DNA of 38,153 nt, taken from Candidatus Cloacimonadota bacterium (lineage in GTDB: Bacteria; Cloacimonadota; Cloacimonadia; JGIOTU-2). Below the pieces are notes generated by a model. It was not told where the DNA came from. It saw nothing but the letters and a program-made list of their open reading frames with translations, and did no database searches. The stretch's first letter is position 1. Each line of letters starts with the position of its first letter. The stretch is taken from assembly GCA_014382495.1 (NCBI GenBank), contig JACNJR010000039.1:1-38153 (forward strand), in the 5' to 3' direction. The position numbers were made by a program, and so were the translations under genes. Below are positions 1-38,153 of this stretch, piece by piece.

Positions 1-243
1 TCCAAAAATGAAAGGTAAGAGGGCTTAAGAATAAATATTGAAACCGGATTCCGAAATAGGGTTTTTGTCGGGAAACCGGAAGGGGGGAAATTGATATCCA
101 ATGGTCTTGTGGCAGAATTGGTTCTTAAAGGAAAAAAATCCAAATTCTTAACTATGCTTTTATGGACGAAAAGGCAGCAAAAAAACATAATCCAAAAATT
201 ATAATCGTCGATGATAATAACAAAATTATTGCAGTGAAATAAT

Positions 244-1332
244 ATGATATTTTTCAAAATTAGTGAAAAAAGTCGTTTATATTTAAAGAAAAATTTGATA
301 CTTGTAATTATTATTTTTGGAATTCTATTTTCACTTCATTCATCGCCGATTATTACATTTGAAAAGGATGAACATAATTTTGGCGATATCAGAGAAGAGG
401 ATGGAAAGGTTGAATGCGATTTCATCTTTACAAATGATGGTGACGAGCCATTAAAATTGATCAAAGTAAAAGCCGGCTGAGGATGCACAACTCCCAGTTG
501 GTCAACTGAAGAGATAAAATCTGGCGAAAATGGATTCATAAAAGTTGCATATAATCCTAAAAATAGACCTGGCAAATTTAACAAATCTATTACAGTAACA
601 TCGAATTCCGAAGACAAAATTCAGAAACTGAAAATCAAAGGAAATGTAATTCCCCGAAAGGAGAAATTTGCTGCTGAAATTGGAAATTTGAAAATCAAAT
701 CTACTCATCTTGATTTTGGAAAAATAAAAGACACATTAACCAAAACGAAAACTATTGATGTAAAAAATGAGGGCAAAAATGAACTTTTAATTCATTTTGA
801 AGAGATTCCAGAACACCTTATTTTTCAGATAAGACCAGAAAAATTACATCCAAACAGAAGTGGTAAAATCGTAGTTACTTATAATGCTCAAAAAAGGGAT
901 AATTACGGTCTGTTGCACGATGAAATCCTAATTTGTGTTGTTTCTGAATCTGACACAATTGGGCAAAATATTCAAATTTCAGCAAGCATTGAAGGAGATT
1001 TTTCAAATATAAGTTCTAAAAATGCTAATTATTTAATACAAAAAAACAGAGATAATGAAAATTTTGTGATTCTCGATGTGCGGACGCCAGAAGAATTTTC
1101 TGAAGGACATATTGAAAATGCAATCAATATTGATTATTATTCGGAAAAATTTGAAGAGGAAATTCAAAAACTTGATAAAAATAAGAGATATTTTTGTTAT
1201 TGCAAAAAGGGCGGCCGAAGCGGAAAATCTTTGAAAATTATGAATAAATTCGGATTTAAATTTGCTTTATACAATCTGGAAGAGGGAATTATTGGATGGG
1301 AAAAATCTGGGTTTCCAATTATCAAAAAATGA
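244..1332 (+). CDS. Candidate selenoprotein: N-terminal signal/TM segment, DUF1573 domain with Sec (UGA 478-480), second Ig-like domain, C-terminal rhodanese domain
   Basis: ORFs 244..480 and 688..1332 share one frame. The frame is open from 481 to 1332 and the translation runs ...EPLKLIKVKAG-U-GCTTPSWSTEEIKSGENGFIKVAYNPKNRPGKFNKSITVTSNSEDKIQKLKIKGNVIPRK..., typical DUF1573 with U replacing Cys in the SCGCTTP-like motif. C-terminus VILDVRTPEEFSEGHIENAINI...YCKKGGRSGKS...GIIGWEKSGFPI is rhodanese. Confidence 0.82.
478..513 (+). promoter_or_regulatory. Putative bacterial SECIS element (UGA plus downstream stem-loop)
   Basis: UGA 478-480; stem C495-A-G-U-U499 / A504-A-C-U-G508 with apical loop G500-G-U-C503, extended by CUC 491-493 / GAG 511-513 across a small internal loop. 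The loop starts 20 nt after the UGA; E. coli fdhF SECIS also has a GGUC loop at about this distance. Confidence 0.75.
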
Positions 1333-2177
1333 GTAAAAAAATTTTAATTGAAGAGATCGGCGAGATTCGCAAGATTGTAAAACAGAATAAACAGCGTAAC
1401 AAATCAATCGGTTTTGTTCCAACAATGGGATTTTTGCATCAAGGTCATATCAGTTTGATAAGAGCAGCAAGAGCAGAAAATCAGATTGTAATTGTCAGCA
1501 TCTTTGTGAATCCTGCTCAATTTTCACCAGACGAAGATTTCGAAGAATATCCAAGAAATTTGGAACGAGATATTTCAATTTGCAAAGATGAAAAAGTCGA
1601 TTTGATATTCAATCCAAAATCTGAAGAAATATATCCAAAAGAGTTTGAGACAAAGGTTTCTGTCTCCGAATTGAAAAAGCCACTTTGCGGAATTTCGCGA
1701 CCAAATTTTTTTGATGGAATTACAATTGTTGTCGCAAAACTTTTTAACATTATTGAACCTAATAATGTTTATTTTGGGCAAAAAGATGCACAACAAGCAC
1801 TGATTGTGAAAAGAATGATTGAGGATTTGAATTTTCCAACAAGAATGCACATCCTTCCAATTGTTCGTGAAAGAGATGGATTGGCAATGAGTTCGCGAAA
1901 TAAATATCTTTCTGATAATGAACGAAAATCCGCATTATCTCTGTATAAATCTTTGCAAATGGCAAAAAAAATGATTGAAAATGGCGAAAAAAATTCTAAT
2001 ATAATAAAATCAAAAATAAGAAAATTTATCAAGAATATGCCTTTCACAAAAATTGATTATATTGAAATTGTTGATTATGAAAAATTGCAATCTGTGCAAG
2101 AAATTCGCTCAAATACACTTGTCGCACTTGCAGTTTGGGTTGGAAAAACACGATTGATTGATAATGTTTTGGTGTAA
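1329..2177 (+). CDS. panC: Pantothenate synthetase (pantoate--beta-alanine ligase)
   Basis: IGFVPTMGFLHQGHISLIRAAR, FVNPAQFSPDEDFEEYPR, FGQKDAQQALIVKRMI, RERDGLAMSSRNKYL motifs. ATG overlaps the stop of the upstream gene (ATGA). Confidence 0.97.
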   Translation: MSKKILIEEIGEIRKIVKQNKQRNKSIGFVPTMGFLHQGHISLIRAARAENQIVIVSIFVNPAQFSPDEDFEEYPRNLERDISICKDEKVDLIFNPKSEEIYPKEFETKVSVSELKKPLCGISRPNFFDGITIVVAKLFNIIEPNNVYFGQKDAQQALIVKRMIEDLNFPTRMHILPIVRERDGLAMSSRNKYLSDNERKSALSLYKSLQMAKKMIENGEKNSNIIKSKIRKFIKNMPFTKIDYIEIVDYEKLQSVQEIRSNTLVALAVWVGKTRLIDNVLV

Positions 2178-2190
2178 CATTTGTGAAAAG

Positions 2191-2256
2191 TGCAAAAGGA
2201 AAGGAAAAATAATTTTGACTTTTGACTTTTCCAATTTTCCGTTTGCAATTTTTTAA
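2191..2256 (+). terminator. Imperfect hairpin followed by T run between panC and glmS (possible terminator)
   Basis: TGCAAAAGGAAA (2191-2202) pairs 11/12 with TTTCCGTTTGCA (2236-2247), followed by ATTTTTT; loop carries tandem TTTTGAC. Confidence 0.5.
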
Positions 2257-2267
2257 AAGGAGACGCT

Positions 2268-4106
2268 ATGTGTGGAATAGTTGGTTATGTCGGCGAAAAA
2301 CAAGTGCTACCAATAATTATTGAAGGAATAAAAAGATTGGAATATCGCGGTTACGATTCTTCGGGATTTTCGGTAATTAACGATAAAAAGGAACTTCTCA
2401 TTCACAAAAATCAGGGCAAGATAGTCGAACTTGAAAGATCAATTCCTGAGGATAAAAATTTTGTTGCAACTATTGGAATTGCGCACACAAGATGGGCAAC
2501 TCACGGCAAAGCGACGACTACAAATGCGCATCCACATTTTGGACAGAACGAAATTATTAGTTTGGTTCACAATGGTATCATAGAAAATTATCAACAGTTG
2601 CGGGAAAAATTGGAAAAAGAGAATCACATCTTCCAAAGCGATACTGATACTGAGGTTCTGGCTCACCTTATCGAAAAATTTTATCTTGAAACAGGCAACT
2701 TCCATAAAGCTGTCAGAGAAGCATTGTGCCTTGTGGAAGGAACTTACGGAATTGCAGTTATGTGCAAAGATGAACCTGAAAAACTTATCGCTGCTAAGCG
2801 CGGAAGTCCACTTATTGTCGGAATTGGCGAGAATGAAAATTTTATCGCGTCAGACGTAGCAGCTCTCGTCGTTCACACAAAAAATGTAATTTATCTTCAG
2901 GAAGATGAAACCATCGAAATTACTAAAAATAATTTCACCATAAAAACCCTTTCAAATACTGAAAGGGAAAGGGAAATTCGCAAAATCGATTGGGATATTT
3001 CTGCTGTCGATAAAGGTGATTTCGATTATTATATGTTGAAAGAGATATTTGAGCAGCCGACTTCAATTTCCAATGCATTTCGCGGAAGAATAATAGAAAG
3101 TTCAAATACTGCGCGTCTTGGCGGAATTCGAATTTCTCCCGAAGAATTGATGAAAATAAAACAGATTTTTATCATAGCTTGCGGAACATCTTGGCACGCC
3201 GGAATTGTCGGAGAATATCTTATTGAAGACCTTGCTAAAATTCCTGTTGAAGTCGAATACGCGTCAGAATTTCGCTATCGAAATTCAGTAATTCCACCAA
3301 ATAGCTTAGTAATTGTTATCAGCCAATCTGGCGAAACTGCGGACACATTAGCTGCCTTGCGAGAAGCAAAATCAAAAGGTGCAAAAGTGATGGGAATCAC
3401 AAATGTCGTTGGTAGTTCAATCGCGCGTGAGACAGATTTTGGCTCGTATACTCATGCAGGATTAGAAATCGGAGTGGCTTCCACAAAAGCATTTACCTCG
3501 CAAGTCATCGTACTATTTTTGTTCGCATTTTATCTCGGAAGAATGAGAAATATCTCGCCAGAAAATGGCGCAAAATTCATCAAAGAATTGTATCAAATTC
3601 CGAAAAGAGTCCAAGCCATATTAGATATAAACGATGAGATTAAAGAAATTGCCAAGAAATATAAGGATGTTGAAAATTGTCTTTATCTCGGAAGGGATTA
3701 TAATTTTCCGGTTGCACTGGAAGGCGCATTGAAATTGAAAGAAATTTCATATATTCATGCAGAAGGATATCCCGCAGCAGAGATGAAACACGGACCAATT
3801 GCACTCATTGATGAAAATATGCCAGTTATTTTTATCGCCCCAAAAGATTTTGTCTACACAAAAATTATCAATAGTATTGAAGAGGTAAAAGCCCGAAAAG
3901 GTCGCGTCATTGTAATCACAAATAACGGTAAAGACGGAATTGAAAAATTGGCTGATGATATTATTTATATTCCGCAAACCATTCCTCAATTGATGCCGAT
4001 ATTGAGCGTGATTCCACTCCAACTTTTCGCATTTCATATCGCAGTTTTGCGAGGTTGTGATGTTGACCAACCACGAAATTTGGCAAAAAGTGTGACTGTC
4101 GAATAA
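2268..4106 (+). CDS. glmS: Glutamine--fructose-6-phosphate aminotransferase (isomerizing)
   Basis: MCGIVGYVG N-terminus, HTRWATHG, two SIS domains, C-terminal QPRNLAKSVTVE. Confidence 0.98.
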   Translation: MCGIVGYVGEKQVLPIIIEGIKRLEYRGYDSSGFSVINDKKELLIHKNQGKIVELERSIPEDKNFVATIGIAHTRWATHGKATTTNAHPHFGQNEIISLVHNGIIENYQQLREKLEKENHIFQSDTDTEVLAHLIEKFYLETGNFHKAVREALCLVEGTYGIAVMCKDEPEKLIAAKRGSPLIVGIGENENFIASDVAALVVHTKNVIYLQEDETIEITKNNFTIKTLSNTEREREIRKIDWDISAVDKGDFDYYMLKEIFEQPTSISNAFRGRIIESSNTARLGGIRISPEELMKIKQIFIIACGTSWHAGIVGEYLIEDLAKIPVEVEYASEFRYRNSVIPPNSLVIVISQSGETADTLAALREAKSKGAKVMGITNVVGSSIARETDFGSYTHAGLEIGVASTKAFTSQVIVLFLFAFYLGRMRNISPENGAKFIKELYQIPKRVQAILDINDEIKEIAKKYKDVENCLYLGRDYNFPVALEGALKLKEISYIHAEGYPAAEMKHGPIALIDENMPVIFIAPKDFVYTKIINSIEEVKARKGRVIVITNNGKDGIEKLADDIIYIPQTIPQLMPILSVIPLQLFAFHIAVLRGCDVDQPRNLAKSVTVE

Positions 4107-4111
4107 TTGCA

Positions 4112-4864
4112 ATGTCATCAAGAATTGAAAAGTGCAATGCCTTCGCTTTACGAATAACAAATTACAGCAATACAAGTCAGATTATAAATTTTTTCTCAGA
4201 TAAATTTGGACATATTGATGTAATTGCCAAAGGAAGCAGAAGTTCCAAAAGCAAGCAACAAGGTCTTTTACAGCCGATGAGCAATTACGAAATTATAATC
4301 TACAAAAAGGAAAATTCGCTATCGCTCCTCAAAGAAATTTCGCTAATTGAAAGTAATTTAGAATTGTTCACTGAATTAGAAAAATCTGCTGCAACTTACG
4401 CAGCTGGCGAGATTTATCTACAACTTATGTTTGAAAAAAATGATTATGAAAAATTTTATAATCTGTTGCAAAAATATTTATCTTATCTGAAAAAAATCAG
4501 ACAAAATCATATTCTGATTTTTTGGCGATTTTTATTACGAGTACTAATTTTTCTTGGCTTTCCGATGAATCTTGAAAAATGTGCTATTTGCGATGAAACA
4601 AATCATAAAAAAATCTATGGAATTTCCTTCTCAAAAAATGGTTTAATTTGTAAAAATTGCATTCAAAAAAATGGTTCTTCAAACAAATTCAAATGTACCA
4701 AATCTGGACTTGAAATTCTATTTTCTCTTAAAAATATTTCTGCAAAAATTGATTCAATAAAAATTTCAAAATCCGCAAAGAAAGAGATTAACGAGATTTT
4801 CAAAACTTATCTGACATATCATTTTCACAAAAATATCTATTTAAAAAGTTTCGATATTTTGTAA
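4112..4864 (+). CDS. recO: DNA repair protein RecO
   Basis: OB-fold N-terminus (ALRITNYSNTSQIINFFSDKFGHIDVIAKGSRSSKS..GLLQPMSNYEIIIYKK), zinc motif CAIC...LICKNC. Confidence 0.85.
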   Translation: MSSRIEKCNAFALRITNYSNTSQIINFFSDKFGHIDVIAKGSRSSKSKQQGLLQPMSNYEIIIYKKENSLSLLKEISLIESNLELFTELEKSAATYAAGEIYLQLMFEKNDYEKFYNLLQKYLSYLKKIRQNHILIFWRFLLRVLIFLGFPMNLEKCAICDETNHKKIYGISFSKNGLICKNCIQKNGSSNKFKCTKSGLEILFSLKNISAKIDSIKISKSAKKEINEIFKTYLTYHFHKNIYLKSFDIL

Positions 4865-5413
4865 TTCGTGATTAAATTTTTCCAAAAATATCTCTTTCAA
4901 AATGACGCGATAAGAGGGAAAATAATTTTTTTTGTAAACTTCTGAATGTGAAATATGTGGAAAATTTTTTCTCTCTAATTTTTCAATAACACTTATCCAA
5001 TTTGAGGGTTGAAAAAGTTTCAAATTGTTTTTTTTAAACAAAATTTTTATCTCTTCCAAAACAATTTTTAATTGAATTTTTTCGGATTGAATGTTTTCTG
5101 CCGTTTTTTGCATTACGGAAAATAGTTTTTCAATATCATCAATTTGCTTTCTAAAAATATTTAAATTTACCCGAACTAAATTATTTCTCAATCCGATATT
5201 CACAAAAAGATTTTTCTCGTTTCCGATGCAATTTTCCATCTCATTTTTCAAATAATAAAATGCAATTTCTTCATTCTGCAAAATGTGTTTTGGTCCCATC
5301 ACAGATTGATAAATCAATTTATATAAATCCTGAATTTGCATTTTAGGATAAAGTTGAAAATGAGAGTTTATCAGATTTTTCAGTCCAGATTTCATAACGA
5401 TATTTTTTTTCAA
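4841..5413 (-). CDS. Hypothetical protein
   Basis: Intact 190-aa ORF in the same direction as the upstream operon; contains MQIQDLYKLIYQSVMGPKHIL. 3' end overlaps the recO 3' end convergently. Confidence 0.7.
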   Translation of the reverse strand: MKKNIVMKSGLKNLINSHFQLYPKMQIQDLYKLIYQSVMGPKHILQNEEIAFYYLKNEMENCIGNEKNLFVNIGLRNNLVRVNLNIFRKQIDDIEKLFSVMQKTAENIQSEKIQLKIVLEEIKILFKKNNLKLFQPSNWISVIEKLERKNFPHISHSEVYKKNYFPSYRVILKEIFLEKFNHELQNIETF

Positions 5414-5450
5414 ATTCGATTCAGATTTTGTGTTTTGCTATTTCAATTTT

Positions 5451-6206
5451 TTATTTATTTTTCAATAATTCTCTCGCTTCATCTTGAAGAATGATATCGC
5501 TATCGCTTTTTGTGGGTTTTGCGATGGCTTGGTGAAACACATTTTCGGCAGATTGTTTATCATCCAATTTTTCAAATGTTTTCCCCAGCCAGACATAATT
5601 GCGAATATCATCTGGATCGAGTTCAATCGCTTTTTGAAAATAATCTCGCGCGTCCTCAAAACTGGCTTTTGGCGGCGTCTCATAAATGATTCCCGCAATA
5701 GTTCGTTCAACCCAACTTAAATCGGCAAGTTTGAAATGCCATTGTCCCATAACATGATAATTTCCGTCATCGCCTGGATCAATCTCTATTGCTTTCAAAG
5801 TATGCTCACGAACTTGATACGAATTGATGATTTTCTGTTTGGTTCCTTCAATTTCACCTTTGCGACCGATAAGAATTCCGAACCATTTATGCGATTCAGC
5901 GCGATAAGAATCCATTTCCAAAGCCATCTCCGCATAATCAAATCCTGCATAAATATTATCTGACTTTACATTTTCATCAGTTGTATTATCAGACAGATTG
6001 AAATGAACTCGAGCAAGTCGCCAGATTATTTCAAAGTCATTTGGCGCAATCGTTTCTGCTTTTTTGAGGATTTCGAATTCCTCTTCATATTGCTTTGCAT
6101 CATAAATTTCATCTGCTACATTCAATAAACTATCCAAATTTTGAGCGAACAAACTTGTGCAGATTGCGATGATAGAAAGCAATAGAATGATTTTTGTTGT
6201 TTTCAT
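5451..6206 (-). CDS. Secreted TPR protein resembling the RMDN (regulator of microtubule dynamics / FAM82) family
   Basis: Signal peptide MKTTKIILLLSIIAICTSLFAQ; ESHKWFGILIGRKGEIEGTKQKI...VREHTLKAIEIDPGDDGNYHVMGQWHFKLADLSWVERTIAGIIYETPPKASFEDARDYFQKAIELDPDD. Confidence 0.8.
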   Translation of the reverse strand: MKTTKIILLLSIIAICTSLFAQNLDSLLNVADEIYDAKQYEEEFEILKKAETIAPNDFEIIWRLARVHFNLSDNTTDENVKSDNIYAGFDYAEMALEMDSYRAESHKWFGILIGRKGEIEGTKQKIINSYQVREHTLKAIEIDPGDDGNYHVMGQWHFKLADLSWVERTIAGIIYETPPKASFEDARDYFQKAIELDPDDIRNYVWLGKTFEKLDDKQSAENVFHQAIAKPTKSDSDIILQDEARELLKNK

Positions 6207-6229
6207 TTTATCTTCCTTTCAGTTTTTTA

Positions 6230-6967
6230 TTAGAAAATACCCTTTTGAAAAAAATTATTTATCTGCGATATTTTAGAATTTCTTGCATCTTCAAATTTGC
6301 CGAAGAATAGGACTTTTCCGTCATCGAGAAAGACCACGCGGTCGGCAATTCGATGAATGCTTGCCAGTTCGTGAGTTATGACCACAACCGTCATATTCAG
6401 TTGGACATTCAATTTTTTTATCAAACCATCAATTGCGGCAGATGTAACTGGGTCGAGTCCGGCGGTTGGCTCATCGCAGAAAAGCAGAACTGGGTCAAGG
6501 GCAATTGCTCGTGCAAGTGCAGCTCTCTTGCGCATTCCGCCAGAAAGTTGAGAAGGAGACATATCAATCGCTTCATCCAAGTCCACAAGATGTAACTTGG
6601 TTCGCACAAGTCGCTGAACTATCTCTTCCGATAAATCTGTGTGCTGACGAATAGGAATTGCAACATTTTCACGAATAGAAAGAGAATTCAGTAATGCTCC
6701 ATTTTGGAAAAGTACACCCATTTTTTTTAGCGTGTTATCAAATTCGCCTTCATCCATCCCGATGATTTCCTGCTCAAAAATTTTGATTGAGCCAGAAACA
6801 GGCAAATGAAGCCCAATAATATGTTTGAGCAAAGTTGTTTTTCCACAACCGCTTCCGCCGAGTATCACAAGAACTTCATTTTCGCGAACATCTATTGAGA
6901 CATCTTTCAGAATTTGCTTTTCGCCAAATTCTGTGTTCAAATTGTTGATTTCAATTACTTTTTTCAT
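6230..6967 (-). CDS. mlaF: ABC transporter ATP-binding protein, MlaF-like
   Basis: Walker A GGSGCGKTTLLKHI, signature LSGGMRKRAALARAIALDP, Walker B LLFCDEPTAGLDPVTS. Confidence 0.93.
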   Translation of the reverse strand: MKKVIEINNLNTEFGEKQILKDVSIDVRENEVLVILGGSGCGKTTLLKHIIGLHLPVSGSIKIFEQEIIGMDEGEFDNTLKKMGVLFQNGALLNSLSIRENVAIPIRQHTDLSEEIVQRLVRTKLHLVDLDEAIDMSPSQLSGGMRKRAALARAIALDPVLLFCDEPTAGLDPVTSAAIDGLIKKLNVQLNMTVVVITHELASIHRIADRVVFLDDGKVLFFGKFEDARNSKISQINNFFQKGIF

Positions 6968-6976
6968 AATTTTGAT

Positions 6977-8044
6977 TTAATAAAAAATCAGCCCTAAAAT
7001 TGAATCTGCAACAATTACCATAAATATTGAAGCGACTACTGCTGAAGTTGTAGCTTTGCCAACTCCTTCTGCTCCGCCCTTTGCGCGGAAGCCGAAGAAA
7101 ATTCCAACGAGCAAAATCAGCCAAGCGAAGACAAAACTTTTTATCAAACTTGTGACGATATCTCGGATAGCTATAATGTTTGCAACTTCATTTATAAACG
7201 CCGTTGGACTAAGTTTCAGATATGTAATTCCGATAAGAAATCCGCCAGAAATTCCAACAACGATTGAGAAGATATTTAGAAGTGGAGTGCAAAGTGTGAT
7301 TGCATATAGTTTTGGAAGAACCACATATTTAATTGGATTTAAAGCCATTGTTTTGAGTGCATCAATCTCTTCGGAAATTTTCATTGTAGCAATTTCAGAG
7401 GCGATTGCCGAGCCGCTTCTTCCTGCGAGAATTATTGCAGTCATAATTGGCGCCATTTCGCGCGTCATCGCAATTGCAATCAGGTCTGCCACAAATATAT
7501 TTGCACCAACCTGCCTAAGTTGTTCCGCAGATTGTAATGCGAGAATAAATCCGATAAGAAATGAAACCAGAGCGATTATTGGAAGCGCATTTACGCCAAT
7601 CAGAATGCTTTGCGATATAAATTCACCTTTCCGTTGACCCTTTTTGGAAAAAATTCCTACTATTGCCCAATAAAATGTATCTGCTGTAATCAAAAAAAAC
7701 TGTTTAAAGTCGTTCAAAAATTGAATCAACCAGCCACCTAATTTCTCAAGAAATCTTGGCGGTTCATAAAGTTCTGATTGCTTAATTTTTACTGATGAGA
7801 ATGTCAAAATCGACACTTCTATCTCTTTTGATACATTGACAATTTGTGGAGAAAATTTTTCAAATTTTAAACGCAATGCATCAAGAAAAGCCACGCCTGC
7901 ACTATCAATGCTTGAAATATTTGATAAATCTAAAAATTCTAATTCCGATACTTTAAGTTTAGTAAATTTTTCCTGCAAATTTGGAACTGTAAATTTTGTC
8001 AACTCGTTTTCAAGAAAGAGTATTTTGTTTTTATATTCCATCAA
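6977..8044 (-). CDS. mlaE: MlaE-family permease with N-terminal STAS domain
   Basis: N-terminal STAS (LDLSNISSIDSAGVAFLDAL); MlaE core (ALQSAEQLRQVGANIFVADLIAIAMTREMAPIMTAIILAGRSGSAIASEIATMKISEEIDALKTMALNP). Confidence 0.93.
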   Translation of the reverse strand: MMEYKNKILFLENELTKFTVPNLQEKFTKLKVSELEFLDLSNISSIDSAGVAFLDALRLKFEKFSPQIVNVSKEIEVSILTFSSVKIKQSELYEPPRFLEKLGGWLIQFLNDFKQFFLITADTFYWAIVGIFSKKGQRKGEFISQSILIGVNALPIIALVSFLIGFILALQSAEQLRQVGANIFVADLIAIAMTREMAPIMTAIILAGRSGSAIASEIATMKISEEIDALKTMALNPIKYVVLPKLYAITLCTPLLNIFSIVVGISGGFLIGITYLKLSPTAFINEVANIIAIRDIVTSLIKSFVFAWLILLVGIFFGFRAKGGAEGVGKATTSAVVASIFMVIVADSILGLIFY

Positions 8045-8055
8045 ATTTTACAAAA

Positions 8056-10173
8056 TTATCGCAGAAAATATGTTGCTCGCAGAAATAGAGTGTGGTCTTT
8101 TGAAACAAACTGTTCATCTTCAGTTAATTTTAACTTTAACTTATAATTGATTGAAATAAATTTGAACAATCTCAGATTAAAAATATTTTCCCATTCCATT
8201 GTGATTGATTCATCTTTTTCAAATGGAAAAAGAAAATCTGCATCTAATGTATAAGTGAGATTAAAAGGTAGTTGAAAAGTTCCGATGAGGGAAACTTCTG
8301 TTCCTTTTGTATATATTGATTCTTCTTCTAAATAAATTTTATAATCATATTCATCCGGTTTATCATATTTATATACATCATTATTGAAAACCTGTTGCAG
8401 TCCAAATCCTGCACGGAGATTTAAATTTGCTTTTGCATAGTTTAGAATTCTATAATTAATTCCCAGCCCCTCTTTGAGAGTTAGGGGAAAAAATGATTTT
8501 TTCACTTGTATTTCATCAACAAGCTTTGTCGTATCAGAATTAACAAGATTGCCTTCAATATCAATTTTTTTATATTTAGTGGTGTCATCGTCAAGGTATT
8601 CATTTTCAGGAAACAGATGGGAATTCAAATCAACGCGAGTGTAGATGCCTAAATCTTTGATAAAATAATAGATTAAAGTATTTTTTAGGTCAAAATCATC
8701 TGAAGAGATTTTCATATCGCCAAAAAAATCATCAGCTTCCTTTGTGATGCCGACTTCAACGAGATTTTTCAAAGTATAATGAAATGGAAATTCATCATAA
8801 ATCAATTTGTTGTCAAATTGAGAATTCAATGTTAATGTGGTCTGATAATCACCTTCTTCGGATTCTTTGTTACTGCTGAAATTAACATTTCCATGAATTG
8901 CACTTGAGAATTTTAATTTCTGTTCCGAAGCCAGCAATTCTTCCTCTTCCAAAACTCCAGCGCCAACGAGATTTGTTGGATTGCCATCATCGCCAGTTCC
9001 GACAACAAGCATTATTTCTTGATATTCTCCCTTCTCAACATAAACAGTTGTAAAATCCTGATAAGTGTTAAACGGCTCGTTATTAATTGTGATTTTATAT
9101 CTTCCAGGTTCTAAAATCCAAATTTTTTGATGCTCACCAACCCCCTCTTCTTTTGTAAATTCTGTTCCGTAACTTGCCCCTGTTTTTCCTTGAAAGAGTT
9201 CATATTGCATTTTGACAAAATTTCTATTTTCATCAATGATATCAACAGTAAGGCAACCCCAATCTGGCTCGACAATTTTTTTGTATCTTGGAACAATTTC
9301 AATATTTCCTTTATTCATTTTTTGAGATTCGCTGCCAGAACCATATTTTATCGAATATTCACCAGCAGACAATGGAATTGCTTCACCCATTTTACCAGAT
9401 ACCTCTTCGCCAAGCTTATCATAAATTTTGTAATATGGCTCATCGCCTGTTCTGGTAATTGCTGGAAGAAGCAGTAATCCCATTCCAGAAATTTCTTCTT
9501 GCTTTTCAATTTCAACAAGTGAAATATCCGAAATTTTTGCTTTATCTTTAGTAATTTCTTCAGGTTTGATTCCCTCAAAATGATTCAGAATTTTTTGTAT
9601 AAAATTATCGGTTTCAGTAAGAAGTATGTCGTTGATTGTTTGAACAAATGTCTCTACATTTTCATCAAGCAATTTTTTTTCTCTATCAACAGAATGCCGA
9701 ACCAACAGCGTACCTTCATCACTTTCACTAAAAGAGAAAGAGATATTCAAGCGTGCCTGCATAAGATATTCACTTTTAAAAAGTTCAATATTATTTATTT
9801 TTGAAGATATCACATATTTTGGATGTTCGTCCAAAAATTCCCTCTGAACTCGCGTGAATAAATTATACCGGTTCAATCGTTTTGTTATCAGATTTGGAAT
9901 TATATTTTGAAGTTTAACTGCCCAAATATCATTATCAGAATATGTGATTTTCGGACCGAAATGTCTGACCACAATCTGCTTTCTACTGTAAGTTCTCGGA
10001 ATATCTGTATCTTGCACGAGAACGGAGCAATCGATTGGTTCGTCTTGTTTCATTTTTTTATCTTCCGAATGTTGATAATACTCCAAAATGTAATAATTTC
10101 TCGGAATAAATTCTCTTGCAACGCATCCGATAAGGAACAGAATAATTAAAATTAATAAAGTATATTTTTTCAT
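8056..10173 (-). CDS. ABC-type transport auxiliary lipoprotein (PqiC/YmbA-like) with long C-terminal beta-rich, barrel-like domain
   Basis: Lipobox LIGC; YSRKQIVVRHFGPKITYSDNDIWAVKLQNIIPNLITKRLNRYNLFTRV typical of the auxiliary lipoprotein; the last ~300 aa are alternating amphipathic strands ending in an aromatic strand (HTLFLRATYFLR). Confidence 0.8.
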   Translation of the reverse strand: MKKYTLLILIILFLIGCVAREFIPRNYYILEYYQHSEDKKMKQDEPIDCSVLVQDTDIPRTYSRKQIVVRHFGPKITYSDNDIWAVKLQNIIPNLITKRLNRYNLFTRVQREFLDEHPKYVISSKINNIELFKSEYLMQARLNISFSFSESDEGTLLVRHSVDREKKLLDENVETFVQTINDILLTETDNFIQKILNHFEGIKPEEITKDKAKISDISLVEIEKQEEISGMGLLLLPAITRTGDEPYYKIYDKLGEEVSGKMGEAIPLSAGEYSIKYGSGSESQKMNKGNIEIVPRYKKIVEPDWGCLTVDIIDENRNFVKMQYELFQGKTGASYGTEFTKEEGVGEHQKIWILEPGRYKITINNEPFNTYQDFTTVYVEKGEYQEIMLVVGTGDDGNPTNLVGAGVLEEEELLASEQKLKFSSAIHGNVNFSSNKESEEGDYQTTLTLNSQFDNKLIYDEFPFHYTLKNLVEVGITKEADDFFGDMKISSDDFDLKNTLIYYFIKDLGIYTRVDLNSHLFPENEYLDDDTTKYKKIDIEGNLVNSDTTKLVDEIQVKKSFFPLTLKEGLGINYRILNYAKANLNLRAGFGLQQVFNNDVYKYDKPDEYDYKIYLEEESIYTKGTEVSLIGTFQLPFNLTYTLDADFLFPFEKDESITMEWENIFNLRLFKFISINYKLKLKLTEDEQFVSKDHTLFLRATYFLR

Positions 10174-10185
10174 AATTTTTCCTTT

Positions 10186-11118
10186 TTATTTCTTTGTTGG
10201 TCTTAAAAGAATTGATGGGTCTTCGCTAATATCTCGCGAAAATTCATTTAGATAATCTACTGTTTCTTTCAAAATTTCTAAAGTTTCAAGAATGTCCGAC
10301 CGACTTTTCAATACCGTGCGGTCAATGTGTAGAAATGCATCATTTGCTTGTTTAATGGCATCATTGAGTTCTTCGATAGTTGTGGAAATATCTACTTTAG
10401 CGAGCTTAGAAGAAAATTCTTCGGAATTTGCCAATAAGTTTTGCAATTCTTCAGAATGAAGTATTGTATTTAGCTTCTCGACGGCTTCGGAAGCCGATTT
10501 TGTAAACTGAATTGCGTAAAATGATATGGAATCAAGATTGGAAAGAGTGCTTGTAATTGGTTCGCGATTTTCAGATAATAATATATTGATATTTGTGAGA
10601 ATTTTTTCAACTTTTCTTTGATTGGCTTCTTTTGTAATTTCGGCAAGATTATTCAGAACGACTTCCAATTTTTCGCTGATTATTTCTGCCTTTCCGGTAA
10701 TTTCCTCAAAAACTGATGGTCCAGATTCTATGAAAGAATTTGGTTTGAGAGTTTCTGCTTCTGTAGTTCCGCCGACTAATTCTATCAATTTCAGACCAGT
10801 AATTCCAACTGCTGAAATGACAGCTTTCACATCGGATTTTATTGGAGTTTTTTCTTTCACGCTGATTTTGACAATAACCCGAGTAATATCTTCCGTATCG
10901 ACTTTGAGTTCTTCGATTCTTCCAACACGAATTCCGTGATATTTTACAGCACTTCCAATATCTAATCCGCTGACAGAGACATCTTTGTAAGCGATATAAT
11001 AAATATCTCTTTTCTCCAAAAATTTACTTCCGATTACCAAACTCAATAGTATCAAAAGTAGCGCAACTGCAACAAAAACAAAAATTCCCAATCTAATTTT
11101 CTGCGATTTTGTAATCAT
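10186..11118 (-). CDS. mlaD: MlaD/MCE domain protein
   Basis: N-terminal TM then MCE domain: YYIAYKDVSVSGLDIGSAVKYHGIRVGRIEELKVD...VIVKISVKEKTPIKSDVKAVISAVGITGLKLIELVGG. Confidence 0.93.
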   Translation of the reverse strand: MITKSQKIRLGIFVFVAVALLLILLSLVIGSKFLEKRDIYYIAYKDVSVSGLDIGSAVKYHGIRVGRIEELKVDTEDITRVIVKISVKEKTPIKSDVKAVISAVGITGLKLIELVGGTTEAETLKPNSFIESGPSVFEEITGKAEIISEKLEVVLNNLAEITKEANQRKVEKILTNINILLSENREPITSTLSNLDSISFYAIQFTKSASEAVEKLNTILHSEELQNLLANSEEFSSKLAKVDISTTIEELNDAIKQANDAFLHIDRTVLKSRSDILETLEILKETVDYLNEFSRDISEDPSILLRPTKK

Positions 11119-11174
11119 AAATTCTCCAAAAATATTTTTAAATTATTTATTTTTTCTGTCAACTTTTTTAAAAT

Positions 11175-13103
11175 TTACCAAACAAATACAATTCCGCTAT
11201 TCGGAAAAACCCAATCTTTTTTATGCGAATTTATTGTAATTTTTCCATTTTTCTCTTCAGAATTTGGAAATTTCTCTTTCCCAACAATAAATGAAATTGC
11301 CTCAACATTCTTTATTTCTGTCTCGGAAAAATCAAATGCAACCGAAATTCCTTTTGTCAATTCAGAAAAATAAACGCCTAATTGGTGCTTCGATTTTGGA
11401 TAATAAGTCGTTGTATCAATCGTGAATTGCACCTCATTTCCAAGAAGATTTTTGAGTTTTGGATGAGAACATTCAATCTCGAAATTTGTTGTGTTATTCG
11501 CTTTGACAAAGCAAGTTAGCAAAATATCATTTACCATAATTTTATCGATTTTGAAAGAATTTTTCAAGTCAATTTTGTTATCAAGAAGCCAACGATATTC
11601 TACATTTTCAGATTGAAAATACTGCTCAAGATTTTTTAAACTATTTGCACAAACAATCTTAAAATTATCTCTTGTCAGAATTTTGTGATACGACAATTTC
11701 GTTTTTGCAAGAAAAAATTGCTCGGATATTTTTATATCATTTTTAATTTCAAAGAATTTTATAGAGTGAACAAAATTTGTTTTCCAGCCAATTTTCTTAT
11801 CGTAAGTTGAAAATAAATTTTCCAAAATTTTTTGATGGATTATGCTTCCAATTTCCTTGCTGTTAAGTCGTTGATTTAGCGATGTTTGAATTATTTTTTC
11901 CAATTTCGTATCTGAGAAATCCTTTGCGATAAAGGTTCTTCTGGAAATTGGCTCGATCATCTCATTTTTCTTTTCTCTCACAAAAATTCTCTGAGCTCGT
12001 CTTCCAAAATTGCAAACGGTTTCATAAGACAATCCTTTGTAAAGTCGTGAAATCTCTTCAGCGGAGATTGAATTAGCACCTTCGTTTCCGAGCAAAATTA
12101 CTTCATCGCCGACCTTTGCATTTTTGACATTTGAGATATCGACAATAATCATATCCATCGTAACTCTTCCGAGAATTGGACATTTTTCGCCATTGATTAT
12201 CACTTTTCCGATATTTGAAAGCAAAAAATTATATCCATCTCCATATCCGATTGGAAGAATTGCGGCACGCATTGGTTTTGCCGTCACAAAAGTTTTCTGA
12301 TAACTTATTCCAAAATCTGCTGGAAATTCTTTTATCAAACCGATTTTGGACTTAAATGTCATAACCGGTCGCAGTTGTATTTTTGATTTCAATAATTCAT
12401 CTGTATAAATTCCGAATGACATCAGCCCAAGCCGAACCATATCGTATTGCAATTCAGGAAAATTTATAGTTGCAGCGCTATTTGAAATATGAACTATTTC
12501 AGGTTGAATTCCTTTTGATTTCAAGTTTTTAAGCAATATTTCAAATCGTTTGTTCTGGACTTGTGAAAAATCATTTTTTTCGATTTCGCTCATTGAAAAA
12601 TGTGAAAATACGCCTTCAATTTTGATATTTTTCAATTTCTGAAATTCAGAAATAACTTCATCTGTTTTGTTCCAAAAAAATCCTGCGCGTCCCATTCCTG
12701 TATCGAAATTTATATGAACTTTTTTGATTTTTTTTCTAATTTTTGCAAATTCATTTAGCTCTTTTGCAAACTGAAAAGTTGAAATCGACGGCGTTAAATT
12801 GTATTCAAAAATATCTTCAATTTCAGAAGGAAAAGATGGACTCAATATCAAAATTCTGCTTTCAATTCCTTCCAATCTCAGCAGAATTCCTTCGTCAGAA
12901 TTTGCGATTCCAAACCAATTAATTCCAAGTTTTTCAGCTTCATCTGAAATTACCGCAGAACCATGCCCATACGCATCGGCTTTCACAATTTGCATTATTT
13001 CAACTTTAGGTTTCAGAAATTTTTGTATCTGATGAATATTGTATCGATAATTATCAAGATTGATAACTGTCCAGCTGCGAAATTGATTGTTTTTCATTTG
13101 CAT
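11175..13103 (-). CDS. alr: Alanine racemase with ~270-aa C-terminal extension
   Basis: VKADAYGHGS PLP-Lys motif, HINFDTGMGRAGF, LPIGYGDGY, GRVTMDMIIVDIS, GDEVILLGNEG. The ORF is 642 aa against ~370 aa for typical Alr. Confidence 0.93.
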   Translation of the reverse strand: MQMKNNQFRSWTVINLDNYRYNIHQIQKFLKPKVEIMQIVKADAYGHGSAVISDEAEKLGINWFGIANSDEGILLRLEGIESRILILSPSFPSEIEDIFEYNLTPSISTFQFAKELNEFAKIRKKIKKVHINFDTGMGRAGFFWNKTDEVISEFQKLKNIKIEGVFSHFSMSEIEKNDFSQVQNKRFEILLKNLKSKGIQPEIVHISNSAATINFPELQYDMVRLGLMSFGIYTDELLKSKIQLRPVMTFKSKIGLIKEFPADFGISYQKTFVTAKPMRAAILPIGYGDGYNFLLSNIGKVIINGEKCPILGRVTMDMIIVDISNVKNAKVGDEVILLGNEGANSISAEEISRLYKGLSYETVCNFGRRAQRIFVREKKNEMIEPISRRTFIAKDFSDTKLEKIIQTSLNQRLNSKEIGSIIHQKILENLFSTYDKKIGWKTNFVHSIKFFEIKNDIKISEQFFLAKTKLSYHKILTRDNFKIVCANSLKNLEQYFQSENVEYRWLLDNKIDLKNSFKIDKIMVNDILLTCFVKANNTTNFEIECSHPKLKNLLGNEVQFTIDTTTYYPKSKHQLGVYFSELTKGISVAFDFSETEIKNVEAISFIVGKEKFPNSEEKNGKITINSHKKDWVFPNSGIVFVW

Positions 13104-13194
13104 ATTTTTCTTGAAAAATACTTAAAAATTTTAGTCAAGAAAAAAAGTAACTTAAAAAGTTTGACAAAAAAAATTCATAATTCTTTTTCGAAAT

Positions 13195-13815
13195 ATGTTT
13201 ACAGGAATAATATCTCATTTAGGAAAATTAACGCAACTCAAACGAAACGGCAGAAAAATCTATTTGTCAATTTCTGAACCTGAATTACAAAATTTGCTGA
13301 AAGAATCGGACAGCATCGCTTGTAATGGTGCCTGTTTGACTGTAATCGGAAAAAACAAAAATTCATTTACTTTAGAAGTAACTTCCGAGACACTTGAACG
13401 GACAAATTTGAAAAAATTAAAGATTCAGGACAAAATAAATTTAGAACTTCCAATGTCGCCAAACAGCAGATTTGACGGGCATTTAGTTCAAGGACATATT
13501 GATTCCACAGGAAAATTGCGTTCAAAAAAAATCATCAAAGGGAATGCGATTTTAGAAATTTCTTTTCACGAAAAGTATAAAAATCAAATTGTCGAAAAAG
13601 GTTCTATCGCTGTTAATGGTATCAGTTTAACTGTAACGAAAGTCAGAGCACGCAGTTTTTTTGTGAACATTATCTCTTATACAATGGAAAATACAAATCT
13701 GAAATATGCAAAAATCGGCGATGAACTCAATCTTGAATTTGATATAATCGGGAAATATGTTGAAAATTATTTAAAACAAAGCAAAAGAGATGTGCGTCTT
13801 CTGGATTTGATTTAA
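13195..13815 (+). CDS. ribE: Riboflavin synthase alpha chain
   Basis: MFTGIISHLGKL, SIACNGACLTV, FDGHLVQGHIDSTG, GSIAVNGISLTV duplicated lumazine-binding domains. Confidence 0.96.
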   Translation: MFTGIISHLGKLTQLKRNGRKIYLSISEPELQNLLKESDSIACNGACLTVIGKNKNSFTLEVTSETLERTNLKKLKIQDKINLELPMSPNSRFDGHLVQGHIDSTGKLRSKKIIKGNAILEISFHEKYKNQIVEKGSIAVNGISLTVTKVRARSFFVNIISYTMENTNLKYAKIGDELNLEFDIIGKYVENYLKQSKRDVRLLDLI

Positions 13816-13820
13816 TCATA

Positions 13821-13970
13821 GTTAACACAGATGAATACAGAGTAAATTAAAAATATAAAATAAAAAACATAAGATTAAAAATGTAAAATTAAAATATAAT
13901 ACCAATTAGTTCATAATATGAGAAATAAAAAGTTTAGACAAAATAAACGCTGCGTTCTCTGTGGTTTAAT
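13821..13970. repeat. Diverged inverted repeat pair of an ACAGATGAAYACAGAG / CTGCGTTCTCTGTGGTTTAAT-type element
   Basis: GTTAACACAGATGAATACAGAG (13821-13842) is roughly the reverse complement of CTGCGTTCTCTGTGGTTTAAT (13950-13970), separated by ~100 bp of AT-rich low-complexity DNA. Confidence 0.5.
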
Positions 13971-15246
13971 CCTTCTTTGCGGTTTGGTTTTATCCTGTGG
14001 AAACAAAAAACCTCCGACTGGCGGACCAAAAGATACGACTTCTCCAGAAATTATCGATATTGAGCCGAGTAATTCTTCAAAAAAATTTTCGGGAAATGAA
14101 ATTGAAATTCTCTTTTCAGAACCGATAAACCCGAATTCTTTTGCCGATGCATTCACGATTTATCCTAATATTTTAGAAAAAAAATTTTCTTGGAACAATA
14201 AAAAAGTTAAAATTATCTTCAACGAAAATCTAATTCCGCAGCAAACTTATCATATTACGATTGATAATCATTGCGAAGATTTGCGACATAATCATTTGGA
14301 AAATATTTTTCATTCCTCATTTTCAACTGGAAATTTCATTGAGAAAAATACACTTTTTGTAAATATTTTTCTTGAAAACAATTTCTCAAAAAAAGATGCT
14401 GAAATTCTAATTTCACTCTTCACAAAAAATGATACGACTCTTGTCGCAAAAACGAATTCTCAAAAAAATGAAAAGTTTGAAATTCCCAATTTAGCTGAAG
14501 GCGAATATCTGATTTCCGCTTTTCAAGATATTGATAAAAATTTGGAATTTGATGAGCAAACTGAACCATTTTCTGAGAAAATATTCAATCTAAGTTCTGA
14601 AAAAATTTTTATCGAACTTCATCTTACATTGATGGATACAACAAAACCGAAATTCAAAAAGATCTCTTCTAAAAGCAGGCAGCATCTTATTTTAGAATTT
14701 TCTGAGAAAATAAAACAGATTGAAAATTGTAAAATTTATAATTCCGAAAATCCAAAATATGAATTGAAAATTATCGAAACGATGCTTATTGAAAATGAGT
14801 TGAATATCATTACTTCAATTCCAGATTCCGGAACTTACAAACTTTTTGTGTATAAATTTGAAGACCAGAAAGGAAACATTACTCAAGTGGATTCTCTGAA
14901 ATTCAGACCTATTTTGAATGCTGACACAACTTCGTTAAATATCAAAAATTATTCTCCCGAAGATGGGACAACAGTTGATAATCTCCATCCAAATTTTTAT
15001 ATCGAATTTAATAAAATGATTCCTGTTGAAAATGTTAATGTGGATTTGCGCAATTGTGAAAATGATGCTTTTATAAAAGTTGATATCAGAAAAATTGGTG
15101 GAAATAAATTTGAAATAACTCCCCAAAAATCTTTATCAAATTATGTTCCGTATAAATTAGTAATTTGCAATGATTGTGCGGATTACGAAGGAAATAAATT
15201 AAACGAAAAAATAGAAATTAATATTTTGCCAATAATCGTGAAATAG
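13918..15246 (+). CDS. Ig-like (Big_5) domain lipoprotein
   Basis: Signal peptide/lipobox LVLSC-GNKKPPTGGPKDTTSPEIIDIEPSNSSKKFSGNEIEILFSEPI; repeated Ig-like domains. Confidence 0.85.
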   Translation: MRNKKFRQNKRCVLCGLILLCGLVLSCGNKKPPTGGPKDTTSPEIIDIEPSNSSKKFSGNEIEILFSEPINPNSFADAFTIYPNILEKKFSWNNKKVKIIFNENLIPQQTYHITIDNHCEDLRHNHLENIFHSSFSTGNFIEKNTLFVNIFLENNFSKKDAEILISLFTKNDTTLVAKTNSQKNEKFEIPNLAEGEYLISAFQDIDKNLEFDEQTEPFSEKIFNLSSEKIFIELHLTLMDTTKPKFKKISSKSRQHLILEFSEKIKQIENCKIYNSENPKYELKIIETMLIENELNIITSIPDSGTYKLFVYKFEDQKGNITQVDSLKFRPILNADTTSLNIKNYSPEDGTTVDNLHPNFYIEFNKMIPVENVNVDLRNCENDAFIKVDIRKIGGNKFEITPQKSLSNYVPYKLVICNDCADYEGNKLNEKIEINILPIIVK

Positions 15247-15262
15247 ATGAATTTATTGCATT

Positions 15263-15288
15263 AACTCGCGAAATAAGCGAATTTTTTT
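15263..15288 (+). terminator. Short hairpin plus T7 run at convergent gene ends
   Basis: AAcTCGC-gaaataa-GCGAaTT then T run (15282-15288), between convergent 15246 and 15287. Confidence 0.4.
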
Positions 15289-16084
15289 AAAGTTCGTAAA
15301 ATTCCGTTTTTCTATCGGTCAAAACATTATTTTTTTCAGTAACAAATTTATCTCTTGCGTTTTCTGGATTTATTTCTACTATTTTTAGAATTTCTTCATT
15401 TGCATTTGCTTGAGCTAAAATTTCACCTTTGGGCGATATGATTTGGCTCATTCCAGAAAATGTAAGCTCCTCGTCAGCATTTGATTCTGTGCCAGTTCTA
15501 TTTGCGGTAATAGTAAAAACCTGATTTTCAATTGAGCGAGTTATCATTGCTTTCTGGCAGAATGGCAGCACAAGATTTGACGAGTGACAAATAATATCGG
15601 CGCCTTTCAAGGCAAGCGTGCGTGCCGCTTCTGGAAAAATCCAATCAAAACATATCATCAATCCAACTTTTGCTCCGCGAAATTCAAAGACATTAAATCC
15701 GAGATTGCCGGGCTTGTAAAGTCCTTTCTCTTCGTAAAATAGATGTGTTTTTCGATAAATTTCTATCTTCCCTTCGGGATAAACAAGCATTTGAGAATTG
15801 TAGAAATTTTTATTTTCTTTTTCCAAAAATCCTACGATAATTCCGCAATTCTCTTTTGTAGAAATATCTCTGAAAAAATCTGCAATTCTGCCACTTTTTC
15901 CAGGAACAGCAAGTGGTTCCATCTCATTTTGGTTTGCGAATAAATACCCGCTGGTAGCGAGTTCTGGCAGGACAACAAGGTCAGCTTTGCATCCTTTTAG
16001 CATTGATGATATTTTTTCCAAATTATGTTTCTCGTGAAACAATTTTGGCTGAAATTGTAAAAATCCTACTTTGAGTTTGCTCAT
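15287..16084 (-). CDS. Carbon-nitrogen hydrolase (nitrilase superfamily)
   Basis: Catalytic E (LVVLPELATSGY), K (YRKTHLFYEEKGLYKPG), C (KVGLMICFDWIFPEAAR). Confidence 0.93.
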   Translation of the reverse strand: MSKLKVGFLQFQPKLFHEKHNLEKISSMLKGCKADLVVLPELATSGYLFANQNEMEPLAVPGKSGRIADFFRDISTKENCGIIVGFLEKENKNFYNSQMLVYPEGKIEIYRKTHLFYEEKGLYKPGNLGFNVFEFRGAKVGLMICFDWIFPEAARTLALKGADIICHSSNLVLPFCQKAMITRSIENQVFTITANRTGTESNADEELTFSGMSQIISPKGEILAQANANEEILKIVEINPENARDKFVTEKNNVLTDRKTEFYEL

Positions 16085-16088
16085 TTTC

Positions 16089-17423
16089 TTATCCGCTAAT
16101 ATCCATTGTTTTAATCAAAATTGACGGCGAACCAATTGAGTTCATATTGAATTTTAAATTATTCCCAATCGCAATGATATTTTGAAGAAGTTGAAAAAAA
16201 TTTCCTGAAATCGTGAAATTATGAACAGGATATTTTCTTTCACCATTTTCGTAATAGAATCCTTCTGCTCCGATAGAGAAATCGCCAGAAATCGAATTGC
16301 AGCCGCTATGCAAACCAGAAAGTGAAACAATTTCCACACATTTTGGATAGAATTTATACAAATCTTTTTCTGAAGAAGTTCCATTTTTTATGAAAAAATT
16401 TGATGGAGATATCGTTACGGTGCTTTTATATGAACGGCCCGCATTTCCTGTGGATTTGGTTTTATCCTTCTTCGCAGTAATGCTGTTATGGAGATAAGAT
16501 TGAAGCGTTCCATTCGAGATTATTTCTGTCGTTTGAGATGGGTAACCTTCGTCGTCAAAGGGTCTTGTGGAAAAACCGTTTTTAAGCAATGCGTCATCTG
16601 AGATTGAAACAATGTCGTTTGCAATTTTGCTTTTTAATTTTCCTTTTAGGAGAGAAAGTCCGTCTTGAACCGCTTTTGCGGAAAAGATATTTGAAAATGT
16701 TGAGAGAATGTCGGCTCCCATTTCATTATTAAAAATTACAGGATATTTTCCAGATTTAATCTCTTGTGCTCCAAGAAGTTCCAAAGCTTTTTTGGCGCTT
16801 TCTTCCCCAATTTCTTTTGAATTAATTTTGCTAAAATCATCGGAAATTTTGTAGAAATATCCAGATTTTGTCTCTTTCCCGCCTTGTGCCAAACACATCG
16901 CATATCCATAAGCAGCGTTTCCAACATACTCTTTTTGTAATCCTTTTGAATTCGCAATTTTCGTAAACATTTTGTCGTTTCCAATTGAATTGTATGGAAC
17001 ATTTACAACTTTTTTATCAAAATTATGAGCGCTTTTTTCCATCAGTTTTACTTTTTCGATTTTTTCTTTAACATTAACTTTTTCAATTTCAGGATGAAAT
17101 ATTTCCAATTTTTTTTCTATATCAGGATAATTTTCGAATTCAATAATATCGTCAGTTTCGATGTATTCTGCATTCTCTTTTGCTTTTACCATCGTAGTTT
17201 CCAACGATTGTTTGTCTAATTTTTCCGTATATGCATATCCTGCAGAATTGCCGATTACAACTCTGATTCCGAGTCCAATTGAATCTGCATATTTGAAACT
17301 TTCGACTTTTTGCCTGAAACTTTTTACTGAGAAGGAATTTTCTTGAGTTAAAAATACATCAAATTTTTGAATATTTTTTTTCTTTGCGATATCGAATATT
17401 TGTTCAAATTCTTTATCAAACAT
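16089..17423 (-). CDS. pmbA: TldD/PmbA family metallopeptidase subunit (TldE/PmbA-like)
   Basis: PmbA-like architecture (SIGLGIRVVIGNSAGYAYTEKL; C-terminal FSIGAEGFYYENGERKYPVHNFTISGNFFQLLQNI); adjacent to the TldD-like partner. Confidence 0.88.
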   Translation of the reverse strand: MFDKEFEQIFDIAKKKNIQKFDVFLTQENSFSVKSFRQKVESFKYADSIGLGIRVVIGNSAGYAYTEKLDKQSLETTMVKAKENAEYIETDDIIEFENYPDIEKKLEIFHPEIEKVNVKEKIEKVKLMEKSAHNFDKKVVNVPYNSIGNDKMFTKIANSKGLQKEYVGNAAYGYAMCLAQGGKETKSGYFYKISDDFSKINSKEIGEESAKKALELLGAQEIKSGKYPVIFNNEMGADILSTFSNIFSAKAVQDGLSLLKGKLKSKIANDIVSISDDALLKNGFSTRPFDDEGYPSQTTEIISNGTLQSYLHNSITAKKDKTKSTGNAGRSYKSTVTISPSNFFIKNGTSSEKDLYKFYPKCVEIVSLSGLHSGCNSISGDFSIGAEGFYYENGERKYPVHNFTISGNFFQLLQNIIAIGNNLKFNMNSIGSPSILIKTMDISG

Positions 17424-18811
17424 TATTTCTCCTTTCTGCCGCCGACGATTATCTCATCGACTTTTATGGAAGGTTGTCCTACGCAGGCTGGCACAGCACC
17501 GCTTACAGAACCGCACATTCCTTCTGAATATTTCAAATCTGTGCTGACCATACTTATTTTATGTAAAATTTTTGCACCATTTCCAATCAGAGTAGCGCCA
17601 CGAACAGGTTTAGTGATTTTTCCATTTTTGATTAGATATCCTTCTGAAATCGCAAAATTGAAATCTCCAGTTCCTGGCAGGACAGAACCTCCGCCCATTT
17701 TTTTTGCGTAAATTCCAAAATCAATAGATGCAATCATATCTTCAAATTTGTCATTTCCCGGAGCGATGTAAGTGTTTCGCATTCTGGAAGTTGGAGCAAA
17801 TTTATAAGATTGCCTTCTTCCGCTTCCTGTAGATTCCATTCCGATTTTTTTTCCACCCAATTTGTCAATCATAAAGGATTTTAGAATTCCATTTTTTATC
17901 AATATCGTTCTTTGCGTGGGATTTCCTTCATCGTCAATAGTTGTGGAACCCCACAAATTTGGGACTGTGCCGTCGTCAATTGCAGTTACACATTTATTTG
18001 CAATTTGTTTGTTCATTTTATCTGCGAAAACCGAAGCACCTTTTGCTACGCCTGTGGTCTCCAAAGAGTGTCCGCACGCTTCGTGGAAAATAACTCCGCC
18101 AAATCCATTTCCGATGATGACAGGAAATTTTCCGCTTGGTGCATAATCTGCCAAAAGCATTTTCTTTGCTTGTTCTGCAACTTTTTCTCCAAGTTTTTGT
18201 GGATTGATGCTTTTGAAAAATTCATATCCTTTGAATGCTCCTGGGCCATCTCCGCCTGTCTGCATCTCGCCATTTTTGCTCGCAATTGAATACGCTGCAA
18301 TTCTGGCATAAATTCTTTCGTCGCTTTTGAAAACGCCTTCGCTATTTGCGATTTGGACTTTTTGCACTTTCTCTAAATAGTTGACATTTACTTGAGAAAT
18401 GAGTTCAGAATACCTTCGAGCGGAATTATCAATTTTTCTCATAAAATCGATTTTTTCACTTTTTGAAATTTCGTCAAAAGGAATTTTAATTTTATGCGGT
18501 GAAATGACTTTTTCGCTCATTAAATCAATTTTCAGAATTTCATTTTTCCCAGCATCCGCTTTACTTACGGCATCTGCGGCGGCAAGAAGAGATTTTTCAG
18601 AAAGATTATTCGTGAAAGCGTAAATTGCTTTCGTGCCGTAAAATACTCTAATTCCAGCACCAAAATCATTTCCTTCGATTGAGTTTTTGATTTTCCTGTC
18701 CAACAATTGAATCTTCGATTCGAATGTGTCTTCCACAAAAACTTCTGCGAAATCGGCTCCATTCGATAATGCCTTTAACAGCACTTTTTCTAACAACATT
18801 TTTTTTATCAT
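17423..18811 (-). CDS. tldD: TldD metallopeptidase
   Basis: HEACGHSLE zinc-binding motif; MGGGSVLPGTGDFNFAISEGYLIKNGKITKPVRGATLIGNG. Confidence 0.93.
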   Translation of the reverse strand: MIKKMLLEKVLLKALSNGADFAEVFVEDTFESKIQLLDRKIKNSIEGNDFGAGIRVFYGTKAIYAFTNNLSEKSLLAAADAVSKADAGKNEILKIDLMSEKVISPHKIKIPFDEISKSEKIDFMRKIDNSARRYSELISQVNVNYLEKVQKVQIANSEGVFKSDERIYARIAAYSIASKNGEMQTGGDGPGAFKGYEFFKSINPQKLGEKVAEQAKKMLLADYAPSGKFPVIIGNGFGGVIFHEACGHSLETTGVAKGASVFADKMNKQIANKCVTAIDDGTVPNLWGSTTIDDEGNPTQRTILIKNGILKSFMIDKLGGKKIGMESTGSGRRQSYKFAPTSRMRNTYIAPGNDKFEDMIASIDFGIYAKKMGGGSVLPGTGDFNFAISEGYLIKNGKITKPVRGATLIGNGAKILHKISMVSTDLKYSEGMCGSVSGAVPACVGQPSIKVDEIIVGGRKEK

Positions 18812-18918
18812 TTATCCTCCAATTTAATTACAGGTTAAAGTTCATATTAAGTATGTCAAGAAAAAAAATTTTGACAATTATTATTGAATATCTGAATTTA
18901 GGTTTTTTGGAGAAAGCA

Positions 18919-19299
18919 ATGTATAAATTAAATATTTTCAGCAATTTCAGTGCGGCTCACAAACTCATCGACTATGAAGGTGATTGTGCCAATCTTCACG
19001 GACATAATTGGAAAGTTAGATTAGAAATAATCTGCAAAAAAACTGACTCAATTGGCTTAACAATTGATTTCAAAATTTTGAAGAAAAAATTTAACAAGAT
19101 TCTTGCTAAATTTGACCATAAAAATTTGAATGAATTAGAATATTTTAAGGATAAAAATCCCACTTCTGAAAATATTGCTAAACTGCTTTACAGAAAGGTT
19201 TTGGTAGATTTTTCTGATTCAAATTGTAAAGTAAATGAAATCGAAATTTGGGAATCAGAAAAGTATTCAATTATTTACAAACCAGATGAGAATAATTAA
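18919..19299 (+). CDS. queD: 6-pyruvoyl tetrahydropterin synthase / 6-carboxytetrahydropterin synthase family
   Basis: FSAAHKLIDYEGDCANLHGHNWKVRLEI zinc-His motif; DFKILKKKFN..LAKFDHKNLNEL; EIEIWES. Start set at ATG 18919, not the upstream ORF start at 18724. Confidence 0.88.
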   Translation: MYKLNIFSNFSAAHKLIDYEGDCANLHGHNWKVRLEIICKKTDSIGLTIDFKILKKKFNKILAKFDHKNLNELEYFKDKNPTSENIAKLLYRKVLVDFSDSNCKVNEIEIWESEKYSIIYKPDENN

Positions 19300-19897
19300 T
19301 TCGGAATTTATTTGCAGTGCGTTTTTTTATCGGCAATTGGAGACATCTAATTTGGCTGAAATTGCTTTTATTGGAAAATCAAATGTCGGAAAATCATCTT
19401 TAATAAATACGCTTTTGAATAGAAAAAATCTTGCTCAAATAAGCAAAAAACCAGGAAAAACTCGTTCTATCAATCTTTATAAAATTGAATATTTTAATTC
19501 TGTAAAAAATAGGAATAATATGATTTTTGCTGACCTTCCCGGATATGGCTATGCAAAAGTTTCTGCTAATGAAAAAAGTTCTTGGAAAATACTTGTAGAA
19601 AGCTATTTACAGAATCGAACAAATCTTTGCGGAGTTGTAATTATCGTTGATATTAGACATTCGCTAAATGAAAAAGATGTCCAGGCAATAGAATTGATAA
19701 AATCTTACGAAAAACCATTTCTACTAATTGCTACAAAGTGTGATAAATTGAGCAAATCAAAAATCTCGCAATCTCTTAACTCGCTGAAACAAAGTTGTTT
19801 AGCAAATAAAAATGTTCAAATAATTAAATTCTCCTCCAAAAATTCTCTTGGCAAAAATGATGTAATTAATTGGATAAATGGAAGGATAAAATGTTAG
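19286..19897 (+). CDS. engB: Ribosome biogenesis GTP-binding protein EngB/YsxC
   Basis: AEIAFIGKSNVGKSSLINTLLNRKNLAQISKKPGKTRSINLYKI; FADLPGYGYAKVS; LIATKCDKLSKS. Confidence 0.95.
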   Translation: MRIINSEFICSAFFYRQLETSNLAEIAFIGKSNVGKSSLINTLLNRKNLAQISKKPGKTRSINLYKIEYFNSVKNRNNMIFADLPGYGYAKVSANEKSSWKILVESYLQNRTNLCGVVIIVDIRHSLNEKDVQAIELIKSYEKPFLLIATKCDKLSKSKISQSLNSLKQSCLANKNVQIIKFSSKNSLGKNDVINWINGRIKC

Positions 19898-21753
19898 AAA
19901 AAGTTAAAACCCCAAAAGATGTAAAAAATCTGAATTTTAATGAATTAAAAATTTTATGCGAAGATGTTCGCAAAAGGATGATTGATGTTGTTTCGCGCAC
20001 CGGCGGGCATATAGCACCAAGTTTAGGAACTGTTGAATTGACAGTTTCTTTGCTCAAAGTTTTCGATCCTCTAAAAACCAGAATCGTTTGGGATGTTGGT
20101 CATCAATCGTACGCATACAAAATTTTGACTGACAGAAATGAGCGTTTCGAAACATTAAGACAATATGGTGGAATTAGCGGATTTAACAATATTTTTGAAA
20201 GCAAATATGACGCCTTTGGTGTTGGACATAGCAGCACTTCAATTTCCGCCGCCTTGGGTATTTACATCGGAAAAGAGCTTCAAAATATGACGGAAAAAGT
20301 TGTCGCCATAATCGGTGATGGTGCAATGTCCGCTGGCGAAGCTTTTGAAGGATTGAATAACATCGGCGGAATGAACAAAAATGTGATAATTATTCTGAAT
20401 GATAACAAAATGTCAATCTCCAAAAATGTAGGCGCAATGCATCATTACCTGGCAAATATCCTAACCGGTAAGCGATATAACAAAATCAAAAAAGAAGTTT
20501 GGGATGCTGTCCAAAAATTCCCCGCATTTGTCAGAAACCGACTTGTAAAAAATGTCAGAAGATTAGAGGAAAGCATCTTAAATATGATTATTCCTAATAG
20601 CCTTTTCGAAGATTTGGGCTTCAAATACATCGGACCAATTGATGGGCATAATATACAGGTTTTAACCAAAATTTTATCAAACGTGAAAAAAAATGTGGAA
20701 GTCCCTTGCCTTGTGCACATTGTGACAAAAAAGGGCAAAGGTTTCAAATTTTCCGAAAAGGATGCGACAAAGTTTCATGGCATATCTCCATTTAATGACG
20801 AAACCGGCAAAAAAAAGGGTACAAGTTCCGCAAAATCTTATAGCCAAGTTTTCGGCAAAACTATGATGGATATTGTCAAAAAAGATGAAAAGGTTGTTGC
20901 AATAACTGCTGCGATGGCGCCAGGAACGGGTTTGGACAAATATGCAAAGAAATTTCCAGATAAATTTTTCGATGTCGGAATTGCCGAACAACATGCAGTA
21001 ACTTTCGCTGCTGGACTAGCCATTGAGGGGATTAAACCATTTGTTGCGATTTACTCGACTTTTTTACAAAGAGCATATGACCAGATAATTCACGATGTTG
21101 CCTTGCAAAAACTGCCCGTAAGATTTGCTCTTGATAGAGGTGGTCTTGTCGGAGAAGATGGTCCTACGCATCACGGAGCTTTCGATTTGTCCTATTTGCG
21201 ATGTATTCCAAATATGACAATTATGGCTCCGAAAGATGGAAATGAATTCGAAAAAATGTTAAAATTTATGCAAATATTCCAAGATGGTCCAATCGCAATC
21301 CGTTATCCTCGCGGAAATGTAGATAATTTCCCTGAACTTTCAGCGAATGAAATTACTTACGGAAAATCAGAATTGGTTTTTTCTGGCGAGAAAACAGCGA
21401 TTATAACTATCGGTTCAACTTTCAAAATCGGTTATGAATTACACAAAATGCTGAAAAATAAAAGTAGTCAACCATTTTTGATAAATGCACGATTTGTCAA
21501 ACCGATTGATTCTGAAATGCTGCAACTTCTGTCAGAGAAGAAAGTTGAAAAAATTATTACAATTGAAAATAATTCTAAAAAGGGTGGATTTGGTTCAGGA
21601 ATTTTAGAAAAAGTAAATGAATTAGGTCTGAAATTTAATATTAAAATTTTTGGAATTCCCGACAATTTCATTACTTACGGCGAAACTGATAAATTATACA
21701 ATTCCATTGGATTAAACGCGAAAGATATTTTCAACACTTTGACGAAAAAATGA
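19891..21753 (+). CDS. dxs: 1-deoxy-D-xylulose-5-phosphate synthase
   Basis: TGGHIAPSLGTVELTVSLLKVF, WDVGHQSYAYKILTDR, GDGAMSAGEAFEGLNN, DGPTHHGAFDLSYLRCIPN. Confidence 0.96.
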   Translation: MLEKVKTPKDVKNLNFNELKILCEDVRKRMIDVVSRTGGHIAPSLGTVELTVSLLKVFDPLKTRIVWDVGHQSYAYKILTDRNERFETLRQYGGISGFNNIFESKYDAFGVGHSSTSISAALGIYIGKELQNMTEKVVAIIGDGAMSAGEAFEGLNNIGGMNKNVIIILNDNKMSISKNVGAMHHYLANILTGKRYNKIKKEVWDAVQKFPAFVRNRLVKNVRRLEESILNMIIPNSLFEDLGFKYIGPIDGHNIQVLTKILSNVKKNVEVPCLVHIVTKKGKGFKFSEKDATKFHGISPFNDETGKKKGTSSAKSYSQVFGKTMMDIVKKDEKVVAITAAMAPGTGLDKYAKKFPDKFFDVGIAEQHAVTFAAGLAIEGIKPFVAIYSTFLQRAYDQIIHDVALQKLPVRFALDRGGLVGEDGPTHHGAFDLSYLRCIPNMTIMAPKDGNEFEKMLKFMQIFQDGPIAIRYPRGNVDNFPELSANEITYGKSELVFSGEKTAIITIGSTFKIGYELHKMLKNKSSQPFLINARFVKPIDSEMLQLLSEKKVEKIITIENNSKKGGFGSGILEKVNELGLKFNIKIFGIPDNFITYGETDKLYNSIGLNAKDIFNTLTKK

Positions 21754-23096
21754 ATAAACATAATAGCACAATTGCTGCAATTTCAACACCGGCGGGAATC
21801 GGCGGAATTTCTATTGTTAGAATGAGCGGTTCAAAAAGTATCAGTATTTTATCTAAATCACTTAAATGCAAAACTTTACCAAAAAACTTCCGGACAAATT
21901 CCATTCATCATGGAAAATTTGTTGATTCGGGAAAAATCATCGATGATGTAATGGTTTCCGTGTTTATTTCACCAAACAGTTATACCGGCGAAGATATTGT
22001 CGAAATTAATTGTCATGGTGGAAATTTTGTAACTCACAGAATTTTACAAATATTGTTGAAAAATGGTGCGCAGATAGCAAAACCTGGAGAATTCACAAAA
22101 CGAGCTTTTCTAAATGGAAAAATGGATCTTACTGAGGCAGAGGCAGTTATAGACCTGATTCATTCCAAAACGAAACATTCCCAAGAAGTAGCAATTTCTC
22201 AACTTGAAGGTAAACTTTATTCATCAATAAAAAAAATCTTGAATAAAATTACAACTTTGCGTACTGAAATCGAGCTAAATATTGATTTTTCAGAACAAGG
22301 ATTGGAGAAAATCAACTTCAAAGAATTATTAGAAAAACTTAGGATTATCAAAAAAGAAATCGAATTGCTTGTGAATACCGGCAATGAAGGAATAATTTTA
22401 AATGAAGGTTATAGGGTTGTAATTGCTGGCGAATCGAATGCTGGCAAATCCAGCATTTTCAATAAGTTAGTGGAAAACGAACGATCAATTGTTACAGATA
22501 TTCCCGGCACAACAAGAGATTATATTGAAGAAGATATTTCTCTTCAAGGATATTTGATAAAAGTGTTTGATACTGCTGGTTTGCGGAAAAGCAATAACAA
22601 AATTGAAAATGTTGGGATAGAAAAAAGTTTCAGCATAATTAATAAAGCACATTTACTTTTGTGGGTACACGATATAACTGCTAACATAAAAAGTTCGATG
22701 AAATCACAATTAAACGATAAAGATTTTATTGAAGTTTTTAACAAAATAGATCTTGTGAAAAATAAAACGATCTACAAAAACTCATCTATAGCTTATGTTT
22801 CAGCACTTACGGGGGAAGGTATTGACAAACTAAAAGCAAAAATTATAAGTAAAATAGATGTTAACAAATATGACATTTCGAATGGTTTGATTAGCAACTC
22901 AAGGCAACTTGCAGCTGCTACAAAAGGGTTAAAAGCACTCAAAAAAGCAATGAAAGCTACTCAAGAAAAAATAGGTTTAGAATTTATTGCGTTTGATTTA
23001 AGAACAGCAAGTAAAGCTTTAGAAGAAATTATCGGTAAAATCACAAGCGATGAAATTATTAATTCCATTTTTGATAAATTTTGTGTTGGAAAATAG
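21750..23096 (+). CDS. mnmE: tRNA uridine-5-carboxymethylaminomethyl(34) synthesis GTPase MnmE
   Basis: TIAAISTPAGIGGISIVRMSG, GESNAGKSSIFNKLVENERSIVTDIPGTTRDYIEE, C-terminal FDKFCVGK. Confidence 0.97.
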   Translation: MNKHNSTIAAISTPAGIGGISIVRMSGSKSISILSKSLKCKTLPKNFRTNSIHHGKFVDSGKIIDDVMVSVFISPNSYTGEDIVEINCHGGNFVTHRILQILLKNGAQIAKPGEFTKRAFLNGKMDLTEAEAVIDLIHSKTKHSQEVAISQLEGKLYSSIKKILNKITTLRTEIELNIDFSEQGLEKINFKELLEKLRIIKKEIELLVNTGNEGIILNEGYRVVIAGESNAGKSSIFNKLVENERSIVTDIPGTTRDYIEEDISLQGYLIKVFDTAGLRKSNNKIENVGIEKSFSIINKAHLLLWVHDITANIKSSMKSQLNDKDFIEVFNKIDLVKNKTIYKNSSIAYVSALTGEGIDKLKAKIISKIDVNKYDISNGLISNSRQLAAATKGLKALKKAMKATQEKIGLEFIAFDLRTASKALEEIIGKITSDEIINSIFDKFCVGK

Positions 23097-23110
23097 TTTC
23101 ACGTGAAACA
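23095..23110. promoter_or_regulatory. parS: parS centromere-like ParB binding site
   Basis: AGTTTCACGTGAAACA matches the 16-bp parS consensus TGTTTCACGTGAAACA at 15/16; perfect 14-bp palindrome GTTTCACGTGAAAC at 23096-23109. parA/parB lie ~2.5-3 kb downstream. Confidence 0.92.
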
Positions 23111-23120
23111 TTCTTAAAAA

Positions 23121-24944
23121 ATGAATATAATTTATGATATAATTGTAGTTGGCGGCGGTCACGCTGGTTGCGAGGCTGCGGTTGCTGCTGCTAAACGCGG
23201 GGCAAATACACTTCTTTTTGTGATTAAACTCGAAACAATCGGGCGAATGTCTTGCAATCCAGCTGTTGGTGGACTTGCTAAGGGACATCTCGCGCGAGAA
23301 ATAGACGCACTTGGTGGCGTTATCGGCCAATGTATCGATAAAACAGGAATTCATTTTCGAATGCTGAACAAGAGCAAAGGTCCAGCTGTTTGGGCACCGC
23401 GTGCTCAGGCAGATAGAATGAATTATCAGCTTGAAATGCGTTCGATTGTAGAACATCAAAATAATCTCGAAATCAAAGAAGCATTGGTTGAAGAATTGCT
23501 TATCAAAAATGGTGAAGTAAAAGGAGTAAAAACACAGTATCAGCAGAAGTATTTTAGCAAAATAGTAATTCTCGCGCCTGGAACTTTTTTGAGAGGGAAA
23601 ATTCATATCGGTTTAAAAAAATATTCCTCGGGAAGAGCTGGCGAGTTTTCTTCTGAAAAACTATCAAAATCACTTCAAAAAAACGGAATAAATCTTTCTC
23701 GATTTAAGACCGGAACCCCACCACGACTTGATTCACGCACTCTTGATTTTTCAAAACTTGAAGAACAATTTCCTGATAAACCACCCGTAAAATTCTCATT
23801 TTATACCAACATCAAACCAAAAAATTCTGTAAGCTGTTTTTTAACTTCAACTAATTCCAAAACTCACAAAATCATATCAAAAAATCTGAAAAAATCTTCA
23901 CTTTTCAGCGGAAATATCACGGGAATTGGTGCACGATATTGCCCTTCAATCGAAGATAAAATAAAAAAATTTCCAGAAAAAGAACAACATCAAATTTTTC
24001 TCGAACCTGAAGGTCTGAATACTTTTGAAATTTACGCAAATGGTATTCCTACAAGCTTCTCGCCGAAAATTCAACACAAAATTGTACAATCCATTTCCGG
24101 ACTTGAAAAAGCAAAAATTATGAGATACGGTTACGCAATTGAATATGATTGTGTTCCAACCGAACAAATCTTGATAAGTTTGGAGGCAAAAAAAATCAAA
24201 GGGTTATTTCTTGCCGGCCAAATAAACGGCACCTCAGGTTACGAAGAAGCTGCTGCACAAGGCATTATCGCAGGAATAAATGCAACAAACAAATTGTTAA
24301 AAAAATCCCCAATAATATTAGGAAGAGACAATTCTTACATCGGAGTTTTGATCGATGACATCGTTACAAAGGGCGTCGATGAACCATATAGAATGTTTAC
24401 GGCGCGCGCCGAATATCGCCTTCACTTGCGACAAGATAATGCTGACGAAAGATTGATGCCGCGCGGTTATGAATTAGGACTAATAAGTAAAAAACGATAT
24501 GATAAATTTTGTGATGCACTTAAAATTAAAAAGCGAGAAATTAAAAAATTAAAATCAGAAACTGCCAATTCAAAAGGTAAAAAATCGCACAAAATGATTG
24601 AGGTTTTACGCCGTCCTGAAATAAATTTCGATGATTTGAAAAAATTTGGATATAAAATTAAAAATGATATTTCAGATTCTCTTAAAGAAAAAATTGCTCT
24701 TGAAATAAAATATGAAGGTTATATCAAGCGGCAACTACGCGAGATAGAAAAATTTAATTATCTTGAAACTAAGGAAATTCCGCCCGATTTAGATTATATG
24801 AATTTTAACTCAATCTCTTACGAGGCTCGTGAAAAATTATCGAAAATAAAACCAATCTCAATCGGACAAGCATCAAGAATTCCTGGTGTGACATACGCCG
24901 ATATTTCTGCATTACTCATAAAATTAAAATCCATTTATGGATAA
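23121..24944 (+). CDS. mnmG: tRNA uridine-5-carboxymethylaminomethyl(34) synthesis enzyme MnmG (GidA)
   Basis: DIIVVGGGHAGCEAAVAAAKRGANTLL, MSCNPAVGGLAKGHLAREIDALGG, GLFLAGQINGTSGYEEAAAQGIIAG. Confidence 0.97.
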   Translation: MNIIYDIIVVGGGHAGCEAAVAAAKRGANTLLFVIKLETIGRMSCNPAVGGLAKGHLAREIDALGGVIGQCIDKTGIHFRMLNKSKGPAVWAPRAQADRMNYQLEMRSIVEHQNNLEIKEALVEELLIKNGEVKGVKTQYQQKYFSKIVILAPGTFLRGKIHIGLKKYSSGRAGEFSSEKLSKSLQKNGINLSRFKTGTPPRLDSRTLDFSKLEEQFPDKPPVKFSFYTNIKPKNSVSCFLTSTNSKTHKIISKNLKKSSLFSGNITGIGARYCPSIEDKIKKFPEKEQHQIFLEPEGLNTFEIYANGIPTSFSPKIQHKIVQSISGLEKAKIMRYGYAIEYDCVPTEQILISLEAKKIKGLFLAGQINGTSGYEEAAAQGIIAGINATNKLLKKSPIILGRDNSYIGVLIDDIVTKGVDEPYRMFTARAEYRLHLRQDNADERLMPRGYELGLISKKRYDKFCDALKIKKREIKKLKSETANSKGKKSHKMIEVLRRPEINFDDLKKFGYKIKNDISDSLKEKIALEIKYEGYIKRQLREIEKFNYLETKEIPPDLDYMNFNSISYEAREKLSKIKPISIGQASRIPGVTYADISALLIKLKSIYG

Positions 24945-25575
24945 TGATATTGCCGAATTTTCAAATTTTCTTATTACTCATAAATTCTCTTTGGAATTAA
25001 TTGGGAAGTTTAAAATTTATCAATCAATTTTAGCTGAAAAAAATCAAAAATTAAATCTTGTTTCAAAAAAATCATTAGAAAAAGTTTGGATTTCTCATTT
25101 CTTGGATTCAATCCTAATTTGCGATGAGTTCGTCTTTTCTGATAAATCCATTTTGGATTTTGGAACTGGTGCTGGATTTCCCGGAATGCCCCTGAAATTG
25201 CTTTTTCCAAAAATGAATTTATTTCTTTTGGAATCGAAAAGAAAAAAAACACTTTTTCTGCGCTATTTGTCAGAAAAACTTGACTTGCAAAAGACAAAAA
25301 TATTAAATGAACGCATTGAAAATTTAGATGATTCATTTCATAATTTCTTCGATTTTATTTTAGTTAGAGCGGTAAAAATGAAAATAAATTATTATGAAAA
25401 ATGCTTTCAAATGTTGAAAAAAGATGGCGCGATGATATTATATAAAGGAGAAGAAATCAAAACAGAACTTAATAAAATCAATCGTTTGGCATTTTTTGCA
25501 AATGTACAAAATTTTCAAAAAAAGTATTCATTTTTTAAAATAAAAAATTATATTTTGGTACGGAAAAATGGCTGA
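24937..25575 (+). CDS. rsmG: 16S rRNA (guanine(527)-N7)-methyltransferase RsmG (GidB)
   Basis: QKLNLVSKKSLEKVWISHFLDSI, ILDFGTGAGFPGMPLKLLFP, FFDFILVRAVK. Confidence 0.93.
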   Translation: MDNDIAEFSNFLITHKFSLELIGKFKIYQSILAEKNQKLNLVSKKSLEKVWISHFLDSILICDEFVFSDKSILDFGTGAGFPGMPLKLLFPKMNLFLLESKRKKTLFLRYLSEKLDLQKTKILNERIENLDDSFHNFFDFILVRAVKMKINYYEKCFQMLKKDGAMILYKGEEIKTELNKINRLAFFANVQNFQKKYSFFKIKNYILVRKNG

Positions 25576-26338
25576 ATTAATTGCAATTGTGAACCAAAAA
25601 GGCGGAGTTGGAAAAACCACAACTGCGGTAAATCTTGCTGCTGCTTTGGCAAATCGTAGAAAAAAAGTTCTCCTTGTTGATTTAGATTCACAAGGCAATT
25701 GCACAAGTGGACTTGGTATTGATAAAAGACGTATTGATAAACAGATATACGATTTATTGCTTGGTGAAAATGATATTTTTTCCGCAATCCTACAAACTGA
25801 AACTTCAAATCTGAAAATTATTCCGTCAAATATCGACCTGATCGGCGCTGAGGTAGAATTATTGTCATTTCTAGATAAGGAAAAAAGATTAGCCAAAATT
25901 CTTAGTAAATTGAACAACAAATTTGACTTTATTCTTATAGATTGCCCACCAGCATTGAATATTTTGACCATTAATGCTTTCGTTGCGTGCAAGCATTTGT
26001 TAATTCCAATCCAATGCGAATATTATGCATTAGAAGGAATTGCGCAACTTTTGAAAACAATAAAATTAATTCAAGATAATTTGAACAGAAATTTATCAAT
26101 TTTGGGGATTTTATTAACAATGTACGATAGAAGATTAGTTCTCGCAAAACAGGTGAGAGATGAGATTTGCAAGTATTTTGGTGATAAAGTTTTTAGCACA
26201 ATAATTCATAGAAATATACGGCTTGGGGAAGCGCCTGGCTTTGGAAAACCAATTTTTTCTTACGACAAATATTGTCGCGGCTCAAAAAATTACAAAAAAT
26301 TGTGCAAAGAGGTATTACAACGCTTTGAAAGGAAATAA
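25568..26338 (+). CDS. parA: Chromosome partitioning ATPase ParA/Soj
   Basis: AIVNQKGGVGKTTTAVNLAAALA, VDLDSQGNCTSGLG, DFILIDCPPALNILTINA. Confidence 0.96.
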   Translation: MAELIAIVNQKGGVGKTTTAVNLAAALANRRKKVLLVDLDSQGNCTSGLGIDKRRIDKQIYDLLLGENDIFSAILQTETSNLKIIPSNIDLIGAEVELLSFLDKEKRLAKILSKLNNKFDFILIDCPPALNILTINAFVACKHLLIPIQCEYYALEGIAQLLKTIKLIQDNLNRNLSILGILLTMYDRRLVLAKQVRDEICKYFGDKVFSTIIHRNIRLGEAPGFGKPIFSYDKYCRGSKNYKKLCKEVLQRFERK

Positions 26339-26339
26339 A

Positions 26340-27170
26340 ATGAGAAAACTTGGAAAGGGTTTAGCAGCCCTTATCGAAACGGATAAAAGTGATTCCAAAA
26401 AAATTATATTAATCGATTGCAAAACGATTAAATTTAATCCATATCAGCCGAGGACGAAAATCGATTCACAAAAAATTCAAGAATTAGCAAAGTCAATTTC
26501 TGAAAATGGCTTAATTCAACCGATTATTGTTAGAAAAATTGCAGAAAATCAGTATGAATTGATCGCTGGTCAGCGACGGCTTTCGGCAGCGCAACTTGCG
26601 GGCTATGAGAAAGTTCCAGCAATTATTCGTTCGGCAAAAAATCAGGAAATTTTAGAATTTTCGATTATCGAAAATATTCAAAGAGAAGATTTGAATCCGT
26701 TGGACGAAGCGAGAGCTTACGAACGACTTGCGAAAGAGTTCAAAATGACGCATTATGAAATCGCAAAATCTGTCGGAAAAAATCGCACAACCATTTCTAA
26801 CTTGCTCCGATTACTGAAGTTACCGCAAAAAGCAAAAGAGATGATTTTAGAAAACAAAATTACTTCCGGACACGCAAGAGCGATTCTCAAAGTCGCTCCG
26901 AAATCACAAATTGAATTTGCGGAATATATTTCGAAAAATAGTATTTCAGTTCGTAAAGCGGAAGAACTTGCCACTTCATTCGGAAAAGTTGAAAAACGAA
27001 TCAAACAAAAGAAGAAAGATGAAAATATTATTGCTGTCGAAAATCAACTCACCAAAATTTTTGGAACGAAAATAAAAATTGTCGGAATGAAAAAAGGGAA
27101 ACTCGAAATCCATTTTTATTCCGAAGAAGAATTGAATAATCTTGTGAATAAACTTATAAATATATTATGA
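26340..27170 (+). CDS. parB: Chromosome partitioning protein ParB/Spo0J
   Basis: RKLGKGLAALIE; NPYQPRTKID; LIAGQRRLSAAQLAG; FSIIENIQREDLNPLDEARAYERL; HTH VGKNRTTISNLLRLLKLP. Confidence 0.96.
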   Translation: MRKLGKGLAALIETDKSDSKKIILIDCKTIKFNPYQPRTKIDSQKIQELAKSISENGLIQPIIVRKIAENQYELIAGQRRLSAAQLAGYEKVPAIIRSAKNQEILEFSIIENIQREDLNPLDEARAYERLAKEFKMTHYEIAKSVGKNRTTISNLLRLLKLPQKAKEMILENKITSGHARAILKVAPKSQIEFAEYISKNSISVRKAEELATSFGKVEKRIKQKKKDENIIAVENQLTKIFGTKIKIVGMKKGKLEIHFYSEEELNNLVNKLINIL

Positions 27171-27826
27171 AACATAAACATTTTGTCGGCATTTTATTGT
27201 TCATAATTGCCGTTATACTTGTCGGTTATGTCGGAATTTCACTTTATTTAATTTTAGATCAGACCTCAAAAATTGAACTTTTGAAAATTGAAAATTATTC
27301 CAATTTACAGAAGATAAAAGAGTTAGAAGATATGATAATTTCCGCTAATCAATCAAGCAAATCTAAGTTTGTGCCACGAGGAACAAAATTACCCCAAATT
27401 TCTCTTAAATCAAAAGAATTGCAAATTGCAAATTTGAATTTTCTCAATACCCAACAATATATTCCTAATTTTTTGCCAACGACAAATCACATTATCACAA
27501 AATCATTTCTTCCAGAAAAAAATCATTTTGGAATAGATTTAGCGGGGGAAAATGGAAATCCAATTTTCGCGGCTGCTACTGGTATAGTTGAAAAAGTCAA
27601 AAATGATAGCATCTTCGGAAAGTCAATTATAATCGACCATTTGAATGGATATAAAACTTTTTATGGTCATAATTCAGAAATTTTGGTTGACGAAAATTTC
27701 TTTGTCAAAAAGGGAGATATCATTGCGAAACTCGGAAACACAGGAAGAAGCACTGCTCCTCATTTGCACTTTGAAATTTTATTTAAAGAAGAAAACATAA
27801 ATCCAGAAAAAATGATAAAAAAATAA
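27167..27826 (+). CDS. M23 (LytM) family peptidase, membrane anchored
   Basis: N-terminal TM and coiled coil; NHFGIDLAGENGNPIFAAATGIVEKV...GYKTFYGHNSE...GDIIAKLGNTGRSTAPHLHFEI retains the H-x3-D and HxH metal ligands. Confidence 0.93.
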   Translation: MKHKHFVGILLFIIAVILVGYVGISLYLILDQTSKIELLKIENYSNLQKIKELEDMIISANQSSKSKFVPRGTKLPQISLKSKELQIANLNFLNTQQYIPNFLPTTNHIITKSFLPEKNHFGIDLAGENGNPIFAAATGIVEKVKNDSIFGKSIIIDHLNGYKTFYGHNSEILVDENFFVKKGDIIAKLGNTGRSTAPHLHFEILFKEENINPEKMIKK

Positions 27827-27838
27827 GGAGAATTCAGT

Positions 27839-28246
27839 ATGAAAGAGATGTCTGAAAATTTGAACACAATCATCGGAAAGGATTCAAAGGTTATTGGTGA
27901 AATCCATTCTGAGGGAAGTTTGCGAATCGACGGAAAGGTCGAAGGCGCCATCGAAGCAAAGGGATTCTTGACCGTTGGGGCAACTGCAGAAATTAAAGCA
28001 GAAATCAAAACCAAAGAAGCTCTCATCGCCGGAACAATCGATGGGAATGTCTTTGTAGATGAAAAATTAGAATTGGAAAAAACTGCGAAAATCAATGGCG
28101 ATATCCACACAAAAGTCCTTACTGTCAATACTGGCGCGCGCTTCAATGGCAAATGCCAAATGGGCTCACAAACCAATAAAAATCCTATTCACAAAAAAGA
28201 AGATGAACCAAAAAAACCAGAAGAAAAAGAACCAGAAATATTATAA
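27839..28246 (+). CDS. Bactofilin (polymer-forming cytoskeletal protein)
   Basis: IIGKDSKVIGEIHSEGSLRIDGKVEGAIEAKGFLTVGATAEIKAEIKTKEALIAGTIDGNVFVDEKLELEKTAKINGDI bactofilin repeats. Confidence 0.94.
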   Translation: MKEMSENLNTIIGKDSKVIGEIHSEGSLRIDGKVEGAIEAKGFLTVGATAEIKAEIKTKEALIAGTIDGNVFVDEKLELEKTAKINGDIHTKVLTVNTGARFNGKCQMGSQTNKNPIHKKEDEPKKPEEKEPEIL

Positions 28247-28451
28247 AGAAATTTTTTTAGGGCTTGGCTTAATTGCACAACTTGGCTTAACAATGGTCAT
28301 TTGCATTCTTGTAATGTTTTTTGTCGGAATGCAGATTGACAACTATTTTGGTTTGCGCAAAGTCGGAATTGTGATTTTCATTTTTCTCGGAATAATTACC
28401 GGAGCAATCGCCTGCTACAAACTATTAAAACGAAGTGAAAATAGAAAATAA
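28203..28451 (+). CDS. atpZ: AtpZ/AtpI-family small membrane protein
   Basis: Two TM segments, GLGLIAQLGLTMVICILVMFFVGMQIDNYFGL..GIVIFIFLGIITGAIACYKLL; immediately upstream of atp genes. Start probably ATG 28203, inside the bactofilin 3' end. Confidence 0.75.
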   Translation: MNQKNQKKKNQKYYKEIFLGLGLIAQLGLTMVICILVMFFVGMQIDNYFGLRKVGIVIFIFLGIITGAIACYKLLKRSENRK

Positions 28452-28815
28452 CAAACTTAAAAATTACATTTATCACATTTTCAAGATAATTTTCTTGACA
28501 GAAATTTTGGCTCTTTTGCTTATCGCTCAAAATTTGAAACTCTTCTTGGGATATTTTCTGGGCTCAATTGCCAGCTGTATAAATTTCTTTTTTCAAGCAA
28601 AAAGAACGGAAAAAAGTTTGAATCTACCTGAATCTCCTGCTCGTTTTGGTGCTTTCAAAAATTTTTATTTAAGATATTTAATTCTTTTCGGTGTTATGAT
28701 AATATTCGTAAAATTTCTAAAATTAAATATTTTCTCGCTTTTGGTTGGATTGGTTTCGGTTCCAATTGTTGTCACCATAAATAGTTTGGTCGAAGCAAAA
28801 AAAGATAGTAAATAA
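28435..28815 (+). CDS. atpI: ATP synthase I-like protein
   Basis: Four TM small protein (GTG start) between atpZ and atpB. Confidence 0.65.
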   Translation: MKIENNKLKNYIYHIFKIIFLTEILALLLIAQNLKLFLGYFLGSIASCINFFFQAKRTEKSLNLPESPARFGAFKNFYLRYLILFGVMIIFVKFLKLNIFSLLVGLVSVPIVVTINSLVEAKKDSK

Positions 28816-28816
28816 A

Positions 28817-29650
28817 ATGCAAAAACGGACAAAGAAGATACTTTATATTTTCCTTATTCTGCTCGTTCTCGAAGGAATAATTTCCATCGGATTGAATCAC
28901 GAACTCAGAATTGGATTTAACGAAAAGGGGAAATTTATTATCCAAAATGTGAAAGCTGAAAAAAGTATTCAAGAACAAATTAGAGAAGAATTTCAATCCG
29001 ACAAAATTGTTAAAATCGCAGGAAAATTCCCAATAAATTGGAATGTAACTAAAATGATTTTTATTGTAGATTTGATTCTGATTTTATTAGCTTTTTTGGT
29101 GAAAAAATCGCTTCGTCTTATTCCATCAAAAATTCAGATAATTTCCGAAATGCTATACTCGTTTTTCAGAGATTTAGTAACGGAAACCGTAGGAAAAGAT
29201 AGGGCTTATTTCACGCCATACATTTTCACGATTTTCTTTTTTATTTTCACTTGTAATATCGTTGGATTAATTCCAATTCCAGGAAATATGGAGCCAACGA
29301 GAAATCTGAATGTCCCTTTGGGAATGGGATTTATGGCGATAATTATCGTTCATTTTACCTCAATAAAAGCAAAAGGAATCAAAGTATATTTGAAGGATTA
29401 TGCTGAGCCACTTTTCTTTATGGCGCCATTAAATGTTGTGGGCGAACTCGCCAAAGGAATCTCAATCTCCTTCCGACTTTTTGGCAATATTTTGGGCGGC
29501 GCAATTATTATTTTAGTCATCTCAAATCTGACAAAATTTATTCTGGTTCCGATTGGGCTAAATCTCTTTTTCGGATTATTTATCGGAACGGTTCAGGCAT
29601 TCGTTTTCACAATGCTTGTCCTGTCATACACAGCCGTTGCAATAAAATAG
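28817..29650 (+). CDS. atpB: F-type ATP synthase subunit a
   Basis: FFMAPLNVVGELAKGISISFRLFGNILGGAIII with the essential Arg; C-terminal FIGTVQAFVFTMLVLSYTAVAI. Confidence 0.96.
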   Translation: MQKRTKKILYIFLILLVLEGIISIGLNHELRIGFNEKGKFIIQNVKAEKSIQEQIREEFQSDKIVKIAGKFPINWNVTKMIFIVDLILILLAFLVKKSLRLIPSKIQIISEMLYSFFRDLVTETVGKDRAYFTPYIFTIFFFIFTCNIVGLIPIPGNMEPTRNLNVPLGMGFMAIIIVHFTSIKAKGIKVYLKDYAEPLFFMAPLNVVGELAKGISISFRLFGNILGGAIIILVISNLTKFILVPIGLNLFFGLFIGTVQAFVFTMLVLSYTAVAIK

Positions 29651-29659
29651 GAAAAAATT

Positions 29660-30388
29660 ATGAATATTGAAACCGCAGTTTTCGTAGCAGCGTATCTTGG
29701 TGCGGCATTTAGCATCGGCATTTCATCTTTGGGAGCAGGAATTGGCGAAGGTATCATCGCGGGGAACGCTTCATACGCAATTATGCGACAACCAAAAGCG
29801 CGAGATATTCTATTGCGAAATATGCTGATTGGACAAGCAATTACGGAAACAGGCGCGATTTTTAGCTTAGTAATCGCGATGCTTCTGATGTTTGGCGGAA
29901 TGATAAATCCAGAAGGTGGATGGCAAGCAGTTGCTTCTCTTTTTGGAGCAGGATTGGCAATCGGAGCCGGAACCGTCGGCGCTGCATTTGGAAATGGTTA
30001 CACGGGCGGAGAAGCGATTAAAGGTATGGGAAGAAATCCGAGAGAATCAAAATTGCTGACAGCAAATATGCTGATTGGACAAGCGTTATCACAAACTTCG
30101 TCAATATTTGCTTTGGTGATTTCGATGCTATTGTTGTATTCAACTCCGGCTGGAAATGATTTGGTAAAATCTGTCGCGTTTGTCGGGGCATCGTTTGCTA
30201 TCGGATTTGGCACATTCGGTCCTGGATTCGGGATTGGAATCGTCGCCGGAAAAACGGTTGAGGGAATAAGTAAATTCCCAAAACGCTCTGCACTTCTTGT
30301 CAGAACGATGTTCGTTGGGGCGGCGGTTTCTGAGTCAACTTCAATCTATTCATTAGTTGTAGCATTTTTATTAATATTTGTAGCATAA
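29660..30388 (+). CDS. Triplicated (three-hairpin, 6-TM) ATP synthase subunit c
   Basis: Three homologous c hairpins in one 242-aa ORF: GAGIGEGIIAG..NMLIGQAITETGAIFSLVIAMLL; GAAFGNGYTGG..NMLIGQALSQTSSIFALVISMLL; GPGFGIGIVAG..TMFVGAAVSESTSIYSLVVAFLL. Confidence 0.95.
   Translation: MNIETAVFVAAYLGAAFSIGISSLGAGIGEGIIAGNASYAIMRQPKARDILLRNMLIGQAITETGAIFSLVIAMLLMFGGMINPEGGWQAVASLFGAGLAIGAGTVGAAFGNGYTGGEAIKGMGRNPRESKLLTANMLIGQALSQTSSIFALVISMLLLYSTPAGNDLVKSVAFVGASFAIGFGTFGPGFGIGIVAGKTVEGISKFPKRSALLVRTMFVGAAVSESTSIYSLVVAFLLIFVA
29690..30385 (+). repeat. Three internal c-subunit hairpin repeats (approx. 29690-29899, 29933-30142, 30173-30385)
   Basis: Translated internal homology; ion-site residue is E63 in repeat 1, Q145 in repeat 2, E225 in repeat 3. 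Confidence 0.9.
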
Positions 30389-30407
30389 AAAATAACTTGG
30401 AGGAAAA

Positions 30408-30647
30408 ATGGAAAGTGCAATAATTCGTGCCGCTGCTCTTTTGGGAGCCGGCATTTGTATGGGTTTTGGGGCAATTGGACCTGGTATTGGCGAAGGTTTC
30501 GCAGCGGGAAAAGCATGCGAAGGAATTGCTCGTTCGCCAGAAAACGCAGGGCTTCTCACTCGAACAATGCTCGTTGGTCAAGCTGTATCGGAATCGACAG
30601 GTATTTATTCGCTTGTTATCGCCCTTCTGCTCATTTTTGCTGTGTAA
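30408..30647 (+). CDS. atpE: ATP synthase subunit c (single hairpin), Na+-type motif
   Basis: GAIGPGIGEGFAAGKACEGIARSPE...MLVGQAVSESTGIYSLVIALLLIF. Confidence 0.96.
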   Translation: MESAIIRAAALLGAGICMGFGAIGPGIGEGFAAGKACEGIARSPENAGLLTRTMLVGQAVSESTGIYSLVIALLLIFAV

Positions 30648-30696
30648 TAATCAGAGCAAATCTGAATTACAAAAAATAATTTAGGAGCAAATCAAG

Positions 30697-31197
30697 ATGG
30701 TTAGCATCGATTATACGCTCATTTTGGTTATTATAAACTTCGTTCTGCTTCTCGTTATTATGAAAAAGTTGCTTTACAAACCGCTTATGGATTTCTTATC
30801 TCAACGAGAAAAGCAGATAAAAGATGACCTTGCGAGTGCAAAAAACAATAAAGTCGAATCTGAAAAATTGATTGAAAAGCAGAAAGAGACACTTCAGAAA
30901 GCCAGAAAAGAGTCACGAAAATTACGCGATGAAGTTGTTAAAAATGCAAAAATTTCAGGTGAACAAATAATTCGCGATGCCCGCGAACAGAACGAAATTA
31001 TCATTGCTGAAGCACAAGAAGTTATTCAATCTGAAGTGAAAAAAGCGAAGAAAGAAATTGAGAAAGAGATTGGAGAATTTGTAGTTTCGCTTACGGGAAA
31101 AATCATTGATAAAAAATTCACCGATAAGGACGATTTGGCGTTGATTGATAATGTGATTGAGATGGAGATAAAGCAGAAAAAGGAGAAAAAAGCTTGA
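30697..31197 (+). CDS. atpF: ATP synthase subunit b
   Basis: N-terminal TM, LLYKPLMDFLSQREKQIKDDLASAKNNK..., long amphipathic helix. Confidence 0.95.
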   Translation: MVSIDYTLILVIINFVLLLVIMKKLLYKPLMDFLSQREKQIKDDLASAKNNKVESEKLIEKQKETLQKARKESRKLRDEVVKNAKISGEQIIRDAREQNEIIIAEAQEVIQSEVKKAKKEIEKEIGEFVVSLTGKIIDKKFTDKDDLALIDNVIEMEIKQKKEKKA

Positions 31198-31724
31198 TAA
31201 AAAATATCATTGCAAAACGCTATTCCAAGGCGTTAATTGGTGCTTTTTCTGACGAAAAATTAAAATCTCTTGAAAACGAAGCGAAACTTCTCATCAATTT
31301 TATGGATAAGAATCCGAAAATTGAAGCATTTTTTCTTTCACCTATTGCGGATAATGAGATAAAAAAAGAGGTTCTAATTCCGCTTGCCGAAGGATTAAAA
31401 TTTTCTCATTATTTTCATAATTTCCTGAAAATTTTGATTGACAAAGATAGAATTTATTTCCTTCGAGATATCTGCGATGAAATAGTCAACCAAATCCATA
31501 ACCGACTTCTTATTCGGGAGTTCGAGATTATTACAGCTTCTAAAATTGACGAAAATGTTGTAAAAAAAATTAAAAGTTTTGTTAATAAATATGTTTCTGG
31601 CGAAATTCATTTTACATACAAAATCGACAAAAAAATCAGAGGTGGATTTCTCGTCTTTAGCAAAAATTTGGTGTTAGATGCTTCCATCAAAAATAATTTA
31701 AAAAATATCGAAAAAAAATTTTAG
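31194..31724 (+). CDS. atpH: ATP synthase subunit delta
   Basis: IAKRYSKALIGAF N-terminus; C-terminal KIDKKIRGGFLVFSKNLVLDASIKNNL. Confidence 0.94.
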   Translation: MIKNIIAKRYSKALIGAFSDEKLKSLENEAKLLINFMDKNPKIEAFFLSPIADNEIKKEVLIPLAEGLKFSHYFHNFLKILIDKDRIYFLRDICDEIVNQIHNRLLIREFEIITASKIDENVVKKIKSFVNKYVSGEIHFTYKIDKKIRGGFLVFSKNLVLDASIKNNLKNIEKKF

Positions 31725-31761
31725 AATTTTTATATTATGTGAAAATTTTTAGGAGAACTAA

Positions 31762-33318
31762 ATGAAAATTCAACCAGATGAAATTAGCAGAATTATTCAA
31801 GAAAAAATTAAAGACCATCACTACAGTGTTGATGTTTCTGAAGTTGGAAAAGTGATTGAAGTTGGCGACGGCATTGCCAGAATTTACGGGTTGAAAAATG
31901 TTATGGCGAACGAATTGGTCTTGTTCAAAAATGACATTTACGGAATGGCTCTCAATCTTGAAGAGGATAATGTCGGTTGCGTTATTCTCGGTAATTCCAC
32001 CCAAATTAAAGAAGGCGACATTGTCAAAAGGACAAAAAAAATCGTGCAAATTCCTGTCGGCGAAGAACTCTTGGGAAGAATCGTAAATCCTCTTGGATTG
32101 CCGCTTGACAAAATGGGAAAAATTGAGACAAAAAAAACTTTGCCAATTGAGAGAAAAGCTTTGGGAGTTGTGCAGCGACAACCCGTGAAAGAACCACTAC
32201 AAACTGGTTTAAAGGCAATTGATTCGATGATTCCAATTGGAAGAGGACAACGAGAATTGGTAATTGGTGATCGTCAAACGGGAAAGACGACTTTTGCCGT
32301 TGATACAATTATCAATCAACGAGACACCGATGTTTACTGCATTTATGTAGCCATTGGGCAGAAACGCTCAACTGTCGCAAAGGTTGTGGAAGTTCTTCGT
32401 GAACATAATGCTTTTGATTATACTGTAATCGTCTCGGCGACTGCTTCGGAATCTCCGTCAATTCAGTATCTCGCTCCGTATGCGGGTGCAACTATTGGTG
32501 AATTTTTTCGGGATCAAGGCAAACACGCCCTCGTGATTTACGACGATCTTTCTAAGCATGCGATTGCGTATAGACAGTTGTCGCTTCTTCTCAGACGACC
32601 TCCTGGCAGAGAGGCATTTCCCGGAGATGTTTTCTATCTTCATTCTCGGCTTTTGGAGCGGGCTTCGAAATTGAATGACGAACTTGGTGGTGGCTCATTG
32701 ACAGCAATTCCAATTATTGAAACGCAAGCAAATGACATCTCTGCCTACATTCCGACCAATGTGATTTCCATAACTGATGGGCAAATTTATCTCGATACGA
32801 AATTATTTTATTCGGGAATAAGACCCGCAATCAACGCTGGATTATCCGTTTCTCGAGTTGGCGGAAATGCACAACTCAAAGCAATGAAGGATGTTGCTGG
32901 AAAACTTCGTATGGAATTGGCACAATTTCGCGAATTAGAAGCATTTGCAAAATTTGGAGCTGAACTCGATAAGGAGACGCAAAAACAGCTCACGCGTGGA
33001 TACCGGCTCGTCGAAATTCTGAAACAAAACCAATATGTTCCAATTCCGGTTGAAAAACAAATTATTACGCTTTTTATGGCATATAATGGATATTTAGACG
33101 ATTTGCCGTTAGAGATAATTCCAGATGTTGAAAACGAAATCTTCGAAATGATTGATGCCGAATATAAAGAACTCAGCAAAAAATTACTCGAGCCAGAAGG
33201 AATTACAGAAGAATTGAAAGAAAAATTACATAAATTTTGTAAAGATGTTAAATCAAATTTTGAACACGAAATAATCCAATCTTCTGAAACTGAGCAAGCT
33301 GAATCTGAAGGGAAATAA
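31762..33318 (+). CDS. atpA: ATP synthase subunit alpha
   Basis: [56 protein letters not shown]. Confidence 0.98.
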
Positions 33319-34181
33319 TGCCAAGTTTGAAGGAAATTAAACAGAGAATAAATTCGGTTACAAGCACTCGCCAAGTTACCAGTGCGATGAAAATGGTCTC
33401 TGCCGCTAAATTGCAGAAAACCCAGCAGTGGATTCTAAATGCCAGACCTTATTCTGACGAATTGGATAAAATTCTGCTCTCGCTCGCAAGTCGAACACTT
33501 AGAGATGAACATCCTTTGCTAAAAAAAATCGATGAGGAGGATGTGAAATCTGTTGCGATAATTGTAGTTACCGCTGACAAAGGACTTTGCGGCGCTTTCA
33601 ATATGAATATTATTAGAAAAGCGGAAGAGGTAATCCGAAAAAATAAAGGTAAAAAAATCGAACTTATTTGTGTTGGGAAAAAGGGTAAAAAATATTTCGA
33701 AAAGAAAGGACACACAATTCGCGAAGAGTATATCAATTTTTTTAACAAATTGGAATTTGAGCACAGTCGCGATATAATGAACATCGTCACAACTTCCTTT
33801 CTCAAAGGCAAATACGACAAAACCATTATTATATTTAATGAATTTAAATCTGCAATTCAGCAAAATATCGTGGAAAAACAGTTGTTGCCTTTGAGTGAAT
33901 TCGAAGAGAGTGATGAGAAATTTCTGGCTTCTTATCTCTTTGAACCAGAAGAATCTAAGCTTTTGGATGAGTTAATAAAAAAGCATCTTGATGTGCAAAT
34001 TTGGAGAGTCCTCCTCGAATCTTCTTCTGCCGAACAGGGTGCGCGAATGATCGCTATGGACGCCGCTACGGACAGTGCCGGTGAAATGATTGCCGATTTA
34101 ACTCTCGAATATAATCACAAAAGACAGGATAATATTACAAAAGAAATAATCGAAGTATCGTCCGCAGCAGAAGCATTGTAA
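33318..34181 (+). CDS. atpG: ATP synthase subunit gamma
   Basis: KEIKQRINSVTSTRQVTSAMKMVSAAKL; ADKGLCGAFN; ARMIAMDAATDSAGEMI. Confidence 0.97.
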   Translation: MPSLKEIKQRINSVTSTRQVTSAMKMVSAAKLQKTQQWILNARPYSDELDKILLSLASRTLRDEHPLLKKIDEEDVKSVAIIVVTADKGLCGAFNMNIIRKAEEVIRKNKGKKIELICVGKKGKKYFEKKGHTIREEYINFFNKLEFEHSRDIMNIVTTSFLKGKYDKTIIIFNEFKSAIQQNIVEKQLLPLSEFEESDEKFLASYLFEPEESKLLDELIKKHLDVQIWRVLLESSSAEQGARMIAMDAATDSAGEMIADLTLEYNHKRQDNITKEIIEVSSAAEAL

Positions 34182-34237
34182 AGAGGATTTTCAAATATGA
34201 TTTTTATAATAAGAAAAAATATTAGATATGAATATAA

Positions 34238-35635
<1,398 letters not shown>

Positions 35636-35639
35636 AAAA

Positions 35640-36056
35640 ATGAGCAATAATAAATCGCCCAAAAAACTTCTCCTGAAAATCACGACTCCGAAAGGAATTT
35701 TTCTGGAAAAAAAAGTGGATGAAGTCGTCATTCCTGGAAGTGCTGGATATTTTGGCGTAATGTATGGTCACACCGCATTTCTAACCTCCATCACATCGGG
35801 AAGTTTGGAAATTTATTCTGGGGAGAAAAAAGATACATACATTATTCATAACGGCTTTTCCGAAGTAAATTTCGATGAGGTCAGAATTCTAACTGAAACG
35901 ATAGAAAAACCAGAAGATATCGACAAGAAAAGAGCAATTCAAGCAAAAGAGCGTGCAAAAAAACGCTTGAAAGAAAAAAAGAGTGAAATAAATTTTCGTC
36001 GAGCAGAATTTGCATTAAAACGCGCTATCGCCCGACTGGAAGTCGCACACGAATAA
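35640..36056 (+). CDS. atpC: ATP synthase subunit epsilon
   Basis: LLKITTPKGIFLEKKVDEVVIPGSAGYFGVMYGHTAFLTSITSG; last gene of the atp operon. Confidence 0.95.
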   Translation: MSNNKSPKKLLLKITTPKGIFLEKKVDEVVIPGSAGYFGVMYGHTAFLTSITSGSLEIYSGEKKDTYIIHNGFSEVNFDEVRILTETIEKPEDIDKKRAIQAKERAKKRLKEKKSEINFRRAEFALKRAIARLEVAHE

Positions 36057-36057
36057 T

Positions 36058-37443
36058 TTGAAAAATCATAATAAAATTTACACCTTCTGGGGCAATATTT
36101 TTCAGATTCTTCTCACTTGCATCTTGCTACAACTTGCCATTACAAACTCCTTTGCGGAAGAAACCAAAGGAGATTCTCTCTTATTTTACAAAGTAAAAAA
36201 AAACGATAATCTTTATTCAATCGCACAAAATTTTCTCTCTCAATCCGAGATTTATTCCCTTTCAGATTTTATTTCTGAAATCAGAAAACTGAACGATATT
36301 CCAAAAAATAATCTAATTCACCCAAAACAAATTCTAAAAATCCCAGTAATGGCCAAAACTGATACAACTCTTTTGAAAAAAATTCAGCATAAAAAATTAA
36401 AAGGAATTTACCTGAATACTTACAATTTGAATTCCGCAAAATTGAAGGAGATAATTGAGAATTACGATTCGTTGGGATGCAATGCTCTAATTGTGGATTT
36501 CAAAAATACAAATGGAAATATCTTATATCCGACGAAGAATTCTCTTGCACTTGAAATTGGGGCTTGCCAGCCGGTAATTTCACATCCTGAAAAATTGATA
36601 TATTTGCTTCATAAACATAACATTTCGCTGATTGCGAGAATAACGATTTTCAGAGACACCACTTTGGCAAATACTCATCCAAAATGGACGCCAAAAATTG
36701 CAAAGGATTCAATCGCAATAAACACTTCGGAAGTCACAGAAAAAATCGAATGGGTAAATCCTAATTGTGTGGAGGTCCAAAAATATAATTTGGAAATAAT
36801 CAAAGAAGTAATTTCGCTTGGCGTTGATGAAATTCAGTTGGATTATGTCCGTTTTCCAACGGAATCACATTTATTGGATGCTAATTTTGGTGTGCCAGAT
36901 TCTCTTCGTCAGCAAGTGATTACAAATTTCGTTAAATCTGTTTATCAAATTACACAAAAAGCAGGAATAAAATTATCTGCGGATATTTTCGGTGTGGTCG
37001 CTTTCCAGAATGAACAAGATATTATGAACACTGGTCAAAATGTAGTTTCTATGACAGAATACCTTGATAGAATTCATCCGATGGTGTATCCTTCACATTT
37101 TTATGGAAAATTTTTTGATGAAGATTCTCTGGAAAATAAGCCGTATTATTTTGTCCGGCAAAGTTGCCAAAAATTGATAAATATCATCGAAAAAAAGGAA
37201 AAAATAATTCCATATTTGCAAGCGTTTTCATTAACTGAATCTCAAGCAGATACATCTTATATTATCTCGCAGATGAATGCGGTAAAGGATTGTGGCTTAG
37301 AATTTGGCTATCTTTTTTGGAATGCAAAAGGAAATTATAAACCGACTTGGCAAGCACTTTCAATCATAAAAAATGAAGATAAATTATTTGAATCTGAAAC
37401 AATTTACAAAAGTGAAGAAGATACTTTAAAAAATGGTGAATAG
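36058..37443 (+). CDS. LysM-domain protein with DUF4015 (putative glycoside-hydrolase-like) domain
   Basis: Signal peptide, LysM (YKVKKNDNLYSIAQNFL...NLIHPKQILKIP), then KGIYLNTYNLNSAKLKEIIENYDSLGCNALIVDFKNTNGNILYPT...DEIQLDYVRFPTE...SADIFGVVAF...PMVYPSHF. TTG start. Confidence 0.85.
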   Translation: MKNHNKIYTFWGNIFQILLTCILLQLAITNSFAEETKGDSLLFYKVKKNDNLYSIAQNFLSQSEIYSLSDFISEIRKLNDIPKNNLIHPKQILKIPVMAKTDTTLLKKIQHKKLKGIYLNTYNLNSAKLKEIIENYDSLGCNALIVDFKNTNGNILYPTKNSLALEIGACQPVISHPEKLIYLLHKHNISLIARITIFRDTTLANTHPKWTPKIAKDSIAINTSEVTEKIEWVNPNCVEVQKYNLEIIKEVISLGVDEIQLDYVRFPTESHLLDANFGVPDSLRQQVITNFVKSVYQITQKAGIKLSADIFGVVAFQNEQDIMNTGQNVVSMTEYLDRIHPMVYPSHFYGKFFDEDSLENKPYYFVRQSCQKLINIIEKKEKIIPYLQAFSLTESQADTSYIISQMNAVKDCGLEFGYLFWNAKGNYKPTWQALSIIKNEDKLFESETIYKSEEDTLKNGE

Positions 37444-37486
37444 TTGAAAATGTCACATCATAAAATAAACAAAAAAGAGAGAGAAA

Positions 37487-38153
37487 ATGATTTACAAAAG
37501 TGGATGCTGCGTTTGCGGTAAGAATCTTGTTTATGGAAACAAATCTGAAAACTTACACTGTTTTTATTGCAATGAAATTTTTCAAAGCAATGTAAAATGT
37601 GCCGACAATCATTATGTTTGCGACAGATGTCATTCATTATCTGCAAATGAATTAATTCAAAATTATTGCATCGCATCTAAATTGACTAATCCGCTTGATT
37701 TGGCAATAAATTTGATGAAACACAAAGCGATAAAAATGCATGGCCCGGAGCATCATTTTTTGATTCCGGCAGTTCTGCTGGCGGCATATTATAATCAAAT
37801 GGGAAGGGACAAAGATAAGAAAGAAAAAATCCTTCAAGCACGAAGCCGAGCGGAAAAAATTTTGGGTGGATTTTGCGGCACACACGGAACTTGCGGTGCG
37901 GCAATCGGTTTGGGAATTTTTGTCAGCTTGATTAGAGATGCAACTCCTTTATCCGAAAACGAATGGAAAGAATCAAATTTACTGACGAGCAAAGGTTTGG
38001 CAATAATTGCAAATTATGGCGGACCAAGATGCTGTAAAAGAAACACTTTTCTTGCGATAAATACAGCAATTGAGCATTACAATTTTGGCCATATCGACCA
38101 CAAAAATATTGAATGTGAATTTAATACATTGAATAATGAGTGCAAAAAAGATG
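37487..38153 (+). CDS. Cysteine-rich DUF5714-like protein, truncated by window end
   Basis: Absent from the supplied ORF track because it has no stop in the window. Translation from ATG 37487: MIYKSGCCVCGKNLVYGNKSENLHCFYCNEIFQSNVKCADNHYVCDRCHSL...KMHGPEHHFLIPAVLLAAYYN...GGFCGTHGTCGAAIGLGIFVSL...IIANYGGPRCCKRNTFLAIN. Confidence 0.85.
   Translation, partial: MIYKSGCCVCGKNLVYGNKSENLHCFYCNEIFQSNVKCADNHYVCDRCHSLSANELIQNYCIASKLTNPLDLAINLMKHKAIKMHGPEHHFLIPAVLLAAYYNQMGRDKDKKEKILQARSRAEKILGGFCGTHGTCGAAIGLGIFVSLIRDATPLSENEWKESNLLTSKGLAIIANYGGPRCCKRNTFLAINTAIEHYNFGHIDHKNIECEFNTLNNECKKD

What the first reader, a model, noticed from the sequence alone, without database searches (positions are those of the whole stretch)
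29660..30388. Triplicated ATP synthase c subunit with a middle hairpin lacking the ion-binding carboxylate
One ORF encodes three c hairpins. At the essential helix-2 Glu position repeats 1 and 3 keep Glu (AITETG, AVSEST), but repeat 2 has Gln (ALSQTS, codon CAA 30092-30094), and its helix-1 position is Asn. Multi-hairpin c subunits with missing sites are known from V/A-type rotors and the Acetobacterium woodii hybrid F/V rotor. A three-hairpin version in an otherwise classical F-type operon is unusual and would lower the ion-to-ATP ratio if it enters the ring.
Basis: partly seen in the sequence, partly recalled or inferred. Interest (0 to 1): 0.72.

Follow-up and report, generated by a model that had tools for sequence, protein, structure and literature searches.

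The report
Triple-hairpin rotor subunit, hybrid sodium ATPase
This bacterium, like nearly every Cloacimonadota genome checked that has this kind of ATP synthase, carries beside the normal rotor gene a second one with three fused copies whose middle copy has lost its ion-carrying residue, which probably gives the rotary motor fewer ions per ATP.

Summary
ORF 29660-30388 encodes three PF00137 hairpins with Glu63/Gln145/Glu225 at the ion site. The order a, multi-hairpin c, single c, b matches the Acetobacterium woodii hybrid-rotor operon. The window is from Candidatus Cloacimonadota. There a multi-hairpin c accompanies every F-type subunit a sampled outside family f3, except one at a contig end; f3 mostly lacks F-type. 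Gln is ancestral in hairpin 2 (57 of 65 unique proteins). Hairpins 1 and 3 vary, giving 0-3 carboxylates per protein, while the single c always keeps Glu (120 of 120). Homologues with 2-6 hairpins occur in Desulfobacterota and Planctomycetota, usually followed by a single c. The Gln-bearing hairpin is the most conserved of the three, and the single c has the stronger ribosome-binding site. The AlphaFold model best matches A. woodii c1. The most likely role is as one component of a hybrid Na+ ring with fewer ion sites (about 10 in 11 hairpins). Ring membership and stoichiometry are inferred, not shown. This is a new variant of a known kind (hybrid F-type rotors), probably of separate origin from A. 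woodii c1.

The parts
29660..30388 (+). atpE1-like gene: triple-hairpin c subunit (242 aa), helix-2 residues Glu63/Gln145/Glu225
   Evidence: PF00137 x3, E=6e-42; residues; AF2 model pLDDT 95.5, three hairpins
30092..30094 (+). CAA codon, Gln145, replaces the ion-binding carboxylate in hairpin 2
   Evidence: Gln in 57/65 unique Cloacimonadota triple c proteins
30408..30647 (+). atpE2-like gene: single-hairpin c subunit (79 aa), Glu29 + Val60/Glu62/Ser63/Tyr67 (two-carboxylate Na+ motif)
   Evidence: PF00137 E=2.4e-18; aligns to Ilyobacter and Fusobacterium Na+ c rings; SD duplex -9.3 vs -4.2 kcal/mol for the triple c
28817..29650 (+). atpB, subunit a
   Evidence: PF00119 E=1.1e-46
28203..28451 (+). 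small membrane protein of the ATPase_gene1 family; exact start uncertain
   Evidence: PF09527 E=1.4e-10 within ORF 28095-28451
28435..28815 (+). atpI
   Evidence: PF03899 E=1.4e-10
30697..31197 (+). atpF, subunit b
   Evidence: PF00430 E=4.3e-26
31194..31724 (+). atpH, subunit delta
   Evidence: PF00213 E=4.1e-34
31762..33318 (+). atpA, subunit alpha
   Evidence: PF00006 E=8.8e-83
33318..34181 (+). atpG, subunit gamma
   Evidence: PF00231 E=9.9e-95
34238..35635 (+). atpD, subunit beta
   Evidence: PF00006 E=6.5e-72
35640..36056 (+). atpC, subunit epsilon
   Evidence: PF02823 E=5.2e-21, PF00401

Best explanation
The gene encodes a three-hairpin rotor subunit that is built, together with several copies of the adjacent single-hairpin c, into one hybrid ring of a Na+-coupled F1Fo ATP synthase. 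Hairpins 1 and 3 carry ions; hairpin 2 is a structural blank with a neutral Gln in place of the carboxylate, so it passes the stator without exchanging an ion. If the ring has 11 hairpins, as in the solved Na+ F rings, one triple plus eight singles gives 10 ion sites, about 3.3 ions per ATP instead of 3.7. The number of live sites in the multi-hairpin subunit has changed repeatedly in evolution (0 to 3 in Cloacimonadota), so this subunit looks like the evolvable part of the gear ratio, while the single c stays fixed. Shown here: gene structure, conservation, selection, relatives, fold model. Inferred: joint ring, copy number, ion specificity, effect on stoichiometry.
For: Three hairpins plus an adjacent single c in a complete F operon. 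Of 68 non-f3 Cloacimonadota genomes with an F-type subunit a, all but one also have a multi-hairpin c match; in that one, G116, the a gene lies at the contig end. The triple c stays next to a even where the single c has moved away (G017, G001). Best PDB match by sequence and fold is A. woodii c1 (4bem_J, E=1e-22; TMt 0.82, 1.6 A over 168 columns), which sits in a ring with nine single c chains (4bem_A, 9 chains). Single c keeps Glu in 120/120 unique proteins; the multi c varies, nearly always as Gln. Strong purifying selection (dN 0.051, dS 1.46 against L003), and against L003 the Gln hairpin has the fewest amino-acid changes, so it is not decaying. Each hairpin of the window protein keeps a loop [RK]xP (MRQPK, GRNPR, SKFPK). 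Shine-Dalgarno pairing of single c is stronger than that of multi c in 56 loci and weaker in 5 (p=2e-11), and multi c resembles subunit a, as expected for one triple and many singles. The genome has a full Rnf operon, and related Cloacimonadota were described with Na+ pumps and a Na+ F-type ATP synthase (PMC8542988).
Against: No protein data. Eight Cloacimonadota triple proteins are E/E/E, so the triple form persists without a blank; lowering the ion count cannot be its only role. Hairpin 3 has Ile at the helix-1 ligand position, so it may bind H+ or bind Na+ poorly. The SD difference is absent in Planctomycetota. The model is of a single chain; ring closure was not modelled.
Confidence: 0.68

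Rival explanations
1. The triple c sits in the ring mainly to set ring size or to nucleate and orient assembly; the change in ion-to-ATP ratio is a tolerated side effect.
For: The triple form is kept when all three carboxylates are present (E/E/E, 8 proteins), and one genome has lost a hairpin and become E/E (G004); the covalent fusion is conserved better than the blank.
Against: Repeated, almost always Glu-to-Gln replacement in particular hairpins across three phyla suggests that blanking itself is selected or at least specifically accommodated.
Confidence: 0.15
2. The triple c forms a separate rotor (a homomeric ring of three or four triples), used under other conditions in place of the single-c ring, as V-type rings are made of one multi-hairpin subunit.
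For: V/A-type rings are homomeric multi-hairpin rings; some methanogens have triplicated K subunits (PMC2359735).
Against: Both genes lie in one operon with one a, b and F1 set. The translation signals differ in the direction of one triple to many singles. Q/Q/Q and S/S/Q/Q proteins would give a homomeric ring with no carboxylate at all.
Confidence: 0.08
3. The triple c is not a rotor part but an accessory membrane protein (assembly factor or regulator) derived from c.
For: Some members have no carboxylate at all (Q/Q/Q in L027 and L056; S/S/Q/Q in L132 and L150).
Against: Retained loop prolines and glycines, ring-like packing of the model against A. woodii c1, and retained Glu with the VSESTxxY motif in hairpin 3 of most members.
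Confidence: 0.07
4. The gene is a decaying duplicate or an assembly artefact.
For: None found beyond the missing Glu.
Against: Intact and in the same operon position in more than 60 genomes, dN far below dS, Gln hairpin the most conserved.
Confidence: 0.02

Closest known systems
Acetobacterium woodii F1Fo hybrid rotor (c1 with c2/c3; PDB 4BEM); also Clostridium aceticum c1/c2 (PMC7911925)
   Same: F-type operon with the order a, multi-hairpin c, single c, b; the multi-hairpin c has a carboxylate replaced by Gln; single c with a Na+ motif; anaerobe with Rnf. A. woodii c1 is the best sequence and fold match in the PDB.
   Different: Three hairpins instead of two; the blank is the middle one; the helix-1 ligand of the single c is Glu (Gln in A. 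woodii and C. aceticum). Hairpin trees group the A. woodii hairpins with Ilyobacter/Fusobacterium (100/99) and not with the Cloacimonadota hairpins; a shared origin is not rejected (AU p=0.093).
Fusobacterium nucleatum Na+ c ring with two-carboxylate site (PDB 3ZK1; PMC3692424)
   Same: Single c has Glu at both the helix-1 and helix-2 positions and a similar helix-2 motif.
   Different: F. nucleatum has one kind of c subunit, 11 identical sites.
A/V-type K (c) subunits: triplicated K of Methanocaldococcus jannaschii, 13-hairpin K of Methanopyrus kandleri, two-hairpin NtpK of Enterococcus hirae (PMC2359735)
   Same: Covalently fused hairpins, with ion ligands lost in some hairpins of some of them.
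   Different: Those belong to A/V-type enzymes with one kind of K subunit; here the operon and the profile matches are F-type and a single c is also present.

Membership tests
F-type ATP synthase c subunit (PF00137 within an F operon) | Helical hairpins matching ATP-synt_C, encoded between a and b of an F1Fo operon | tested here: met
   Three PF00137 stretches; a, b, delta, alpha, gamma, beta, epsilon all present
Hybrid F-type rotor (A. woodii kind) | One multi-hairpin and one single-hairpin c gene in the same F operon | tested here: met
   29660-30388 and 30408-30647; conserved across the phylum
Hybrid F-type rotor (A. woodii kind) | At least one hairpin of the multi-hairpin c lacks the carboxylate | tested here: met
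   Gln145
Hybrid F-type rotor (A. woodii kind) | Multi-hairpin c has two hairpins (four TM helices) | tested here: not met
   Three hairpins
Hybrid F-type rotor (A. woodii kind) | Both subunits in one ring, about nine singles to one multi-hairpin subunit | not testable with these tools
   Only indirect: SD difference and fold match
Hybrid F-type rotor (A. woodii kind) | Common descent with A. woodii c1 | tested here: inconclusive
   Hairpin tree favours separate origin; quick and careful trees disagree on the test; AU p=0.093
Na+-coupled F-type rotor | Na+ ligands in c: Gln/Glu in helix 1, and Val, Glu, Ser/Thr and Tyr in helix 2 | tested here: met
   Single c of the window has Glu29, Val60, Glu62, Ser63, Tyr67; EVSESTY in 62/72 unique single c proteins. 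Na+ dependence itself not tested
A/V-type K subunit | Encoded in an A/V-type operon and scoring above the K family cut-off | tested here: not met
   V-type K models score 34-62 bits, below cut-offs of 101-211; F-type c models up to 147 bits

The most novel reading that the evidence does not exclude
Multi-hairpin F-type c subunits form a broad class, of origin separate from A. woodii c1, in members of at least three phyla (Cloacimonadota, Desulfobacterota, Planctomycetota). In it the number of hairpins (2-6) and of live carboxylates (0-3) is tuned by evolution while the single c is fixed. Extreme members such as E/Q/Q/Q/Q/Q in Desulfobacterota would put five blank hairpins in a row into a ring and give about two ions per ATP, in the range of V-type pumps, in an F-type enzyme.
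Probability: 0.4. Interest if true: 0.85.

Novelty: new variant of a known kind. Interest (0 to 1): 0.67.

Why it matters
The ion-to-ATP ratio decides how small an energy gain a cell can still use, and among F-type enzymes the only hybrid ring found in the PDB here is that of A. woodii. A phylum-wide triple subunit, with natural relatives from two to six hairpins and from no to all carboxylates, is a ready-made series for testing whether cells tune this ratio by blanking sites, and how a rotary motor crosses several blank sites in a row.

Tried and rejected
Assembly error or pseudogene: rejected. V/A-type operon: rejected. Absence of the triple c in family f3 as counter-evidence: rejected, because most of f3 has no F-type subunit a at all; two f3 genomes (G051, G080) have an F-type a with only a weak c match. 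A reading in which the triple c serves only to lower the ratio: weakened by the E/E/E members. Shared origin with A. woodii c1: the quick tree grouped A. woodii with Ilyobacter, a tree with A. woodii hairpin 1 held with the first hairpins then scored better, the careful tree went back to separate origin with p=0.093; left open. Ring-size estimate from the curvature of the model: not possible, no coordinates are returned. Matthies 2014 and Brandt & Mueller 2015 are not in the paper library, so whether their survey of hybrid rotors already lists three-hairpin cases could not be checked. Paper searches for multi-hairpin F-type c returned nothing. One search repeated genomes because both centres lie in one phylum.

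Full report
What is there. The frame at 29660-30388 is open over 242 codons and holds three ATP-synt_C hairpins (PF00137, E=6e-42). At the helix-2 ion site the residues are Glu63, Gln145 (CAA at 30092-30094) and Glu225; the helix-1 partner residues are Glu30, Asn112 and Ile192. The hairpins of the triple protein are 42-44% identical to each other; hairpin 3 is closest to the single c (56%). The genes around it are a complete F-type operon: ATPase_gene1, atpI, a, triple c, single c, b, delta, alpha, gamma, beta, epsilon.

Where it comes from and how common it is. Named relatives show that the window is from Candidatus Cloacimonadota. In that phylum 70 sampled genomes outside family f3 match the triple c. 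Comparing with a search for subunit a, 68 genomes outside f3 have an F-type a, and all but one also have a multi-hairpin c match; the exception, G116, has its a gene at a contig end. Family f3 mostly has no F-type enzyme at all. In two lineages the operon has been broken up and the single c moved elsewhere, while the triple c stayed next to a. Relatives exist in other phyla: 43 of 396 genomes of the Desulfobacterota-centred sample and 27 of 393 of the Planctomycetota-centred sample, with 2 to 6 hairpins and usually followed by a single c.

Which sites are live. Among 65 unique Cloacimonadota triple proteins the helix-2 pattern is E/Q/E in 25, Q/Q/E in 22, E/E/E in 8, E/Q/Q in 6, Q/Q/Q in 2 and G/Q/E in 2. 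On a tree built with these columns masked, hairpin 2 needs three changes, hairpin 1 two and hairpin 3 five; Gln in hairpin 2 looks ancestral, with reversals to Glu. In Desulfobacterota the patterns run from E/Q/E and E/Q/Q to E/Q/Q/Q/Q/Q; in Planctomycetota Thr or Ser also occur at the site. The single c has Glu in 120 of 120 unique proteins. In the multi-hairpin proteins Glu at the site goes with Glu, Ile, Val or Leu in helix 1, and Gln mostly with Ser, Ala, Asn or Gly; this is partly shared ancestry.

Selection. Against the nearest relative (L003) dN is 0.051 and dS 1.46. The carboxylate-less hairpin has the fewest amino-acid changes (pN 0.023, against 0.071 and 0.035 for hairpins 1 and 3), and the Gln codon itself has changed CAA to CAG. 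The blank hairpin is therefore maintained.

Fold. AlphaFold2 with 54 aligned sequences gives pLDDT 95.5 and pTM 0.88, with three helical hairpins. The best PDB match is chain J of 4BEM, the A. woodii c1 subunit (TM-score 0.82 by target, 1.6 A over 168 columns), ahead of V-type c subunits. In that entry c1 occurs once and c2 nine times. Two neighbouring hairpins of the model thus pack as they do in a known hybrid ring.

Expected copy numbers. The single c has the stronger Shine-Dalgarno pairing in 56 of 61 Cloacimonadota loci that differ and in 27 of 30 in Desulfobacterota; the multi-hairpin c is at the level of subunit a, present once per enzyme. In the window the values are -9.3 against -4.2 kcal/mol. 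The difference is absent in Planctomycetota. The measure is crude (start codons chosen by rule, generic anti-SD), but the same rule was applied to both genes.

Ion. The single c has the motif known from Na+ rings, with Glu in place of Gln in helix 1 as in Fusobacterium nucleatum, where the site holds two carboxylates and the enzyme moves Na+ only (PMC3692424; alignment). The genome carries a complete rnfCDGEAB operon. Ace Lake Cloacimonadota were described with Rnf, Nqr and a Na+ pyrophosphatase, and with a Na+-dependent F-type synthase (PMC8542988; the passages read say nothing about the c genes). In a Na+ ring each site uses residues of two neighbouring hairpins (PMC2359735), so the site at hairpin 3, with Ile in helix 1, may be weaker or bind H+.

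Mechanism. The most likely reading is a hybrid ring. With 11 hairpins, as in the Na+ rings of A. woodii (nine single and one double) and F. nucleatum (11), one triple and eight singles would give 10 sites, or 3.3 ions per ATP, the value reported for A. woodii (PMC5662883). The other Cloacimonadota patterns would give 11 (E/E/E), 9 (Q/Q/E) or 8 (Q/Q/Q) sites. These numbers are predictions. The E/E/E proteins show that the fusion is kept even without a blank, so ring-size control or assembly may be a second role. Runs of several blanks, up to five in Desulfobacterota, raise the question how the rotor passes the stator without an ion for a large part of a turn; nothing here answers it.

Relation to known systems. 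It works like the A. woodii hybrid rotor and shares its gene order. The hairpin tree places first hairpins of the three phyla together (98/95) and the middle hairpins together with some last ones (99/92), while the two A. woodii hairpins group with Ilyobacter and Fusobacterium (100/99). That favours separate origins, but about 70 columns carry little signal, and joining A. woodii hairpin 1 to the first hairpins is not rejected (p=0.093). The survey of hybrid rotors by Brandt & Mueller 2015 is not held; from memory it reports few species and four-helix c1-type subunits, but this could not be checked, so the claim of novelty for three or more hairpins in F-type enzymes is provisional.

Noticed in passing
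L119:748-2208, also L122 and L124 (Desulfobacterota-centred sample): Six-hairpin F-type c subunits with the pattern E/Q/Q/Q/Q/Q, followed by a normal single c: five blank hairpins in a row.
   Followed up: partly
L103, L105, L107, L110, L113, L117: Five-hairpin c (E/Q/Q/Q/E) whose last hairpin has the same EVSESTY motif as the single c, as if a single-type hairpin had been fused on, with a separate single c still following.
   Followed up: partly
L132 and L150 (Planctomycetota-centred sample): Four-hairpin c with S/S/Q/Q, no carboxylate at all.
   Followed up: partly
L088:655-1140 (G004, same family as the window): Two-hairpin E/E version; the second hairpin looks like helix 1 of hairpin 2 joined to helix 2 of hairpin 3, a natural hairpin deletion. 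One genome only.
   Followed up: partly
L048:6597-6962: A small ORF, apparently of the four-helix-bundle (23S rRNA intervening sequence) kind, lies between the two-hairpin c and the single c.
   Followed up: no
L090 (G080) and L091 (G051): Two genomes of family f3, which otherwise lacks F-type ATPase, have an F-type subunit a and only a weak c match; horizontal transfer or contamination.
   Followed up: no
window 23121-28246: mnmG, rsmG, parA, parB, an M23-type peptidase and a bactofilin directly precede the atp operon, an arrangement often seen near the replication origin.
   Followed up: no
window 11175-13103: Alanine-racemase-like ORF with an extra C-terminal part of roughly 250 residues of unknown nature.
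   Followed up: no
window 688-1332: ORF that seems to join an N-terminal Ig-like (DUF1573-like) part to a rhodanese domain.
   Followed up: no
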